Source: Lentilactobacillus rapi DSM 19907 = JCM 15042 (GTDB lineage Bacteria; Bacillota; Bacilli; Lactobacillales; Lactobacillaceae). Taken from it: a stretch of 60,695 nt of DNA. The notes below the pieces were generated by a model. The model ran no database searches. It saw only the letters and a list, made by a program, of their open reading frames with translations, and was not told where the DNA came from. Positions 1 to 60,695 of this stretch are shown here, piece by piece. The position numbers were made by a program, and so were the translations under genes. Location of the stretch: NCBI RefSeq assembly GCF_001436255.1, contig NZ_AZEI01000007.1, positions 1 through 60,695 on the forward strand, read 5' to 3'. Position 1 is the first letter of the stretch; every line of letters starts with the position of its first letter.

Positions 1-56
1 GTTATGTGCCTGAAAATTATTAAATATTATCTCCAACTATTGGGGTTCACTTCAGT

Positions 57-115
57 TTTTGGAATGCGTTGCTTTTTTTGCTTAAGTGGCAGGGGTCAGC
101 CATTTGGCGCTCGTA
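57..115 (+). repeat. Partial copy of terminator-repeat family R
   Basis: The right arm GAATGCGTTGC followed by a T-run and then a CTTAAGTGGCAGGGGTCAG-type tail matches the repeat at about 14.44 kb and 56.55 kb. The left arm of the hairpin is not recognisable here. The rest of bases 1-219 holds no gene; a GGGGAGA ribosome site precedes the ATG at 220. Confidence 0.6.
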
Positions 116-219
116 CTAACAATTTAGTAAAGAAGCAATGAAAGCCGACTAGCGATGTGTATCGCCTGCTTCTACACTATGCTATCATGAAATAAATAAT
201 CATTATTGGGGAGATCCAA

Positions 220-972
220 ATGAAAAAATTCGTTGTTTTAGCGGTTGCTGTCCTCGGCGTCCTGACAGCCGGCTGTAGTTCCAAGAAGTCTAATCATCAA
301 CCAAGTGCCACCCAAATTGCTCAAAAGGCGACTAAGGCAGTTAAGACTGTTAAAAGTGGTCGTTCCCGCTTAGTCATCAAAACGATTCATAAGGGTCAGG
401 CGACCACGGGCCTGGTTTCCGGTCAATTTCACTTGAGCCCCATGATCATGAAGGTCACGCTGGGCAACGGTGGCAAGCTGGTTGATCATTACTATTTTGA
501 TCAGAACAATATGTACATGAAGTCTGAAAACGTTTGGTACAAAGGCAAGGTTAACCAGAAGAGTGAATTGGTCAAGCAGCTCAAACGCCAATTGACGGCT
601 TCTGGTAACGCAGCCGTCCTGACGCATCTCAAATCAGATTTGAAGCTCAAAGAGAATGACCAGACCTACACGCTTTCATATAAGGGCGTCAATCCAGCCG
701 GGGTGAAAGCAGCTAAACAGATCATTGTTTCTGAGGCTGGCAAGCAGGCCAATAAGACATTGAAAAACGTTCGGATTACCCATTTCGAGTATCAGTACAC
801 CCTCAATAAGAAAACGTCACTGCCCACCAAAACGTTTATTTCGATGAAGTATCGAGATAAACTCACCAAAAAATCGGTGACTGAAAAGGTAACTGGCACG
901 TATCATAACATCAACAAGGTCAAAAAATTTACGGTACCACAAGCAATTCAACAGGCGGCCCAAGGCTTTTAG
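220..972 (+). CDS. Secreted lipoprotein of unknown function
   Basis: A 250-residue protein with a lipoprotein signal: Lys-Lys near the N-terminus, a hydrophobic stretch, and the lipobox LTAGC with the lipidated cysteine at residue 19. The mature part is Lys/Thr-rich and looks like a single beta-rich domain of the DUF6612/LppX-like type (short repeats such as YYFDQNNMYMKSENVWYKG), which suggests an extracellular, membrane-tethered ligand or lipid binder; this is inference from style only. GGGGAGATCCAA is a good ribosome site. It stands alone, with dsdA 130 bases downstream after a short gap containing a possible -10 TATACT. No catalytic motif is visible. Confidence 0.8.
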   Translation: MKKFVVLAVAVLGVLTAGCSSKKSNHQPSATQIAQKATKAVKTVKSGRSRLVIKTIHKGQATTGLVSGQFHLSPMIMKVTLGNGGKLVDHYYFDQNNMYMKSENVWYKGKVNQKSELVKQLKRQLTASGNAAVLTHLKSDLKLKENDQTYTLSYKGVNPAGVKAAKQIIVSEAGKQANKTLKNVRITHFEYQYTLNKKTSLPTKTFISMKYRDKLTKKSVTEKVTGTYHNINKVKKFTVPQAIQQAAQGF

Positions 973-1102
973 TTGGTAAGGTGATTCACACCGCTTTGGT
1001 AGCATGTTTAATAATTAACAAAGTTTAATATAACTCTCACTCAGTTGGAAGCTTTAAGCACTATACTGTTCCTAAAACATTGAACTACAGGGGACGATAG
1101 CG

Positions 1103-2407
1103 ATGACAATTGAGCAATCTTTAGTGACAAAGCATCCACAAATTAATCAATTGATTTCACAAGAGCCCATTTTTTGGCAGAATCCAGATTATGGGCAGCG
1201 GGCTGAGCTGCCATTTAGCAAGGCCGATATTTTTGACGCGGTAGCCCGTTGGGAGCGGTTTGCACCCTATTTGGAACGGGTATTTCCTGAAACTGCCAGT
1301 ATGGATGGTGTGATTGAGTCACCGTTAATCGAACTAGATCAAATGAAGGCCCAGTGGAATGCAGATCATCGTCAGTCTTTAGCTGGCAAATTATATCTGA
1401 AGGCTGATAACGAACTGCCGATTTCTGGTTCCATCAAATCTCGTGGTGGGATTTATGAGGTTCTTAAGTTTGCTGAAGAAGTTGCGATGGCAAATACGGA
1501 CTTGGCGTACATGGATGATTATAGCATTCTGGCCACTGACCAGTATAAGCAGCTCTTTGCTCACTATGGAATCGCCGTGGCTTCGACCGGGAATCTGGCG
1601 CTCAGTGTCGGCATCATGGCCGCTACTTTTGGCTTCAAGACCACCGTCTATATGTCCCACGATGCCAAACAGTGGAAGAAAGATAAGTTGCGGGCCAATG
1701 GGGTGACCGTGATGGAGTATCAAACCAACTTTTCTGAAGTTGTGTCGATTGCCAGGACCGCAGCCCAAAAGGATCCAACCATTCATTTTATTGATGACGA
1801 AGGGTCCACTGACCTGTTCTTAGGCTATTCTGTGGCCGCAGTTCGGCTGCAGGAACAGCTTAAGCAGCATCATATCAAAGTTGACCGCACCCATCCCGTT
1901 TTGGTTTACCTACCAGCTGGGGTTGGCGGCAGTCCCAGTGGGGTAACGTTTGGCCTGAAGACGATTATTGGTCCATATATTCACGCCGTCTTTTGCGAGC
2001 CGACCCACGTACCATCGGTCACATTGGGGATGATGACCGGACTTAATAATAAGATTTCCGTTTATGATATTGGGTTGGATGGCCTCACTGCGGCCGATGG
2101 ATTGGCAGTTGGCCGACCATCGCGGCTGGCTGGTAAAGTGATGCGGACATTGCTGTTTGGTTGCGCAACTTTCGAAGATCCGACCATCTATCGGTACGTC
2201 ACCCAGCTCACCGATACGCAGGGAATTACGGTTGAGCCTTCTGCGGCTGCCGGATTCACGGCAATTGAGCCATTGATCGGGCACGTGCCAGCATTTAATT
2301 CCGCCAATGCCACCCATATTGTTTGGGCAACTGGTGGCAGTATGATGCCAGAGAGTGAACGTCAAGTGAATTACGCTAAGGGTAAGGCATTGCTTGAAAA
2401 CGAATAA
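1103..2407 (+). CDS. dsdA: D-serine dehydratase (D-serine ammonia-lyase)
   Basis: A PLP enzyme of fold type II that converts D-serine to pyruvate and ammonia in the cytoplasm. The PLP lysine is K112 in SGSIKSRGG. STGNLALSVG (about 161-170) and the glycine-rich loop AGVGGSPSG (about 273-281) bind the phosphate. Length (434 residues) and the N-terminal extension fit DsdA rather than threonine dehydratase. The start follows AGGGGACG. It appears monocistronic, ending in a hairpin terminator shared with the convergent gene. No DsdC-type LysR activator or DsdX permease is adjacent, so it probably serves D-serine detoxification or catabolism under separate control. Confidence 0.93.
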   Translation: MTIEQSLVTKHPQINQLISQEPIFWQNPDYGQRAELPFSKADIFDAVARWERFAPYLERVFPETASMDGVIESPLIELDQMKAQWNADHRQSLAGKLYLKADNELPISGSIKSRGGIYEVLKFAEEVAMANTDLAYMDDYSILATDQYKQLFAHYGIAVASTGNLALSVGIMAATFGFKTTVYMSHDAKQWKKDKLRANGVTVMEYQTNFSEVVSIARTAAQKDPTIHFIDDEGSTDLFLGYSVAAVRLQEQLKQHHIKVDRTHPVLVYLPAGVGGSPSGVTFGLKTIIGPYIHAVFCEPTHVPSVTLGMMTGLNNKISVYDIGLDGLTAADGLAVGRPSRLAGKVMRTLLFGCATFEDPTIYRYVTQLTDTQGITVEPSAAAGFTAIEPLIGHVPAFNSANATHIVWATGGSMMPESERQVNYAKGKALLENE

Positions 2408-2414
2408 AAGAAAG

Positions 2415-2456
2415 AAAAAATGATTTCAACCGTTATCGGGCTGGAATCATTTTTTC
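2415..2456. terminator. Bidirectional terminator between dsdA and the DUF1129 gene
   Basis: AAAAAATGATT and AATCATTTTTT form the arms around a GC-containing centre. The element overlaps the last codons of the convergent membrane-protein gene. Confidence 0.8.
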
Positions 2457-3283
2457 TTGTTTTCTCTCGCTAATAAATAATAAGTACCAAAACCACCAAT
2501 TAGTGCGGCAATGATACATAGTGGAATGATGATCCAAAGTGCCAGTGATTTGGGAAATAGCGGCTTGGAGAGAAACTCACCGATTACCGGCAGGCGAACC
2601 CCAATTCCCAATAGCGCATCAATACTAATCACGACGTAGACAATTGTCGACATCACGTCATGATGAAAAATTTTGATATAGATAAATGTTGTTATGGCAA
2701 ATAAAATGATGATTGCGGCAATTCCCAATAAGTTACTAAAATGGATAATCAGTGGTGTTTTGATGAAGACACTGCCAATGACGATAACCACAAAGGCGAT
2801 TACTGCTAGCCCGTATCCCAGTCCCCTTTTCCAGCGACTTTTTTGATAGACACCGTTGCTAATGAGCCATAAGACCGAGTTGGCGAAGACTAATGCCAGC
2901 AATCCCATTAAGAGTAGCTTGCCCAAATCAACGCCGGCTTGGGGAGCAATAAATAACGGAATGGCAAAAACCAGTACGTAGCAAACCATTAACAATAGCC
3001 CAATTTTAAAACTTTCGCTAAAACTGCGGGGTATTGATTCTAGAAGTTCATCGGCTGAGGCTTGCGGATCTTTACCAAAATAATTGCGGGCACTTTGGCC
3101 ATCTGCTTGAGCAGCGAGAATATCCGTTAGAATATCAAGCAGAATTTGTTCAATATCACTTTCACGTTTAAATAGTGCCTTACCACGAACGTACACCATG
3201 AGTTCTTCGTAGTAGGCTTTATTTTCAGGTGTTAATCGCTCGCGAAGTTGATTATTTTCTTCAATAAGTTGTTTTGCGTTCAT
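2447..3283 (-). CDS. DUF1129-family membrane protein
   Basis: A 278-residue protein with a cytoplasmic, acidic and coiled-coil-like N-terminal half (about 1-90) followed by roughly six to seven hydrophobic segments. It matches the DUF1129 type that is often coupled to a PadR repressor in lactobacilli. The ATGA overlap with the PadR stop codon (3280-3283) indicates translational coupling. A role in envelope or antimicrobial stress, controlled by its PadR partner, is likely by context but not shown. The last codons lie in the terminator shared with dsdA. Confidence 0.82.
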   Translation of the reverse strand: MNAKQLIEENNQLRERLTPENKAYYEELMVYVRGKALFKRESDIEQILLDILTDILAAQADGQSARNYFGKDPQASADELLESIPRSFSESFKIGLLLMVCYVLVFAIPLFIAPQAGVDLGKLLLMGLLALVFANSVLWLISNGVYQKSRWKRGLGYGLAVIAFVVIVIGSVFIKTPLIIHFSNLLGIAAIIILFAITTFIYIKIFHHDVMSTIVYVVISIDALLGIGVRLPVIGEFLSKPLFPKSLALWIIIPLCIIAALIGGFGTYYLLARENKKK

Positions 3284-3624
3284 GGCTGTTCACTTCCTTT
3301 TCGGATTAAGTCGTTGACACCCGTTGAGAGGGTTGACCACTGTTGAATGAAATGATCCTTGGCCACCTTACCCGTTGGCGTTAAATAATAGTACTTTCGC
3401 TGCGGCCCTTCACTTGATGGCTGCCGTTTGCCTTCAATCAGCTTCTTTTTTTCCATCGTCATCAACAATGGATAGATGGTGCCTTTCGGGACATCAGCAA
3501 ACCCAAACTTTGATAATTCTTGGCTGATTGAATAACCATAAAATGGCTTTTCGTTAATTAAAATCAATAAACACCCCTGCAAAATCCCTTTGAGCATTTG
3601 ACTTGATGGATCGGTCCGAACCAA
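3280..3624 (-). CDS. PadR-family transcriptional repressor
   Basis: A 114-residue winged-helix protein. The segment YGYSISQEL...VPKGTIYPLL is the PadR helix-turn-helix, and the QRKYYYLTPTG wing is typical. Short PadR (subfamily 2) proteins dimerise through one C-terminal helix and often regulate themselves and a neighbouring membrane protein. The start is taken as TTG behind GGGGAAGTG. The promoter (-35 TTTACA, 17-base spacer, -10 TATCCT) lies between two near-identical 24-base repeats that are probable operators. It forms an operon with the DUF1129 gene. Confidence 0.92.
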   Translation of the reverse strand: MVRTDPSSQMLKGILQGCLLILINEKPFYGYSISQELSKFGFADVPKGTIYPLLMTMEKKKLIEGKRQPSSEGPQRKYYYLTPTGKVAKDHFIQQWSTLSTGVNDLIRKGSEQP

Positions 3625-3638
3625 ACAATCACTTCCCC

Positions 3639-3701
3639 ACTAGTTTGTATTGCATGATAGTAGGATAGCCTAAAATCAGTAGTTTGTAAAGCAAGATAGT
3701 A
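3639..3701 (-). promoter_or_regulatory. PadR operon promoter with paired operator repeats
   Basis: On the minus strand, -35 TTTACA (3685-3690) and -10 TATCCT (3662-3667) are 17 bases apart. Two direct repeats of 24 bases, 3639-3662 and 3678-3701, match at 20 positions and share TAGTTTGTA and GATAGTA. One covers the -35 box and the other abuts the -10 box. Operator function is inferred. Confidence 0.7.
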
Positions 3702-3806
3702 AAATCAGAGAAATTCAAGGAGATGGGTTTGTGTGGCCTTGTTGGCATTGCTAGCCAGATTCAAAAGATCGTTAATGAGCCGCTAATCCCTGTCACTAAA
3801 CAAAAC

Positions 3807-3849
3807 GCGCCATCATTCCCAAATCAGAATGATGACGCGATTTTTTTAA
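3807..3849. terminator. Hairpin terminator below the MFS gene
   Basis: CGCGCCATCATTC and GAATGATGACGCG form a stem with a 7-base T-run on the plus strand and TTTTGTTT on the minus strand, so it may act in both directions. It lies 46 bases past the stop of the minus-strand carrier gene. Confidence 0.75.
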
Positions 3850-3894
3850 AATTAAGCTCCGAGACTACAATATCTAATCTCAATTTTTTAATAT

Positions 3895-5067
3895 TTACTT
3901 TGTTCGAAAAGATTTTTGCATCAGCACTAAAATAACCAGCGTGCCCACACCGATTATGCCAAACGCAAATGAAAAGCCTTGGTTTTGGATTAACCAGCCC
4001 ATAGCCGGGAACATGACAATCATCGCCATCGAGAACAGGACACTCGCGACACTCAATAGCGTGGCCCGCTGTTCAGAGGCAATCATGGTATTGTAGTAAT
4101 TACTGAAGATGGGGGTGATCAAGGCACCTAATAATTGCGACAGTAAGAATATTCCAACCAAGAGCGGTGTTGAGTTAATCCAGCTCAGCAGCAACAGCAC
4201 GACCAAACTCAAGCTCAGCAGTAAAATTAACGAGCGCTTGGAAAAATGGGCCTGAATCTGAGGGGTCATTCGAATGCCTGCGATGTTAACCAGCGCTGAC
4301 AGAATCATCAATGCGGAGATCATCCAACCAGAAAAGGAATCAGTTTCCATTAATGACTGGAAATAATAGTAATAGGTCATACAAATGCTGGCAAAGAAGG
4401 CATCGAACAACATCAAGTTTCGCAGCTGATGATTGTGTTTTAAAACCTGCCATGAAGTAATCACAATTGATTTGACGGTTGGTTGGTCGGCAGCTGCTTT
4501 TGACTTCGTGATCCGGGGTTCTTTAAACAAGAGAACGGTAATGATCCCGAAGAAACTCGCAAAGATTGAAATAACGTAAGTTAACTCAAAGTGCCAGTGA
4601 ACTAAGAAGCCCGCAATCACAACGCCGGCTGTGTCGGCAAATTCAATCACAATGTCAACGTTACTGGCGATTTGGGGATACTTGTCGGTCAACTTGGCCG
4701 GGATTAGTGAATCGTAGAGCAATGCGTCAATGGTACCCGATTGCAAATTGTACGACAACGCGTTCAGAACAAATCCGCCGGCAAATAGCCAGAAATTTTG
4801 ACCAAATAACATGATCAGGGCGGAGACAATCGCTGCAACTCGTCCCCAAAATAGATCGAAGCGGTACGAAAAACGGTCGGCTAACACGCCGGATGGGACT
4901 TCAAAGATAAAGCTGGCAACGTGAAAGATGCTCTCACATAGGCCGATTTCAACTAGGCTGAGGCCCTTAGTCTGCAGGTACATGACCCACAGACCAGTAA
5001 TTCCGAACCAGGATAAAAAGCTGTATGTGTAGCCTTTGGCGATGTTCGTTGGATATTTAATTTTCAT
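3895..5067 (-). CDS. MFS transporter, drug/multidrug type
   Basis: A 390-residue protein with about 12 membrane segments and the MFS motif A variant GVLADRFSYR after segment 2. The overall pattern is that of Gram-positive MFS carriers of uncharacterised substrate, often annotated as multidrug efflux. The start follows GGAGTGC. It is monocistronic, divergent from the vitamin-kinase operon across a 480-base gap, and ends before a hairpin terminator. The substrate cannot be read from the sequence. Confidence 0.82.
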   Translation of the reverse strand: MKIKYPTNIAKGYTYSFLSWFGITGLWVMYLQTKGLSLVEIGLCESIFHVASFIFEVPSGVLADRFSYRFDLFWGRVAAIVSALIMLFGQNFWLFAGGFVLNALSYNLQSGTIDALLYDSLIPAKLTDKYPQIASNVDIVIEFADTAGVVIAGFLVHWHFELTYVISIFASFFGIITVLLFKEPRITKSKAAADQPTVKSIVITSWQVLKHNHQLRNLMLFDAFFASICMTYYYYFQSLMETDSFSGWMISALMILSALVNIAGIRMTPQIQAHFSKRSLILLLSLSLVVLLLLSWINSTPLLVGIFLLSQLLGALITPIFSNYYNTMIASEQRATLLSVASVLFSMAMIVMFPAMGWLIQNQGFSFAFGIIGVGTLVILVLMQKSFRTK

Positions 5068-5419
5068 TTTAATGCACTCCAGTTTATTGAATTAGAAAAC
5101 GGTCAACTGAAGTGCTTGAATCTCGATTACGCTGTGTTGCAGGCTAATCCAGGCGAGCATGGTATCACTCCGATCATGAAATATGAGAAATATGTTAATA
5201 AAAACATACCGCTTAATGTGAAGGAGGGCAAGAGGCAAACCAATTTTGTTGCCCCCAAATTGAGTGAAGTGAAAAGGACTTCGATTCCCTGAAAGTGGCT
5301 AACGGCTACTTCTTTTCAAAATAGCTGACTTAAAAAGTAATTTCGTGAAAGTTAACTATCCTCCAAGAAGGTGGATGTTGCTGATTCCACGAGATTTTTG
5401 TGGGTTACCTGAAAAGGTA
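5068..5419. other. Gene-free divergent intergenic stretch
   Basis: No convincing gene. It holds an imperfect hairpin (TTTCGTG ... CACGAGATTTTT, about 5340-5396) that could end a short plus-strand transcript. No known riboswitch signature was recognised. Confidence 0.5.
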
Positions 5420-5448
5420 TTGGTAACTCCTCCCCAACTTGGTATACT
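5420..5448 (+). promoter_or_regulatory. Promoter of the vitamin kinase operon
   Basis: -35 TTGGTA (5420-5425), 17-base spacer, -10 TATACT (5443-5448). The leader to the kinase start would be about 90 bases. Confidence 0.6.
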
Positions 5449-5546
5449 TAACCTACGCTTATGAGAGAATAATGTGTAAACCGTTAATTTTCGCACGCGA
5501 ATGCGGTACAATTGTTCGTAATAGGTTTCGCTGAAGGAGTGATATT

Positions 5547-6392
5547 ATCTTTGATTCAAAATTGTTGGTCGCTGAGGATTTTTCTGCGGTTGGGAGGATG
5601 TCAATAACCGCTGCTATTTCTACATTTGCCGCGTTTGGGATTCAAACGGCGGCCGTGCCAACTGAGATTTTATCGACTCAAAGTGAAGGATTTGGGCAGC
5701 CTGCTGTCCTGAATCTGGATGACTGGATGACGAAGGCTTTCAAGCACTGGGATCATTTGGCAGACTTGAACATTGAGTCTGCGGTGATTGGCTATGTAGG
5801 CAAGATCCAAACGTGTCGCCAACTGGCTGATCAACTCACTCGACTGAAGTTGAAACGGATTCTGGTTGACCCGGTCATGGGCGACCGTGGTGAAATGTAT
5901 GCTGGTTTTGGCGAGGATTATCTTGAAGCAATCAAGCAGCTGGTCAAGCTTGCCACCGTGATTACCCCGAATATGACGGAATTAGGGCTTTTAAGCGGAA
6001 CCAAATTGACGGAACAATCAACCGACGACCAGCTGATCGCCGCAATTCAGGCCTGTGATACCAAGGCCACAGTGATTATCACCGGGGTTAAACGGGATGG
6101 TGGAATTGGCAGCTGCTTTTTGCGGGGGGACAAACTCATTTGGATCAGCTCACCGATCCTGCCAGGTCACTTTTATGGAACCGGTGATCTGTTTGCCGCG
6201 TTGCTGGGTGGCTACCTAAACTTTGAAATGAACTTCGAATCCGCCGTAAAACGGGCGGTTTTCGGAACTTATGAAGCGGTTGTCCAAACCAATCATCGAC
6301 CGACAAGTGATCGAAAATACGGACTGGATTTAACCAAAACGTTGTATGATGTTGCCAGATTTACGCTCGGCCAAAATAGGGAAGAAGTGTGA
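5547..6392 (+). CDS. Pyridoxal/hydroxymethylpyrimidine kinase family protein
   Basis: A PfkB/ThiD-fold kinase that phosphorylates pyridoxal/pyridoxine or hydroxymethylpyrimidine. LLVAEDFSAVGR at the N-terminus, TELLSTQSEGFG-like TEILSTQSEGFG, DPVMGDRG, TPNMTE and the anion-hole GTGDLFAALLGG are hallmarks. PdxK/PdxY-type pyridoxal kinase is the best guess. No ATG, GTG or TTG is well placed: the strong site AAGGAG (5534-5539) is seven bases before an in-frame ATC (5547) and four before ATT (5544), while the first TTG (5562) is 22 bases away. A non-AUG start is therefore proposed. It leads an operon with the YwlG-like gene and an ECF S component, which supports vitamin salvage. Confidence 0.8.
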   Translation: MFDSKLLVAEDFSAVGRMSITAAISTFAAFGIQTAAVPTEILSTQSEGFGQPAVLNLDDWMTKAFKHWDHLADLNIESAVIGYVGKIQTCRQLADQLTRLKLKRILVDPVMGDRGEMYAGFGEDYLEAIKQLVKLATVITPNMTELGLLSGTKLTEQSTDDQLIAAIQACDTKATVIITGVKRDGGIGSCFLRGDKLIWISSPILPGHFYGTGDLFAALLGGYLNFEMNFESAVKRAVFGTYEAVVQTNHRPTSDRKYGLDLTKTLYDVARFTLGQNREEV

Positions 6393-6396
6393 CAAT

Positions 6397-6984
6397 ATGT
6401 TACTCCAAACGATTAAAGATGATTTGGGCACTGTGTTGACTGAATATTTTGATAAGGTGAAGTTCCCAGAAAATGGGGTGTTTGTCGTGGGCTGTAGCAC
6501 CAGCGAGATTAGTGGTGACTGGAAAGGGACGAATTCTCGGTTAGATGTTGGCAATGCAGTTGTGGACACCTTAAATAAGTTCCTCATTCCCCGCCATATC
6601 AACCTTGCCATTCAGGGCTGCGAACATATCAATCGGGCCTTATTAGTTGAGCGGTCAGTTGCCGAAAAGCATGACTTGGAAATTGTGTCCGTGGTTCCGG
6701 CCATGCATGCCGGCGGAGGCACGCAAGTAGCGGCGTACGAAAAGATGAGCGATCCAGTTGAAGTTGAACATATCACTGCGTTTGGGGGCATCGATATTGG
6801 CGGCACGGAAATTGGGATGCACGTCAAGTACGTTCAGATTCCAATCCGGATGAGTCACCGCCAAGTGGGCGCAGCTAACGTGGTTTGTTTAGCGTCCCGA
6901 CCAAAATTAATTGGCGGTGAACGCGCAAAGTACGAGTTTACAGCAGCAAATAAAGAAGATTACATATTAGGAGGAATGAATTGA
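6397..6984 (+). CDS. TIGR01440 / DUF436 family protein (YwlG-like)
   Basis: A 195-residue conserved protein of unknown biochemical function. Recognisable features are VGCSTSEISGDWKG near residue 30, LAIQGCEHINRALLVER, and HAGGGTQVAAYE. The start at ATG 6397 sits four bases after the kinase stop, behind GGGAAGAAG. It ends in a TGATG overlap with the next gene, so the three genes form a tight operon. The family is widespread in Firmicutes. Its place between a vitamin kinase and an S component suggests a link to cofactor salvage here, but that is context only. Confidence 0.85.
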   Translation: MLLQTIKDDLGTVLTEYFDKVKFPENGVFVVGCSTSEISGDWKGTNSRLDVGNAVVDTLNKFLIPRHINLAIQGCEHINRALLVERSVAEKHDLEIVSVVPAMHAGGGTQVAAYEKMSDPVEVEHITAFGGIDIGGTEIGMHVKYVQIPIRMSHRQVGAANVVCLASRPKLIGGERAKYEFTAANKEDYILGGMN

Positions 6985-7496
6985 TGGATCGAAAAAGTGT
7001 GGGTGGCAAAGTTAGTACGGATATTTTTAAGATGGTTTTAACAGCGATGTTCATCGCGGTGACGGTTGCGATCAGTCGCTTCTTTATCATTCCGGTGCCA
7101 ATGACCCACGGCAATGTCAATTTATGTGATGCCGGAATTTTCATCAGTGCCCTGTTACTTGGGCCAAGAGTTGGTGGGGTTGTCGGTGGTGCCAGTGGCT
7201 TTCTACTGGACCTGATTTCCGGGTATGGCCAGTACATGTGGTTCTCACTGATTGTCCATGGTGCAGAAGGGCTGATTGTTGGCCTGATCGCGGGTAAAAA
7301 TACCGATAAGAAATGGACCAAACTGATCGCGGTTAGCGTTGGAATCGTAATTATGGTCATCGGCTATTTTGTGGCCGACTCAGTTCTGTATACGATGTAC
7401 GCCGGGTTTGTCGGCATTGGCACCAACTTGATTCAAGGCTTGGTGGGTGCGGTGATTGCTTACTTGGTAACCCCTAAGTTAAGAAAACGAATCTAA
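6984..7496 (+). CDS. ECF transporter S component (vitamin B6 or HMP type)
   Basis: A 170-residue membrane protein with about six hydrophobic segments and the ECF S-component pattern: MVLTAMFIAVTVAI in helix 1 for T-component contact, NLCDAGIFISALLLGPRVGG in the middle. Such proteins bind a vitamin and work with shared EcfA/A'/T energising subunits, which are not in this window. The start is ATG 6984 in a TGATG overlap, behind TTAGGAGG. Linkage to a pyridoxal/HMP-type kinase points to a pyridoxine or thiamine-precursor transporter (PdxU or HmpT class); which of the two is open. Confidence 0.83.
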   Translation: MDRKSVGGKVSTDIFKMVLTAMFIAVTVAISRFFIIPVPMTHGNVNLCDAGIFISALLLGPRVGGVVGGASGFLLDLISGYGQYMWFSLIVHGAEGLIVGLIAGKNTDKKWTKLIAVSVGIVIMVIGYFVADSVLYTMYAGFVGIGTNLIQGLVGAVIAYLVTPKLRKRI

Positions 7497-7530
7497 GTAG
7501 TCTCGTCGTAATGAGAAGCTTTGGAGAGCA

Positions 7531-7569
7531 AAAAGGATGAAACAAATTATGACAATTTGCTTCATCCTC
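7531..7569 (-). terminator. Terminator of the RelB-MazF-like toxin-antitoxin operon
   Basis: GGATGAAGCAAATT and AATTTGTTTCATCC form a long stem. The T-run (TTTTTG) is on the minus strand, directly after the toxin stop. On the plus strand it lacks a T-run. Confidence 0.75.
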
Positions 7570-7574
7570 GGGCT

Positions 7575-7925
7575 TCACAACTCATCTTTATGAGAGCTTA
7601 ACTTGAAATTCTTGATAAACGCGTCAAGGTTTAGGATATCTTGATCAGATAAACGACCAATAGTCTTAAAAGTTAACCCGATTTTTGGGAAATTCAAAAT
7701 TTGACCAATATCAACCCATGACTCCTTGTACAGACCAGCTTGACGCCAGTCATGGATATGAAAATATTGACGCTGAATGTGAGGGGACTTATGGTGATAT
7801 TTTGTCGTAATTTTGAAGGCTTGAACGTACTTGTCATTGATGGTTCTCACAAGAACAGGCCTTTTCTTGCCACTACCCGTTTCAACAAAGCTGACGTATA
7901 AACTGACAATATCATTAGTCTTCAT
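7575..7925 (-). CDS. MazF/PemK-like toxin
   Basis: A 116-residue basic protein. NDIVSLYVSF...GSGKKRPVLVR near the N-terminus is the MazF/PemK core (strand 1, loop, then the K-RPVLV strand), so an mRNA-cleaving RNase is expected. The ATG at 7925 overlaps the antitoxin gene by 11 bases, which sets the start and argues for coupling. The family is usually 110-125 residues, so the gene looks intact. Its partner is a RelB/DinJ-type protein rather than MazE, a mixed pairing often seen in lactobacilli. Confidence 0.8.
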   Translation of the reverse strand: MKTNDIVSLYVSFVETGSGKKRPVLVRTINDKYVQAFKITTKYHHKSPHIQRQYFHIHDWRQAGLYKESWVDIGQILNFPKIGLTFKTIGRLSDQDILNLDAFIKNFKLSSHKDEL

Positions 7926-8202
7926 CCGGATTATCCAGCCATTTCTGAACTTCCTTCGCATCTTTAAAGGTATGCATTGGCGTATCTTTGGTATTGTTAA
8001 GAATGGATAGGGTCGCTTTTTGGGCGTCAGTCATTTTTAAATCAAACGGCATTCCACCCTCGGCAATCACCTTTTTGTAAAACGCAGTTAGCGCACTGGT
8101 TTGATTAAGGCCGATTTCATTAAAAACCTGTTCGGCCTGGTTGGCAATATCTCTGTCAATATTAACCTGAATCTTTTTCTTTGGCTTTTCTTTGATAGTC
8201 AT
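7915..8202 (-). CDS. RelB/DinJ-family antitoxin
   Basis: A 95-residue protein. KKKIQVNIDRDIANQAEQVF is the ribbon-helix-helix DNA-binding part, and GLNQTSALTAFYKKVIAEGGMPFDL is typical of RelB/DinJ. The acidic C-terminus probably wraps the toxin. ATG 8202 is chosen because AAGGAAG lies eight bases before it; the GTG at 8211 would overlap that site. Autoregulation is likely through the palindrome at 8247-8261. Confidence 0.87.
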   Translation of the reverse strand: MTIKEKPKKKIQVNIDRDIANQAEQVFNEIGLNQTSALTAFYKKVIAEGGMPFDLKMTDAQKATLSILNNTKDTPMHTFKDAKEVQKWLDNPDED

Positions 8203-8246
8203 GAGCGCCACTTCCTTTTGATGACTCGGTTTATTCTTAGATTGGA

Positions 8247-8261
8247 TACAATGGTATTGTA
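8247..8261. promoter_or_regulatory. Putative antitoxin operator
   Basis: TACAATGGTATTGTA is a perfect 6-base inverted repeat with a 3-base centre, 45 bases upstream of the antitoxin start. TACAAT could itself be the -10 box. Binding by the RelB-type protein is inferred. Confidence 0.6.
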
Positions 8262-8395
8262 CTATATTTTGAATACTATTAAAATTAATATGTACTTATC
8301 TATGACTTCAAATGCATCCTGTCAGCCTGATTGGTAATCAACCTATATCATAATGATAAGTTTCAAAAATACCATATTTAGAAAGGATCATTACA

Positions 8396-9724
8396 ATGGA
8401 TCAATTAACAAATTCGTTAAATAAACAAGATTTTGATCGCTTACACACAGATTTTAAGCACACCTCTAAAAGCGATTTACTATCCCGAATTGTGACGCAA
8501 AACGGGATTAACCAGGCGGCTCAGGATCCGGACGCTGAAGTTCGGTTGGATCCAGTCTTCTCCGTTGACCTGCAGACTGGTTCAGTGACCAATCAGAAAC
8601 AAAGTGGCCGCTGCTGGCTGTTTTCCCTAGTTAACACGTTGCGGCATCGTTTCGCGAAGAAGTATAAGGTCAGGGACTTCAACCTATCTCAAAAGTATTT
8701 GTTCTTCTGGGACAAGATTGAAGAAGCCAACATCTTCTATGATCACATTTTGGCAACGGCCACTCGACCGGCTGATGATCGAGAAGTTGAGTTCTATTTG
8801 AGCCTTCCTGGTGGTGATGGCGGCCAATGGGCAATGGCGGCTGCCTTGGTCCAAAAGTACGGGGTGATGCCGGTTAGCCAGTATCCAGAAACCAACAACG
8901 TTGAAAATACTGGCGCCTTTGATACAGTGATGAACCGGAAGCTGCGAATTGATGGCATGAAATTGCGGGACATGGTGAACGCCCAGAAATCTGATAAAGA
9001 AATTGCAGCTGCCCGTAAACAGATGTTGAGCGAAGTGTATCGGATCACGGCCTATTCATTTGGTGAGCCACCAACAACTGTTGATTTTGAATATCGAGAT
9101 GATGATAAAAAGTACCACAAGATCTCGGGATTAACGCCTCAGGAATTTTATGACCAATACTTTGGCGTTGACCTAGATGATTACGTGGTTGCCACTAATT
9201 CGCCGGATAAGCCGTTGAATAAACTGTATTCAATGCCCAGCGAGGACAACGTGGTTGGTGGCAAGCAGATCGAATTTTTGAACTTACCAATGGACACTTT
9301 GAAGCAGTCAGCAATCGCCCAGTTGAAGGATGGTGAGACGGTCTGGTTCGGCAACGATGTCTTGGAACAGATGGATCGTAAGAAAGGTTACTTGGATAGT
9401 CACTTGTATCGATACTCAGACTTATTTGAAACTGACTTGGAAATGGACAAGGCCAACCGATTGGCCTATCACCAAGCCGAGGTGTCCCACGCAATGACCT
9501 TAGCTGGGGTGGATTTGGACGATGACGGCAAGCCAACCAAGTGGAAGGTTGAAAATTCCTGGGGCGACAAGAATGGCGTCAAGGGTTACTTCACCATGAG
9601 CGACGACTGGATGAACGACTATGTTTATGAAGTCGTGGTGCACAAGAAGTATCTGACCCAAGAGCAGCAAGCCTTACTCAAACAAGCACCGGTTGAATTG
9701 CCGGCATGGGATTCCTTGGCTTAG
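8396..9724 (+). CDS. pepC: Aminopeptidase C (bleomycin hydrolase family)
   Basis: A 442-residue cytoplasmic cysteine aminopeptidase of family C1B that removes N-terminal residues from peptides; it is a standard part of lactobacillus proteolysis and forms a hexameric barrel. The catalytic Cys73 is in SGRCWLFS, the His in EVSHAMTLAG, and the Asn in VENSWGD. FGNDVLEQ and the length fit PepC, or its endopeptidase paralogue PepE/PepG, which cannot be excluded without comparison. The ribosome site is AAAGGATC. It stands alone and ends at a strong terminator. Confidence 0.92.
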   Translation: MDQLTNSLNKQDFDRLHTDFKHTSKSDLLSRIVTQNGINQAAQDPDAEVRLDPVFSVDLQTGSVTNQKQSGRCWLFSLVNTLRHRFAKKYKVRDFNLSQKYLFFWDKIEEANIFYDHILATATRPADDREVEFYLSLPGGDGGQWAMAAALVQKYGVMPVSQYPETNNVENTGAFDTVMNRKLRIDGMKLRDMVNAQKSDKEIAAARKQMLSEVYRITAYSFGEPPTTVDFEYRDDDKKYHKISGLTPQEFYDQYFGVDLDDYVVATNSPDKPLNKLYSMPSEDNVVGGKQIEFLNLPMDTLKQSAIAQLKDGETVWFGNDVLEQMDRKKGYLDSHLYRYSDLFETDLEMDKANRLAYHQAEVSHAMTLAGVDLDDDGKPTKWKVENSWGDKNGVKGYFTMSDDWMNDYVYEVVVHKKYLTQEQQALLKQAPVELPAWDSLA

Positions 9725-9744
9725 TGAAGATAAAATTAATCACG

Positions 9745-9779
9745 GCATCACTTGAATGATCTTCGGGTGATGTTTTTTT
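9745..9779 (+). terminator. pepC terminator
   Basis: GCATCAC and GTGATG arms followed by seven T residues, 20 bases after the stop codon. Confidence 0.85.
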
Positions 9780-9919
9780 GTGTTTTTCAGCGTAAATGGG
9801 CATGAAATAGTACATTATTGTTCATTATTAGCAGCCGAGATTTTTTCGATTGTAATCGGTTTCTGGCCTGGTTAAACTAAGCTTGTATGACTAAATTATT
9901 GACGAAGAAGGCAACCAAA

Positions 9920-10969
9920 ATGCAAAAACCATTTGATCAGATTCAACTTCACGCAATTTCTAAGGCGGCTCAAGCCGAGATGCAGGATAAGCTGGATAAT
10001 TTGTCTAAACCAATTAAGGGACTGGGCCAGCTGGAACGATTGGCTGATAAGTTGGCTGGGATTCAAGAAACCACTGATTTGAAAATTGATCAGCGGATCT
10101 GCCTGATATACTGTGCCGATCATGGAATTGTTTCAGAGGCGGTGTCGGCGACGTCAGAACCGCTTTCCAACGTTTTGTCGGCCAACGTCGCGGAAGGTCA
10201 TGCTTGCGTGAACGCCTTGGCAATGCGGAATCGTTGTGAAGTCAAGGTATTTGATATTGGTCTGGCTGGGAACTATCAGACGACTAAGATGGTGGACGAG
10301 AAGATTCAGCGCGGCACCAAGAACATGCTGACAAGTGATGCGATGAGTCGGCAAGACGCTGTTAAGTCAATTCAAACTGGCTATGACAATGCCAAGCAGG
10401 CAATCGCTGACGGCAACCAACTGTTGTTGCTAGGCGAAGTTGGTCTCGGCAATACCAGTGCGTCATCGGCGATTGTGTCAACGATGCTTGCACTGCCGGT
10501 TGACGACGTGGTGGATAAGGGTTCTGATATTTCCGTTAAGCAATTTGAGCATAAGAAGCAAGTGATCAAAGACATCTTGGCTGCTCGCCAGCCTGATAAG
10601 ACTGATCCCCTTGGTGTGTTGAGTAAAGTCGGCGGCTTTGAAATTGGCGCAACGGTTGGTACCATGATTGCCGGGGCTGAAGCCGGCGTGCCAGTCATTA
10701 TGGATGGCTTCATTTCAGATGCCGCTGCGGTATTGGCGAAAGCCTTTTACCCTGATATTACTGATCACCTGATTGCTTCTCATTTGTCCGGTGAAAAAGG
10801 TGCGCAACGGGTGCTGGATTATCTTGATTTGAAGCCATTACTGCAATTGGGGATGGCAGTCGGTGAAGGTTCTGGGGCCGTGGTTGCCTTGGCATTGATC
10901 GACGACATCCAATCGGTACTGGTTAATATGAATACGTTGCAGGATTTGAATTTTGAGTATGAAAACTAG
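9920..10969 (+). CDS. cobT: Nicotinate-nucleotide--dimethylbenzimidazole phosphoribosyltransferase
   Basis: CobT transfers phosphoribose from nicotinate mononucleotide to 5,6-dimethylbenzimidazole to give alpha-ribazole phosphate, the lower ligand of cobalamin. KPIKGLGQLERLADKLAGIQ is the conserved N-terminal signature, then YCADHGIV, LLLGEVGLGNTSASSA, and GEGSGAVVAL with the catalytic glutamate. ATG 9920 is chosen because GAAGAAGG lies eight bases before it; an upstream in-frame ATG (9887) has no ribosome site. The protein is then 349 residues, the usual family length. It is alone here, about 47 kb from the other cobalamin genes. No cobalamin riboswitch was seen upstream. Confidence 0.93.
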   Translation: MQKPFDQIQLHAISKAAQAEMQDKLDNLSKPIKGLGQLERLADKLAGIQETTDLKIDQRICLIYCADHGIVSEAVSATSEPLSNVLSANVAEGHACVNALAMRNRCEVKVFDIGLAGNYQTTKMVDEKIQRGTKNMLTSDAMSRQDAVKSIQTGYDNAKQAIADGNQLLLLGEVGLGNTSASSAIVSTMLALPVDDVVDKGSDISVKQFEHKKQVIKDILAARQPDKTDPLGVLSKVGGFEIGATVGTMIAGAEAGVPVIMDGFISDAAAVLAKAFYPDITDHLIASHLSGEKGAQRVLDYLDLKPLLQLGMAVGEGSGAVVALALIDDIQSVLVNMNTLQDLNFEYEN

Positions 10970-11042
10970 TTAAACTTGCTTGACACTTGGCCTTTTGTTG
11001 GATATTATTCAAGATGACAAGGGAAGTCATAGATACACAAAA

Positions 11043-11069
11043 AGGGAACCCGGGCAGGGGTTCCTTTTT
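11043..11069 (+). terminator. cobT terminator
   Basis: GGGAACC and GGTTCC arms around CGGGCAG, followed by a T-run. Confidence 0.85.
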
Positions 11070-11157
11070 AACGTATAAGGGATTATAAAATTACCGGACG
11101 TGGTACGTTGTTAGACTTTTGTTGAATTGTGTTGTTATCAGTCGCATATAAGAATAT

Positions 11158-11248
11158 AAAAAAGCTAACCGTCAATAACGATTAGCTACCCGCATCATTC
11201 TAATTCACGCTTGTAGCTATCGGAATGCAGTCCGATAGCTACTTTTCA
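11158..11248 (-). ncRNA. Candidate small RNA with two hairpins
   Basis: On the minus strand a promoter (-35 TTGCTA 11278-11283, 17-base spacer, -10 TATGAT 11255-11260) would start an RNA near 11248. It contains a perfect 11-bp hairpin (11213-11242, loop of 8), a 26-base linker, and a terminator hairpin (11164-11186: GCTAATCG/CGGTTAGC) followed by six T residues. No ORF of note lies inside. The first hairpin has TTTT on the plus strand and might also end a plus-strand transcript. The layout recalls antisense RNAs of type I toxin loci, but no toxin ORF was found nearby. Confidence 0.5.
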
Positions 11249-11254
11249 TATACA

Positions 11255-11283
11255 ATCATATCATAGGGTGATAAAGATAGCAA
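11255..11283 (-). promoter_or_regulatory. Promoter of the candidate small RNA
   Basis: -35 TTGCTA and -10 TATGAT with 17-base spacing on the minus strand. The sequence from 11284 to 11422 shows no further gene. Confidence 0.45.
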
Positions 11284-11422
11284 AACAATCGTACACAGAG
11301 CACAACGAGAAGCTAACGACCACCAAAGATGACCTCTTAACTGTGGAGAGGATCTGAAGAAGTGATAGTGTTCAGTTAACAAGACATATTCGATGAACCC
11401 AGCAACATCAATTCAAGGCTCA

Positions 11423-11605
11423 TCACGCCCGGGGCTTCTTCACCATCTTGTTCTTACTTTGAACCACCTTTGCCTGGTCAACCAACGGACAGCCAATTTC
11501 TGAACATTCGTGGCATGATCCTTTGGCACCTTTTTTCAAAAAGCGGGTGTAAACGGCGTAACCCAGTAACCCAAAAAGGATTACTGCAACAATCAATGTT
11601 CCCAT
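11423..11605 (-). CDS. FeoB-associated Cys-rich membrane protein
   Basis: A 60-residue protein with one N-terminal membrane segment (about residues 2-20) and a Cys cluster, SCHECSEIGCPLVDQ. It matches the small FeoB-associated Cys-rich family that replaces FeoC in many Firmicutes. It begins 16 bases after feoB on the same strand, so it is the last gene of the feoA-feoB operon. It probably supports ferrous iron transfer by FeoB; the exact role is not known. Confidence 0.88.
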   Translation of the reverse strand: MGTLIVAVILFGLLGYAVYTRFLKKGAKGSCHECSEIGCPLVDQAKVVQSKNKMVKKPRA

Positions 11606-11620
11606 CTTGAGGGCTCCCTT

Positions 11621-13738
11621 CTATGCGTCCAATGTAATTCCTAAATCGGCGTGTTCACGTTTGATGAACAAACCATAAACCATTGTGACTAGTGCGACAG
11701 CAGCGATGACCAAGCCGACTGGTGAAAAGTTGGCGGCCATAATCTGCGAACTCTGATAAATAATGACGGCGACCATGTAGGCTACCAAGGTTTGGTACCC
11801 AACCGCCCGCCATGTCCAACCGGCGTCACCGAATTCTTTGTACATGGTTCCGATGGCGGCAAAACATGGCGCGCACAACAGGTTGAATGCCAGGAATGCG
11901 TAACCGGCCATTGGTGAGTAAGTTGCCCGCAAAGCATTCACAAAATCCGCATTACTGCCGCCAAAGGTGATGTGCAGCGTTCCCACACAATTTTCCTTGG
12001 CAATTAAGCCAGCAATGACGGCCACGGTTGCATGCCAGTCACCGAACCCGAGTGGGGCAAAAATTGGTGACAGCAATGTGCCAAGTGCTTGAAGGATACT
12101 GTGGTTCTGATCAACCATTTGCAGCCTGAAATTAAAGCTTTGCAAGAACCAAATGGCCACACACGAGATGAAAATAATCGTACCGGCTTTCATGATAAAT
12201 GCGTGAGCCCGGAACCAAACACTCTGAAGGGTATTACCCAGCTTTGGCCAATGATAGGCTGGCAATTCCATTACAAATGGGGCAGGGGCGCCTTCGAATA
12301 ATTTGGTCTTCTTCAAGAATACCCCAGAGCCAACGACTGCCAGCATTCCCAGAAAGTAAGCGGAAGGGGCGACCCAAGTGTTATGGGCAAAAAAGGTGCC
12401 ACTAATCAAGGCAATCACGGTCAGTTTGGCCGAACAAGGCATAAACGTTGTCAGCATAATTGTCATGCGCCGATCTTTATCGCTCTCAATTGTTCTGGTT
12501 GCCATGATTCCAGGAACGCCACAGCCAGTCGCAATCAGCATTGGGATGAACGATTTTCCAGAAAGGTTGAAGCGGTGAAAAATTCGATCCATGACAAACG
12601 CAATTCGGGCCATATAGCCGCAGTCCTCGAGAATTCCCAGACACAAGAACAACATCATGACTTGGGGGAGAAAGCCGAGGACCGACCCAATTCCACCGAT
12701 AATCCCGTCGATGATTAACCCTTTTAACCATGCCGCGACCCCGAGACTATTCAAAATAGTTGTGGTGGCGTGAGGAATCCAGGCACCAAAGAGGGTGTCG
12801 TTGACCCAATCACTGCCAATCGTCCCGATGGTTTGAATTGACAGGTAGTAAACCAGCCACATGACCAACACAAAAATTGGTAAGGCGAGCCAACGATTGG
12901 TGACAATCTGGTCAACGCGATCACTGATGGATAACGAAAAATCGTTCGTGTCGATGACACATATTTTGATGATTCGGGCAATATAATCGTACCTTGCATT
13001 TACAACGATGCTATCGCTATTGTCGTCAAAGATTTTTTCGGAAGCTTTGATAGTAGCTTCAATTTCTTGCTGTTGCTGCTCAGTCAAATCAAGAGTGGCG
13101 GTGACCGCTTCGTCGCGTTCGAACACTTTGATCGAGTACCACCGCAATTCGTTGTCGGGGATGAGGCCCTTTAGCTGTTCTTGAATCATCGATAGGGCGG
13201 ACTCCAATCGATAATCGTATTCGGGAAATGCGTAGTGGTGTTCTTCGGCATCCCTGGCTTCAATTTTTTCGGTCAGCTGATCCAAATTTTGCTTCTTGAG
13301 GGCACTAATGCTGACAACGGGCACATCTAATATGTAAGATAATTTTTTGAGATTGATTCGGCGATGGTGCTGTTTTTTTAAAATATCCATCATGTTGAGA
13401 ATCAATAATAGCGGAATCCCAGTTTCCATTAATTGTAATGTTAAATATAAATTGCGTTCCAGGTTGGTCGAATCGACAACGTCCAATGTCTGATCAGGTA
13501 ACTCGTCCAGAAGATATTTGCGAGTGATCATTTCCTCTGAGCTATAAGGAGAGAGGGAATAAATGCCGGGGAGATCTTGGACAACCATGTTCTTATTATG
13601 TTTGAGGACGCCACTTTTCCGTTCCACGGTGACGCCCGGCCAATTGCCGATGTGTTGGTTAGACCCCGTCAAGGCATTGAACAGGGTGGTTTTGCCGCTG
13701 TTCGGATTGCCAATCAGGGCAAGTTGGGACATTTCCAT
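11621..13738 (-). CDS. feoB: Ferrous iron transport protein B
   Basis: A 705-residue inner-membrane Fe(II) transporter with an N-terminal G domain: G1 [11 protein letters not shown] (about 11-21), G3 [10 protein letters not shown], and G4 LNMMD. The membrane part carries two gate repeats, including [11 protein letters not shown]...[12 protein letters not shown] with the conserved Cys, and [11 protein letters not shown]. Full length and intact. It follows feoA by three bases and precedes the Cys-rich partner. Iron-responsive control is likely (see the Fur-like site near 14.4 kb). Confidence 0.95.
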
Positions 13739-13741
13739 GCG

Positions 13742-14215
13742 CTACACCTCCTCGATTAAAATACAGCTGGCGTCTCGTTTCCTTAGACTTAATTTGTAGC
13801 CGCGGACCACGAGTTCGATAGGATCGCCGAGTGGGGCAACTTGATTAATTTTAATCAGCGTGTTGTTCGTGAGCCCCATGTCGAGCAATCGGCGTCTTAA
13901 CGCCCGATCACCAACCATTTTACGAACCAATCCAGATTCACCCTTTGGCAGGTCTGAAAGTGACCGGAGCTTTTTGCCGGCTTTTTCTTGAACACTTCTA
14001 ACCACGATCCGTTGGGCAATATCCAAACTGATCGCTAAGCGCTGCCCCTGGAAATAGATCATCATCCCACTGGCATCTTGCGAAGGAGAAATAATGGTCA
14101 CCTTTTTGCCAGCAATCATGCCCATTTCAGCAAGCCGTCGAGCAACTGATCGTTCGCCCAGAACGTTTAAGATGATATATTGACCACGTTGCCGTGATTC
14201 AGCTAATGATTTCAT
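13742..14215 (-). CDS. feoA: FeoA, tandem two-domain form
   Basis: A 157-residue protein with two FeoA (SH3-like) domains: about residues 1-75, with VLGERSVARRLAEMGMIAGKKV, and about 80-155, with MVGDRALRRRLLDMGLTNNTLI. Single-domain FeoA is about 75-80 residues, so this is a fused duplication, a form seen in lactobacilli. FeoA assists FeoB-mediated Fe(II) uptake. It is the first gene of the operon, with its own promoter at 14332-14360. Confidence 0.92.
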   Translation of the reverse strand: MKSLAESRQRGQYIILNVLGERSVARRLAEMGMIAGKKVTIISPSQDASGMMIYFQGQRLAISLDIAQRIVVRSVQEKAGKKLRSLSDLPKGESGLVRKMVGDRALRRRLLDMGLTNNTLIKINQVAPLGDPIELVVRGYKLSLRKRDASCILIEEV

Positions 14216-14331
14216 AGGTGTCAGCCATCCTTTCTGGTCTTTAATGGGGTGGATCGACCGGTAGGAATTGGGATACAGTTTTCCGGTCTAATCTCATTTT
14301 TCAATCTGACAGTAACATGTGAGTTAATAAA

Positions 14332-14360
14332 ACAATAAAGGCATTTTAGGAAAATGTCAA
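14332..14360 (-). promoter_or_regulatory. feoAB promoter
   Basis: On the minus strand, -35 TTGACA (14355-14360), 17-base spacer, -10 TATTGT (14332-14337). The leader is about 110 bases. Confidence 0.75.
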
Positions 14361-14396
14361 TACGATAAGAAAAATGAGAGAAGCATTAATTGTTGT

Positions 14397-14411
14397 TGAT
14401 AATCATTCTAA
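14397..14411. promoter_or_regulatory. Fur-like site upstream of feoAB
   Basis: TGATAATCATTCTAA resembles the 7-1-7 Fur box TGATAATNATTATCA, matching 13 of its 15 positions (the free N counted). It lies about 40 bases upstream of the -35 box, an unusual place for a repressor, so control is only suggested. Confidence 0.4.
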
Positions 14412-14434
14412 GTTTGAGTGGTGGTGGGTATATT

Positions 14435-14560
14435 AAAAAAGCAACGCATTCTGGTTTTTGAATGCGTTGCTTTTTTGCTTAAATGGCGGGGATCAGCCGT
14501 TTGTCGCAAGTTTTATCAATATAAAAGCCAAGTTGCTTTTTAAACCACTCAGCAGACAAA
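14435..14560. repeat. Terminator-repeat family R, full copy
   Basis: A hairpin, GCAACGCATT / AATGCGTTGC (14441-14470), with an A-run before and a T-run after, works on either strand. It is followed by a conserved tail, CTTAAATGGCGGGGATCAGCC and beyond, shared with 56552 and partly with 57 and 42312. On the minus strand it would stop transcripts from the lipoprotein gene and insulate feoAB. Confidence 0.75.
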
Positions 14561-14578
14561 TGTCGTATTGCTAAAACA

Positions 14579-14680
14579 TGGTCTAAAAAGCAGTTCCTGG
14601 CCATATAAGTCAATCAGCCAGACATTCAAGATCAGAATGCCTGGCTGATTAACTTATATTCTGGAAACTAACCGCTTTTT
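14579..14680. repeat. Long imperfect palindrome downstream of the lipoprotein gene
   Basis: Nested arms AAAAAGCAGTTCC/GGAAACTAACCGCTTTTT, ATATAAGT/ACTTATAT, AATCAGCCAG/CTGGCTGATT and CATTC/GAATG, interrupted by small bulges. A 16-base direct repeat, GCTTTTTAAACCACTC, occurs at 14535-14550 and again at 14674-14689, bracketing the palindrome. Confidence 0.7.
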
Positions 14681-14694
14681 AAACCACTCTCTAC

Positions 14695-15249
14695 CTACTC
14701 TGCCGGCGTTACCAACACTTGCTTGGCTGGATCGTCGTCCAAATTGCGGACAACTTGATAGCCGGAAACCTTCAAATTAGCTGCTTTGTACGTTCCAGAA
14801 ACCTTATCCTTAACAGAAACAGTCTGATCCATTGGGATATCTGAGAGCTTTCCCTTCATATAAATTACTGGTTGATCTTTAGAATCGTTCTTGAAAGAAT
14901 ACTTCAATGTTCCCTGTTTATCCAAATCATTAGCTTTTTTGGCCTGACTGTAGGTCTTGTACATCTTATTAACGCTGTAAATGGTGACGGTGTTGTTCTT
15001 CTTATCAAACTTATAGGCATCGATACCTGATTTGCTCTTATAGTTAATCGAGCCGTTCATATACCAAAGATTGTCGTTGGAAACCAACGCTTCCTTGGCT
15101 GATTGATGCTTGACGGGATTCTGCATACTGGCCTTATTGCTGTCATTGTTAGATGAACTCTTTTTTGAAGAATTGCCACAACCGGCTAGGAATAGGCTAA
15201 ATGTTGCGATGACCGTCAAAATAACGGCTAATGATCTGTTCTTTTTCAT
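14695..15249 (-). CDS. Secreted lipoprotein of unknown function
   Basis: A 184-residue lipoprotein. The signal ends in the lipobox LFLAGC, followed by a Ser/Asn/Lys linker (about 23-45) and a single beta-rich domain. The start at ATG 15249 is set by GAGGTGAT seven bases before it; an in-frame extension upstream lacks a ribosome site and a signal. No catalytic motif is recognised. It is divergent from the LacI-type gene, with a 144-base shared upstream region, and ends before the long palindrome. Confidence 0.78.
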   Translation of the reverse strand: MKKNRSLAVILTVIATFSLFLAGCGNSSKKSSSNNDSNKASMQNPVKHQSAKEALVSNDNLWYMNGSINYKSKSGIDAYKFDKKNNTVTIYSVNKMYKTYSQAKKANDLDKQGTLKYSFKNDSKDQPVIYMKGKLSDIPMDQTVSVKDKVSGTYKAANLKVSGYQVVRNLDDDPAKQVLVTPAE

Positions 15250-15393
15250 ATTCGTAATCACCTCATATGATGAAATTATCACACAATACTTGCAAAATCT
15301 AGTAGTATGGCTGAATATTAATAAAAGATACAAAGTTTTAATACGATCGAAATTTTTGACCCATCAAACTACGAAGATAAGAGGTACAAAGCT

Positions 15394-16353
15394 ATGGCTA
15401 CGATTCGCGATATTGCTAAAAAACTGGGCTTGTCGGTGTCCACCGTGTCCCGAGCCCTTAATGATAATCAGCGAATTAGTGTCCGCACCCGCCGCCAGGT
15501 TAAAGAAATTGCTGAAGACATGGGGTACCAGCCGAATTACAACGCCAGAAATTTGACCAATCAAGAGGCTAATTCCGTCGGCGTGATTTTCCCGGTTAAC
15601 AATCGGGTGGTCGATAACATTTTTTACGTTGGCCTGCTGCGAGGGATTAATGAACAGTTAAATGCCCGCAACTATGTTCTATCAGTGGCCGTTGGCGAGT
15701 CCACTGAACAAGTCCTTGATAACGTGAAGTCAATGATTACCCGTGCCCAAATCAAGCGGTTTATTTTGCTTTATTCTCATGAAAATGACCCGGTGATTGA
15801 ACTGCTGCAAGCTGAACCGGTGGCATTTGTGACGATTGGAAAACCGGCCGATGGGCAGCGGTGGTTGTACGTTGATAATGATAACGTGGAAGCCGGTGCG
15901 GATGGGGTGGATTATTTAATGAAGCGGCTCCATGTCGACAATCCTGTTTTTGCGGAATCGACGAACAATTGGCCATACGAAATTGACCGAAAGGCCGGGT
16001 ACCTCCGAGAAATGAAGTTGGCTCACAAAACACCCGTCATTTTTCCGGTCCCCGATGACGATGAAGCGGTCGTTAATCGATTTATCGAGGAAAATCCGCA
16101 AATGGATGGCGTGGTCGCAATTGATGATTTCACCGGCTTGAAGGTTTATCATCGATTTAAATTGCTTCACCCCGACAGAGAAATCGAAGTGGTAGGGTAT
16201 AACAACTCTTTGCCGAACGAACTGACTGATCAGCACTTTCATTCAGTGGACCTGAACCCAAATGAAATGGGTCGGTCAGCTGTGAAGTTGCTATTTCAAA
16301 CGGAGAAGCCCAAGCGACAACACATCATTGTGAGTCATACCATCCCAAAATAA
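15394..16353 (+). CDS. LacI-family transcriptional regulator
   Basis: A 319-residue repressor. The helix-turn-helix is IRDIAKKLGLSVSTVSRAL at residues 4-22, with the hinge helix NYNARNLTNQ about 50-60 and then a periplasmic-binding-like effector domain. The downstream DHA2 carrier begins 23 bases after the stop, so it probably controls that gene and itself. In LacI systems with a carrier the effector is often a sugar or nucleoside, but the carrier here is of drug-efflux type, so the ligand is open. An AATACGATCGAAATT stretch upstream has a CG-centred, LacI-like operator shape. Confidence 0.9.
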   Translation: MATIRDIAKKLGLSVSTVSRALNDNQRISVRTRRQVKEIAEDMGYQPNYNARNLTNQEANSVGVIFPVNNRVVDNIFYVGLLRGINEQLNARNYVLSVAVGESTEQVLDNVKSMITRAQIKRFILLYSHENDPVIELLQAEPVAFVTIGKPADGQRWLYVDNDNVEAGADGVDYLMKRLHVDNPVFAESTNNWPYEIDRKAGYLREMKLAHKTPVIFPVPDDDEAVVNRFIEENPQMDGVVAIDDFTGLKVYHRFKLLHPDREIEVVGYNNSLPNELTDQHFHSVDLNPNEMGRSAVKLLFQTEKPKRQHIIVSHTIPK

Positions 16354-16376
16354 TTGTCAGAATAGAAGGTTGACCC

Positions 16377-17783
16377 ATGAAGCAACAGAATCAATGGATT
16401 TTACTGATGTCGACATCAATTGTATCCTTCATGTCAACGATCGATGCCAGTATTGTGAACATCGCAATTCCAAAAATGTCACGAGATCTCAATATTTTGA
16501 ATAACCAGGCCGAATGGATCGTGTCGGTCTATTTGGTATTAATTTGTGTCTTACTGATCTTCTTTGGTAAGCTGTCAGATCAAATTGGCCGGGTTAGAAT
16601 TTTCCAAACCGGAACGATTATTTTTGTCTTAGGATCACTCTTTTGCGGCCTGAGCGTTAATTTGCCGATGATTCTAGGGGCGAGAGTGATTCAAGCGCTC
16701 GGGGCATCAATGACGATGGCAACCAATTTTAGTATTATTACCGACATTTTTCCACCTAACAAGCACGGATTAGCCCTCGGGGTAAACAGTTCATTTGTCC
16801 AAATTGGCAATATCGCTGGCCCAGGGGTTGGCGGGCTGATTTTAACCTGGTTTAACTGGCATTTCATTTTCTTTGTCAACGTGCCGATTGGAATTATTGC
16901 CTATATCCTGGGACATCATTTCTTCCCTCATGCACCATTGCCTCATAAACGCCTCAAGATTGACTTTCTGGGGTTTACCACCTATGCCGGGATGGTCACC
17001 GCGTTTTTCTTGATGATCTTCTGGGGCCAAGTGATTGGTTTTGGCGATTTAAGAATTATGGGCTTATTGACGGTCACGGGAATTTTGCTGATACTTTTTG
17101 TAATGGTTGAGCACCGGGTGCCGGAACCACTGATTGATCTGAGGATCTTCCACAACTTGGGCTTCAGCTTTGGAATCTTGTCGGCGATGTTGGTCTATGC
17201 CTGCGGTTACTTCAATAATGTCATCATGCCGTTTTATCTGCAGGATCGCCTGCTGCTATCGTCGGCGGTTGCTGGAATTATCCTGATGGCCGTCCCAATT
17301 CTTAATATTTTCAGTGCCCCAACCGGTGGCTATATTGCTGATCGGATTGGAGCGGAGAAGGTGTCATTTTACGCACTATTTATTTTTTTGATTCCTGAAG
17401 TGATATTTATAATGATTCAGCCTCAGTGGTCGCTTGCTTGGCTGGTGATTGGCCTGGCATTGTTCGGGACTGCAAACGGGGCGTTCCAGAATAATCCGAT
17501 GATTATGGGAAATGCTGCTCCAGAATTTCAGGGGATTGCTGGTTCCATCGCTGCCCTCGGCCGAAATTTGGGGATGGCAATCGGCTTGGCTCTGGCAACC
17601 TCATTGCTGTATTTTGGGATTAGTCTGCAAGGTGGTAAACGGATCACCACCTACCCAGATGCGCATCCGGATTGGTTTGTTGGTGGGATGCATTTTGCGT
17701 ATCAAATTGCCTTAGGGATGATTCTGGTGGCAATTAGCTTACTGGGGATCGTGCTGTATCACAAACGGAAGAAGACAGCTTGA
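16377..17783 (+). CDS. DHA2-family MFS transporter (EmrB/QacA type)
   Basis: A 468-residue carrier with about 14 membrane segments. It has the MFS motif A variant GKLSDQIGRVR, motif C residues GPGVGG in helix 5 (antiporter signature), and SFMSTIDASIVNIAIP in helix 1, all typical of proton-drug antiporters. The start follows AGAAGGTTGACC. It forms an operon with the LacI regulator and ends at a strong terminator. Substrate unknown. Confidence 0.88.
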   Translation: MKQQNQWILLMSTSIVSFMSTIDASIVNIAIPKMSRDLNILNNQAEWIVSVYLVLICVLLIFFGKLSDQIGRVRIFQTGTIIFVLGSLFCGLSVNLPMILGARVIQALGASMTMATNFSIITDIFPPNKHGLALGVNSSFVQIGNIAGPGVGGLILTWFNWHFIFFVNVPIGIIAYILGHHFFPHAPLPHKRLKIDFLGFTTYAGMVTAFFLMIFWGQVIGFGDLRIMGLLTVTGILLILFVMVEHRVPEPLIDLRIFHNLGFSFGILSAMLVYACGYFNNVIMPFYLQDRLLLSSAVAGIILMAVPILNIFSAPTGGYIADRIGAEKVSFYALFIFLIPEVIFIMIQPQWSLAWLVIGLALFGTANGAFQNNPMIMGNAAPEFQGIAGSIAALGRNLGMAIGLALATSLLYFGISLQGGKRITTYPDAHPDWFVGGMHFAYQIALGMILVAISLLGIVLYHKRKKTA

Positions 17784-17789
17784 TAAAAA

Positions 17790-17839
17790 GGCTCTTCAGC
17801 AATCATTTCCTAAAATGGGAAGGTTGTTGAGGAGCCTTT
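17790..17839 (+). terminator. Terminator of the LacI-DHA2 operon
   Basis: GGCTCTTCAGCAA pairs with TTGTTGAGGAGCC around a TTTCCTAAAATGGGAA centre, followed by TTT. Confidence 0.85.
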
Positions 17840-17949
17840 GATGTTTAGAGAAACCTGATTTCTAGATTCTTTCGGTTATTTAACCATTCAGTTTCGCATA
17901 CTAAGCTACGTAGATTAATCATGCTCCGGAAAACTGACGCTTGATCAGG

Positions 17950-18042
17950 TAAGCCTTTCAACCCAGAAATCCAAACCCGTGATTTTCGGATTGAAAGGCT
18001 TAAAAGGCTTATATGAATTCCGCTTTGCTGCACTCACTTATT
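17950..18042 (+). repeat. Palindrome family P, degenerate copy 1
   Basis: TAAGCCTTTCAA / TTGAAAGGCTTA forms the core stem, followed by the family end CGCTTTGCTGCACTCACTTA. The left end of the element is lost or strongly changed. Confidence 0.6.
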
Positions 18043-18167
18043 TTAGGACAGCTCCTCAAAGCAACAATCTGCGTGTAAGCACCTTGAAGAAAAATTCCAA
18101 AAATCAGGAATCTTTCTTCAAGGAGACTTACACTCCGATTGTTACCGCTTTGCTGCACTCACTTATT
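18043..18167 (+). repeat. Palindrome family P, copy 2 (tandem array)
   Basis: Begins TTAGGACAGCTCC and ends GCACTCACTTATT. Helices: AACAATC/GATTGTT, GTGTAAG/CTTACAC, a variable core CCTTGAAGAAA/TTTCTTCAAGG, and an inner ATTCC/GGAAT. The CA / AGA internal loop beside the core is kept. Confidence 0.8.
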
Positions 18168-18291
18168 CTAGGACAGCTCCTCAAAGCAACAATCTGCACA
18201 TAAGCACCACAAACAAAAGTCCAGAACCAGGATTTCCGCTTGTGGAGACTTATGTTTCGGTTATTAACTGCTTTGATCCGCTCACTTATTT
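18168..18291 (+). repeat. Palindrome family P, copy 3 (tandem array)
   Basis: Same ends as copy 2. The core stem is CCACAAAC with GCTTGTGG (changed on both sides relative to copy 2), and the outer CATAAG/CTTATG replaces GTAAG/CTTAC. Confidence 0.8.
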
Positions 18292-18416
18292 TTAGGACAG
18301 CTCCTCCAAGCAGGAATCTGCTTGTAAGCACCACCGAGAAAAATTCCAAAATCGGGAATTTCCCTCAGCGGCAACTTACACTCCGATCCCTTACCGCTTT
18401 GATCCGCTCACTTGTA
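18292..18416 (+). repeat. Palindrome family P, copy 4 (tandem array)
   Basis: Same ends. Core CCGAGAAAAATTCC / GGGAATTTCCCTCAGCGG; the lower helix AGGAATC / GATCCCT is less well paired. Confidence 0.8.
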
Positions 18417-18538
18417 TTAGGACAGCTGCGCAAAGCAAAAGTCTGCACATAAGCACCGCCAACAAAAATCCCCAAAACCGGGATTTCTGTTGGCGGAGAC
18501 TTATGCTCCGACTTTTAACCGCTTTGCTGCGCTCACTC
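18417..18538 (+). repeat. Palindrome family P, copy 5 (tandem array)
   Basis: Core CCGCCAACA / TGTTGGCGG and lower helix AAAAGTC / GACTTTT, both fully paired and different from the other copies. The right end overlaps the stop codon of the minus-strand membrane protein gene. Confidence 0.8.
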
Positions 18539-19166
18539 ATTCCTTGATAAAGTTTTCCAACACCTTACCATCTTCCACTGTCAGTAGAGTCTGCTTCGAT
18601 GGAATTGGAGCGACAATCCTGAATTGATAGCCAGCTCCAGCGCCCTTTTTGATGACCAGGCTGGTTTTGGTAAAGCCCTTCACGCTGGCAGGCCACTGGA
18701 CCGTTTTAGATTGATCCGGATTTTTCTTGAGGTAGGTCATTGCCTTGTTGAAGTCTTTATTGGTGATGGTGAGGGTGTAGACTTTGGTCTTTTCGTTGAA
18801 ATCAACCTTGCCGAGTTTACGGTAACTTCCCTTAAGTGTCTTCAAAACATTGGCTTCGTTTAATTGACGACGGGCGGCTGCCTGCTTCTTTTCGCCGGCA
18901 TCGAAGACCATGTTTTTGTTATGGCTGGCCATTGATGACATTTGTTTCTGTTTTTCGGTCGGTGGGGTTTCCTTTGTTTCGTTTTGGCTGCGGATAGCCC
19001 CTGGCATTAAATAGCCCCCGATGGCAATCATGACAACCGCGATGGCAATGAGAAAGACAATCAGGCCGCGGGTTTGATTTTTGTACATTGCGGTTCTAAG
19101 TGAGAAGAATCCAAGTAGAATCATGATCGCGCCGACAACACATAAGAAAACTGATAAATATAACAA
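18537..19166 (-). CDS. Membrane-anchored protein of unknown function
   Basis: About 209 residues: two N-terminal membrane segments (about residues 3-25 and 37-58), then an extracellular or cytoplasmic Lys/Gln-rich linker and a small C-terminal domain of about 120 residues with VYTLTITNKDFNKAMTYL. The start is uncertain: TTG 19166 behind GGGGGAAAG is preferred over the in-frame TTG at 19202. No family is recognised. The stop codon lies at the very end of the palindrome array. Confidence 0.65.
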   Translation of the reverse strand: MLYLSVFLCVVGAIMILLGFFSLRTAMYKNQTRGLIVFLIAIAVVMIAIGGYLMPGAIRSQNETKETPPTEKQKQMSSMASHNKNMVFDAGEKKQAAARRQLNEANVLKTLKGSYRKLGKVDFNEKTKVYTLTITNKDFNKAMTYLKKNPDQSKTVQWPASVKGFTKTSLVIKKGAGAGYQFRIVAPIPSKQTLLTVEDGKVLENFIKE

Positions 19167-19302
19167 GTTACTTTCCCCCGTCGATATAGTGTGGATTTGC
19201 AATAATTAATCTGTCGTTTTGATAATACCAAAAGCATATAATATTTTGGATGGGGTGTAAAGATTGACGAATTGGAATTTTGGGGCAGACACTAAGCCCT
19301 TA

Positions 19303-20190
19303 CTAAGGCTTATATAGCGCAATCACATATTCTCCGATACGAGGATTTTGTCCATTGGATATTAATAATTCCTTTTGATAGATTGGCTCACTAAACATGC
19401 CAATCTGCCACCCCTTATAGTTTGATGGCTTAATGTGCTGTTTAGTTAGATCGTTCAGAACAAACCGTTTAAAAGTTGGGGATCCATTAGCTAAGTTTTG
19501 CATTTGCTGATTGGTTAACTGAGCTGATAGTTTAACATACTGAATGTCATTTAACTTATCACCCCATTCGTGTTTAATGACGCTTCCAAATTGACCGTTT
19601 GCTTCATCCATTGCAACATCGTCTAGTTTGTCGTTATAAGTGGTCCCTGTAAAAGCTTTAATGACCGGTTGATCTTGATAATAGGTAACTATAAAATCAG
19701 GCTCATCTGATGTTGCGTACTTCAATTTATCAAGCTCTGCTTCAGTTGGGTAAGGAATACCAGATGGATTGCCCTTTGTAATCCATTTTGTATTAGCCCC
19801 CTTATTCGGATTGTTACTAGTAACAGTGCTATTACTGGAATACGCTCCCCTGGTCAAATACCCTTTCCAAACGTAGCCCTTTGTTTTTCCAGACTGGTTG
19901 GTGACATAGTAAAAGGTCCCGGTCTTGGTGCCGTTGGTCATTTTTAAAACTTTGGCGGCGTACCAGGTCGTTTTGGGGTAGTTGGTTAAGTGGTGTTTCT
20001 TTTGAGTTAGATTATCATTCCAGAGGTAGGCGTTCGTACTGCCATTCCAGTGAAAAGAGATGTTGTTTGCGGATTTAGATTTAACCGTGTGGTAAACTCC
20101 AGCTGCTTTTACAGCTTGCGGAACACTCGTCAAAGCAAGGCCGGCAAAACTGACAAGTAAACCGACGAATAGAATCAGATGTTTTTTCAA
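19303..20190 (-). CDS. Secreted surface protein with Lactobacillus-type Y-W-K-G module
   Basis: A 295-residue exported protein. The signal peptide (LKKHLILFVGLLVSFAGLAL) ends near VKAAG. The N-terminal 110 residues hold a small beta module with NAYLWNDNLTQ, TWYAAKVLKM and TKGYVWKGYLTRG, common in Lactobacillaceae surface proteins. The C-terminal part (about 140-295) is unassigned. The start is TTG 20190, because GGAGG lies eight bases before it; the in-frame ATG further upstream lacks a site and would bury the signal. It is monocistronic. A wall or extracellular role is likely, but the function is unknown. Confidence 0.75.
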   Translation of the reverse strand: MKKHLILFVGLLVSFAGLALTSVPQAVKAAGVYHTVKSKSANNISFHWNGSTNAYLWNDNLTQKKHHLTNYPKTTWYAAKVLKMTNGTKTGTFYYVTNQSGKTKGYVWKGYLTRGAYSSNSTVTSNNPNKGANTKWITKGNPSGIPYPTEAELDKLKYATSDEPDFIVTYYQDQPVIKAFTGTTYNDKLDDVAMDEANGQFGSVIKHEWGDKLNDIQYVKLSAQLTNQQMQNLANGSPTFKRFVLNDLTKQHIKPSNYKGWQIGMFSEPIYQKELLISNGQNPRIGEYVIALYKP

Positions 20191-20450
20191 ATGAATTGCC
20201 TCCGTATATGCATCAATCAAAATAATCAGTAATAAAAACGATCAGCCTATTGTCGAAGAACTACAAATGAAAGCAATCAGTTGACCCTGTTAATAGCATA
20301 TCACATATATCTTATTTGTTAGGGGTAAGTTGATGGAAACACGAACTATCCGGATAATTCATTGCATAGCAAAATTAATGAGTGAGGTGGTATATGTTCC
20401 GGAGTCAAACCGGGATTCCGGCAACATAGCAGAAATGCGCTCCGACAGCC

Positions 20451-20537
20451 CTGACCCCTGCCACATAACACAAAACAACCAACAATGAACAAAAGGCGCG
20501 TTCATTATTGGTTGTCCTGTGTTATGCTCTGGGGTCA
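20451..20537. repeat. Nested long palindrome next to the VOC gene
   Basis: TGACCCC (20451) pairs with GGGGTCA (20530), and CATAACACA...CAACCAA.AATGAAC pairs with GTTCATTATTGGTTG...TGTGTTATG around the loop AAAAGGCGC. Arms are about 26 bp plus the outer 7 bp. A further small palindrome, ATGTTCCGGAGT...CCGGCAACAT, lies at 20395-20431. There is no T-run on either side. Confidence 0.75.
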
Positions 20538-20555
20538 CCCAGGCTTAGTCGCGCT

Positions 20556-20945
20556 CTACAGAATTTCACAGAACTCGATCGTCTCTTCATTCGGTCCAAG
20601 GATATTAAAGAACTTAATCCCGTTGTCCCAGAATGATGGGATTGATTGGATTTCGTCGTTTACTAGTCGTAAGCCCTGAGCCTTGGCGTCGGCGAATGCC
20701 TTTTCCACGTCTGGGGTGTTCATTGAGATATGGTTGATTGCGCCAGCCTTCATTGCCGTTGGATCGCCCTCCCATGTTTCAATGGTTAAGTTGCCAAACC
20801 GCATGAATGCACAACGGTTCTCGCCGTTATGGAATAAGCCCGCTTGTTCAAAGCCGAGTGATTTGTAGAATTCAATTGTCTTGTCTAAATCGACTGAAGG
20901 GATCCCAACGTGTTGGAGTCCGGTAAAATCATCTTTCATTGCCAT
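20556..20945 (-). CDS. VOC (glyoxalase/bleomycin-resistance) superfamily protein
   Basis: A 129-residue protein with paired beta-alpha-beta-beta-beta units: LQHVGIPSVDLDKTIEFYKSLGFEQ (the N-terminal His ligand is in QHVG) and NHISMNTPDVEKAFADAKAQGL (second His), ending in LGPNEETIEFCEI (Glu ligand). The order of metal ligands fits a glyoxalase-like metalloenzyme. It is the last gene of the fructose/mannitol cluster on the minus strand, 58 bases after the membrane protein. An aldose/ketose isomerase or lactoylglutathione-lyase-like role is possible; the substrate is not known. Confidence 0.85.
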   Translation of the reverse strand: MAMKDDFTGLQHVGIPSVDLDKTIEFYKSLGFEQAGLFHNGENRCAFMRFGNLTIETWEGDPTAMKAGAINHISMNTPDVEKAFADAKAQGLRLVNDEIQSIPSFWDNGIKFFNILGPNEETIEFCEIL

Positions 20946-21003
20946 TGTTTAATTGCCTCTTTTTTAATTTTTTATCCGTGGATAAGCACTTTGTTTTACT
21001 CAC

Positions 21004-21753
21004 TTATTTACCGACATCCAAAGCCTGATGCTTCAGGTGTGGAAAGACTGCCTTGTCGGCAATTCCCGTGATGCCACCTTGGAATAAGAACGCGAAGATC
21101 GTGCCAATCCCGAAGTTGGTAAATTGATGGGTGATCACTAATGCCAAGATAGCCATCAATGTTGGTGGAATATAAGATGCCCACATCGCCAGATTGGCGT
21201 TTCCTTTGAAGTACTTGAAGCGCAAGATCTGCATCAAGTCATCGGCAGGGTGTAACACTAAGTTAACCCGCTGATAAATTGAAATGGCGGTGGCAATCAT
21301 CGCGACGCCGACGAAGTTTAATAGGATGTAGAAACCAACCATTAACGGCGTCGTGGCATCTGGTAGCCCAGCAAAAATGGGATACTTGCCAAGGAAGAAA
21401 TCTTCAAAAATTTGAATTAAAGCTGAGAAGGGTACCATGAAAATTAAGTTGCCCAAAGCACGGCCCCACTCCCAGTGACCAACTAAGATCGCGTTTAGGA
21501 CAGTGGTCAAAATTCCGAGGATTAAGAAAGTCCAAAACAGGTTCCAGCCAAAGGCGACACTCAAGTTGGCTTCTGCGGCCGTCCAGTAAGCGGACCCCAA
21601 GAATGAGGGATGAATCTTGGCGCTGGTAACCAACGTCAAAACGTTACCGGCTGAGTTAATGATCAGCGAAATCACAAAGAAAGAAATCGAAGTTGTCATT
21701 GAAATGGTTCGGCCAGTTGATACCTGACTACTTGACTGATCTGAATTTGTCAA
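21004..21753 (-). CDS. YczE/YitT-type integral membrane protein
   Basis: A 249-residue protein with about six membrane segments. HPADDLMQILR and FGIGTIFAFLFQGGITG resemble the YczE family. It starts two bases after the mannitol dehydrogenase stop, so the genes are co-transcribed. Homologues in such loci have been labelled sugar-specific permeases; transport of fructose or mannitol is plausible by context but unproven. Confidence 0.75.
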   Translation of the reverse strand: MTNSDQSSSQVSTGRTISMTTSISFFVISLIINSAGNVLTLVTSAKIHPSFLGSAYWTAAEANLSVAFGWNLFWTFLILGILTTVLNAILVGHWEWGRALGNLIFMVPFSALIQIFEDFFLGKYPIFAGLPDATTPLMVGFYILLNFVGVAMIATAISIYQRVNLVLHPADDLMQILRFKYFKGNANLAMWASYIPPTLMAILALVITHQFTNFGIGTIFAFLFQGGITGIADKAVFPHLKHQALDVGK

Positions 21754-21755
21754 AA

Positions 21756-22760
21756 TTATTCACCTACTTTAACGACGGCCTTTGAAACTCCCTTGATGTT
21801 TCCTTGCAAGAATGATTCAACTTGTTCCAAAGGTAATTCGTGACTGATGATGGCTTCAACGTCCAACTTGCCGCTTTGAAGCAATGCAATTGAGTCTTCA
21901 AAGGCGTTGGGGTTGATGAATGAACCTTGGATGGTTAATTGTTTTTGGTAAACTTCATAAGTGTTCATTGAGAAATGAGCGTCAGGAGCGCCAACACCGA
22001 ACATCAAGACTTGGCCGCCCTTGCGAGTTGCTTCAATTGCTTGTTCCTGAGTCTTTGGTGAACCAACGGCCTCGATCACGATATCGTAATAGTCAGTTGG
22101 CATCTCAACGTTGTTGGTGTTGTAAGTGTTGGTAACGCCTAATTTCTCACGGTTAAGATCCAACTTCTTGTCTGAATGGCCAGTCAAATCAACTTGGTGA
22201 ATCCCATAAGCTTGTAAGATTTGAGCGAACAATTGACCTTCGAATCCGTCACCAATAACCAAGGCACGTTGATAAGGGGTCACGTTTAATAATTGAACCC
22301 CATGAACGGCACATGAAATTGGTTCGATAGTTGCGGCTGCCTTGAACGAAATGTCGTCAGGAATTGGGTAAACAACGGATGCTGGGGCAGTAAAGTATTG
22401 TTCCAAGCCACCGTTTCTGGTAACACCAACGGCTGACAAGTTTTCACAGAGTTCTGGACGGTCAGTATGGCAATAGAAGCATTGACCACAGTAGATGTTA
22501 GGGTCAACCGTTACCCGGTCGCCGACTTTAAGGTTTGTGACTTCTGAACCAATTTCAGCAACCACTCCTGAGTTTTCGTGGCCCAAGACAATAGGTGGAA
22601 CAGCGTCGGCAGAACCTGGTAGGCCGTTGTAGAGGGCGTGGTCAGTTCCACATACGCCTGCATACTTGGTTTCAACTAATACTTCGTTTGGTTGAACCTT
22701 AGGCTTGTCGATGTCCTGAATTTCCATTTTCTTTGTAGCGGTTAATACTAATGCTTTCAT
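21756..22760 (-). CDS. mdh: Mannitol 2-dehydrogenase (zinc MDR family)
   Basis: A 334-residue zinc dehydrogenase reducing fructose to mannitol with NAD(P)H. CGTDHALYNGLPGSADAVPP, GHENSGVV and the structural zinc site CGQCFYCHTDRPELC closely match the Leuconostoc/Lactobacillus mannitol dehydrogenase, as does GDGFEGQL at the cofactor site. The start follows AAGGAGATAAACA. In heterofermenters this enzyme uses fructose as an electron sink. Gene order on the minus strand is fructokinase, palindrome copy, mdh, YczE-like gene, VOC gene. The symbol mdh is shared with malate dehydrogenase, so care is needed. Confidence 0.9.
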   Translation of the reverse strand: MKALVLTATKKMEIQDIDKPKVQPNEVLVETKYAGVCGTDHALYNGLPGSADAVPPIVLGHENSGVVAEIGSEVTNLKVGDRVTVDPNIYCGQCFYCHTDRPELCENLSAVGVTRNGGLEQYFTAPASVVYPIPDDISFKAAATIEPISCAVHGVQLLNVTPYQRALVIGDGFEGQLFAQILQAYGIHQVDLTGHSDKKLDLNREKLGVTNTYNTNNVEMPTDYYDIVIEAVGSPKTQEQAIEATRKGGQVLMFGVGAPDAHFSMNTYEVYQKQLTIQGSFINPNAFEDSIALLQSGKLDVEAIISHELPLEQVESFLQGNIKGVSKAVVKVGE

Positions 22761-22780
22761 TGTTTATCTCCTTAAATAGT

Positions 22781-22904
22781 AGTGAGCGAAGCAAAGCGGT
22801 TAGAAAGCGGAGTGTAAGTCTCCTTTGCGGAAAATTCCCGAACTTGGGATTTTCCGCAAAGGTGCTTACGCGTAGCTTTCTGCCTTGCGTAACTTATTTT
22901 CCAC
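22781..22904 (-). repeat. Palindrome family P, copy 6, inside the fructose operon
   Basis: In reverse orientation, from AGTGAGCGAAGCAAAGCGG to the GCGTAACTTA end. Core CCTTTGCGGAAAATTCC / GGGATTTTCCGCAAAGG is perfectly paired and unlike the other copies. It lies between the fructokinase and mdh genes on the same strand, so the mRNA would carry the fold. Confidence 0.8.
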
Positions 22905-22934
22905 AAAAAGTGTGGATTTCCTAAAATCACTAAA

Positions 22935-23810
22935 TTATTTGTTAAATTCCTTTAAAGCGAGTGCAAAGTTGCCGACGGTTGCTGAACCATTGTTCTTAAC
23001 CAGTGGCATGACGATGTATTTGTCCAAGTCACCAACGTCAACATAGTGATTCATCAAGTCATCGAATTGTGCGCGCACCTTTTCCAAGAAGGTTTCGCTG
23101 ACGACCCCGCCACCGAAAACGATCTTAGCTGGCCGCAACATCAACGTGACTTGAATAGCCGCCTGCGCGACGTAGTAGGCCATGATGTCCCAGACGTGAT
23201 CGGTCAAAGGAACATCTTTGCCACTTTTACCGAGCCGAGCCTGGAAAGTCGGTCCTGAGACCAATCCTTCCAAACAATCGCCGTGATATGGGCAGATGCC
23301 CTTGAAGTCAAGATCATCCGGATGACGCTTTAGCCGGACATGCCCCATTTCTGGATGGCCAATATCGCCGATGAAGTCACCGTCCACAATGGCGCCAGCG
23401 CCTACGCCAGTTCCAATTGTGTAATAGACCAGCGAGTTAATCTTTTCATTAAATAGGGTTGCCATAACATATTCGCCATACGCAGATCCGTTAACATCAG
23501 TTGTCCAATGAATTGGCAAATCGAAATCTTGTTTGAGCCTGCCGACAAAATCGGTATTTGCCCAGCCAACTTTTGGTGTGTTGGTGATATAACCAAATTT
23601 CGGTGAGTTCTGTCTGAGTTCAATTGGCCCGAACGATGAAACTGAGATTGCCTGAAGATCCTTAAACTGTTTGAAGTAATCGACCGTCTTTTTGAGCGTT
23701 TCCTCTGGTGTAGTCGTGGGGGAATTCGTGATATCCAAAATTCGATAATCCTCGTTCCCTACTGCACAAACAAATTTTGTTCCGCCCGCTTCTACGCTAC
23801 CTAACAACAT
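22935..23810 (-). CDS. ROK-family fructokinase
   Basis: A 291-residue sugar kinase converting fructose to fructose 6-phosphate. The N-terminal SVEAGGTKFVCAVG is the ROK phosphate-binding signature, YYTIGTGVGAGAIVDG contains the catalytic region, and the zinc site GHPEMGHVRLKRHPDDLDFKGICPYHGDCLEG (positions about 142-173) has the ROK His/Cys ligands. The family is typified by ScrK/GmuE fructokinases. The start follows AAGGTGGTGAC. It is the first gene of the cluster, upstream of mdh, and divergent from the maltose genes; control elements are at 23907-23945. Confidence 0.9.
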   Translation of the reverse strand: MLLGSVEAGGTKFVCAVGNEDYRILDITNSPTTTPEETLKKTVDYFKQFKDLQAISVSSFGPIELRQNSPKFGYITNTPKVGWANTDFVGRLKQDFDLPIHWTTDVNGSAYGEYVMATLFNEKINSLVYYTIGTGVGAGAIVDGDFIGDIGHPEMGHVRLKRHPDDLDFKGICPYHGDCLEGLVSGPTFQARLGKSGKDVPLTDHVWDIMAYYVAQAAIQVTLMLRPAKIVFGGGVVSETFLEKVRAQFDDLMNHYVDVGDLDKYIVMPLVKNNGSATVGNFALALKEFNK

Positions 23811-23906
23811 TTAAATGTCACCACCTTAAGATTTATTCCGCAACAACAAGTTGTGAATTCTTGTACAATATACCACGTTTAAAAAATAATGCACTGTAAA
23901 AGCTTA

Positions 23907-23945
23907 TGTCAAACGTATGACATCTTTTCAAAAGCAAAAGATGTC
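23907..23945. promoter_or_regulatory. Fructokinase upstream control region
   Basis: TGTCAAACGTATGACA (23907-23922) is a near-perfect palindrome covering a minus-strand TTGACA -35 box. It overlaps GACATCTTTT...AAAAGATGTC (23919-23945), a perfect 10-bp inverted repeat with a 7-base loop. The binding protein is not identifiable. Confidence 0.6.
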
Positions 23946-24112
23946 TAGACCGCAAAAAGAGTTCAAGATGAAAATAAGCAGTCAAAATTTTTTTAATTAT
24001 TTTTTTGATGGGGTATTATTTAGGAGAATCATGTATGACACATTGGTTGATGATTTAATGCAATCCTGATTATAGCCCTAGCTAACTTGAAGTTTGATTT
24101 TTAGGAAGGCTG

Positions 24113-24126
24113 TGCAACCGGTTGCA
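24113..24126. promoter_or_regulatory. LacI-family operator upstream of the maltose genes
   Basis: TGCAACCGGTTGCA is a perfect 14-base palindrome with a central CG, the shape used by LacI-family regulators such as MalR and CcpA. A second, weaker cre-like site, TGTAAACGTTATTA, is at 24157-24170, close to the gene start. Together they suggest maltose induction and catabolite repression. Confidence 0.65.
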
Positions 24127-24192
24127 TTATTTTTAAATTGATGTCATAATACAAAATGTAAACGTTATTATTTTGAATTGGAGGATCGAAAT

Positions 24193-25551
24193 ATGGATGA
24201 GAAAAGCAGTGCTGCCGCAACGAAGAAGTCGGGGTTACCAAAGTTGCCTGCCAGCACAATTTGGATGATTAATTTTGGCTTCTTGGGGGTCCAAATGGCC
24301 TTCACCTTGCAAAGCTCACAGATGAGTCGAATTTTTCAAACGATTGGGGCCGATCCAAACAAATTAGGGTGGTTTTTCATTTTGCCACCATTGGCCGGAT
24401 TGATCGTCCAACCAATCATTGGTTATTATTCAGATCGAACTTGGGCACCTAAATTGGGTGGCAGGCGATTGCCATACCTTGCCCTGGGAACGTTAATTGC
24501 AATTATTGTGATGTGTTTATTGCCGAACTCTGGTAGTTTTGGTTTCGGGTATGCCTCAATTACTGCACTGTTGTTTGGTGCTGTGACCGTTGCCTTACTG
24601 GATGTTTCATCAAATATTGCCATGCAGCCATTTAAGATGATGGTTGGGGACATGGTGAATGATGATCAGAAGAGTTACGCCTATGGCATTCAAAGCTTCT
24701 TATCAAATGGTGGTGCGGTGATCGCAGCCATCTTCCCATTCTTATTTACGGCATTTGGGGTTGCCAATACCGCTAAGAAAGGGGTTGTTCCGCAATCCGT
24801 TGTCATTTCATTCTATGTTGGGGCAATCATTTTGCTGGTTACCAGTTTATTCACTATTTTTAAAGTGCATGAATATGACCCAGCCACATACGCCAAGTAT
24901 CATGGCATTACTGAAGAGGCCAACTCAACTGGTGGTAACTGGTGGACTTTATTGAAGAAAGCACCAAAAGTCTTTTGGACGGTTACCTTGGTTCAATTCT
25001 TCTGTTGGGTTGCTTTCCAGTATCTCTGGACTTATTCAGCCGGGGCCATTGCCAACAACGTTTGGAATACAACCAACGCTGCTTCATCGGGCTATCAAGC
25101 TGCCGGTAACTGGTACGGGGTTCTAGCCGCTGTTCAATCAGTCGCTGCCGTTGTGTGGTCATACGTGTTAGCTAAATTGCCTAATAATCATCACAAGTTA
25201 GGCTATTCACTGAGTTTAGCTCTCGGTGCAATCGGGATGGTGTCAGTATTCTTCGTTCACACTCAGTACATGCTGATCATTTCATTCACATTAGTTGGGA
25301 TGGCTTGGGCTTCAATGAATACCTACCCATTAACAATGGTTACCAACGCCTTGTCAGGTGAACACATGGGGACTTATCTTGGCCTGTTTAACGGTTCAAT
25401 TTGTTTACCACAAATTGTGGCATCTCTTGCCAGCTTTGCCTTGTTCCCAATGTTAGGCAACGCTCAACCAAACATGTTCCTGCTTGCAGGAATTGTGATG
25501 GGCCTTGGTGCCTTGTCAGTTGGATTAATTAAAGAGACATATAAAGCATAG
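24193..25551 (+). CDS. MFS maltose/disaccharide transporter (SLC45-like)
   Basis: A 452-residue carrier with about 12 membrane segments. IWMINFGFLGVQMAFTLQSS in helix 1 and PIIGYYSDRTWAPKLGGRR after helix 2 resemble SLC45-type sucrose/maltose proton symporters. The start is ATG 24193, ten bases after GGAGG; the TTG at 24178 would precede the site. It is followed 17 bases later by maltose phosphorylase, so maltose is the probable substrate. Confidence 0.87.
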   Translation: MDEKSSAAATKKSGLPKLPASTIWMINFGFLGVQMAFTLQSSQMSRIFQTIGADPNKLGWFFILPPLAGLIVQPIIGYYSDRTWAPKLGGRRLPYLALGTLIAIIVMCLLPNSGSFGFGYASITALLFGAVTVALLDVSSNIAMQPFKMMVGDMVNDDQKSYAYGIQSFLSNGGAVIAAIFPFLFTAFGVANTAKKGVVPQSVVISFYVGAIILLVTSLFTIFKVHEYDPATYAKYHGITEEANSTGGNWWTLLKKAPKVFWTVTLVQFFCWVAFQYLWTYSAGAIANNVWNTTNAASSGYQAAGNWYGVLAAVQSVAAVVWSYVLAKLPNNHHKLGYSLSLALGAIGMVSVFFVHTQYMLIISFTLVGMAWASMNTYPLTMVTNALSGEHMGTYLGLFNGSICLPQIVASLASFALFPMLGNAQPNMFLLAGIVMGLGALSVGLIKETYKA

Positions 25552-25568
25552 GAAAGGACATCTAAAAT

Positions 25569-27827
25569 ATGAAAAGAACTTTTGACGTACAACCCTGGAA
25601 TATTGTGACCCATGACTTTAAGCCTGAAGACAAACGCCTGCAGGAGTCGATGACCAGCATTGGAAATGGCTACATGGGCATGCGCGGTTTCTTCGAAGAG
25701 GATTATAGCGGTGACAGTCTTTCCGGTCTGTATCTGGGTGGCGTTTGGTATCCGGACAAGACTCGGGTTGGCTGGTGGAAAAACGGCTACCCAGAATATT
25801 TTGGCAAGGTAGTCAACGCGGTTAATTTCATCAAGATGAACATTAAGATCAACGGTGAAAAGATTGATCTGGCCAAAGACACTTTCAGTGACTTTAACTT
25901 AGACCTTGATATGAAGAAGTCGTTATTAACCCGTTCATTTACTGTAACAAAAGGTGAGGCAAAAGTTGCCGTGACCTTTGAACGGTTCGTCAGTGTTGCT
26001 CAACAGGAATTGTCCGTTCAACGGCTGACACTAAAAAACGTGGGTTCGAGTAAAGTCGCAATCGTCGTTGATTCAGCGATCGACGCTGACGTTAAGAATG
26101 AAGATGCCAACTACGATGAACGTTTCTGGGAAGTTGTTTCAACCGATCAGCAAGCGGATCGTGGTAGTGTGATGGCTGAAACGACGCCTAACCCATTTGG
26201 GACGCCACGGTTCACTTCTGCCATGGGAATGCGCCACGTTACTGATTTAAAGAACGTAAAAGTTGATCAACCCAGCGATAAAGAAGTTGTGAACGAGTTT
26301 GCTGGCGAATTAGGGCCTAATGAATCGACTCAACTTGAAAAGCGTGTGATTGTGGTAACCTCACGGGATTACGATTCTAATGAAGCATTAACCAAAGCAA
26401 TGGATACGTTGAGCGATCAAGTCGCTGCTCAAAGCTATGATCAATTATTTGACGCTCACGCCAAAATTTGGGAAGACCGCTGGAACAAGTCTGATATCCA
26501 AATTGATGGTGATATTGAAGCTCAACAAGGGATTCGTTTTAACCTCTTCCAGTTGTTCTCAACGTATTATGGAGAAGATTCGCGTCTTAACATCGGCCCT
26601 AAAGGCTTTACTGGCGAGAAGTACGGTGGTGCAACCTACTGGGACACCGAAGCCTTTGCGGTTCCAGTGTACTTGGGCATTACCGATCCAAAAGTCACCC
26701 GTAACTTGTTGATGTATCGTTACAAGCAGTTGGATGGCGCCTATCATAACGCCAAGCAACAGGGCTTGAAGGGTGCCTTGTTCCCAATGGTGACTTTCGA
26801 TGGGATCGAGTGTCATAACGAATGGGAAATCACTTTTGAAGAAATTCATCGAAATGGTGATATTGCCTTTGCCATTTATAATTACACCCGCTATACCGGC
26901 GACGACTCATACGTCTTGCATGAAGGCTCAAAAGTCTTAACCGAAATTTCCCGCTTCTGGGCAGATCGGGTTCACTTTAGCCAACGCAAGCAACAATACA
27001 TGATCCATGGGGTCACCGGTCCTGATGAATATGAGAACAACGTCGATAATAACTGGTACACGAACATTTTGGCCCAGTGGACATTGAAGTATACCCTGGC
27101 AATTCTCAAGCAAGTTTCCCCAGAGCAGGCTAAGAAGTTAAATGTAAGTGATGATGAGAAGAAACAGTGGCAGGATATCGTTGACAGAATGTATCTGCCA
27201 TATGATAAGGACTTGAATATTTTCGTTCAGCACGATGGCTTCTTGGATAAAGACCTCAAGCCAGTTTCAGAGATTCCGGCTGACCAGTTGCCGATTAATC
27301 AGCATTGGTCCTGGGATAAAATTCTGCGTTCGCCTTATATTAAGCAAGGTGATGTGCTCCAAGGCATCTGGGACTTTATCGATGACTTCACGCCGGAACA
27401 GAAGAAATCAAACTTTGATTTCTACGAAAAGTTCACGGTTCACGAATCCAGTTTGTCACCAGCGATTTACTCAGTGTTGGCGGCCGATCTCGGTTACGAA
27501 GAAAAAGCGGTTGAATTGTACGAACGGACCGCTCGACTGGATTTGGATAACTACAACAACGACACCGTTGACGGTTTGCACATTACAGCCATGACTGGCG
27601 GCTGGATTGCCGTTGTTCAAGGCTTTGCCGGCATGCGGGTTCGCGATGGCAAGTTGCACTATGCGCCATTCTTACCAAAGAAATGGGATCACTACTCATT
27701 TAGACAAGTCTTCCGTGATCACTTGATTGAGGTTGACGTTGATAAAGATGGTGCCCACTTCAAGCTGGTAAGTGGCGAACCAATTACCATTGATGTAGCG
27801 GGTAAGGATGTTAAATTAGCAAAATAA
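25569..27827 (+). CDS. mapA: Maltose phosphorylase (GH65)
   Basis: A 752-residue cytoplasmic enzyme that splits maltose with phosphate into glucose and beta-glucose 1-phosphate without ATP. The N-terminal super-beta-sandwich domain starts SIGNGYMGMRGFFEEDYSG. The catalytic glutamate falls at residue 487 in HGVTGPDEYENNVDNNWYTN, the same number as in the Lactobacillus brevis enzyme. KYGGATYWDTEAF and KQGDVLQGIW (phosphate site region) are kept. Trehalose or kojibiose phosphorylase is less likely, since the length and motifs fit the maltose type. A beta-phosphoglucomutase gene usually follows; none is present here before a run of terminators. Confidence 0.93.
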   Translation: MKRTFDVQPWNIVTHDFKPEDKRLQESMTSIGNGYMGMRGFFEEDYSGDSLSGLYLGGVWYPDKTRVGWWKNGYPEYFGKVVNAVNFIKMNIKINGEKIDLAKDTFSDFNLDLDMKKSLLTRSFTVTKGEAKVAVTFERFVSVAQQELSVQRLTLKNVGSSKVAIVVDSAIDADVKNEDANYDERFWEVVSTDQQADRGSVMAETTPNPFGTPRFTSAMGMRHVTDLKNVKVDQPSDKEVVNEFAGELGPNESTQLEKRVIVVTSRDYDSNEALTKAMDTLSDQVAAQSYDQLFDAHAKIWEDRWNKSDIQIDGDIEAQQGIRFNLFQLFSTYYGEDSRLNIGPKGFTGEKYGGATYWDTEAFAVPVYLGITDPKVTRNLLMYRYKQLDGAYHNAKQQGLKGALFPMVTFDGIECHNEWEITFEEIHRNGDIAFAIYNYTRYTGDDSYVLHEGSKVLTEISRFWADRVHFSQRKQQYMIHGVTGPDEYENNVDNNWYTNILAQWTLKYTLAILKQVSPEQAKKLNVSDDEKKQWQDIVDRMYLPYDKDLNIFVQHDGFLDKDLKPVSEIPADQLPINQHWSWDKILRSPYIKQGDVLQGIWDFIDDFTPEQKKSNFDFYEKFTVHESSLSPAIYSVLAADLGYEEKAVELYERTARLDLDNYNNDTVDGLHITAMTGGWIAVVQGFAGMRVRDGKLHYAPFLPKKWDHYSFRQVFRDHLIEVDVDKDGAHFKLVSGEPITIDVAGKDVKLAK

Positions 27828-27873
27828 TGCAGGATGTTACTCTGCAACCTAGATGGTAAACGTCTAGGGTATT

Positions 27874-27949
27874 ACTCAAAAGGATCGGGCTGATTGCTGA
27901 ATCCTTTTTTGAGTACAAAGAAAGCTGTCAACCTGTGGGGTGACAGCTT
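27874..27949 (+). terminator. Terminator pair after mapA
   Basis: ACTCAAAAGGAT / ATCCTTTTTTGAGT (27874-27914) and AAGCTGTCA / TGACAGCTT (27922-27949). A smaller stem, CCTAGA/TCTAGG, precedes them. The stretch 27950-28100 holds no gene. Confidence 0.75.
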
Positions 27950-28123
27950 CTTTATGATATGAAGATCTTCATGGATTGGGATTGAATACTTAGTTAAGCA
28001 TAAGGAGTTGAAATATTATTCAGCAAATTCACTTATAAACGCAAGTTAGCCCCATTTTTATATTGATAAAACTCGGGACAAACGACTGATTTCAAAATTA
28101 CATTCCTTTTCATTCTCATCTCT

Positions 28124-28132
28124 TGCTATAAT
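28124..28132 (+). promoter_or_regulatory. Extended -10 promoter of the type I toxin RNA
   Basis: TGCTATAAT is a TGn-extended consensus -10 box (TATAAT 28127-28132). The -35 region is weak. Start of RNA I is expected near 28139. Confidence 0.65.
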
Positions 28133-28148
28133 GATTAAGCTGGTTAAT

Positions 28149-28186
28149 TACTTTCCGGGGCTTACGAGGGGTCATGTGCCGGAAAG
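28149..28186 (+). promoter_or_regulatory. 5' stem-loop beside the toxin ribosome site
   Basis: CTTTCCGG pairs with CCGGAAAG just before GAAGTG, so the helix occupies part of the Shine-Dalgarno sequence AAGGAAG. In Fst-type toxins a 5' stem of this kind limits translation. Confidence 0.65.
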
Positions 28187-28189
28187 GAA

Positions 28190-28212
28190 GTGATTCTTTT
28201 GCATTTTATCCT
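28190..28212 (+). repeat. Direct repeat a of the type I toxin locus
   Basis: A 23-base segment covering the end of the ribosome site and the toxin start, repeated at 28395-28417 with 20 of 23 matches. All three differences are T here and C there, so the antisense RNA can still pair by G-U. Confidence 0.75.
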
Positions 28213-28285
28213 AGCAGATCTGATCTTTCCGATTATTGTCGGATTGATTATTACTTGGTTTGCGTATAAGCTAAACAAACACTAA
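28199..28285 (+). CDS. Fst/Lpt-family type I toxin peptide
   Basis: A 28-residue hydrophobic peptide from TTG 28199, eight bases after AAGGAAG. It has one membrane segment with the family signature of an early Pro and then Val-Gly (FPIIVGLIITW), ending in a short charged and polar tail (YKLNKH). Fst-type peptides insert in the membrane and disturb nucleoid and envelope. The mRNA has a 5' stem, a terminator at 28321, and is opposed by a convergent antisense RNA (28357-28416). Slightly shorter than the 33-residue Fst of pAD1. An in-frame GTG at 28190 abuts the ribosome site and is less likely. Confidence 0.8.
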   Translation: MHFILADLIFPIIVGLIITWFAYKLNKH

Positions 28286-28320
28286 TGTACTCGTTCATTA
28301 GCCAATAACCAGCGATTCAC

Positions 28321-28351
28321 GGAGTAGCTTCTAGCAGGGCTACTCCTTTTT
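28321..28351 (+). terminator. Terminator of toxin RNA I
   Basis: GGAGTAGC and GCTACTCC arms, loop TTCTAGCAGG, then TTTTT. The loop contains CTAGCAG, complementary to the loop of the antisense RNA terminator. Confidence 0.85.
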
Positions 28352-28356
28352 GGCCA

Positions 28357-28416
28357 CAAAAAAAGCTGCTTATTCTAGCAGTAATAAGCAGCTGGTGATT
28401 CTCTTGCACTTCATCC
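28357..28416 (-). ncRNA. Antisense antitoxin RNA (RNA II) of the Fst-type locus
   Basis: A minus-strand promoter (-35 TTGAAC 28447-28452, 18-base spacer, -10 TACACT 28423-28428) starts an RNA of about 60 bases near 28416. Its 5' part is the complement of direct repeat b and can pair with the toxin start region. It ends in an 11-bp hairpin (28364-28393) with seven T residues, whose loop complements the RNA I terminator loop. This is the two-contact arrangement known for RNA I/RNA II of pAD1, except that the two RNAs here do not overlap. Confidence 0.75.
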
Positions 28417-28417
28417 T
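28395..28417 (+). repeat. Direct repeat b of the type I toxin locus
   Basis: Second copy of the 23-base repeat, forming the 5' end of the antisense RNA on the opposite strand. The sequence from 28453 to 28727 has only a 38-codon ORF without a ribosome site and is otherwise AT-rich and empty. Confidence 0.75.
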
Positions 28418-28744
28418 GTTTTAGTGTAACACATCCACTGAAGCGTGTTCAAAAATATCGTGGAATTATTCGGAAAAAATTCATCGGACGTTTCTCTAGG
28501 CCGCTACTTTAAACGACAAAAGAGTCACCAATTCATTGAGATTATAAGTGCCGATCAATAGTCAAATATCCGATTATTTTGGATGTTAATGTGAGTTTTG
28601 GTAGTTATTTAAATTTAGTCCCATTTTTGGACAACTTATGATCGCCGAGGGGGCTAAATCATTGCTTATCATTATTAAATATCAGATACTAAAAGTAATT
28701 AAATAGCTATAGTTGAAGACCTGTTAATGATGGGAGGAATTATT

Positions 28745-29395
28745 TTGACATTATCAATTGGAATTATCGGCGCAACTGGCCGAGCTGGTAGCGAAATTGC
28801 CAAAGAAGCGATTAGCAGAGGGATGCAAGTCACGGCGTTTGTGAGAAGTGCGGACAAAGCTAAAGAAATGCTCGGAGATAAAGTCACTCCGATCCAAAAG
28901 GATGCCTTTGAAATTCAGAAAAAAGACATTGAGCATTTGGATGTTGTGGTGGATGCCTTCGCTACTCGGGATACGGGAAAAGCCTATCAGCACGTTGACC
29001 TGGCTGCCAAATTAATTGAATTGGTCCAGGGTCAAGCTGAGCCAAGGCTGTTCTTTATTTTAGGTGCGGGCAGTTTGGAAACGGGGGACGGCCACCACTT
29101 GATTGACCGACTCGAAAAGATGCCAAATAATGAATCGTTCATTTCAATCCCCCGAGAACAATTTAAAGAATATCAGCTCCTCATGAATACAAAAAATGTG
29201 AACTGGGTGGCAATTTCCCCGAGTGCAAATTTTGTCCCGGGAGAGCAAAGGGATTATGAAATTGGCGGCAATGAACTCATGAAGAACGCTGCGGGTAAGT
29301 CGGAAGTAACGACGGGAACGGTCGCAAAGGTGATCATTGACGAGATTGTCGAACCAAAGCACCGGAATGAGAGATTTACGGTGGTAAACAAGTAG
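28745..29395 (+). CDS. NAD(P)-binding Rossmann oxidoreductase (NmrA/SDR-like)
   Basis: A 216-residue atypical short-chain dehydrogenase-like protein. SIGIIGATGRAGSEIAKEA is the GxxGxxG dinucleotide site, followed by VTAFVRSADKA and DVVVDAFATRD. No Tyr-x3-Lys pair is evident, as is usual for the NmrA/isoflavone-reductase-like group. TTG 28745 is chosen because GGGAGGA lies six bases before it. It stands alone and ends two bases before palindrome copy 7. The substrate is unknown; roles in redox sensing or quinone handling are typical for the group. Confidence 0.82.
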   Translation: MTLSIGIIGATGRAGSEIAKEAISRGMQVTAFVRSADKAKEMLGDKVTPIQKDAFEIQKKDIEHLDVVVDAFATRDTGKAYQHVDLAAKLIELVQGQAEPRLFFILGAGSLETGDGHHLIDRLEKMPNNESFISIPREQFKEYQLLMNTKNVNWVAISPSANFVPGEQRDYEIGGNELMKNAAGKSEVTTGTVAKVIIDEIVEPKHRNERFTVVNK

Positions 29396-29396
29396 T

Positions 29397-29516
29397 GTGC
29401 GGAGCCAAGCGGGAATAACCGAAACATAAGTCGCCCCAACCACAACTCCCCGATTTTGGGAGTTGTGGTTGGGGTGCTTATGTGCAGGTTATTGCTTGGC
29501 GGAGCAGTCCTAATCC
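29397..29516 (-). repeat. Palindrome family P, copy 7
   Basis: Reverse orientation. The core is GCCCCAACCACAACTCCC / GGGAGTTGTGGTTGGGG, longer and more GC-rich than in other copies. Lower helix AATAACC / GGTTATT and outer ACATAAG / CTTATGT are fully paired. Confidence 0.75.
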
Positions 29517-29564
29517 ATGCAGTCCAACCCAAAATATTGCATTTGTCATATTTCCGTAACGGCA

Positions 29565-29593
29565 TTGACATAATCCATTAAAGAGTGTACCCT
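29565..29593 (+). promoter_or_regulatory. Promoter upstream of the S53 peptidase gene
   Basis: -35 TTGACA (29565-29570), 17-base spacer, -10 TACCCT (29588-29593). A second -10-like TATAAT lies near 29620. Confidence 0.6.
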
Positions 29594-29700
29594 CACACTA
29601 GTTTGGGTCCATTGATTTATAATGGAGTTACATATCTCAGATAAGTTTTAATGAGGGGATTTGAATCACTATCGGGGTCAATTCAAATTAAGGGAAGAAG

Positions 29701-31587
29701 TTGTTAATTTTGAGAAACGTGAAGAAATGGCTAGTAGGTGTCGCAAGCTTTGCAATGATTCTTGCGTTAACGCCGAACGCTCAAGCCGCTAGTAAGAAGA
29801 AGGCAGCCGGCAGTGATCCATATGGGATTAACAAGATTTTAAAACAGTTAACCCAGAAGAAGAAAGTATCGCCGAATAAGTACGTCTATCTAGATGTTGT
29901 TCTTAAGCCGAGAAATGAAAGCCAACTCAGTGATCAGATTTACGCCGTGAATACACCAGGCAATTCTGAGTTTAAGCAATTTTATACGCCGGACAAGTTT
30001 CGGGCAGAATTTGGCCAACCGGCTTCCGTTGTTGGTCAGTACAAACCATTCTTTAATAAGTATCATTTGAAGTCCGAGTCTTTCAGCAATGGGCTCATTA
30101 TCAAAGTTTCCGGTAAAGTGAAGAATGTTAACAAGGCTTTTTCAACCGATATTCAAAGTGCCAAGTATCATTCAAACCCGGTTCAATTTTCGAAGAAGAA
30201 GCCCGTGATGCCTGCCAAACTGGCCGACAATGTGCTGACCGTTTTGGGGATCACAACGGTTAAGCAGGGCTTAGGGTCGCTTGCTAAAAAGCAGAGTGAT
30301 TCCTCAAAAGTGAAGTCCGAATATGCGCCAAGTAAGTTCGCAAAACAATACCAACTCCAGCCATTGTATGATAAAGGCTACCAAGGACAGGGACAAACGC
30401 TTGGAATTATCACATTCGCCAATGTCAGAAAAAGTGATGCCCAGCATTTCTGGAACGCTGAAAAGATTGCGACTAAGCCAAATCGAATCAGCGTCAAAAA
30501 GATTAGTAGCCCGTCATCGTTGACGACCAACGACGCATTGGGCCAAACGGAAACCGACTTGGATATTGAACAATCTGGGGCAATTGCACCTCAGGCCAAC
30601 ATTCGGGTGTACCAAGCCAACTTTAGTGATGTTGGCCTGGTGAACGCTTACTCGACGGCTTTTGAAGAGAATCAGGCAAGTTCGTTATCAATGAGTTGGG
30701 GATTGAGTGAATACCTTACCCACTATCTCAAGGCACAACGCTTATTGACACCCGTTTATGGTCAAGTGTTAAATACCGTGATGGCTCAAGGGGCGCTTCA
30801 AGGCGTGTCAACCTTTGTTTCCTCGGGAGACACCGGTGCTTACAATCGCGGCATTGGCGGAAAGATCGGGCCAATTTCGTTGCCAAACTACAGTACTTAT
30901 GGCACCTTCCCAGCTGATAACCCTTGGGTCACCGCAACCGGTGGAACCACCTTACCGTTCAGTAAGAAGTTAGGTAAGGGAATCGATATTTCGGTTGATA
31001 AAGAGCGTGCTTGGGGTGGCGATTATCTGTTCAAAGCATACGCTCAAAATCGGAAATTATTCTTAACTAATCCAACCGCCTATCAAGCAATGCTTGCTGG
31101 CGGCGGGGGTGGTATCAGCCATCTGTATGACACCCCGGAATATCAGCAGGACGTTCCCGGTGTTAACACCTTTAACGCTCGGCAGTATCTGTCGAATCTT
31201 TTGCAGCCGCGAATGAATCCCGTTTTAATTAGTGGGACTGACTATGGCCGTAACTTCCCTGATGTGTCAGCTGACGCAGATCCAATGACCGGCTACCAGA
31301 TTTACTCAGCGGGCAAATGGCAAGTAATGGGCGGTACGAGTGCAGTTGCCCCACAATTTAACGGTGCGACGGCGGTTATCAATAGTGGCAAGGGAACCCG
31401 AATGGGCTTCTGGAATCCACAGATTTATAAGCTGGCCCAAGATAAAGACAAAACGCCGTTCACAGTGTTGGACAGTGATAGTAATAATTCCAACCTGTAT
31501 TACGTTGGCCAACCTGGCAAGGTATACAATCAAGCAACTGGATTGGGAACGGTTAATTTCGAGAAACTTTACGATGCTTATCAATAA
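29701..31587 (+). CDS. Secreted serine-carboxyl (S53, kumamolisin-like) peptidase
   Basis: A 628-residue exported pro-enzyme. Signal peptide about residues 1-30 (ends AQAAS), activation prodomain about 35-195 (Pro-kumamolisin type, with YVYLDVVLKPRNESQL), catalytic domain about 210-628. The S53 triad is visible: E284 and D288 in GQTETDLDIE, and S547 in GGTSAVAPQ, with the oxyanion Asp in SSGDTGAYN. A C-terminal calcium-site region with ATGLGTVNF is present. These peptidases work at acid pH, which fits an acidifying lactic acid bacterium. The start is TTG 29701 or TTG 29710, both behind AAGGGAAG. Confidence 0.9.
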   Translation: MLILRNVKKWLVGVASFAMILALTPNAQAASKKKAAGSDPYGINKILKQLTQKKKVSPNKYVYLDVVLKPRNESQLSDQIYAVNTPGNSEFKQFYTPDKFRAEFGQPASVVGQYKPFFNKYHLKSESFSNGLIIKVSGKVKNVNKAFSTDIQSAKYHSNPVQFSKKKPVMPAKLADNVLTVLGITTVKQGLGSLAKKQSDSSKVKSEYAPSKFAKQYQLQPLYDKGYQGQGQTLGIITFANVRKSDAQHFWNAEKIATKPNRISVKKISSPSSLTTNDALGQTETDLDIEQSGAIAPQANIRVYQANFSDVGLVNAYSTAFEENQASSLSMSWGLSEYLTHYLKAQRLLTPVYGQVLNTVMAQGALQGVSTFVSSGDTGAYNRGIGGKIGPISLPNYSTYGTFPADNPWVTATGGTTLPFSKKLGKGIDISVDKERAWGGDYLFKAYAQNRKLFLTNPTAYQAMLAGGGGGISHLYDTPEYQQDVPGVNTFNARQYLSNLLQPRMNPVLISGTDYGRNFPDVSADADPMTGYQIYSAGKWQVMGGTSAVAPQFNGATAVINSGKGTRMGFWNPQIYKLAQDKDKTPFTVLDSDSNNSNLYYVGQPGKVYNQATGLGTVNFEKLYDAYQ

Positions 31588-31597
31588 AATTTGATTA

Positions 31598-31638
31598 AAG
31601 GGCCTAACTGGAAGAAAATTGTTTCAGTTAGGCCTTTT
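31598..31638 (+). terminator. Terminator of the S53 gene
   Basis: AAAGGCCTAACTG pairs with CAGTTAGGCCTTTT, 10 bases after the stop. Confidence 0.9.
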
Positions 31639-31704
31639 AACTATCAAATGGCTGACAAACTTTGTAAACTAGAATTAAAATTTTACCCATTAGGAGTGAT
31701 TGAT

Positions 31705-32628
31705 ATGAGTGATCAAGTTAAACCAAATGATGCTTGCAGCTGGCAACCCAAAAAGACAACTGATTCGCCATTTTCAAAGAAGTTTTCAACTGGGGAACTG
31801 CCGATTGAAACCAACCGTTATCGGCTGATTTGGGGCAGGTTCTGTCCGTGGGCAACCCCAATTGCCACGATGATTGATTACACTGGCTTGGATCAAGTGA
31901 TCTCTAAGGGGGCCATTTATTCGTTGCGCCACGCTGGGGTCAACGATAATTGGTTCTTTGGTAAAGGTGATCAAAAGGATCCGGTCTTACAAACGACCAG
32001 TCTGCGGGAAAACTTTGAAAAGGTCGATCCCAGCTTCACCGATCGCCCGACGGTACCGGCTTTGGTTGATGTTAAGACTGGCAAAGTGGTTAACAATTCT
32101 TCCCAAGAGATCATGAATGAACTGGCTTCTTCCTGGCAGCCGTATTTTAAGGAAGGCGTGGCCGATGTTCTGCCAGCGTCAGAACGAACGCCAATTCTAA
32201 CGCTGACCAGCCAGATCATTACCGACATTACGTCAATTCCCGGCCAAATTGCTGCGGTTAAATCTCAATCTGAATACAAAAAGTTAGCCAACCAGTATTT
32301 TGATCGCTTGCAGTGGCTGGATGACCGTTTGGCTCAACGCCAATTTTTGATGGGCGACAACCTCACAGTTCCCGATTTTTGGCTTGTTGTGAGTCTTATT
32401 CGGTTTGACACTGTCTTTTACTTCCAGAGCAAATTAAACCAGAAGCAGTTAACGGATTTTCCCAATTTGTGGCGGTATGCCAAGACCTGTTACCAGATTC
32501 CTGCGTTCAAGCAGGACACGGATTTTCAAGCGATTAAAGAACATTTCTATCAGGTGAGTGATGATCCAGTGGACTCACTTAGTCGGATCATTCCGCTCGG
32601 GCCAGATGAAAGTAAGTGGGATGAATGA
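31705..32628 (+). CDS. Glutathionyl-hydroquinone reductase-like GST (YqjG/ECM4 family)
   Basis: A 307-residue protein of the Xi-class glutathione transferases, which reduce glutathionyl-hydroquinones. The catalytic cysteine is in WGRFCPWATP near residue 46. LMGDNLTVPDFWLVVSLIRFD is the C-terminal helical domain signature. ATG 31705 is set by GGAGTGAT; an upstream in-frame start would run through the terminator of the previous gene. It is alone, followed by a membrane protein 75 bases later. Whether the host makes glutathione, or uses another thiol, is not shown here. Confidence 0.87.
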   Translation: MSDQVKPNDACSWQPKKTTDSPFSKKFSTGELPIETNRYRLIWGRFCPWATPIATMIDYTGLDQVISKGAIYSLRHAGVNDNWFFGKGDQKDPVLQTTSLRENFEKVDPSFTDRPTVPALVDVKTGKVVNNSSQEIMNELASSWQPYFKEGVADVLPASERTPILTLTSQIITDITSIPGQIAAVKSQSEYKKLANQYFDRLQWLDDRLAQRQFLMGDNLTVPDFWLVVSLIRFDTVFYFQSKLNQKQLTDFPNLWRYAKTCYQIPAFKQDTDFQAIKEHFYQVSDDPVDSLSRIIPLGPDESKWDE

Positions 32629-32703
32629 ATCACGAGAAAATGAGTATGCTAAAATGGAACCTGTAGATTTTCTCAATAATAAAGATTGCGAGGCAAAGGT
32701 TTC

Positions 32704-34458
32704 ATGGCAGATGAGGGGCATTCACAAAATACAAAATCACTCAATGCACGTTTGGGGAGTTTCATTAAGAGGTATTGGTTAACGGCAATTGCCTTTCTCG
32801 TCTTCAGCGTGGTCAATGTCATTTTATTGTTCCGGTACAACTGGTTATTTGGTGGTCAAGATCTTCAATTCCACCTTCAACGGATCGACGAAATGTACAA
32901 CAATTTAATTCGGGGCAATTTGAATCCCTATATTGCGACATTTAATCTGAATCAACTGGGGTCAGCAGTTATGAGTCTTTACCCCAAGCTGCCGCTGTAT
33001 TTATTTGCTGCTATTCGATTGGTCATTGGCAACCCAATCACCAGTTTTTATATCGGCACGATTTTGACCACCTTCTTGTGCCTTTGGATTAGTTATGCAG
33101 CCTATCATTCCGTAAGGCCAACCGACACGGTGGGAGCTTATGTCTTTGCAATTGCTTATGCCCTGTCCGGGTTGAATGTGACCTATAATTTCTTGATGGT
33201 CGATATTGGGATTAGTTTCACGATCATTGTGTTGCCCCTGGTCTTTGCCGGGTATTACCACTGGATAACAGCCGGTCGATACAAGATGTTGACGATTGGC
33301 ATGACGATCATCTGTTTGAGCCATGTGTTAAACATCTTGATTACCCTGCTGGCACTAGTGATTTTCTTGATAATCGATATCAGAAAAGTCACTCGGCAAA
33401 AGTTAGTCAGCCTTGCCAAAGCGGTTGGCATCACGGCCTTATTAAGCAGCAGTTTCTGGATTCCCGCCCTTCATTTTGGGACCAGTCTTGAGATGACCAA
33501 ACCATATACCTTTCAACTCAATGGGATTAGCCTACTGAAATATACGACCGCGGCTTTGAGCAATAGTATTGCTTATGGCTACACGATTGTGGCGCTCATT
33601 GGGTTTGTGCTGGCGATTATCATGTACCGCCATTTGACCCGCTTTAGTAAGGAAATTTTTTGGGTGGGCATCGGTTTTGTGATTTTGAGCAGTAGCCTGT
33701 TTCCCTGGCACTTATTTCAAAACACGTCGATTGTCCTGCTCCAATTCCCGTGGCGATTTTTAATCTTGCCACAACTGGGATTCACCTATTTGTTTAGTGT
33801 GCTTGGGTCAGAGCTATTGGCCAAGGTACCGCAACGCGCATATAAGCTTGGGATTGTTGGGGTGTTCACCTTATTGGTATTAGGCTTATCACTTAATTCT
33901 CAGTCTGGCCGGGTGAATTTCGAACTCAAGTCACCGGAAATTAAAGCGGACCTCTATCCCAACAGTAACCAGATTCCTTTTGTACAGGGGATGGTCTGGT
34001 ACCGAGTCACTAATTTGAGCCAATACAAACATTTGATGACCTATATTGATACGGGTGACTACCTGCCAAAAATGAGCGATGACACGTTTCATACGTTATC
34101 GATGCAGCGGGCCATTCAGGATAATAATCCGGCGGTTAACATTCCCGTGGAAGCGAAAAGTCAGCCTGCCGGTAAACAAATGACAGTTGAAGTTGGAACA
34201 CCGACTAAATCATTAGCTTTGCCGTTTGTGATTTATGATCAGCATTATACCGTTAAGGTCGACGGCAAGAAATACCCACTGAAATCCAACCGAGATCACG
34301 TCTTAACGGTTAACAACCTGGCAGTTGGCAAGCATACGATTCAGGTTCATTATCATAATGGCTTGATGACAGCAATGATTAGTTTGCTGACGATAGTGGG
34401 GCTGGTGGCGATTTTGTGGCCGAAGGAATGGGTTAAAACGAAAGATCAGACCAACTAA
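32704..34458 (+). CDS. Large polytopic membrane protein (YfhO / PTPS-related type)
   Basis: A 584-residue protein with about 11-12 membrane segments and a C-terminal extracellular beta domain (about 430-560) before a last anchor. GGQDLQFHLQRIDEMYNNLI after the first helix, with Asp and His facing outward, resembles the GT-C glycosyltransferase-like 6-pyruvoyl-tetrahydropterin-synthase-related membrane family. It could transfer a sugar from a lipid carrier to an envelope polymer; this is inference. ATG 32704 follows GCGAGGC. Terminator follows at 34478. Confidence 0.8.
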   Translation: MADEGHSQNTKSLNARLGSFIKRYWLTAIAFLVFSVVNVILLFRYNWLFGGQDLQFHLQRIDEMYNNLIRGNLNPYIATFNLNQLGSAVMSLYPKLPLYLFAAIRLVIGNPITSFYIGTILTTFLCLWISYAAYHSVRPTDTVGAYVFAIAYALSGLNVTYNFLMVDIGISFTIIVLPLVFAGYYHWITAGRYKMLTIGMTIICLSHVLNILITLLALVIFLIIDIRKVTRQKLVSLAKAVGITALLSSSFWIPALHFGTSLEMTKPYTFQLNGISLLKYTTAALSNSIAYGYTIVALIGFVLAIIMYRHLTRFSKEIFWVGIGFVILSSSLFPWHLFQNTSIVLLQFPWRFLILPQLGFTYLFSVLGSELLAKVPQRAYKLGIVGVFTLLVLGLSLNSQSGRVNFELKSPEIKADLYPNSNQIPFVQGMVWYRVTNLSQYKHLMTYIDTGDYLPKMSDDTFHTLSMQRAIQDNNPAVNIPVEAKSQPAGKQMTVEVGTPTKSLALPFVIYDQHYTVKVDGKKYPLKSNRDHVLTVNNLAVGKHTIQVHYHNGLMTAMISLLTIVGLVAILWPKEWVKTKDQTN

Positions 34459-34477
34459 ATAATAGTCAAAATTTTGG

Positions 34478-34519
34478 TTCTCTAAATTGGTGTTAGCAAA
34501 CCGTTTAGGGAGCTTTTTT
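34478..34519 (+). terminator. Terminator after the YfhO-like gene
   Basis: GGTTCTCTAAA and TTTAGGGAGC arms followed by six T residues. Confidence 0.8.
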
Positions 34520-34566
34520 AATTGAAATAATGTCAATTTGGGATTGTGACGGTCCCACTGATCAAC

Positions 34567-35568
34567 TTACATGATAAACAGCATCGATTTGCCCGGCGTC
34601 TTTTGGTTTTGTTTGATAAGTTTGACAAACTGAACCAGCATTGCGGCCATCTTTGGTTCATGAAGAATATGTAAAATATCAATTGCGTCCTGCATTTTGT
34701 CAATTCCTTGTTTGCCATCAGAATTAATGTATTCGAACCAACCCTGATAGAATCTTAGCAAAATTGCATAGTTGCTGTCTTCTCTTTGAGCAACCAATTC
34801 TTGAAGGTGATGGAGAGTTTGGCGTGCCCAATCAAGCTTGCGAAAGTTGATGTAGGTGCTAAATAAGCCAAATAGTAGGCCTCCTTGAACGAGTGGCATG
34901 ATTGGAAAAGTCTCGTTGATCGATGTGCGTTTAATGGCGATTCTTTCAAGCTGGTGAACGGTTGCCAATGGCATTGCGTAGTGGCTGATGCCAAATAACA
35001 GTAGCTCAAATGAACTCCAATTTTCGATGTTATATAAATAAGAAATAATGGGTCGCATCATGATCCGTACCTGGCTAAACCTTTTATCCGTCATCTGGGG
35101 TTGATTAGTGTCGATGTCGTTCTTTAATAATTCTGCTTGAACTTGGTACAAAATTGCTAGCAGATGATGCCAGTCGGCTGTACCAGAATTTTCCAGTTCC
35201 AGAATTTTTTGATTGAAGTACATCATTGTTTTGGCAGGATTCTTTTCATATCGTTGTCTTGATGAGTCCAGATCTCGCATGAGGGTGACCAATGGCGTCA
35301 TGAAGTTAGCCGATAGAAATATCGGATTACCAATTAAAAAGGAAGATTTCGTTGCCAGAGTTGAATCTTTCCCCAGTAAGTACAAGAATTCTTCGGCGGA
35401 AAAATTAATTTTTCCCAGTAAGTGAATTAAGCGGGTAAAACCAATGTGTGAATCACCATTTTCAAACTTACTTATAAATGAAATGCTGTTATGTTCATCT
35501 GCCACCTGTTGAAGCGTTAGATGCCGGTCCTGCCGGAGCTTTCGGAAGAGCTTTCCTGGTTCATTCAT
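34567..35568 (-). CDS. Rgg/GadR/MutR-family transcriptional regulator
   Basis: A 333-residue regulator: N-terminal helix-turn-helix (GKLFRKLRQDRHLTLQQVAD, about 5-24, then SISFISKFENGDSHIGF) and a C-terminal repeat domain of TPR-like helices that in Rgg proteins binds a short hydrophobic peptide. ATG 35568 follows GGAGGG. It is divergent from an MFS gene with about 100 bases between starts, a layout that suggests control of that carrier. No short hydrophobic pheromone ORF was recognised beside it, so it may be a stand-alone or GadR-like type. Confidence 0.88.
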   Translation of the reverse strand: MNEPGKLFRKLRQDRHLTLQQVADEHNSISFISKFENGDSHIGFTRLIHLLGKINFSAEEFLYLLGKDSTLATKSSFLIGNPIFLSANFMTPLVTLMRDLDSSRQRYEKNPAKTMMYFNQKILELENSGTADWHHLLAILYQVQAELLKNDIDTNQPQMTDKRFSQVRIMMRPIISYLYNIENWSSFELLLFGISHYAMPLATVHQLERIAIKRTSINETFPIMPLVQGGLLFGLFSTYINFRKLDWARQTLHHLQELVAQREDSNYAILLRFYQGWFEYINSDGKQGIDKMQDAIDILHILHEPKMAAMLVQFVKLIKQNQKTPGKSMLFIM

Positions 35569-35670
35569 CAAATCCCTCCAATTAAATTATCATATAGTGG
35601 AATTTTACCATTTCTAGTCTAGTTCTTGGATACAGTGAAAACAATAACTAGAGAAAAGAAGTGGTTGAGG

Positions 35671-36942
35671 ATGAATTCGTACTATCGGAGCAAGGGATTT
35701 CGAGCGTTGATTAATGCGGCAGTTTTTAATGGGATTGGAAATAGCCTGTTTAATATTGTTTTCATTATCTATGCAAGTAGCTTGCCATTTAAGACATTAG
35801 CGGTCAGCCTGGCCTCATTTGTTACCTATCTACCCCAAATTCTAAACGTGGTGATTGGTTATTATGCGGATGGGACTCATCATAAATATTCGGCAATGAT
35901 AGCTGCCCGAATTGGTCAGTTTGGCTTGTTTATGGGATTGTCGGTGCTCATGCTGGGATCAACTACATTTTGGATTTTCATTGGTTTGCTTGCTATTAAT
36001 GTTGTCAGCGATTGCCTGGGACAATTTGCCAATGGGCTTGAGCTTCCTTACTTTAGGCACCTCGTTTCCAATAACGAGTTGAATGCGGCTATGGGGCTTG
36101 AAGTTGCCACTCAGACCACGTTACAGATGATTTTCCAAGGGATTGGTGCAGTTGGGATTGTTTGGCTAAATTATCATTATAGTTTGTTTGGGATTATTAA
36201 TGCCGTTACTTTTCTGGCGGCAGCGGGGATGATTTGGCTGAATAAATCAATCTTTGTTGGCATTGATCCTCTATTGGCAGTTAATCAGGTAGCGAAAGAA
36301 TTACAAAAAAAGCCATCCATGAAGGACAGCTTAATGATGACTGGAAAACTATTGTGGTCATACCGGTCATTGGTGTTTGTGATTGGATTCGCTTTTCTTG
36401 TTAATACGGTTGCCTGTGCATTAGATGGCTTGATCAATTTGGCGATTCTTCATAATCACGTGCTTTGGCTAGGAAACTATGGCAATAGTGTTGCGCTGGT
36501 CAATGTTTGTCTCTCAGCGGGAACGGTGTTGGGAGCCCTCATTCAGCATGACTTGTTTGCCAAGACGAACTTTTTGCGGTTAAACGGTTATGTCTGTTTA
36601 TCGCTGGTCGGGTTGGCGGCAAGTTATACTCTTAGCAACTCCCTCATGCTCATTACGATTGTGAGTGGTCTAAGCGGATATCTAATTGGAAAAGTCAATC
36701 CCCGCGTTTCAGCAGCATTCATTAAATTGATTCCAGATGATCAACTGGGTCGCTCAATGGGGTTTGTAAACATGATTGCCTTGGCGGGCGCCTCACTAGG
36801 TAGTGGACTGTTTTTAGCGATCGCCAATCTTGGCAGGGACGGTCTGCATACTAGCTGGTTGATATTTGGTGGTGCTTCTTTGTTAATCGCGTTGGCTTCT
36901 TGGATTTGCGACTTTTTGAATCGAACCCAGCCAGCCAAGTAA
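35671..36942 (+). CDS. MFS transporter divergent from rgg
   Basis: A 423-residue protein with 12 predicted membrane segments. Its N-terminal half has FNGIGNSLFNIVFIIYAS and GYYADGTHHKY (degenerate motif A), like Gram-positive MFS carriers of the multidrug/macrolide type. The start is taken as ATG 35671; an in-frame TTG further upstream (35626) lacks a ribosome site. It ends five bases before the convergent FakA-like gene. It is probably regulated by the divergent Rgg protein. Substrate unknown. Confidence 0.8.
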   Translation: MNSYYRSKGFRALINAAVFNGIGNSLFNIVFIIYASSLPFKTLAVSLASFVTYLPQILNVVIGYYADGTHHKYSAMIAARIGQFGLFMGLSVLMLGSTTFWIFIGLLAINVVSDCLGQFANGLELPYFRHLVSNNELNAAMGLEVATQTTLQMIFQGIGAVGIVWLNYHYSLFGIINAVTFLAAAGMIWLNKSIFVGIDPLLAVNQVAKELQKKPSMKDSLMMTGKLLWSYRSLVFVIGFAFLVNTVACALDGLINLAILHNHVLWLGNYGNSVALVNVCLSAGTVLGALIQHDLFAKTNFLRLNGYVCLSLVGLAASYTLSNSLMLITIVSGLSGYLIGKVNPRVSAAFIKLIPDDQLGRSMGFVNMIALAGASLGSGLFLAIANLGRDGLHTSWLIFGGASLLIALASWICDFLNRTQPAK

Positions 36943-36947
36943 CCAAG

Positions 36948-37199
36948 TTATCCTTTCAATCCTCGCGCTTGCCTGTCCATATCTTCAACGACAATATCAA
37001 AAATTTCGCCGAGGGAGGCGCAGTATTCTAAAATCTTCCAGGGGTAATTGGTGTGAAAGTGAATTTTCATCAGGGTTTCATCGCCAACGGCCAGCAATGA
37101 ATCGCCGTCAAACCTGGCAAGAATTTCGTCGTTTAAATCATCTTCGCTAAGTGGGCAACCTTCAATTAAAAGTTGGGTATCATATTTATATTTAATCAT
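36948..37199 (-). CDS. Stand-alone FakA C-terminal-like domain protein
   Basis: An 83-residue protein. YDTQLLIEGCPLSEDDLNDE, then FDGDSLLAVGDETLMKIHFHTNYPWKILEY and GEIFDIVVEDMDRQ (positions 28-77) match the end of the C-terminal domain of FakA/DAK2 fatty-acid kinases, where GDSL...V-DD-L-KVH-HT..P is conserved. The kinase (DhaL) domain is absent. It starts 22 bases after the GST gene and looks intact as a small gene. It may bind a FakB-like partner or acyl phosphate; this is inference. Confidence 0.72.
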   Translation of the reverse strand: MIKYKYDTQLLIEGCPLSEDDLNDEILARFDGDSLLAVGDETLMKIHFHTNYPWKILEYCASLGEIFDIVVEDMDRQARGLKG

Positions 37200-37221
37200 T
37201 GGTAAGTTCCTTTCTGAACTG

Positions 37222-37860
37222 CTAGTGGTCTGATTTCTCAGTTAATGAATGAGGGGCACCTTCAATTTGAAGCACCGCTTTGACACTGGGGACTTGGCGC
37301 ATCCTCGTATCAAATTGCACTAAATTATGAAACCTTTCCAGTGGATAATCAAGTCGTTGCATCCAGTTGGTCATCACAAATAAGTAAGGATCTGCAACCG
37401 TGAATTTGTTTCCCATCAGCCAGGGACCTGCAAAATGACTTTCCACAAATTGCAGCCGGGGCGCAACCCGTTGCCAGACCAGCCGTTTTGAATCAGCGGT
37501 ATTAGGCAGCCAATTGCCTTTACGAAACGGTGAGATGAAGTTCTTATGGAGTTCACTGGCGATATAATTCATCCAAATTCTGAGTTGCCAGTAATTGCTC
37601 GAGTTCTGAGCGAACGAATATCGGTGATCAGCTTGGCGATCAATATACGCCAAAATCACCGCGCACTCCGTTAGATATGTATTCGCTTGAGTCTGAAGAG
37701 TTGGCACATAGGACTTTTCGTTGATCTGGTTGTAGTCGCCCTGTTGCCAAGTCTTTGTGTCCAGATTGACTTTTTCCACTGAAAAATTTAAGCCGCTGTC
37801 TTCTAGTAAAATATGCGGTGCCATGGCGCTGGTTCCTGATGCGTAAAACAAATTCAGCAT
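37222..37860 (-). CDS. Glutathione S-transferase family protein (beta-class-like)
   Basis: A 212-residue two-domain GST: thioredoxin-like N-terminal domain (LFYASGTSAMAPHILLEDSGL, with KSYVPTLQ holding the cis-Pro, and LTECAVILAYID as the Glu/Ser glutathione site) and an all-helical C-terminal domain (GNKFTVADPYLFVMTNW). This fits bacterial GSTs that detoxify electrophiles. It follows the ArsR-type gene by 53 bases and precedes the FakA-like gene, so the three form one transcription unit. Confidence 0.87.
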   Translation of the reverse strand: MLNLFYASGTSAMAPHILLEDSGLNFSVEKVNLDTKTWQQGDYNQINEKSYVPTLQTQANTYLTECAVILAYIDRQADHRYSFAQNSSNYWQLRIWMNYIASELHKNFISPFRKGNWLPNTADSKRLVWQRVAPRLQFVESHFAGPWLMGNKFTVADPYLFVMTNWMQRLDYPLERFHNLVQFDTRMRQVPSVKAVLQIEGAPHSLTEKSDH

Positions 37861-37913
37861 ATGAAGATCTCCTTGTTCGATTGTTATCGAAATACAAAGT
37901 GAAAAAGAAAAGA

Positions 37914-38204
37914 CTATAAGGATTCCAGAAACGAGGGCAGGTATTCCTTAAAAGTCTTCTCGTTAATTGACAAGTATTTGGTTTGCGCAGCTTGGCGGGT
38001 GTTGGTTAACCCAGCGTGACGCAGTGCCTTAAAGTGATACGAAACGGTCGATTTACTGATATTGAGCTGTTCACTAACTTCCGAACAGGTCAGCTCCCGA
38101 TCAGAATGATCCAGGATCCGTAAAATCCGAATGCGGTTTGGCTCACTCAAGGTCTTGAAAATTTCTGCCAACTGATTGTCTTTATTACTTTGTTCGATAT
38201 TCAT
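37914..38204 (-). CDS. ArsR-family transcriptional repressor
   Basis: A 96-residue winged-helix protein: FKTLSEPNRIRILRILDHSD then ELTCSEVSEQLNISKSTVSYHFKALRHAGL. ELTCSE has a Cys at the position of the metal/thiol site in ArsR helix alpha3, but the usual CxC pair is missing, so metal sensing is doubtful and redox or another signal is possible. It heads the GST operon. The -10 box ends six bases before the ATG and there is no ribosome site, which indicates a leaderless mRNA. Confidence 0.9.
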   Translation of the reverse strand: MNIEQSNKDNQLAEIFKTLSEPNRIRILRILDHSDRELTCSEVSEQLNISKSTVSYHFKALRHAGLTNTRQAAQTKYLSINEKTFKEYLPSFLESL

Positions 38205-38210
38205 AGAACT

Positions 38211-38239
38211 AACATACGACTAGAATATAGAATTGTCAA
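38211..38239 (-). promoter_or_regulatory. ArsR-GST operon promoter, leaderless
   Basis: Minus strand: -35 TTGACA (38234-38239), 17-base spacer, -10 TATGTT (38211-38216). The transcription start is expected at or next to the A of the ATG at 38204. Confidence 0.75.
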
Positions 38240-38246
38240 ACTCGAT

Positions 38247-39275
38247 TCATTCATTTGAAATAGCCACTTTGCCGATTTCGTGATTGGTTTCGACCAACGC
38301 ATGGGCTCGTTTAAGGTTGGCAACGTTAATCGGCCGCAATACTTTCGTAACGGTTGAGTGAATGTCACCATTGTCCAAAAGGCGGGCAACTTCATCCAAA
38401 ATCTGATGCTGGGTGATCATGTCGTCAGTGTGATAATACGATTTGGTGTACATCCATTCCCAGTTAAAGGAAGCAGCTTTCTTGGTCAACTTTTGCAAAT
38501 CAATCCCGCGCTTGTTTTCGGTAATTGCGCAAACCGCACCCTCTGGTTTGATAAGCTCAGCAATCTCGTTCCAATGCCCATCGAGGTCATTTAAATTGAG
38601 AATAGTGTCAACATAATGGAAACCCAGTTTGCGAACTTCGGTAACCAAGTTCGCACGATGGTTCACGGTATAATCGGCACCATTTTGCTTGACCCACTTG
38701 ATTGTCTCAGGACGAGAGGCACTGGCAATTACTTTGAGACCGGCTAAGTGGGCGAGCTGGGTCGCAATTGAACCGACGCCACCGGAACCGTTAATGATGA
38801 GGATGGTCTGTCGTGCGTTCTGTTCGCGCGCCTTTCGGTCAATCCGTAATCGTTCAAACAACGCTTCCCATGCGGTTAAGCTGGTAAGCGGCATGGCACC
38901 AATTTCAGCGGCGGTTAATTTGGTCGGTGCGTGACCGACAATCCGCTCGTCAACCAATTGGTACTGACTATCCGATCCGGAACGGATAAAGGAACCAGCA
39001 TAGAAAACCTTGTCGCCCGGCTTAAACAGCGATACGTCATCACCGATCTTCTCGACGATTCCGTAAGCGTCCCAGCCAATGACTTTGGGTTGCTTTAGGG
39101 TTCCCCGGCCATGCCCGCGGACACCCACATCGACGGGATTAACCGAAGTGGCGATTACTTTAACAAGCAGGTCGTGACCCGCTGGGGTGGGGACCTCCTC
39201 TGTAAATTCTTCAAGACTATCTGGATCATTAATTGGTAAATGTTTCGTAAAGCCAATTGCTTTCATTGTTGTCAT
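38247..39275 (-). CDS. Zinc-type alcohol dehydrogenase-like / quinone oxidoreductase (MDR)
   Basis: A 342-residue medium-chain reductase without the catalytic zinc cysteines. TSVNPVDVGVRGHG, VIGWDAYGIVEKIG and INGSGGVGSIATQLA (NADPH site) match the ZADH/quinone-oxidoreductase group. The start follows AGGAGAG. It is divergent from an HxlR-type regulator, an arrangement seen for redox-sensing QorR/HxlR proteins and their quinone reductases, so response to quinones or aldehydes is likely. Two palindrome P copies lie upstream. Confidence 0.87.
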   Translation of the reverse strand: MTTMKAIGFTKHLPINDPDSLEEFTEEVPTPAGHDLLVKVIATSVNPVDVGVRGHGRGTLKQPKVIGWDAYGIVEKIGDDVSLFKPGDKVFYAGSFIRSGSDSQYQLVDERIVGHAPTKLTAAEIGAMPLTSLTAWEALFERLRIDRKAREQNARQTILIINGSGGVGSIATQLAHLAGLKVIASASRPETIKWVKQNGADYTVNHRANLVTEVRKLGFHYVDTILNLNDLDGHWNEIAELIKPEGAVCAITENKRGIDLQKLTKKAASFNWEWMYTKSYYHTDDMITQHQILDEVARLLDNGDIHSTVTKVLRPINVANLKRAHALVETNHEIGKVAISNE

Positions 39276-39294
39276 TTAAGTTCTCTCCTCTCAA

Positions 39295-39418
39295 CTAGTG
39301 AGCAAATCCAAGCGGTTAGGAGTCGGAGCGTAAGTCTCCACAGAGGAAAATTCCTGGTTTTGGAATTTCCCTCTGTGGTGCTTACGTGCAGATTCCTGCT
39401 TGGAGGAGCTGTCCTAAA
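39295..39418 (-). repeat. Palindrome family P, copy 8
   Basis: Reverse orientation, from AGTGAGCAAATCCAAGCGG to GGAGGAGCTGTCCTAA. Core CCACAGAGG / CCTCTGTGG; lower helix AGGAGTC / GATTCCT. Confidence 0.8.
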
Positions 39419-39421
39419 ATC

Positions 39422-39542
39422 AGTGAGCAGATCCAAGCGGTTAACAATCGGAGTGTAAGTCTCCAACGAGGGGAATTCCCGATTCTGGAATTTTCCTCGA
39501 TGGTGCTTACATGCAAATCCTGCTTGGAGCAGCTGACCTAAT
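39422..39542 (-). repeat. Palindrome family P, copy 9
   Basis: Directly follows copy 8 in the same orientation. Core CCAACGAGG / CCTCGATGG carries two mismatches, so this copy is partly decayed. Confidence 0.75.
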
Positions 39543-39629
39543 TACAGTTCCAGTGTAAAACGCTGAAATTTCTTTTCAAGAAGTGAATTTTAATTAACTA
39601 AGTTACAAATTCTTCACCTAGGGAAATCG

Positions 39630-39658
39630 TTGAAACGTTGATTTGAATGACTTATGAT
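39630..39658 (+). promoter_or_regulatory. HxlR-type gene promoter
   Basis: -35 TTGAAA (39630-39635), 17-base spacer, -10 TATGAT (39653-39658). CGTTGA occurs twice in tandem and AAATC/GATTT arms frame the -35 box, a possible autoregulatory site. Confidence 0.6.
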
Positions 39659-39691
39659 GGAGAAAATGAAGGCCAAAGAGGATTGATATAC

Positions 39692-40042
39692 ATGAAACGT
39701 CACATTTATGATTGTCAAAAGGGTTGTCCGGTTGAAAGCACCTTGCAAATCATTGCTGGAAAATGGAAGAGTGTCATTATTTATCATTTAATGACTGGTA
39801 CTGAACGCTTCAATGATCTGCAAAAACAAATGCCAGACTGTTCACGGCGAATGTTAGCCTTGCAGCTTCACGAACTTCAAGCAGATGGCGTGATCCAAAA
39901 GAAAGTTTATCCGGTCATTCCCGTTAAAACTGAATATTCACTGACTGACTTTGGCCAAACCCTGCGCCCAGTGATTACCGCGATGGAAACTTGGGGTAAC
40001 TTGTATAATCAACGGGCAACCCGCCAAGCAGCTACTAACTGA
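39692..40042 (+). CDS. HxlR-family transcriptional regulator
   Basis: A 116-residue winged-helix protein. It begins with CQKGCPVESTLQIIAGKWK, the HxlR core with the N-terminal cysteine that senses reactive electrophiles or oxidants in family members such as HypR, YodB and QorR. RRMLALQLHELQADGVI is the recognition region. ATG 39692 is preferred, with AGAGG before it; the longer reading frame has no ribosome site. It probably controls the divergent MDR gene. The MazG-like gene follows 25 bases later and may be co-transcribed. Confidence 0.88.
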   Translation: MKRHIYDCQKGCPVESTLQIIAGKWKSVIIYHLMTGTERFNDLQKQMPDCSRRMLALQLHELQADGVIQKKVYPVIPVKTEYSLTDFGQTLRPVITAMETWGNLYNQRATRQAATN

Positions 40043-40067
40043 TTTTAAATGAAATGGAGAATGAGGA

Positions 40068-40385
40068 ATGACTTTAAAACAGCATCAAGATTGGCTGGTC
40101 GATTTTTATAAATCCCGTGACTGGTATCAATACTCATCTTTTATTCGGCTTAACTTTTTGAACGAAGAAGTGGGGGAACTTTCCCGAGCCATTCGGGCGA
40201 TTGAAATTGGCCGGGATCATCCAGGTGAAAACACTTCAGCCAAGGACCGCAATTATAACCTTCACGAGGAATTAGCCGACGTGATGGATCAAGTGTTGAT
40301 TTTATGTAGCCAGTATGACGTGGATCCGGACAGCTTGATGGGCTTTAGCGAGCGAAAGTTGGAAAAGCGGTTTGAGGATGAGTAA
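40068..40385 (+). CDS. MazG-like nucleotide pyrophosphohydrolase
   Basis: A 105-residue all-alpha NTP pyrophosphatase-like protein. The metal site EEVGELSRAI ... HEELADVMDQVLI gives the ExxE-(n)-ExxD pattern. Single-domain MazG-like enzymes of this size form dimers or tetramers and clear non-canonical or damaged nucleotides. The ribosome site is AATGGAGAATGAGG. It may be transcribed with the HxlR gene. Confidence 0.85.
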   Translation: MTLKQHQDWLVDFYKSRDWYQYSSFIRLNFLNEEVGELSRAIRAIEIGRDHPGENTSAKDRNYNLHEELADVMDQVLILCSQYDVDPDSLMGFSERKLEKRFEDE

Positions 40386-40496
40386 AGTCAAAAGCTTATA
40401 GGGCAACTCACGAATTCTCAAAACTATTTTTTGTGGAAGCGAATCAACAAATTAATTGTCGGAAATGGTACTATTCCCTGTGAGGAGAGCGTGCCA

Positions 40497-40544
40497 ATGA
40501 CAAAGCAAATACATTTTAGAATGGATAATACATGTATCCATTAG
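40497..40544 (+). pseudogene. Truncated RelB/CopG-like antitoxin start
   Basis: Behind GAGGAGAG, an ATG opens a 15-residue frame (MTKQIHFRMDNTCIH) that resembles the first strand of a RelB/DinJ antitoxin and stops at once. TGGATA motifs follow and recur before the next gene. The remaining 40386-40620 sequence has no other gene. Confidence 0.45.
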
Positions 40545-40620
40545 ATTTATACAAACGTTCAGTTAACTATTTGGATACATAAAATGGCTCATTCAAAATA
40601 TCAAGGTCCGAAGATAATCG

Positions 40621-40648
40621 TTGACATTTAATGAAAATTTGGTATTCT
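40621..40648 (+). promoter_or_regulatory. Promoter of the second relB-type gene
   Basis: -35 TTGACA (40621-40626), 16-base spacer, -10 TATTCT (40643-40648). Confidence 0.7.
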
Positions 40649-40690
40649 AAAGTTGAATTGTGTTACACTCGTCATACAAGAGGTGATAAG

Positions 40691-40975
40691 ATGGTAAAGA
40701 CTGATTTAAAACCAGCGACAGTGTCTGTTCGAATTAATCCGGATGTAAAGAAGCGCGCAATTGAAAAGTTAGCAAAATCTGGACTGTCATTATCGGATTA
40801 TACGCGAATTGCAATCACGAGCGTCGCCAATGATGGGTTGCCGAAGTACTTTGGGATCCCCAATTCAGAAGTTTTAGGTGCTGTTAACGAAATGATTGAT
40901 GATGCTACTGGAAAAACGCACATGCCCGAAACTCATAGTCTGAAGGAATTAAAGGAACGGTTGAATGATGACTAA
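40691..40975 (+). CDS. RelB/DinJ-family antitoxin (partner toxin truncated)
   Basis: A 94-residue ribbon-helix-helix antitoxin: PATVSVRINPDVKKRAIEKL then GLSLSDYTRIAITSVANDGLP, and an acidic C-terminus that would mask a YafQ/RelE toxin. ATG 40691 follows AGAGGTGATAAG. Its stop overlaps the start of a short toxin remnant, the usual coupling of dinJ-yafQ. With the toxin gone it is an orphan antitoxin that might still repress, or counter related toxins elsewhere. Confidence 0.85.
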   Translation: MVKTDLKPATVSVRINPDVKKRAIEKLAKSGLSLSDYTRIAITSVANDGLPKYFGIPNSEVLGAVNEMIDDATGKTHMPETHSLKELKERLNDD

Positions 40976-41051
40976 TATTACCAAATATTCCTCAAAGTTC
41001 AAACGCCACTACAAGCGCGTTTTGAAAGATCCACAGAGATTGCCAGCATAA
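40968..41051 (+). pseudogene. Truncated YafQ/RelE-type toxin
   Basis: A 27-residue frame overlapping the antitoxin stop. NITKYSSKFKRHYKRVLKD is the N-terminus of YafQ-type mRNA interferases, which are about 90 residues long. The catalytic His and aromatic residues are missing, so it cannot be active. Confidence 0.75.
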
Positions 41052-41063
41052 CTATAATACTTG

Positions 41064-41116
41064 AAAGAGGATCCTCATCGTTAGCCATTAAGGCTTAGTG
41101 ATGAGGATCCTCTTTA
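41064..41116 (+). terminator. Terminator after the toxin remnant
   Basis: AAAGAGGATCCTCATC and GATGAGGATCCTCTTT form perfect 16-bp arms around a 20-base loop. The T-run is short, so it may serve either strand. Confidence 0.75.
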
Positions 41117-41147
41117 ATAATGGTCATTTACAAGATCCAACGATTGG

Positions 41148-41429
41148 TTAACTGCCCCCTTTAGCCTTTAATTCCAACTCGATTTTTTCCAGGTCGGCGA
41201 GGGTGCCAATCGTACATTCGTTGATTTGGGCGCTCTTTTTGATGTGTGCCATCAAAGTGAACAAGTCGCCGGGAATCTCCCAGTGCTGCTGGGTATGGTC
41301 AGCGTATACCGTTACCGCGCCATTTCGGTTTTCCACCCGGTAGCTAATTTGATGTTGCTTTTTGGTTACCTGGTTATAGTCTTCAAAGGCGGCCCGCAGT
41401 TGTTGCATTAATTCATTGTGATCGATCAT
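41148..41429 (-). CDS. Small conserved-looking protein of unknown function
   Basis: A 93-residue soluble protein, starting IDHNELMQQLRAAFEDYNQV and containing QHQISYRVENRNGAVTVYAD. An alpha-beta-beta-alpha layout is suggested. The ribosome site AGAAAGGTTGGTGACAC precedes the ATG. No family is recognised and neighbours give no clue. Confidence 0.6.
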   Translation of the reverse strand: MIDHNELMQQLRAAFEDYNQVTKKQHQISYRVENRNGAVTVYADHTQQHWEIPGDLFTLMAHIKKSAQINECTIGTLADLEKIELELKAKGGS

Positions 41430-41502
41430 GTGTCACCAACCTTTCTTCTAAATTCATTGTAGTCGGTGAGTTGAACATTTTACAAGTTTGGCGAAGAAGG
41501 CA

Positions 41503-42147
41503 TTAAAGATTAAACAAACCGTGGAGAATCATGCTACTGTAAATGCTCTTGGTTCGCAGATACACAACTCCGAGGATGATGCCTAGAGCGATACGACCAA
41601 AGACGCCGATCAGTTCCGGAGGTGTAAATAAGGAAGTCCGGGTGAAATCCCAGTGAGCCAAGCCGAATAATATACTCGAGCCGATAACAGCCCAGGTTGG
41701 GGAATTATAAAACGTAAACAAAACTTGAATTAAGCTTTTGCGAAATGTTAATTCCTCTAAAATTGGGGCAAGAATTGAAAGGTAGATAACCATGAGAAAC
41801 GGGTGCACCGCTCGAATGCTATCGATTGACTGTTCATTAACGTTTGGATGCGGATAGAAGTGAATTATTAAAATTGCAACAATCATCATTGCAATAAAGC
41901 CGGTTATAATTGTCAGCCAAAGTTGTCGTTTGTGGTTAGCTCGAAACGGTTTGAGATCTGTTTTCAAATCCTGCCGCAGGAGAAAAATGGCGATTAAAAC
42001 ATCAACCGACTCCATAACCAGATTTAGGAAAAGAGCTGTGTTAATGGTTAACTTGGCATGGCCGATAAAAAGGGCCGTTGAGTAATGAGTTAAAATGAAA
42101 ACAAGAATGACCAGCCAGTATTTTGTTAAATTCCTACTTTCGCTCAT
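41503..42147 (-). CDS. CPBP-family intramembrane metalloprotease (CAAX/Abi type)
   Basis: A 214-residue protein with about six to seven membrane segments. The family motifs are present in order: EELTFRKSLIQ (motif 1, two Glu), FGLAHWDF (motif 2, His), and MILHGLFN (motif 4, His). Such proteins mature peptides or provide bacteriocin immunity. No bacteriocin gene is visible nearby. The start is ATG 42147, with AGGTG seven bases before; ATG 42153 or GTG 42156 are alternatives. Confidence 0.85.
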   Translation of the reverse strand: MSESRNLTKYWLVILVFILTHYSTALFIGHAKLTINTALFLNLVMESVDVLIAIFLLRQDLKTDLKPFRANHKRQLWLTIITGFIAMMIVAILIIHFYPHPNVNEQSIDSIRAVHPFLMVIYLSILAPILEELTFRKSLIQVLFTFYNSPTWAVIGSSILFGLAHWDFTRTSLFTPPELIGVFGRIALGIILGVVYLRTKSIYSSMILHGLFNL

Positions 42148-42180
42148 GGACATCACCTGGAATCCCGTTTTGGGTTCATT

Positions 42181-42309
42181 CTAGAGCTCCTTTTCCCTAA
42201 TTGCGAGCAAAGATATTGCGATGCAAGTGATAAGAATGATGCCACCAATTAGGATGTAAGGGCTAAACTGTGAGGCCGTTAAATTTCCAAGGATGATTTC
42301 ATTACTGGC
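42181..42309 (-). pseudogene. C-terminal remnant of a membrane protein gene
   Basis: A minus-strand frame without start, ending at 42181, reads about 42 residues including SQFSPYILIGGIILITCIAI and a charged tail, REKEL. It resembles the last helix of a polytopic permease. Its 5' side stops abruptly at the terminator-repeat R copy, which suggests deletion at that repeat. Confidence 0.5.
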
Positions 42310-42311
42310 CC

Positions 42312-42395
42312 CCAAAAAAAGTAAGGCATTCCAAAATCAAAATGCATTACTTTTTTACTTAGATTCTGGGATCAAATCGCTGTTTGCCTCAGTTT
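42312..42395. repeat. Terminator-repeat family R, diverged copy
   Basis: GTAAGGCATT / AATGCATTAC hairpin (42321-42350) flanked by A- and T-runs, followed by a weakly conserved tail. On the minus strand it is placed to terminate the MHS carrier gene. Confidence 0.65.
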
Positions 42396-42405
42396 CACAC
42401 ATCCA

Positions 42406-43734
42406 TTACTTCGTGTAATCAATTGACTTGGTTTCTTTGGTTGTTAACAAAGCGACCAGTGAGACCACAGCCATTAAAGCTAAATAGTAGCCAACAGAGT
42501 GAATGCCCCACTTATCAACCAAGAAAGACGCAATGGTTGGCGCAAATGCGGCACCGATGATGGCGGCTAAGTTGTAGGCAATTCCAGAACCGGAGTACCG
42601 GGTGCTGGTTGGGAACAACTCTGGCAATAAAGCGCCGACTGGTCCGTAGATGATACCGTAGATGAAGAAGCCAACGAAGATGAAGAACAGACCGCCGGCA
42701 AGGTTGTGCTGTCCCTGGAAGAAGAATGGGAATACCAATGCAAACGCAATGATCATGAGGGTTCCAGTTACCAGAACCCGTTTGCGGCCAATTCGGTCTG
42801 CAAAGAGTGAGGCGACCACAATCATGACCCCAAAGAGGACGACGCCCATCATCAATAATAAGAGCCATTCGCGGTTATCGAAACTCATGGCGGTCGTCAC
42901 GTAACTGAGAGACCAAGTTGTTAACAGATAGAAGAAGGTGTAAGCAACTCCCATGATAAATGTCCCTTTGAGGATTTGAGCCCAGTTTTTCTTGAAGACT
43001 TCTGCTAATGGTGATTTTTGAACTTTAGATTGGTTCATTGCCAAACGGAACAGGGGCGTTTCCTGCATCTTTTCCCGAACCAACAACCCAACGACCACGA
43101 GGACCGCTGAGACTAGGAATGGGATTCGCCAACCAAAAGCCTGCATTTGGGCTGGGGTCAGTGTGGATTCAAGAATGAAGTAAAGGCCGTTACTTAAGAA
43201 AAAGCCAATTGGGGCACCGAGTTCAGGGAAGGCGCCATATAGGGCCCGTCGGTTTGCTGGCGCATTTTCGGTAGCGACGAGGACCGCTCCGGACCACTCA
43301 CCACCAAGGCCAATTCCTTGAATGAAGCGAGCTAAACATAATAAGACGACCGCGAAAATGCCTAAGGTTGCGTAGCCGGGGAGAACGCCTATCACCACTG
43401 TGGCGGTTCCCATGGTTAGTAATGAAACGACCAACGTTTTCTTGCGGCCTAACTTATCGCCAAAGTGACCAAAGACTAATGATCCGAGTGGTCTGGCAAC
43501 GAAGGCAACCCCGAAGGTTAACAGACTTAAGATAAAGGCAATCGCTGGGGTTAATTTAGGGAAAAAGACGTGGGGAAAATATGTAGCGGCTGCAGTTCCA
43601 TATGCATAAAAATCAAAAAATTCAATGGCGGTCCCAATCATTGACGCCAAAATGACTGTCTTCACGGGATCTCTTTGTAACGTTTCTGACGCGGGTTCTA
43701 CTGAATTTAGGGTTGTTTCTGGTGTATCTTCCAT
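42406..43734 (-). CDS. MFS transporter, metabolite:H+ symporter (MHS) family
   Basis: A 442-residue carrier with 12 membrane segments. GTAIEFFDFYAYGTAAATYFP in helix 1 and GHFGDKLGRKKTL in loop 2-3 (a strong motif A) are typical of MHS proteins such as ProP, ShiA and KgtP, which import compatible solutes or organic acids. The substrate is not readable. Control is suggested by an upstream leader ORF rich in Ile codons, alternative GC hairpins and a terminator (43834-43991). Confidence 0.88.
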   Translation of the reverse strand: MEDTPETTLNSVEPASETLQRDPVKTVILASMIGTAIEFFDFYAYGTAAATYFPHVFFPKLTPAIAFILSLLTFGVAFVARPLGSLVFGHFGDKLGRKKTLVVSLLTMGTATVVIGVLPGYATLGIFAVVLLCLARFIQGIGLGGEWSGAVLVATENAPANRRALYGAFPELGAPIGFFLSNGLYFILESTLTPAQMQAFGWRIPFLVSAVLVVVGLLVREKMQETPLFRLAMNQSKVQKSPLAEVFKKNWAQILKGTFIMGVAYTFFYLLTTWSLSYVTTAMSFDNREWLLLLMMGVVLFGVMIVVASLFADRIGRKRVLVTGTLMIIAFALVFPFFFQGQHNLAGGLFFIFVGFFIYGIIYGPVGALLPELFPTSTRYSGSGIAYNLAAIIGAAFAPTIASFLVDKWGIHSVGYYLALMAVVSLVALLTTKETKSIDYTK

Positions 43735-43833
43735 AAAACTGTCACTTCCATTTCTATATATTTGTTGGTTACATCAAGACGTTAGGAACAAAAATCAAAT
43801 GTGGATCTCAAATAGTTAATCACCTCCCTGGGG

Positions 43834-43872
43834 ATAAAAAAATGCCAAGAACTGAATTGACAGTCCTTGGCG
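43834..43872 (-). terminator. Leader terminator upstream of the MHS gene
   Basis: CGCCAAGGACTG and CAGTTCTTGGC arms with seven T residues on the minus strand, about 100 bases before the carrier start. Between it and the gene lies a strong unused ribosome-like site, GGAGGTGATT (43818-43827). Confidence 0.8.
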
Positions 43873-43877
43873 AATGC

Positions 43878-43920
43878 ACCAACTCTGCCCGCAACTTGCG
43901 GGCACTCAAATTAGCCCGCA
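43878..43920 (-). promoter_or_regulatory. Alternative GC hairpins of the putative attenuator
   Basis: On the minus strand GCGGGC, GCCCGC and GCGGGC follow one another. The middle segment can pair with either neighbour. GAGTTGGT just after the third segment complements ACCAACTC at the leader ORF start (43972-43979). Confidence 0.55.
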
Positions 43921-43991
43921 GTATTAATAATGATAATAATGCCGGCAATAATTGGGTGAAGTTGTAAGTTTGAGTTGGTCATATTTTTCAT
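43911..43991 (-). CDS. Putative Ile-rich leader peptide
   Basis: A 23-26 residue frame from ATG 43982 or 43991. It contains HPIIAGIIIIINTAG, with seven Ile codons among ten and five in a row. The stop codon lies at the first GC segment. This is the layout of a ribosome-mediated attenuation leader for branched-chain amino acids. A small hydrophobic toxin is an alternative, but there is no charged tail or antisense promoter. The sequence from 43992 to 44275 is AT-rich with no further gene. Confidence 0.5.
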   Translation of the reverse strand: MKNMTNSNLQLHPIIAGIIIIINTAG

Positions 43992-44275
43992 CTCGCTTTT
44001 TTGAATTGATGTTATCTTATCAAAGCATAAATTAGATGTAAATAAGAAAGATGAAAATAATTCAAATAATTTTTGACCTTTTGACCAATCGGGCTGATAT
44101 AGCAACGTTTACGATCGAAAATTCTCATTTTATTCTAATTTAAGGACGATTTGTTCCTTATAAACGAAATGATTGTTTGCTTGAATATTAAAGTATCTCA
44201 TCTGGCAATGAGGTTGTGTTTATATTTTTCAGATCTATAATTGGATTTTAAATGAGTGCTGAGAGGAGATTAAGA

Positions 44276-44731
44276 ATGGTTAATTGGCAAGATGACCGCA
44301 TTGGTTCTGCGATTAATGGGACTAATCCGATGGTAATGAGCGAATTGCCGGGTGGGTTCGCAGTATTTGGCGACACCCAATTTTTACCTGGTTATTCAGT
44401 TTTGATGCCTAAGCGGGAAGTGGCCTCATTGAACGACCTGACGATTCCTGAGCGGACGCTATTTTTGACAGACATGAGTCTCCTAGGCGATGCGGTTCTG
44501 CAGGCAACTGGAGCCCTTCGAATTAACTATGATATTTTAGGAAATACCGATAACTTCTTACACGCTCACGTATTTCCTCGATATCAAACTGAACTGCCTG
44601 AACGATTAAAAAAGCCGGTGTGGTTATATAGTCCCGATCATTGGTTTGATGAGCGGTATGCTTATGACCCTGATCGGGATGGACAGTTGCGGAGGCAAAT
44701 TACCGAATTGTTAAAATCAGCGATAAAGTAA
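44276..44731 (+). CDS. HIT-like family protein
   Basis: A 151-residue protein with the histidine-triad-like motif FLHAHVFPRY near residue 102 and an N-terminal half (GFAVFGDTQFLPGYSVLMPKR) as in HIT/GalT-like hydrolases. These enzymes split nucleotide phosphoramidates or dinucleotides. The triad H-phi-H-phi-phi is incomplete (HAHVF then P), so it belongs to a diverged HIT group. ATG 44276 is set by GAGAGGAG. It is monocistronic; the following gene has its own promoter and T-box. Confidence 0.8.
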   Translation: MVNWQDDRIGSAINGTNPMVMSELPGGFAVFGDTQFLPGYSVLMPKREVASLNDLTIPERTLFLTDMSLLGDAVLQATGALRINYDILGNTDNFLHAHVFPRYQTELPERLKKPVWLYSPDHWFDERYAYDPDRDGQLRRQITELLKSAIK

Positions 44732-44732
44732 C

Positions 44733-44761
44733 TTGACAATTCTCCTTAAACACGATAGATT
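44733..44761 (+). promoter_or_regulatory. Promoter of the T-box transcript
   Basis: -35 TTGACA (44733-44738), 17-base spacer, -10 TAGATT (44756-44761). Confidence 0.65.
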
Positions 44762-44767
44762 ATAGCC

Positions 44768-45033
44768 ACATTAAAAAAGCAGGGATTAGTCTAAGTAGTT
44801 TCTAATATACAGAGATCATTCATTTGGCTGAAAGAATGAACAGAGAAACGAACCACAGCTAATCGCAGGCAAGCGGAACGACTCACGTCTAGTAGGTTTG
44901 CACGGGTCATTCCGTTATGATGATAAGTTATTGAACTTACTGAGGCAATAGTTGTGAAGCTATTGCGAATCAGAGGTGGAACAGCGGATTTGTCGCCCTC
45001 TCAAAGCATTGTGCTTTGGGAGGCATTTTTTTG
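44768..45033 (+). promoter_or_regulatory. T-box riboswitch upstream of the peptide-binding protein gene
   Basis: The T-box sequence AGGTGGAACAGCGG (44974-44987) is followed by the terminator CCTCTCAAAGCA / TGCTTTGGGAGG with a seven-T run (44994-45032). A stem III, CAATAG/CTATTG, precedes the motif, and TAAGT/ACTTA before that. The upstream 170 bases are the right length for stem I, but its specifier codon was not resolved. An uncharged tRNA should stabilise the antiterminator and switch on the downstream genes. Confidence 0.85.
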
Positions 45034-45072
45034 TTCAGAGAAATTGTGATGACAATTAAGGGGTAAATTCAG

Positions 45073-46701
45073 ATGAAATTACAATTAGCATTAACAGAAA
45101 TCGTGATTGGATTATTAGGGCTGGGATTAGCAGGCTGCTCAAATGGTACCGCTAAAGAGACACCAAAAGTTGCGACCATTATGGAGCAGGCAGACATTTC
45201 GTCACTTGATTCGTCGATGATTACCGACGTTGGCGCGCTCGAGACGGTCAACAATTCTCAAGAAGGCTTGTACCGGATGAAGGACAGTACCCACGTGGAA
45301 CCAGGATTAGCTGAAAAAGTGGTTCAACCGACAAACGGTGGAACAGTTTATACGTTTAAGTTGCGAAAGAACTTGAAGTGGAGCAATGGCGACCCGATCA
45401 CCGCAAACGACTTCGTTTATTCTTGGCGGCGGACGGTAAATCCAACCACCAAGGCAGCCGATTCCTACATGTTCCTGCCAATCAAGAATGCCAAACAGAT
45501 TGAAAACGGGAAGTTGGCTGTGAACAAATTGGGCGTCAAGGCATTGAATAAAACAACCTTTCAAGTAACCTTGGCAGAGCCAACACCTTATTTCAAATAT
45601 CTATGCGCACTGGTTCCATTTCTTCCCCAAAACCCCAAAACGGTTCAAAAGTATGGCAAAGCATATGGAACAACCTCTACCAAGATGGTGTATGATGGTC
45701 CATTTATTGTGACTGGTTGGTCTGCTTCAAAGGGGAATTGGACTCTCAAAAAGAATTCCAATTATTGGGACAAGCAAGCCGTTAAGCTGGATCAGGTTAA
45801 GTTTGTGACTACCAAGAATGCGCAAACCGCACTATCACTTTATCAGTCAGGTAAGCTTGATAATATCACGTTGGCCGGTCAGCAAGCTGCTCACGAAAAG
45901 AACAACAAAGGTTATCTGAGCTATCCAAGTGGCGAAACAGATTACATTGCCTATAACTTTAAAACAAGGGCAATGCGCAATTTGAATATCCGCAAAGCCA
46001 TTTCACTCACCATTAACCGCAAAGCTTTAGTCAATGATGTCCTCAAAAATGGTGCCAAAGCGCCATTGGGATTAGCGCCGGAAGAAATTTCAAAGAATCC
46101 AAAAACGGGTAAGGATTTTGCTACGGATTCCGAAGTGGCCCAGAGTGTTGGCTATAATCCAAAGCTTGCCAAAAAATATTGGCAAAAAGGATTGACTCAG
46201 CTGGGGGTCAAAAAACTGAATTTGAGTCTCGTGTGTTACGACGTTGATTCATTCAGAAATTCTGCTGAATTTGTTCAATCTTCCGCGGAGAAGAACCTCA
46301 AAGGCCTCTCAATCAGTATTAACGTTCAACCAAAGGTCCAGGCGATCACTACGATGCAGCGAAAGACGGGTTACGATTTAGGGTTCGCCAACTGGATTGC
46401 TTCTTATCCAGACCTGAACGAATTTTTCCAATTATTGAACACAAATAATGCCAATAATGCCGGCAACTATAGCAATAAACGATACGATTACTATTACAAC
46501 AAAGCCAATGGGGTGGATTCTCGAAACGCCGAAAAGCGCTACACGGATTTCCAGAAGGCGCAACGGATCGCCATGAACGATCAAGCCATTTTGGCGGTTA
46601 ACCAGGGTCAAATTGCCCGCTTGAATAACCCCAAGCTTAAGGGTGTGACTTACGCCGCTGCTCAAGGAATCACGTTGAAGAATGCTTATAAAGTGAAATA
46701 G
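45073..46701 (+). CDS. Oligopeptide ABC transporter substrate-binding lipoprotein (OppA-like)
   Basis: A 542-residue SBP_bac_5 family protein. Lipobox LGLAGC near residue 20, then the family pattern with LAEKVVQPTNGGTVYTFKLR, LKWSNGDPITANDFVYSWRRTVNP and IRKAISLTINRKALVNDVL. It binds peptides outside the cell. No permease or ATPase genes follow, so it must use an Opp transporter encoded elsewhere. It is the first gene under the T-box and is coupled to the M20 amidohydrolase (17 bases apart). The ribosome site is AAGGGG. Confidence 0.92.
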   Translation: MKLQLALTEIVIGLLGLGLAGCSNGTAKETPKVATIMEQADISSLDSSMITDVGALETVNNSQEGLYRMKDSTHVEPGLAEKVVQPTNGGTVYTFKLRKNLKWSNGDPITANDFVYSWRRTVNPTTKAADSYMFLPIKNAKQIENGKLAVNKLGVKALNKTTFQVTLAEPTPYFKYLCALVPFLPQNPKTVQKYGKAYGTTSTKMVYDGPFIVTGWSASKGNWTLKKNSNYWDKQAVKLDQVKFVTTKNAQTALSLYQSGKLDNITLAGQQAAHEKNNKGYLSYPSGETDYIAYNFKTRAMRNLNIRKAISLTINRKALVNDVLKNGAKAPLGLAPEEISKNPKTGKDFATDSEVAQSVGYNPKLAKKYWQKGLTQLGVKKLNLSLVCYDVDSFRNSAEFVQSSAEKNLKGLSISINVQPKVQAITTMQRKTGYDLGFANWIASYPDLNEFFQLLNTNNANNAGNYSNKRYDYYYNKANGVDSRNAEKRYTDFQKAQRIAMNDQAILAVNQGQIARLNNPKLKGVTYAAAQGITLKNAYKVK

Positions 46702-46718
46702 ATAGGAGAACCGAGAAA

Positions 46719-47831
46719 ATGCAAAAGACAATTACCTTAGATGACCCACAAATTTTTCGAGATTTCGATTGGTTACACGACCACGGTGAGACCGCCTTTA
46801 ATGAAACTAAGACGACAGCCTATTTAGCCAAGCGGCTGGATGAGATGGGCGTGCCATATGAGCGGTTCGATGGCATGACCGGGCTGATCGCGACTTTGGG
46901 AAGTGGGTCGCCAATCATCGGCATGCGAACGGATATTGACGCCTTGAAGCAAACGTATCAAGGAAAAGAAGGGGTCTTCCACTCTTGTGGCCATGATTCT
47001 CACATGGCAATTGTGTTGGCGGTGGCCCAATATTACGTTAAAAATCCCCAAGAGCTGACGGGGACTCTCAAATTAATTTTTCAACCGGCCGAAGAAACAG
47101 TGACTGGCGCAGAAAAAGTGATTAAGAGTGGCAAGTTACCACATCTGAACTATTTATATGGATTGCACGTTTGTCCTGAATCGGAGGTCAAAGCCAAGCA
47201 GGCTGAACCCATCATCCCAGACGCAGCGACTCGGACTTATTGGGTGACCATTAAAGGCAAAACCTCCCATGCTGGGAAGCCTGAATTAGGGGCCAACGTG
47301 ATTGATGCGTTCAGTGAGTTGAACGAAAAGTTCCGCCGGATCAAGTTAGAAACAGATCTGCCCTATTCTGTGACTTCAACCATGTTTCATGCCGGTAAAT
47401 CATCCAACATCATTCCTGATTATGGAACCTTTGCGGTTGACTTGCGGGCACGGACCAACGGCTTGATGGATGAATTGCAGAGGCAAGCATTTGCGGCGAT
47501 GGATAGTGTCCAACAAGGGGACATTCAAATCAATTTGGATGGTAATGACTTTTCGCCAGCTGCGATTCCCAGTGAAAAAGCAATCAATGTCATGAAGACT
47601 GCCATTACCAGTGTCTTGGGCCAAGCAGGCTTGATTGAGCCGGTCGTGACGCCTGGCGGGGATGATTTCCACTTCTATGCCTATGATGGGATTGCGGATG
47701 AAACGACGATGCTGGGATTGGGCTGTAATTTGAACCCAGGCTTGCACATCCCCGGAATGACGTTTGACCGCGATTCAATTTTGGATGGCGCCCGAATGAT
47801 GATTGAAGCAGTGAGATTGACAACTGAGTAA
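46719..47831 (+). CDS. M20 family metallo-amidohydrolase
   Basis: A 370-residue enzyme of subfamily M20D (hippurate/N-acyl-amino-acid hydrolase type). GMRTDIDALKQ and HSCGHDSHMAIVLA hold the Cys/His/Asp metal ligands, FQPAEETVTGAEKVI the catalytic Glu pair, and HAGKPELGANVIDA the dimerisation domain. It releases an amino acid from an N-acyl or indole-acyl conjugate. Co-transcribed with the peptide-binding protein and, through the T-box, induced by shortage of one amino acid, which suggests a scavenging role. Confidence 0.9.
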   Translation: MQKTITLDDPQIFRDFDWLHDHGETAFNETKTTAYLAKRLDEMGVPYERFDGMTGLIATLGSGSPIIGMRTDIDALKQTYQGKEGVFHSCGHDSHMAIVLAVAQYYVKNPQELTGTLKLIFQPAEETVTGAEKVIKSGKLPHLNYLYGLHVCPESEVKAKQAEPIIPDAATRTYWVTIKGKTSHAGKPELGANVIDAFSELNEKFRRIKLETDLPYSVTSTMFHAGKSSNIIPDYGTFAVDLRARTNGLMDELQRQAFAAMDSVQQGDIQINLDGNDFSPAAIPSEKAINVMKTAITSVLGQAGLIEPVVTPGGDDFHFYAYDGIADETTMLGLGCNLNPGLHIPGMTFDRDSILDGARMMIEAVRLTTE

Positions 47832-47848
47832 TTGTCTTAAATGGTATC

Positions 47849-47894
47849 AAAAAAATGTTCTGAAACCGATGGAAAAGTTTCAGAACATTTTTTG
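47849..47894 (+). terminator. Terminator of the T-box operon
   Basis: AAAATGTTCTGAAAC and GTTTCAGAACATTTT arms, then TTTT; 18 bases after the amidohydrolase stop. Confidence 0.9.
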
Positions 47895-47956
47895 TATGAT
47901 GATTAAGTTAGTCATGCCATAGACCAACTACGTTCGATAATTGCGGATGATTTGCT

Positions 47957-48229
47957 TTATTTATTTTTTAATCCCTTGACCAGTGATAAGCCGATTTCAA
48001 ATCCAAGGCCATGGGCATATCGCTCGATGGTCGTTAGGGAGGGGGTTGCAACTAAACGTTCGATTCTCGCCAACTGGGGTTGCTTCATGCCAATCTGGTC
48101 GGCAAGGTCTGTTTGGGAGATGCCTCGTTTGATTCGTTCCGAACGAAGCGTTGTCAAGATTTCGGCAACTTTCATTTCAGTAGTGGGTAGGGGTTGAACA
48201 TTGGGGTTCGTTTGATTTAACGTCGGCAT
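47957..48229 (-). CDS. XRE-family helix-turn-helix protein next to the IS element
   Basis: About 90 residues. LRSERIKRGISQTDLADQIGMKQPQLARIERLVATPSLTTIERYAHGLG is the complete Cro/cI helix-turn-helix (positions about 28-76), and the short C-terminal tail resembles HigA-type antitoxins. ATG 48229 is a tentative start: it has only AAGGAA close by. An in-frame extension up to 48364 runs into the IS607 element end. The insertion probably removed its native promoter or a partner toxin gene. Confidence 0.7.
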   Translation of the reverse strand: MPTLNQTNPNVQPLPTTEMKVAEILTTLRSERIKRGISQTDLADQIGMKQPQLARIERLVATPSLTTIERYAHGLGFEIGLSLVKGLKNK

Positions 48230-48309
48230 TCGATTCCTTCTGCTACTGAAAATATACCTGAATGTATATCCAGATTTTTCTTGCTTCATCCTATCCCACC
48301 TCGACACAA

Positions 48310-48386
48310 GCTCTCTACTATGGTTGATATGATAGTCCACAAGCGTAAATTCCCGGCTAGCCACCGGTACATTCTTCGTCGCCTGG
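48310..48386 (-). ncRNA. Putative omega RNA (guide RNA) region of TnpB
   Basis: Downstream of tnpB, on the same strand, the sequence has GGCTAGCC, TAGCC...GGCTA pairing, and an ACTAT...ATAGT stem. In IS200/605 and IS607 elements the TnpB guide RNA covers the tnpB 3' end and this region, with the guide taken from flanking DNA. Boundaries are inferred. Confidence 0.45.
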
Positions 48387-49577
48387 TTAGTAGGCTAAAA
48401 CAAAGTTGTCAGTATCTCTAATATTCAACGCAGCATTAATATCGCGATCGGTCACGTTGCCACAATTAGGGCATCTATAAATGCGTTCACTCAATGATAA
48501 ATCAACTTTTTTGTATCCACATTGGTGACATATCTTTGATGTGGGCTCAAAGCGATTCACGAGATGGACCGCAATTCCCAATTGTTGGCACTTGTTAATC
48601 AGCTTAGTTCTGAAATTATAGAACCCTTGTTGGTTAACTATTTTGGCTAAATGGCGATTTTTGATCATGCCTTTAACATTCAAATCCTCAATTGACACCC
48701 AATTCGGTTTGGTTCTCACCAAGTTAGCGACAATTTGATTTTGATAATCGGCTTGAATGTTGTGTAGTCGTTGATACAGACGTTGCACTTTCCGCTCTGT
48801 TTTGGCTAGGTTAAGATCAGTAGCAGATCTTCCTTCTTTCATTTTGCGAGCTTTATATGCAATATACTGACGGGATAATTTTCGTTGTGTGCGTCTTAAT
48901 CGTTTTCGAATTTGTTTAACTTGACGATCCTTGTTCCGGTTGCGATAAATAGTGCCATCATCGATAACGGCAAATTCTTTAACCCCGAGATCAATCCCAA
49001 TTGGATCACCTAACAAGAGTTCATGGAGTTGTTCTGGTTGTTCAACCAGACACGTAAGATAATAACGTCCCGCTTGTTCTTTAATCCGACCGGATTTAAC
49101 CACATAATGCTCAAAGTCCGTTGGTAAATAACCATATTCTTTGAATCGCACCCAACCGAGCTTTGGGAGTTTAATGCGGTGACGTTCAGAAACGATCGTT
49201 TGCTTGGAACTATTTTTAACAAAGTAATACGATCCTTGATGACGTTTATAGGAACGCCATTTGGGGTAGCCACTTTGGTGCTTAAAAAACCGCTTCATCG
49301 CCGTATCAGCGTCGATAAACGCCTGTTTAGTTGATTTAGCGTAATAGTCTTTGATCCATAAATCGTCTGGATTGGTAAGTAAATATTCATTATTGAACCA
49401 TTTTGCGAACTCGTAAGCTCCCATATACCAATAGCCATCTTGGTAGCGTTGGTGATTCATTTCTAAGAAAAAGTTGTACGCCCAGCGACTGACGCCAATG
49501 TGACGATCAATAAGATAGGCTTGTTCCTTGGTCGGTTTAATTTCAATTTTGTAAGTGATTAACGTCATCATCGTCAC
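48387..49577 (-). CDS. tnpB: TnpB, RNA-guided endonuclease-type transposase accessory protein
   Basis: A 396-residue intact TnpB. RuvC residues: D196 in GIDLGVKEF, E297 in SIEDLNVKGM, and the Asp pair of TDRDINAAL (377-379). The zinc ribbon is CHQCGYKKVD ... CPNCGN (about 350-373). An N-terminal helix-turn-helix-like region, TKEQAYLIDRHIGVSRWAYN, is present. TnpB cuts DNA guided by omega RNA and favours element retention. Its start overlaps tnpA by 35 bases. Confidence 0.93.
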   Translation of the reverse strand: MTMMTLITYKIEIKPTKEQAYLIDRHIGVSRWAYNFFLEMNHQRYQDGYWYMGAYEFAKWFNNEYLLTNPDDLWIKDYYAKSTKQAFIDADTAMKRFFKHQSGYPKWRSYKRHQGSYYFVKNSSKQTIVSERHRIKLPKLGWVRFKEYGYLPTDFEHYVVKSGRIKEQAGRYYLTCLVEQPEQLHELLLGDPIGIDLGVKEFAVIDDGTIYRNRNKDRQVKQIRKRLRRTQRKLSRQYIAYKARKMKEGRSATDLNLAKTERKVQRLYQRLHNIQADYQNQIVANLVRTKPNWVSIEDLNVKGMIKNRHLAKIVNQQGFYNFRTKLINKCQQLGIAVHLVNRFEPTSKICHQCGYKKVDLSLSERIYRCPNCGNVTDRDINAALNIRDTDNFVLAY

Positions 49578-50142
49578 TCACTTTCTTTTTGTACTTTCGT
49601 AGTCCGTATACCCGGCTGGAAAACACATGAATAATTGAAATTAAGTCTTGAACAATTTCCGCTTCTGGAGAAAGTTGCTCATTATTGACCACCACGATTT
49701 CCGTGCCAAACTTTGCACAAAAATGTTGAAACCAGTCAAAGCCAAATCTGATAAATCGATCTGGATAGGCGATATAGATATGATCAACTTTTGATTGCAT
49801 CACTTCATCAAGCAATTGGTTCCACTTTTTGCGCTTATAATTTAGGCCACTCCCGACGTCAGTGATTACTTGATCAACGATGATCCCTTTTGCATTAACA
49901 TATTGTCGCAGGAATTCGACTTGATCCTGTAAATCATCTTTTTGGGCGGCAGTTGATACTCGGGCATAAATAACATTTTGGCGGTTGGCTGTGGGTTTGC
50001 CAATTGCTTTTAAATAATCGGCCTCAGTATAATAACGACGGTTCGTGACGGTGCGTTTAGCGGGGAGTTTTCCTTGACGATCCCATTTTTGCAAGGTCTT
50101 AACCGATACCCCTAAACGTTCAGCCAATTCTTTTGGTTTCAT
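49543..50142 (-). CDS. tnpA: IS607-family serine recombinase TnpA
   Basis: A 199-residue serine recombinase with an N-terminal MerR-like helix-turn-helix (KELAERLGVSVKTLQKWDRQ) and a catalytic domain. The nucleophile is S63 in YARVSTAAQKDDL, and DRFIRFGFDWF is the conserved second motif. The length is normal for IS607 TnpA. An inverted repeat, TGTATAC/GTATACA, flanks its ribosome site (GAGGTGAG). The gene looks functional. Confidence 0.93.
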   Translation of the reverse strand: MKPKELAERLGVSVKTLQKWDRQGKLPAKRTVTNRRYYTEADYLKAIGKPTANRQNVIYARVSTAAQKDDLQDQVEFLRQYVNAKGIIVDQVITDVGSGLNYKRKKWNQLLDEVMQSKVDHIYIAYPDRFIRFGFDWFQHFCAKFGTEIVVVNNEQLSPEAEIVQDLISIIHVFSSRVYGLRKYKKKVSDDDDVNHLQN

Positions 50143-50215
50143 GTATACTCACCTCGTATACATTATATCACATTAGACAACTTTCAAGTATATTACTAAT
50201 AATAGTTTTCAGACT

Positions 50216-50660
50216 CCTTTGGTAAATGATATCCATTAATCATTTTAGCAGTTTTTCGGCCCAAGCACGGTTAATCATCCAGAAAAGTTGAGATTTTGTC
50301 TTTTTGCCAGTGCCAATCCCGTCAGCTAAGGCAATAGGACTTTGAATAAGTGGTTAACATTGGCTGAGCCTCTAATTGTTAAATACGCAGAAATGGCCGA
50401 CTGGTTTTTGGATAATTGATCGTTGTCATCTGCATCAACAACTTACTTAATTGAGATAGCTTATTGTTAGTAGAACCCCCGATATTAAGGAATTGTATAT
50501 CATTATTTGAAGTGGTTCTTTAACACTTTTGTCATAATCGATCGGAGTTTCTTAAGACATTCTAACAATTCTTATAATTGAGTGCTGGTTGATTCCATTG
50601 AGATTGTTTTTTGTTACGATAGGTTTGCTTCAACGTATTACAGAAATATTTCAATCATGT
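50216..50660. other. Probable decayed coding region right of the IS element
   Basis: On the minus strand, broken frames such as LADGIGTGKKTKSQLFWMIN followed by early stops look like remains of a gene. No intact frame or regulatory element is clear. The PNAG operon starts after it, with ribosome site AGGGGGC. Confidence 0.35.
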
Positions 50661-50684
50661 GACAGATACATAGGGGGCTTTTAG

Positions 50685-51824
50685 ATGCGATTTAAACGGT
50701 GGTTAATTTTAGTTCCTTTACTCGTGTTATTGATGGGGTGTAGTTCCGCGGGAAAGTCGAGTCAGGATAAGGCTCAAAGCAATAATGGCAAATTTAACGG
50801 GTTAACTTTGGACGTTTCCCGGCGGCACTATCACCTTTCGACCTTAGTTAAATTTATCAATTTGGTGGCCGCGAACCATGGTAATTTCGTTCAACTTCAC
50901 CTGACTGATGATCGAGATTTTGCCATCGAAAATCAAACGGTTGGCCAGACCTTGGATCACGCGACCAAAAAAGATGGCATTTGGCGCAATAACCAGACGA
51001 AGCAAGCTTTCTACAGCAAAGCCCAGATTCGCTATTTAGTTAATATCGCTAAGAAGCGTGGCGTAACGTTGATTCCAGAAGTTGATACTCCAGCTCACGT
51101 CAACGGGTTGGTTGACACGATGAAAGCTAATGGCAAGTCGAAACTCGCCCGGCAACTCAGCTGGTATTCAAAGAGCTATGGTGATGAGTTGCATTTGAAT
51201 CAGGCCAGCATTGATTTTGTTGAAAATGTTGATAACGAAGTTGGGACGGAATTTGATAATCAAAACAACGCCCGGTTCCATTTGGGTGGGGATGAATTTA
51301 CTGATAAGCTCACCAAAAATCCGGCTTACGTTAAATATTTGAACGCAACCAGCACCAACGTTGAAAAACTCGGCTTTATTCCTGAGGCTTGGAATGATGG
51401 GTTCCTGAACAGCGAGCTGGGTGATCTCAATAAGCATATTCAAGTCACCTATTGGAATTGGACGGCAGATCAGTCAGGCAGCCTGGGAGCCCGACGAAAA
51501 AAAGCCTGGGCCTCGATGCCGAAATTGATCAGTCACCATTTCAAAGTTTTTAATTACAACGATTATTATTTGTATTTCAACATTACTAAAGCTAACCTGG
51601 CACCTAAAAATGTCGCCTATATGACTAAGGATATGAAGCAATACTGGAAGCCGACACTCTGGCATTCCGACCACGCCACCAAGCTTAAATCACTCAACGG
51701 GATTGTTGGCAGCAGTGCCTCAATTTGGGGAGATTCGGTCGCCACAATTTCAGATAAAAAAGTTTATCAGGCCGGTTACCAATTTATCAAAGAATTTCTG
51801 GTTCTGGCCCGAAAGCCGGCTTGA
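50685..51824 (+). CDS. Dispersin B-like GH20 hexosaminidase lipoprotein
   Basis: A 379-residue lipoprotein (lipobox LLMGC, Cys19) with a GH20 barrel. The catalytic Asp-Glu pair is D203-E204 in FHLGGDEF; LHLTDDRDFAIE, TLIPEVDTPAHVNG and EAWNDGF are the usual substrate-site segments. This resembles dispersin B, which cleaves beta-1,6-linked poly-N-acetylglucosamine (PNAG). It heads an operon with PNAG synthase and deacetylase genes, so it probably trims or turns over the polymer at the cell surface. The lipid anchor, instead of free secretion, is notable. Confidence 0.88.
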   Translation: MRFKRWLILVPLLVLLMGCSSAGKSSQDKAQSNNGKFNGLTLDVSRRHYHLSTLVKFINLVAANHGNFVQLHLTDDRDFAIENQTVGQTLDHATKKDGIWRNNQTKQAFYSKAQIRYLVNIAKKRGVTLIPEVDTPAHVNGLVDTMKANGKSKLARQLSWYSKSYGDELHLNQASIDFVENVDNEVGTEFDNQNNARFHLGGDEFTDKLTKNPAYVKYLNATSTNVEKLGFIPEAWNDGFLNSELGDLNKHIQVTYWNWTADQSGSLGARRKKAWASMPKLISHHFKVFNYNDYYLYFNITKANLAPKNVAYMTKDMKQYWKPTLWHSDHATKLKSLNGIVGSSASIWGDSVATISDKKVYQAGYQFIKEFLVLARKPA

Positions 51825-51834
51825 ATGAAGGGGA

Positions 51835-51956
51835 TAGGACAGCTGCGTAAAGCAGAAGTCTGCATGTAAGCACCAGTGAGAAAAATTCCAGAACCGGGAA
51901 TTTCCCTCACTGGAGACTTTCCGACTTCCAAGTGCTTTACTCCGCTCACTTATAGT
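51835..51956 (+). repeat. Palindrome family P, copy 10, inside the PNAG operon
   Basis: TAGGACAGCTGCG...GCTCACTTATAG. Core CCAGTGAG / CTCACTGG; lower helix AGAAGTC / GACTTCC. It fills most of the 145-base gap between the GH20 and synthase genes. Confidence 0.8.
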
Positions 51957-51969
51957 TAGGGGGAAGATC

Positions 51970-53184
51970 ATGAACACGCTTAGTTCATTTGTGATTTTAT
52001 ATCCAGTGATTGTTTCGACCGTTTGGATTATTGGTTCAGTATTCTTTTCGATTCAGCAGCGACGAGTGCCACTCATAAATTTGCAAGCCGGTCAACCTGA
52101 TGATTTGGTTTCGGTGTTGATCCCGGCTCATAACGAGGCTGACACTCTGAAAAAAGTTGTCGAATCTGTCGCCAATATCACGTATTCCAAATTAGAACTC
52201 ATTTTAATCAACGATGGCAGTGACGACGACACCCTCGCTGTCATGCATGAGTTGGCAGAGGAATATACGAAGCGATTTCCGGTTAAGATCATTAATATTG
52301 AAAAGAATCAGGGGAAAGCCAACGCCTTAAATAATGGTGCCAAGTTAGCTGAGGGCGAGTTCCTCCTGTGTTTGGATGCAGATTGTTACGTTGACAAGAA
52401 TGTCTTGAAACCAATGCTCGCCCAATTTTACAACGATCCCCATGTTGGCGCCGTTGCTGGCAAGCCGATTGTTCGCAATCGAACCAGTATATTGGGTCGC
52501 CTGGAGTTGCTAGAGTACGTTGGCGTTATCGACATTATCAAACGGGGCCAGGCATTTGTGACCGGCCACATTACGACCGTTTCTGGAGTCGTTGTAGCTT
52601 ATCGAAAAGTGGCATTGGCAGATGCCGGTTGGTGGAATGCCGATGCGATTACCGAAGATATTGATGTGACTTGGCGTTTATATCACCACAAGTGGCAAGT
52701 CGTTTATTGTCCCCAATCGGTAGCTTGGATTCTGGTTCCCGAGCACATCAAAGATCTGGTCCACCAGCGAAGACGCTGGGCACGGGGCGGCTTTGAAGTC
52801 TTATTTCGTAACCGGGGGATGTTTGTGACCGGGCGTTTGAGTGAGCAATGGCTGCTCATGGATATGATTTTAAGCGACTTATGGGCCATCAGCTGCTCGT
52901 TTGTCACGTTATTTTATTTAATCACGGTTTTATTTACCGGTGATCTCATTATGGATGGCGTGATCTTATTTCTATTATTATTCATTAGCCTGGTCCAATT
53001 CTTAATTGGCTATGCAGATTCAAGAAAATCTGATTTTATTAATTGGCATGACTTGCTATTATTACCGCTCTACGTCATCTTTTATTGGTTTATCAACTTG
53101 GTGAGCTGTTTAACTGCCCTGGGTTCCTTCTTCTTGGATCCACGCCACGTTGGAAGTTGGCGCAGCCCAGATAGGGGGCTTTAA
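51970..53184 (+). CDS. pgaC: Poly-beta-1,6-N-acetylglucosamine synthase (PgaC/IcaA family GT2)
   Basis: A 404-residue membrane glycosyltransferase. An N-terminal helix (about 6-26), then a GT2 domain with LINDGSDDD, CLDADC, TEDIDVTWR and the processive motif HQRRRWARGG, then about three C-terminal helices. This domain order is that of PgaC/IcaA, which polymerises UDP-GlcNAc and exports the chain. The start follows GGGGGAAGATC. The next gene begins two bases after the stop. Chitin or hyaluronan synthase is less likely given the neighbours. Confidence 0.92.
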   Translation: MNTLSSFVILYPVIVSTVWIIGSVFFSIQQRRVPLINLQAGQPDDLVSVLIPAHNEADTLKKVVESVANITYSKLELILINDGSDDDTLAVMHELAEEYTKRFPVKIINIEKNQGKANALNNGAKLAEGEFLLCLDADCYVDKNVLKPMLAQFYNDPHVGAVAGKPIVRNRTSILGRLELLEYVGVIDIIKRGQAFVTGHITTVSGVVVAYRKVALADAGWWNADAITEDIDVTWRLYHHKWQVVYCPQSVAWILVPEHIKDLVHQRRRWARGGFEVLFRNRGMFVTGRLSEQWLLMDMILSDLWAISCSFVTLFYLITVLFTGDLIMDGVILFLLLFISLVQFLIGYADSRKSDFINWHDLLLLPLYVIFYWFINLVSCLTALGSFFLDPRHVGSWRSPDRGL

Positions 53185-53185
53185 G

Positions 53186-53491
53186 ATGAAATCAAACAAA
53201 CGAACTTCAGGCTTGATCATTCGCAAACAGTCATCCTTTTTAACAAATATCAGGCGGGCACTGATTTTAATTGGTTTGTGGCTCATTACCGGCTATATCG
53301 TTTATATCAACGTTTGTTTTCTTTTGAACGCTTATTCAGATGCCCTGGTTTCTGATTATCTTGTGCTCAACCTTTCCTTTAGGGCATACGCTTCGTTTGC
53401 ATTACTGGTTTTCATTGTCGCAATTTTAATGATTGGGTTTGGCTGGTGGCGAATTCGACGATTGGAACGGAGGGCGAAAAACCATGACTAA
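53186..53491 (+). CDS. PgaD/IcaD-like small membrane subunit
   Basis: A 101-residue protein with two membrane segments (about 29-54 and 67-90) and basic ends, the size and topology of IcaD/PgaD partners of the PNAG synthase. Sequence similarity is weak, so the assignment rests on place and topology. ATG 53186 follows AGGGGGC. It overlaps the deacetylase gene by eight bases. Confidence 0.75.
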   Translation: MKSNKRTSGLIIRKQSSFLTNIRRALILIGLWLITGYIVYINVCFLLNAYSDALVSDYLVLNLSFRAYASFALLVFIVAILMIGFGWWRIRRLERRAKNHD

Positions 53492-54374
53492 AACACAACG
53501 GAAGTGGGTCTTAACCGGATTTATTGTGTTGTTTTTGAGCTTATTGGCTTACAGCACCCATCGAAACATCGAATATGAGCTGGGTAATCGCCCCAGTTAT
53601 GCCATTTCGACTCACGACCAACGGATTAAAAATGGCGTGATGGTCTTTTGTTATCACCGCATCCTGAATAATACCCGAATGGTTAAGTTTGATGAAGATG
53701 TGTCACCTAATAGCCAGTTTCACGACTTTAACGTGAACTTACCTGAATTCAAGCAGCAGATGAATTATCTCCAAGCCCATCACATTAAAGTGATCTCCAT
53801 GCCTGAGCTGATCAGAAAGATTGATCGGCATGAGCCACTTCGGGGAAAGATGGTGACAATTACCTTCGATGATATTGACCGAACGATGATTGGCAACGCG
53901 CTGCCGGTATTATTGAAGCACCATTATCCATTCACTGATTCAATTATTACTGGAAATACCGGGTGGTATAAGCAAGGCACCAAGTTGGCGACCTGGCCGG
54001 CAATTTTACGTATGAAAAAACGTGCTGGTAACTTGGTTACATTTGGTGTTCATACCAATCGAATGCATTATTTAGTGGACAACGGCACGCCAGTGTTCAA
54101 TCTGCCGCGCAACTATACCCGCTTTAAGCACGATTACGCCACCAGCCAAGATGTGCTGAAAGAAAAGATTGGCTACCGTTCACCGATCTTCACGTATCCA
54201 TACGGCAGCGGCACCCCGCAAATCCAAAAGTTTTTGGATGAACAACGCCGGTTAAAGGTGGTTCTCACCTTAAATGATGGCATTGTGACTGGTCGAAGTA
54301 ATCTGAAACAAACGCCCAGAGTGATTATTAATTCTAGTAGTTGGCCAAGTGTTGAGAAGTGGATAAGAAGTTAA
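53484..54374 (+). CDS. Polysaccharide deacetylase (IcaB/PgaB-like)
   Basis: A 296-residue NodB-fold deacetylase with an N-terminal membrane anchor (about 8-26). Motifs: VTITFDDIDRT (Asp-Asp base and metal), HTNRMHYL (His metal pair), and FTYPYGSG (Arg/Tyr-Pro motif). It would remove acetyl groups from PNAG outside the membrane, giving a cationic polymer. Unlike Gram-negative PgaB it has no C-terminal glycoside hydrolase domain; that activity may be supplied by the GH20 gene of the operon. ATG 53484 follows GGAGGG. Confidence 0.9.
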   Translation: MTKTQRKWVLTGFIVLFLSLLAYSTHRNIEYELGNRPSYAISTHDQRIKNGVMVFCYHRILNNTRMVKFDEDVSPNSQFHDFNVNLPEFKQQMNYLQAHHIKVISMPELIRKIDRHEPLRGKMVTITFDDIDRTMIGNALPVLLKHHYPFTDSIITGNTGWYKQGTKLATWPAILRMKKRAGNLVTFGVHTNRMHYLVDNGTPVFNLPRNYTRFKHDYATSQDVLKEKIGYRSPIFTYPYGSGTPQIQKFLDEQRRLKVVLTLNDGIVTGRSNLKQTPRVIINSSSWPSVEKWIRS

Positions 54375-54378
54375 CTAC

Positions 54379-54416
54379 TCCGGTTGTTAACTGCTTGGTT
54401 TCGCGCTCTGATTAAA
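54379..54416 (+). repeat. Palindrome family P, right-half fragment
   Basis: CTCCGGTTGTTAACTGCTTG and the following end sequence match the right half of copy 11. The left half is absent, so this is a truncated copy. Confidence 0.6.
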
Positions 54417-54537
54417 CGTGCTCAGCCAAGCAACAACCTGCACATAAGCAACCTTTTCAAAAATTCCAAGCCCCGGAATTTCCGAAAAGGTCGACTTATG
54501 TTTCGGTTGTTAACCGCTTGGCTTCGCACTCTGATTG
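54417..54537 (+). repeat. Palindrome family P, copy 11
   Basis: Lower helix AACAACC / GGTTGTT, outer ACATAAG / CTTATGT, core ACCTTTTC / GAAAAGGT, inner AATTCC / GGAATT. The ends differ from the 18-kb copies (GTGCTCAGCC...CGCACTCTGATT), defining a sub-family. Confidence 0.8.
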
Positions 54538-54539
54538 AA

Positions 54540-54657
54540 ATGTGCTCAGCCAAGCAATAATCTGCATGTAAGCACCTCGAGAAAAAATTCCAAGCCCGGG
54601 AATTTCTTCCCAAGGCGACTTACACTCCGATTATTAACCGCTTGGCTTCGCACTCTT
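54540..54657 (+). repeat. Palindrome family P, copy 12
   Basis: Same sub-family as copy 11. Lower helix AATAATC / GATTATT, core CCTCGAGAAAAAATTCC / GGGAATTTCTTCCCAAGG with partial pairing. Confidence 0.75.
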
Positions 54658-54851
54658 AAAATAGTCACATTTTTCCGGTCCCTTCAGCCAACTTAGCGAA
54701 AATTTGTTAATAAATGCGCTTTCTTTGGTGCTATACTTTGTGCGCTTGTAAAAGTATACACAATCACCATGAACGATCAAAACCGTTTCTGACCATAATC
54801 GACAGATTGTTTATCCTGATTGAATATCGCAGTCATCAGGGAGGAATCGCT

Positions 54852-55940
54852 TTGGAAAGTTCAACAAATGGGCCAATGGTGCATTACGCACTTAAGCCGG
54901 ACATTGCAAAGTTTGGTGGATATGTTTTAACAATTTTTGTTGTTGGTTGGGTACTGGTATTTTCTTATCTGAATCGATACCCTGCGTTATTGGGGATGGC
55001 GTTTTTATCATTTACATTTGGCCTTCAGCACGCTTTCGATGTCGATCACATTTCTGCAATTGACAACATGACCCGAAAGCTGGTTAATGACGGTAAAAAT
55101 ACCCATGGAGTCGGTTTTTACTTTTCGCTTGGTCATTCGCTAGTGGTCATCATCATGGCCCTTATCACGATTTTCTTTGTCGAGTGGTCAAAGACAAAGC
55201 TGCCTGCCCTGCAAAACGTTGGCGGCATCTTCGGCACGTTATTTGCCGGGTTTATGTTAATTCTGCTGGGGACCATTAACCTCGTGATTTTAGTCGGAAT
55301 TTGGAAGTCGTTCAAAGCCATCAATAATGGCAACGTTGAGCGAGCAAATCAATCGACTGATACTAAGATTTTTAGATTTTTCAAAAAGAGTATTAATTTG
55401 ATCAATCACAACTGGCAGGTTATCTGCGTTGGTTTCCTGTTTGGGTTGGGATTTGACACAGCCACGCAAATTGCCGTTTTGGCAACTTCAGCGGTCGCAA
55501 CCAGCAAAGGAATTCCGTGGTTTGCTGTCTTCTCATTCCCATTGTTGTTTACGGCGGGGATGTGCTTAATGGATTCCAGCGATGGCTTATTCATGAGCAC
55601 TGCTTACAGTTGGGTGTTCTCTTCACCCTATCGAAAGGTGTATTATAATTTAGCGCTCACCGGCCTGTCAGTCACTGCAGCGTTCTTCGTCGGCATCGTT
55701 GATGTTTTACAGGCCTTTGGATCGGATATTCACTCTCATTTCTTTATTATCAAATGGGCACAGGCATTGAACTTCAATATCCTTGGCATTATGCTCGTTG
55801 GCCTGTTTATCATCACTTGGAGTGTGGCCCTCATTTGCTGGCGAGTCTTTAACCTCAATGAAAAAGATGAAGAATTAAAGGAAAAGGATGAAGCTTTGCA
55901 AAAAGCGGACTTTTTACAAAATGATCAGCATCGTCAATAG
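54852..55940 (+). CDS. Nickel/cobalt transporter (NiCoT, NixA/HoxN family)
   Basis: A 362-residue membrane protein with about eight segments. The signature GLQHAFDVDHISAIDN (His-x4-Asp-His) in helix 2 and FSLGHSLVV and LGFDTATQIA are diagnostic of secondary Ni/Co uptake carriers. TTG 54852 is chosen because GGGAGG lies seven bases before it; the longer reading frame has no ribosome site and a non-membrane start. Nearness to cobalamin genes suggests cobalt, although nickel for a urease or hydrogenase elsewhere is possible. Confidence 0.9.
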   Translation: MESSTNGPMVHYALKPDIAKFGGYVLTIFVVGWVLVFSYLNRYPALLGMAFLSFTFGLQHAFDVDHISAIDNMTRKLVNDGKNTHGVGFYFSLGHSLVVIIMALITIFFVEWSKTKLPALQNVGGIFGTLFAGFMLILLGTINLVILVGIWKSFKAINNGNVERANQSTDTKIFRFFKKSINLINHNWQVICVGFLFGLGFDTATQIAVLATSAVATSKGIPWFAVFSFPLLFTAGMCLMDSSDGLFMSTAYSWVFSSPYRKVYYNLALTGLSVTAAFFVGIVDVLQAFGSDIHSHFFIIKWAQALNFNILGIMLVGLFIITWSVALICWRVFNLNEKDEELKEKDEALQKADFLQNDQHRQ

Positions 55941-56015
55941 AATAAATTTTGCATGAATCGCGTATTTCTGTTAGACTACTTCCAATTGTTTTGTTGTAAA
56001 GGAAAGGATAGATTA

Positions 56016-56495
56016 ATGCAAATTTCTAAGACACTCACCATTCTTGGAGTAACGGCCGGCTTGGCGGCAATTGTTCCTGCTGCTCAGTCTGCTCACGCAA
56101 AGACGACGGCTAATCCAGTTCCGCATGCGCTTCAGGGAACTTGGTACGGCAAATATTCAGATGGCACAACTGGCAAGAGCGCGGTAAAATATCGACTGAC
56201 AAAGTACACGTTCAAGCAGGGAGCTGCCAAGGCCACAAGCCAAAATTATCAAGCAATTACTTTCTACGATAACGTTGATAAATACGCGAATACCAAGGAT
56301 AGCAATTATTTATTTAAAGTCGCTAACAAAGTCAACAAGCACGGCTACTGGAAATTAACGCTCATCAACGTCAACAGCCCACTTTATTTCAAGAAGGTTC
56401 AGCACAACGGTAAGACGGCGTTGAAAATGTGCTCTTATCTGAACTCGGATAGCAAAAAAGCACAAATTAACTATTATTATCAAAAATCAGAATAA
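56016..56495 (+). CDS. Small secreted protein of unknown function
   Basis: A 159-residue exported protein. Signal peptide (TLTILGVTAGLAAIVPAAQS) with cleavage after AHA. The mature part begins HALQGTWYGKYSDG, a lipocalin-like or beta-barrel opening often seen in small lactobacillus secreted proteins, and is Tyr/Lys-rich. ATG 56016 follows AAAGGAAAGG. No enzymatic motif. Confidence 0.75.
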   Translation: MQISKTLTILGVTAGLAAIVPAAQSAHAKTTANPVPHALQGTWYGKYSDGTTGKSAVKYRLTKYTFKQGAAKATSQNYQAITFYDNVDKYANTKDSNYLFKVANKVNKHGYWKLTLINVNSPLYFKKVQHNGKTALKMCSYLNSDSKKAQINYYYQKSE

Positions 56496-56551
56496 ATGGT
56501 ATATTTTGATCAAGAGATAGGGAAAGGCGTTTTGATCCCAGAATTTAAGTG

Positions 56552-56690
56552 AAAAAAGTAATGCATTCGGGTCTTGGAATGCATTATTTTTTTGCTTAAA
56601 TGGCCGGAATCAGCCGTTTGGCGCAAGTTTTATCAACATAAGAAGGGAAAGCTTAAGTTGCATTTATAAACACTTTGCCAACTAATGGAT
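56552..56690. repeat. Terminator-repeat family R, full copy
   Basis: AATGCATTC / GAATGCATT hairpin with A- and T-runs (about 56552-56594), then the tail CTTAAATGGCCGGAATCAGCC and the following GCGCAAGTTTTATCAA shared with the 14.44-kb copy. It terminates the secreted-protein gene on the plus strand. Confidence 0.75.
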
Positions 56691-56744
56691 CAGCCTCTTT
56701 TTAATTCCTGCTACCTCACTTTTGTTCAATGCGTACAACAATCT

Positions 56745-56763
56745 TGACCGATCTAGTTGGTCA
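56745..56763. promoter_or_regulatory. Putative operator of the cobalamin salvage operon
   Basis: TGACCGATCTAGTTGGTCA is an interrupted palindrome (TGACC...GGTCA with central CTAG), ending two bases before the -35 box. Confidence 0.5.
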
Positions 56764-56765
56764 TG

Positions 56766-56793
56766 TTGAACGGTTCACAATTAATGTTATGAT
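56766..56793 (+). promoter_or_regulatory. Promoter of cblT-cblS-cobS-cobC
   Basis: -35 TTGAAC (56766-56771), 16-base spacer, -10 TATGAT (56788-56793). No cobalamin riboswitch sequence was recognised between it and the gene. Confidence 0.65.
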
Positions 56794-56838
56794 TTTCTTG
56801 GACTAGAAATTATTTCGTGATGATAGGAAGCGGATTTT

Positions 56839-57351
56839 ATGAATCGTTCAAATAGTTTAAAGCGGATGGTCTTGGCGGCCATGTTGCTGGCATTATGTGT
56901 CATTGGTGCCAACATTAAGATCATGGGGTCGGTGGCATTTGACTCTGCACCGGCATTTTTGGGTGCTATTTTATTGGGACCCATATTTGGCGGATTCCTT
57001 GGCATATTTGGCCACTTGGTGTCTGCTGCATTGGCGGGGTTCCCACTCACCTTGCCGATTCATTTGATCATTGGCGTTTCAATGGGGATCTGTATGGTTG
57101 TCTTTGGCTGGTTGCGGCAACGGCTTGGCAAAGAAGCCATCAAAGGGGTGGTGATTGCTGACATCGTTGGTTATGCCATCAATGTCCCAATTGAATTAGT
57201 GTTGATGTATCCCTTGTTAAAACAGGCGGTCTATGTGTACTTTGTGCCGTTGACAATTGCGACAATCCTCAATTTGATTGTGTGTGAAGTGATTTATGCT
57301 GCCTTGCCAAAACGGGTGAAGGAAGCACCATTTTTGCAGCTTCATAGCTAA
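56839..57351 (+). CDS. cblT: ECF-type S component, probable alpha-ribazole transporter CblT
   Basis: A 170-residue protein with about five to six membrane segments. RMVLAAMLLALCVIGANIKI and FLGAILLGPIFGGFLGIFGH show the ECF S-component style. It lies directly before an AIR-synthase-like kinase and cobS, the order known for the alpha-ribazole uptake and kinase pair CblT-CblS in Firmicutes. It would import alpha-ribazole for cobalamin lower-ligand assembly. The start follows AGGAAGCGG. The assignment rests on context and fold. Confidence 0.82.
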   Translation: MNRSNSLKRMVLAAMLLALCVIGANIKIMGSVAFDSAPAFLGAILLGPIFGGFLGIFGHLVSAALAGFPLTLPIHLIIGVSMGICMVVFGWLRQRLGKEAIKGVVIADIVGYAINVPIELVLMYPLLKQAVYVYFVPLTIATILNLIVCEVIYAALPKRVKEAPFLQLHS

Positions 57352-57428
57352 TTTGACTTTAGTGTTATTAATAGGTGCACCCCGCAACAAGCGGTCAGCA
57401 CCGACTTTTGTGAAAAGAGGGACACCAA

Positions 57429-58187
57429 ATGGATGGCGATGGCGGACAATTTCGAGATCTTTCCCTGGTTAAACTTGATGCGCACAACACATTAGTGATT
57501 GCCTGTGATTGTAGCGCTGGTATTGGGGAGAAAAGATTTGATGAAGTGTTAATTGATCCGGCAATTACGGCGGCTTATTCAGTGCGGGTACCGTTGATGG
57601 AATTGATGTGCTTTGGCGCAGACCCGGTTACGGTTGTCGATACGATTGGCAATGAATTGCAGCCAACTGGTGAACGGATTATTTGGGGCATTCAACAAGA
57701 ACTCAAAAGGGCAGGTCTAGCTGGTATTCCACTGAATGGCAGTACTGAGGACAATATGCAGACGCAGACAACTTCAATTGGGGTCACGGTTGTTGCCAAG
57801 GCTCATGAGACCAATGTCGCCACGCTTCACCTCTCTGGGGAGGCCCTCGTTTACCAGCTCGGAACCCCATACGTTGGTGAGGAAGTTAAAAAGCATTTGC
57901 CGACAATTTTTTCATATGATTTGGTTCGAAAGATCAGGGCAAATGACGCTGTCGTGGATATGCTGCCGGTGGGCTCTCGCGGAGTTCGCTATGAACTGGT
58001 TCAGATGGCCGAAACCCATCACGCCAAAATTAAAGCGATTGCAGATCTGAGCGATCCTGATAAGAATCAGTCTGCTGGACCGGCAACGGTCGTACTTATC
58101 GCGATTAAGTCAGCCCAGCAGCAACAGTTCGAACAAGATTTCCCCAAATTAACATTAATTGCAAAATTAAGAGTTTCTGATTCATAA
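57429..58187 (+). CDS. cblS: Probable alpha-ribazole kinase CblS (PurM/AIR synthase-like)
   Basis: A 252-residue protein with a PurM-like ATP-binding fold: RDLSLVKLDAHNTLVIACDCSAGIG near the N-terminus, LMELMCFGADPVTVVDTIGNEL, and GSTEDNMQTQTTSIGVTVV. CblS phosphorylates imported alpha-ribazole to alpha-ribazole 5'-phosphate, by-passing CobT. It lies between cblT and cobS. Thiamine-monophosphate kinase and selenophosphate synthase share the fold, but no signature of either is present. Confidence 0.82.
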   Translation: MDGDGGQFRDLSLVKLDAHNTLVIACDCSAGIGEKRFDEVLIDPAITAAYSVRVPLMELMCFGADPVTVVDTIGNELQPTGERIIWGIQQELKRAGLAGIPLNGSTEDNMQTQTTSIGVTVVAKAHETNVATLHLSGEALVYQLGTPYVGEEVKKHLPTIFSYDLVRKIRANDAVVDMLPVGSRGVRYELVQMAETHHAKIKAIADLSDPDKNQSAGPATVVLIAIKSAQQQQFEQDFPKLTLIAKLRVSDS

Positions 58188-58213
58188 ATTTAAGTAACTA
58201 AGGATGATTGTTG

Positions 58214-58972
58214 ATGATAAAGTCGTTGATTTTACTGACCCAATTTTTTACCCGAATTCCGGTTCCATATGAAATAAAGGACGCTACCAGCAGGTTTAAG
58301 AAGAGTATTCAATACTTTACGCTGTTTGGCTTTTTGATTGGCTGTATTGAAGCCCTGTTTTTCTGGTTGATGACGCTTATTTTCCCAATTTGGTTTGCTT
58401 GGATCCTGTACTGGATTTCTGACGGCCTGATTACTGGGGGATTTCATTTGGATTCCCTGGCTGATACAGCGGACGGCCTGTACTCTTCTCGTACCGTTGA
58501 CCGGATTAAAGAGATTATGAAGGACAGTCGCATTGGTACCATGGGCAGTCTGGCACTGACTTATTTCTACGCAATTGTGATGGGTGCCGGCGTGGTGGCC
58601 TCACCATATCTGAAGTTGTGGCAAATGGTTGGGTTGGCCGCAGTGACGACGATGGTGGCCAAGACTGGCATGGTTCTGTTATTTTATAAGATGGTTTATG
58701 CTGGTAAAACCAAGGGCCTCGGTGCCTTGTGGACAGGCGTTTCTCCATGGCGAATTGCCGTTGCCCAATTATTTGCAATTATTGTGATTGGGTTGATTTT
58801 GGGGATCAGTGGCTTAATCGCCTACGTTGCGGTGATTGTCTGTGCCTGGATTTATCGTCATTACATTAATCACAAGCTTGGTGGTTTTACGGGCGACACA
58901 ATTGGTGCGTATGGTGAACTGGGCCAAATCGTTTTCTTACTGGTATTGGCAGCGTTAGTAAAGGTGATCTAG
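58214..58972 (+). CDS. cobS: Adenosylcobinamide-GDP ribazoletransferase (cobalamin synthase)
   Basis: A 252-residue membrane enzyme joining adenosylcobinamide-GDP to alpha-ribazole (phosphate). LTQFFTRIPVP at the N-terminus, GGFHLDSLADTADGL with the metal-binding Asp residues, and DSRIGTMG are family hallmarks; about five to six hydrophobic segments follow. ATG 58214 is preferred over two preceding in-frame TTG codons, behind AAGGATG. The next gene starts directly after its stop codon. CobU/CobY, which makes the GDP substrate, is not in the window. Confidence 0.94.
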   Translation: MIKSLILLTQFFTRIPVPYEIKDATSRFKKSIQYFTLFGFLIGCIEALFFWLMTLIFPIWFAWILYWISDGLITGGFHLDSLADTADGLYSSRTVDRIKEIMKDSRIGTMGSLALTYFYAIVMGAGVVASPYLKLWQMVGLAAVTTMVAKTGMVLLFYKMVYAGKTKGLGALWTGVSPWRIAVAQLFAIIVIGLILGISGLIAYVAVIVCAWIYRHYINHKLGGFTGDTIGAYGELGQIVFLLVLAALVKVI

Positions 58973-59560
58973 ATGAAATTATTATTGAGTCGCCATGGCG
59001 AAACGGAATATAACCGCGAGAAAAAGTATTATGGCAAGGCCAATGTTGAATTGGATGATACTGGCTTGAAGCAAGCCGATCAATTGGCCGAAAAACTAAA
59101 AAATGTGCCAATTACGATCGCAATCCGAAGTGATTTGAAACGAACTGAGCAAACTTTGAATGCCGTTGAAAAGAATCATCCAACAACTCGGGTCATTGTT
59201 GAACCGGAATTTGACGAAATGCCCTTTGGAAATTGGGAGGGCAAGAATGCCAATGAGGTCGAAGCTGCTTATCCGGATGTATGGGAAAAATGGTTAAAAG
59301 CGCCCTTTGATGTCACCCCTGAGGGAGCGGAACCTTTCCATGATTTTGAAAAACGGGTAATCAAAGCCATTGATCACTACTTGGAGACTTTGCCAGCGGA
59401 CAGCACTGTTTTGCTCGTCGCTCATTTAGGCGTGTTGCGGACATTACATCACCATTGGTATCCTGATGTTGATTGGTGGTCTGTGAAGTTTAACGCAGGA
59501 GACTACTCAGAATATGAAGCGGTTGGGAATAAAGTTAAGCTTATTCAATTAAACGTTTGA
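58973..59560 (+). CDS. cobC: Alpha-ribazole phosphatase-like histidine phosphatase
   Basis: A 195-residue histidine phosphatase. SRHGETEYN carries the phosphorylated His, FDEMPFGNWEGK the acid/base Glu, and VAHLGVLRTL the second His. It removes the 5'-phosphate from alpha-ribazole phosphate or from adenosylcobalamin phosphate. The ATG abuts the cobS stop codon. It ends the cobalamin salvage operon. Confidence 0.88.
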   Translation: MKLLLSRHGETEYNREKKYYGKANVELDDTGLKQADQLAEKLKNVPITIAIRSDLKRTEQTLNAVEKNHPTTRVIVEPEFDEMPFGNWEGKNANEVEAAYPDVWEKWLKAPFDVTPEGAEPFHDFEKRVIKAIDHYLETLPADSTVLLVAHLGVLRTLHHHWYPDVDWWSVKFNAGDYSEYEAVGNKVKLIQLNV

Positions 59561-59869
59561 TAACCCTTTCAGAATAGGTGAAGCATCATTTATTTTGTTA
59601 CAATTGCCGACTGTCACAATTTTGAAGTCAATTCAGGATTGTGACTTTATTTTTGGCCAAATTCCGGAGAATTAACCGAAAAAATTCAGTTTGATTCAAT
59701 ATTTATTTGGAATTCGATTGATAACATTTTGCGCAATGATATTATTTTGCACCCAAACACCAATTTAATGTCAAAGTCAAAATCAATTAGGTGAATATTT
59801 TCACTTGAACCTATGCTATTCTTAATGCGTCGATTATGGCTTATCAATTAAAGGGTAGGTGTATATATT
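59561..59869. other. Upstream region of glpF with direct repeats
   Basis: A gene-free 309-base AT-rich region. ATTTTGCGC (59726-59734) and ATTTTGCAC (59744-59752) form a direct repeat with an 18-base period, the shape of AraC-type activator sites. TTGTGAC/GTCACAA-like arms occur around 59615-59644. No riboswitch was recognised. Confidence 0.45.
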
Positions 59870-60580
59870 ATGGATGGTTTTATTGGTGAATTTTTTGGCA
59901 CAATGATTTTGATTATGCTTGGTGCCGGTACCGGTGCTGGGTTTAATTTGAACAAGGCCTATGCTAAAGGGGCCAATTGGACGTTTGTCTGCTTGTCATG
60001 GGGAATGGCCGTTGCCATGGGTGTCTATGTGGCTGGATCACTCGGATCAATGGGACATTTGAACCCCGCTGTAACAATTGGATTTGCCTGCTTCGGCTTC
60101 TTCCCATGGAGTCAAGTTTTGCCATACCTGGCAGGTCAATTCTTAGGTGCCTTCGTTGGGGCAGCACTGGTTATCATTCAATTTTTCCCTCATTTCAAGG
60201 CAACTCCTGATGAAGCTTCAGGAAACCAAGTTGGAATTTTTGCAACAAGACCAGCAATCAAATCGCCATTATTTAATTTCATCTCAGAATTATTTGCCAC
60301 ATTTGCATTTATCTTCATTTTGTTAAACTTAGGTAACTTTACACAAGGACTCAAGCCATTTATCGTTGGCTTCTTGATCTTCGTTATTGGTACTGGATTA
60401 GGTACGACCACCGGGTTCGCCATCAACCCAGCCCGTGACTGGGGCCCACGTTTGGCCTACACAATTTTGCCGGTTCCTAACAAAGGAAGCGCATATTGGG
60501 GTTACGCCTGGGTACCAATGCTCGGACCGCTGGCAGGTGGAATTCTGGCTGCAGCGATTCAGTTTGCTTTAAAGGGTTAG
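59870..60580 (+). CDS. glpF: Glycerol/diol facilitator (aquaglyceroporin)
   Basis: A 236-residue MIP channel with six membrane segments and two half-helices. NPA boxes: HLNPAVT and AINPARD; the Asp after the second NPA marks glycerol channels rather than water-only aquaporins. GFLIFVIGTGLGTTTGFA fits GlpF. Its start follows GGGTAGGTG. Lying beside cobalamin salvage genes, it may be a PduF-like facilitator for glycerol or 1,2-propanediol in B12-dependent metabolism; no dehydratase gene is in the window. Confidence 0.92.
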   Translation: MDGFIGEFFGTMILIMLGAGTGAGFNLNKAYAKGANWTFVCLSWGMAVAMGVYVAGSLGSMGHLNPAVTIGFACFGFFPWSQVLPYLAGQFLGAFVGAALVIIQFFPHFKATPDEASGNQVGIFATRPAIKSPLFNFISELFATFAFIFILLNLGNFTQGLKPFIVGFLIFVIGTGLGTTTGFAINPARDWGPRLAYTILPVPNKGSAYWGYAWVPMLGPLAGGILAAAIQFALKG

Positions 60581-60606
60581 AGTGCCGAAAGAGGCGTTTT
60601 GACGCG

Positions 60607-60669
60607 ATTATATAAGAGCACCCTCCCAAAAATCCTGGGCTTGGATTTTTGGGAGGGTGTTCTTATATA
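60607..60669 (+). terminator. Long hairpin after glpF, related to palindrome family P
   Basis: TATAAGA, then CACCCTCCCAAAAATCC, pairs almost perfectly with GGATTTTTGGGAGGGTG and TCTTATA around TGGGCTT. It has no T-run of note. The inner layout (AAATCC...GGATTT, GCACC) resembles the family P cores. Confidence 0.7.
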
Positions 60670-60695
60670 TTAAGACAAACTATATTACGTCAAGA

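What the first reader, a model, noticed from the sequence alone, without database searches (positions are those of the whole stretch)
17950..18538. Family P: dispersed ~120-bp palindromes with helices that covary between copies
Seen directly: about a dozen copies at 18, 22.8, 29.4, 39.3-39.5, 51.8 and 54.4-54.7 kb share end sequences (TTAGGACAGCTCC ... GCTCACTTA, or a sub-family variant) and fixed internal loops (CA opposite AGA beside TAAG/CTTA). The helices between them change on both sides: lower helix AACAATC/GATTGTT, AAAAGTC/GACTTTT, AATAACC/GGTTATT; core CCTTTGCGG/CCGCAAAGG, CCACAGAGG/CCTCTGTGG, CCGCCAACA/TGTTGGCGG. Compensating change with constant loops argues for selection on a folded RNA or DNA, not simple drift of a dead repeat. 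No transposase is linked. This could be a new structured RNA, a REP/MITE-type element mobilised in trans, or an mRNA processing element.
Basis: partly seen in the sequence, partly recalled or inferred. Interest (0 to 1): 0.82.

Follow-up and report, generated by a model that had tools for sequence, protein, structure and literature searches.

The report
Mobile hairpin repeat with DNA-level covariation
A short hairpin-forming repeat is scattered in hundreds of copies through Lentilactobacillus genomes, often butted against the ribosome-binding site or the stop codon of a gene; its two arms do change together, but the pattern fits a mobile DNA hairpin better than a working RNA.

Summary
Twelve ~122-bp units are listed in the window (11 at 102-143 bits, one at 56); nhmmer finds 238 units in 112 arrays in 603 kb of the own genome. 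Covariation survives a tree-based null: 11 column pairs beat all 40 nulls, all 11 in the proposed structure. It is a mobile element: filled/empty site pairs and units 99-100% identical at different loci; unit number and identity turn over at shared sites. The 3' end is polar: of 296 arrays, 133 end just before a Shine-Dalgarno plus start codon and 93 at a convergent gene's stop codon, against 2 and 17 of 223 5' ends. Selection on resident transcribed RNA is not the best reading: mismatches favour A.C over G.U (454 vs 193), equally whichever strand is transcribed (ratios 2.30 and 2.47), and orthologous copies change mainly on one side of a pair. Best model: a non-autonomous hairpin mobilised in trans, its fold kept at DNA level. 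The mobiliser is unknown; Y1, IS110 and reverse transcriptase genes do not track it.

The parts
17905..18040 (+). decayed fifth unit of the 18-kb array; its apical palindrome is the 17950-18002 stretch where the finding begins
   Evidence: by eye: variant 5' end (compare) and CCGCTTTGCTGCACTCACTTA 3' end; inverted repeat 17950-18002
18043..18165 (+). unit 1 of array
   Evidence: R1, 117.1 bits
18168..18288 (+). unit 2 of array
   Evidence: R1, 120.1 bits
18292..18414 (+). unit 3 of array
   Evidence: R1, 124.2 bits
18417..18539 (+). unit 4 of array; its 3' end supplies the stop codon of the convergent ORF
   Evidence: R1, 142.7 bits; no unit at this place in L. kisonensis (L192) and G014 (L194), 7 units detected in L. 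dabitei (L208)
18537..19202 (-). 221-aa ORF whose stop lies in the 3' end of unit 4 (class B site)
22779..22901 (-). single unit before the Shine-Dalgarno of an alcohol-dehydrogenase-type gene; site empty in L. dabitei
   Evidence: R1 102.1 bits
21756..22760 (-). 334-aa zinc-type alcohol dehydrogenase family gene downstream of the unit (class A site)
29392..29513 (-). single unit abutting the stop codon of a convergent NAD(P)-binding gene (class B); three units in L. dabitei, one of them with the CA/AGA loop erased
   Evidence: R1 126.8 bits
28727..29395 (+). 222-aa NAD(P)H-binding ORF ended by the unit
39295..39417 (-). unit nearest the gene in a two-unit array between promoter-like sequence and Shine-Dalgarno
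   Evidence: R1 134.9 bits; no unit there in 9 relatives, one unit in L. dabitei
39420..39541 (-). outer unit of the two-unit array
   Evidence: R1 111.6 bits
38247..39275 (-). 342-aa zinc-binding dehydrogenase downstream of the two-unit array (class A site)
51834..51952 (+). single unit about 19 nt before the ATG of a glycosyltransferase gene (class A)
   Evidence: R1 114.1 bits
54412..54534 (+). unit of the variant subfamily (GTGCTC ... CGCACTCT ends)
   Evidence: R1 112.3 bits
54536..54658 (+). second unit of the variant subfamily
   Evidence: R1 108.4 bits
14572..14692 (+). weak, diverged relative (56 bits)

Best explanation
A non-autonomous mobile DNA element of Lentilactobacillus, about 117-125 bp, that folds into one long hairpin broken by fixed internal loops and is moved by an unidentified enzyme acting in trans. 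SHOWN: it is dispersed in hundreds of copies, often as head-to-tail arrays; sites are filled in one species and empty in another; near-identical units sit at unrelated loci; no clear target duplication; the 3' end (CACT) lies a few bases before a Shine-Dalgarno (mode 7 nt) or at a convergent gene's stop codon. INFERRED: the hairpin is recognised mainly by shape (constant loops, any Watson-Crick stem), so paired changes accumulate in lineages that keep moving, while copies decay after landing. The wobble asymmetry suggests that the strand complementary to the one read here is the one whose fold is used, as single-stranded DNA or another mobile intermediate, whatever gene lies next door. Landing in 5' UTRs probably alters expression of the neighbour, but as a side effect, not as the source of the covariation.
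For: Filled/empty pairs. Units 100% identical at different loci (L115/L138; L107/L111) and a 99.2% relative at L114:10159, whose site is empty in L. dabitei. Unit number differs at shared sites, e.g. 7 vs 2, 2 vs 5, 4 vs 7; two shared single-copy sites have units only 72% and 75% alike with flanks 85-97% alike. Polarity: 133 A and 93 B of 296 3' ends; 2 A and 17 B of 223 5' ends; 67 A and 57 B of 3866 random positions. A.C over G.U independent of transcribed strand. Conserved unpaired columns do not show that direction apart from one column: C>T 190/4809, A>G 69/3100, G>A 66/892 (56 of them in one column), T>C 10/1792. Nearest-neighbour units with 4-6 differences hold 22 WC-WC doubles against 2.7 expected by independent placement; with 7-10 differences, 98 against 11.7. 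In 26 orthologous pairs of 93% or more, stems differ at 38/1959, internal loops at 23/590, apical loops at 17/384, so loops that are constant in the family are not specially conserved after landing.
Against: No mobilising gene was found: Y1 transposase in 7 of 24 genus genomes and absent from copy-rich G004, G014, G003, G006; IS110 in 6 of 24, absent from own, G011, G014; RT in 8 of 24, three of them without repeats. Stems change more slowly than loops between orthologs (1.9% vs 3.9%), as in-situ selection or repair would give. Many sites are shared: 42 of 47 own arrays have a detected unit in L. dabitei, 28 of 38 in L. kisonensis. The A.C excess is strong when units are pooled (211 units AC>GU vs 45, 194 ties, p 7e-27) but units are related; by column it is 24 vs 12 (my hand count, one outer pair included, one tie; p 0.065), and in 30 orthologous pairs 18 vs 9 (p 0.12). 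Position before the Shine-Dalgarno is also what a 5'-UTR regulator would show.
Confidence: 0.7

Rival explanations
1. A cis-acting structured RNA: the hairpin in the 5' UTR is selected at each site, e.g. as an mRNA stabiliser or a protein-binding leader that controls translation.
For: 133 of 296 array 3' ends stop just before a Shine-Dalgarno in the sense direction, mode 7 nt; significant covariation; stems slower than loops between orthologs; 28 of 38 own sites shared with L. kisonensis; by eye some empty sites lie between a -10-like box and the Shine-Dalgarno.
Against: 93 of 296 arrays are antisense at stop codons, with the same pairing quality (94.4% vs 94.1% WC) and the same A.C bias. Internal loops decay between orthologs. 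Many sites are empty in relatives. No Rfam family at gathering score.
Confidence: 0.14
2. The covariation is produced by DNA repair or replication rather than selection: mismatches in an extruded hairpin are corrected against the other arm, or polymerase switches template within it. Compatible with the mobile-element reading.
For: G.U is the rarest mismatch class; stems change at half the loop rate between orthologs; 20 of 545 units have the CA/AGA loop erased into an exact palindrome, one of them in L. dabitei at the 29.4-kb site where the own unit keeps the loop; published precedent for template switching in RNA genes, PMC8794818 (abstract and one results section read).
Against: Doubles are mostly single base pairs: 101 runs of one, 7 of two, 2 of three, not tracts. 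Internal loops survive in most units. Doubles are rare in close orthologs (1 in pairs of 0.94 or more), so correction in place must be slow.
Confidence: 0.25
3. Miniature relative (MITE) of an insertion sequence whose transposase is still in these genomes but was not among the three families sought. A special case of the mobile-element reading.
For: Size, dispersal, empty sites; a MITE review, PMC10969869 (passages read), describes prokaryotic MITEs as mostly intergenic. Flanks are slightly more alike than in shuffles: mean longest shared string 4.14 against 3.88 +- 0.07, above all 200 shuffles, which a very short duplication or locally shared T-rich sequence would give.
Against: No duplication of fixed length or offset stands out and single junctions are ambiguous; ends are only imperfectly inverted; strong orientation polarity and head-to-tail arrays are unusual for MITEs (recalled).
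Confidence: 0.3

Closest known systems
Pneumococcal BOX / RUP / SPRITE repeats (PMC3049150, passages read)
   Same: small interspersed repeats, judged parasitic by that paper, some affecting neighbouring expression; BOX carries a repeatable module
   Different: those are over-represented between convergent genes (passage read); here the largest class is a sense position before the Shine-Dalgarno, and whole units are repeated. 'covar' and 'compensat' have no hits in that paper's text
REP/BIME with RAYT (Y1) transposases (PMC2817692, listing only; otherwise recalled)
   Same: hundreds of intergenic hairpins, clustered, mobilised in trans
   Different: units are several times longer, arrays are head-to-tail, and Y1 genes are missing from several copy-rich genomes
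ERIC / Correia-type MITEs (recalled)
   Same: about 120-150 bp imperfect palindromes, some in transcribed regions
   Different: no clear target duplication, strict 3'-end polarity, four Watson-Crick types at nearly equal frequency in the core helix (columns 43/78: 112/101/91/91)
Integron attC sites (recalled)
   Same: shape-recognised folded single strand, variable stems, fixed unpaired bases, folded strand not tied to transcription
   Different: no cassette genes between array units; no integrase was sought; attC core boxes were not formally tested

Membership tests
MITE | short, dispersed, mobile | tested here: met
MITE | target site duplication | tested here: inconclusive
   206 flank pairs: no fixed length or offset stands out, but mean shared string 4.14 exceeds all 200 shuffles (max 4.07); single junctions ambiguous
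MITE | terminal inverted repeats shared with a parent IS | tested here: inconclusive
   ends AGGACAGC / GCTCACT pair only partly; no parent IS found, but only PF01797, PF01548 and PF00078 were sought
REP/BIME-RAYT | Y1 transposase in copy-rich genomes | tested here: not met
   PF01797 in 7 of 24 genus genomes; absent from G004, G014, G003, G006 (copies)
REP/BIME-RAYT | units in alternating orientation | tested here: not met
   each of the 47 own arrays printed has one orientation; one L. kisonensis array printed reads --+
cis-regulatory structured RNA | significant covariation | tested here: met
   11 of 38 pairs above all nulls
cis-regulatory structured RNA | wobble tolerated on the transcribed strand | tested here: not met
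   AC/GU 2.30 (class A), 2.47 (class B), 2.67 (neither)
cis-regulatory structured RNA | conserved position at orthologous genes | tested here: inconclusive
   unit present at 42 of 47 own sites in L. dabitei, 28 of 38 own sites in L. kisonensis, but only 33 of 77 L. kisonensis sites in own or L. dabitei; no unit in 9 other relatives at 39.3 kb
Rfam family | match at gathering score | tested here: not met
   with a lax threshold on 17900-18600 only sub-threshold matches, mostly microRNA families
integron attC | R/L core boxes, integrase, cassettes | not tested
   resemblance recalled

The most novel reading that the evidence does not exclude
A shape-recognised single-strand DNA hairpin system: an unknown enzyme recognises the fixed loops of the folded bottom strand, tolerates any Watson-Crick stem, and lays units 3' end first against expression signals (Shine-Dalgarno, stop codon, and by eye some -35 boxes and terminator tails), adding further units head to tail. 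Its covariation passes an RNA-style test although no RNA function is selected, which makes it a natural counter-example to 'covariation means functional RNA'.
Probability: 0.35. Interest if true: 0.82.

Novelty: new variant of a known kind. Interest (0 to 1): 0.6.

Why it matters
It is a large natural experiment in hairpin evolution: hundreds of copies, three related species, empty sites and orthologous copies. It lets one ask whether strong covariation can arise without RNA function, and gives a simple control (compare wobble on the transcribed and untranscribed strand in both insertion orientations) that RNA-discovery screens could adopt. It also describes a repeat that puts a stable hairpin into the 5' UTR of many genes in Lentilactobacillus, and shows a copy carried on plasmids of several genera beside a copper-repressor gene.

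Tried and rejected
Y1/RAYT as mobiliser: rejected for present-day genomes. IS110: absent from own, G011, G014. Reverse transcriptase: patchy, 8 of 24. Target duplication: no clear one, though a slight excess of flank similarity above all 200 shuffles remains. Replication-strand bias: one search gives strands for a 2-contig genome, but the origin was not located and gene direction confounds it; not used. tRNA control for wobble was crude: 10 unique tRNAs, fixed offsets, 87 WC, 13 GU, 4 AC, 16 other; only supportive. RAGATH-18 as a control: too few copies, 8 matches in 24 genomes. Block template switching as the main source of doubles: disfavoured, since runs are nearly all single pairs. Literature: eight full-text searches showed no title or abstract start on this family in the rows listed; only open-licence papers are held and only the top rows were seen, so 'undescribed' is not proven. 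Papers seen: PMC8794818 (abstract and one section), PMC3049150 and PMC10969869 (passages); all others as listings only.

Full report
WHAT IS THERE. The window's genome has 2.85 Mb in 87 contigs. A unit reads TT-AGGACAGC-(loop)-P1-P2-(TGC or TCC opposite TCC)-P3 (RYRTAAG/CTTAYRY)-(CA opposite AGA)-P4-P5-apical loop, closed by GCTCACT, with a T-rich linker of mostly 4-8 nt (mode 6) before the next unit. The window list has 12 sense units, one of them weak. The own genome has at least 150 (all 150 scored candidates matched). In 603 kb around these, nhmmer finds 238 units (188 full, 50 partial) in 112 arrays: 41 singles, 38 doubles, up to 6. Some partial units are left halves that stop near the hairpin apex and run into the next unit.

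DISTRIBUTION. Within the genus 17 of 24 genomes have it. The phage collection has no match. In the plasmid collection 72 records match, 3 at 80-90% and 69 at 60-80% identity. In the four records I opened, the unit follows a CopY-type copper repressor gene; in three it ends 22 nt before a heavy-metal P-type ATPase gene, in a Listeria plasmid the next annotated gene is an IS6 transposase. That looks like one copy carried along with a copper operon (inference).

COVARIATION. On 49 copies RNAalifold finds 38 pairs, 24 with changes on both sides. On 448 unique full units from three species the structure cells are 15080 Watson-Crick, 454 A.C, 193 G.U, 320 other (outer two pairs left out). At core pair 43/78 all four types are nearly equal (112 CG, 101 TA, 91 GC, 91 AT). 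With a tree-aware null on 200 of these rows, 11 column pairs exceed all 40 nulls; all 11 are structure pairs, so no pair between different helices does.

MOBILITY. At 39.3 kb the own genome has two units and L. dabitei one; in L. kisonensis, G014 and seven others the upstream stretch runs into the Shine-Dalgarno without a unit. At 22.8 kb and at L114:10034 L. dabitei is empty. At 29.4 kb L. dabitei and L. kisonensis carry units behind the same stop codon; by eye the other 11 relatives printed do not. One search prints 14 filled/empty alignments involving L. kisonensis; some are clean, some gapped. The L114 unit at 10159 is 99.2% identical to units at L107 and L111. Of 47 own arrays matched in the fetched 583 kb of L. 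dabitei, 42 have at least one detected unit there; of the five without, two are the empty sites above and three hold partial or diverged copies by eye. Of 38 own arrays matched in 798 kb of L. kisonensis, 28 have a unit; of 77 L. kisonensis arrays matched in own or L. dabitei DNA, 33 have. Unit number often differs, e.g. 7 vs 2, 5 vs 2, 2 vs 5, and units at shared sites may be only 72-80% alike. So units turn over faster than their surroundings. No clear target duplication: no length or offset stands out in 206 flank pairs, though the mean shared string (4.14) exceeds all 200 shuffles (mean 3.88, max 4.07).

POLARITY. Of 296 arrays with a usable 3' end, 133 (class A) end before a Shine-Dalgarno plus start codon, 13-44 nt from it (mode 21), and 93 (class B) end at the stop codon of a convergent ORF; 70 are neither. 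The same test on 223 5' ends gives 2 and 17, on 3866 random positions 67 and 57. Genes were taken as simple ORFs, not from an annotation. The Shine-Dalgarno match begins most often 7 nt after CACT (38 of 133). Among the 'neither' flanks printed, several end by eye before a -35/-10-like pair or at the A-run of a terminator hairpin; I did not count these. At 29.4 and 18.5 kb the element's own last bases make the stop codon.

RNA OR DNA? If the transcribed RNA were selected in place, G.U should outnumber A.C on the transcribed strand, and the sign should flip between class A and class B. It does not: AC/GU is 2.30 (bootstrap over units 1.8-3.0) in 259 class A units, 2.47 (1.7-3.9) in 105 class B units and 2.67 in 74 of neither class. 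Polarised by nearest neighbour, stems show G>A 221 and T>C 194 against C>T 99 and A>G 88. Conserved unpaired columns do not show this direction, apart from one column. The simplest reading is that the complementary strand's fold tolerates its own G.T wobbles; an alternative is that G.T mismatches on the strand read here are repaired. Against over-reading: by column the excess is 24 vs 12 (hand count; p 0.065) and in orthologs 18 vs 9 (p 0.12).

WHERE DOUBLES ARISE. Among 36 orthologous pairs, 67 stem changes are single-sided (29 A.C, 25 other, 11 G.U, 2 mismatch to mismatch); 13 of 14 WC-WC doubles fall in five pairs of 0.87-0.92 identity, where replacement of the unit cannot be excluded, and one in a pair of 0.94. 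Among nearest-neighbour units doubles come early: 22 observed vs 2.7 expected at 4-6 differences. Up to 10 differences, 72 are of transition type and 49 of transversion type, nearly always one pair at a time. So compensation seems to go with spreading lineages rather than with age at a site, which suggests selection or correction during mobilisation. Some units have lost the CA/AGA loop and are exact palindromes there (20 of 545), so arm-to-arm correction probably also happens.

CONCLUSION. A real, mobile, hairpin-forming repeat family; a new variant of the MITE/REP kind because of its 3'-end polarity, head-to-tail arrays, lack of a clear target duplication and fully diversified stems. Membership in REP/BIME proper is not claimed (defining features tested and not met), and in MITE proper it stays open (parent element and target duplication not established). 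The mobiliser is unknown. The three rivals overlap with the best reading: repair-driven covariation and a MITE with an unseen parent are both forms of a mobile DNA hairpin, so their odds do not add to one.

Noticed in passing
window 48278-48343 (-): RAGATH-18 RNA (Rfam RF03064, 58.3 bits); in the genus it occurs in 6 of 24 genomes, all six with 55 or more repeat copies, though other copy-rich genomes lack it.
   Followed up: partly
L337:5995-6114, L339:4995-5114, L340:2547-2666, L338:4995-5114: One repeat copy sits behind the CopY copper-repressor gene on plasmids of several genera; 72 plasmid records match in all, 16 of them Listeria.
   Followed up: partly
L135 about 6979-7372, L110 1626-2042, L105 10274-10567: Arrays with left half-units that stop near the hairpin apex and run into a CTACATAG-like motif plus the next unit's 5' end.
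   Followed up: no
G006 contig 1, e.g. 450160-450249: Core-only relatives matching model positions 18-107 (90 nt), perhaps a shorter sister family.
   Followed up: no
L125:4371 and L127:6548, downstream flanks: Array 3' ends that by eye abut a -35/-10-like promoter or the A-run of a terminator, possible further classes of landing site.
   Followed up: no
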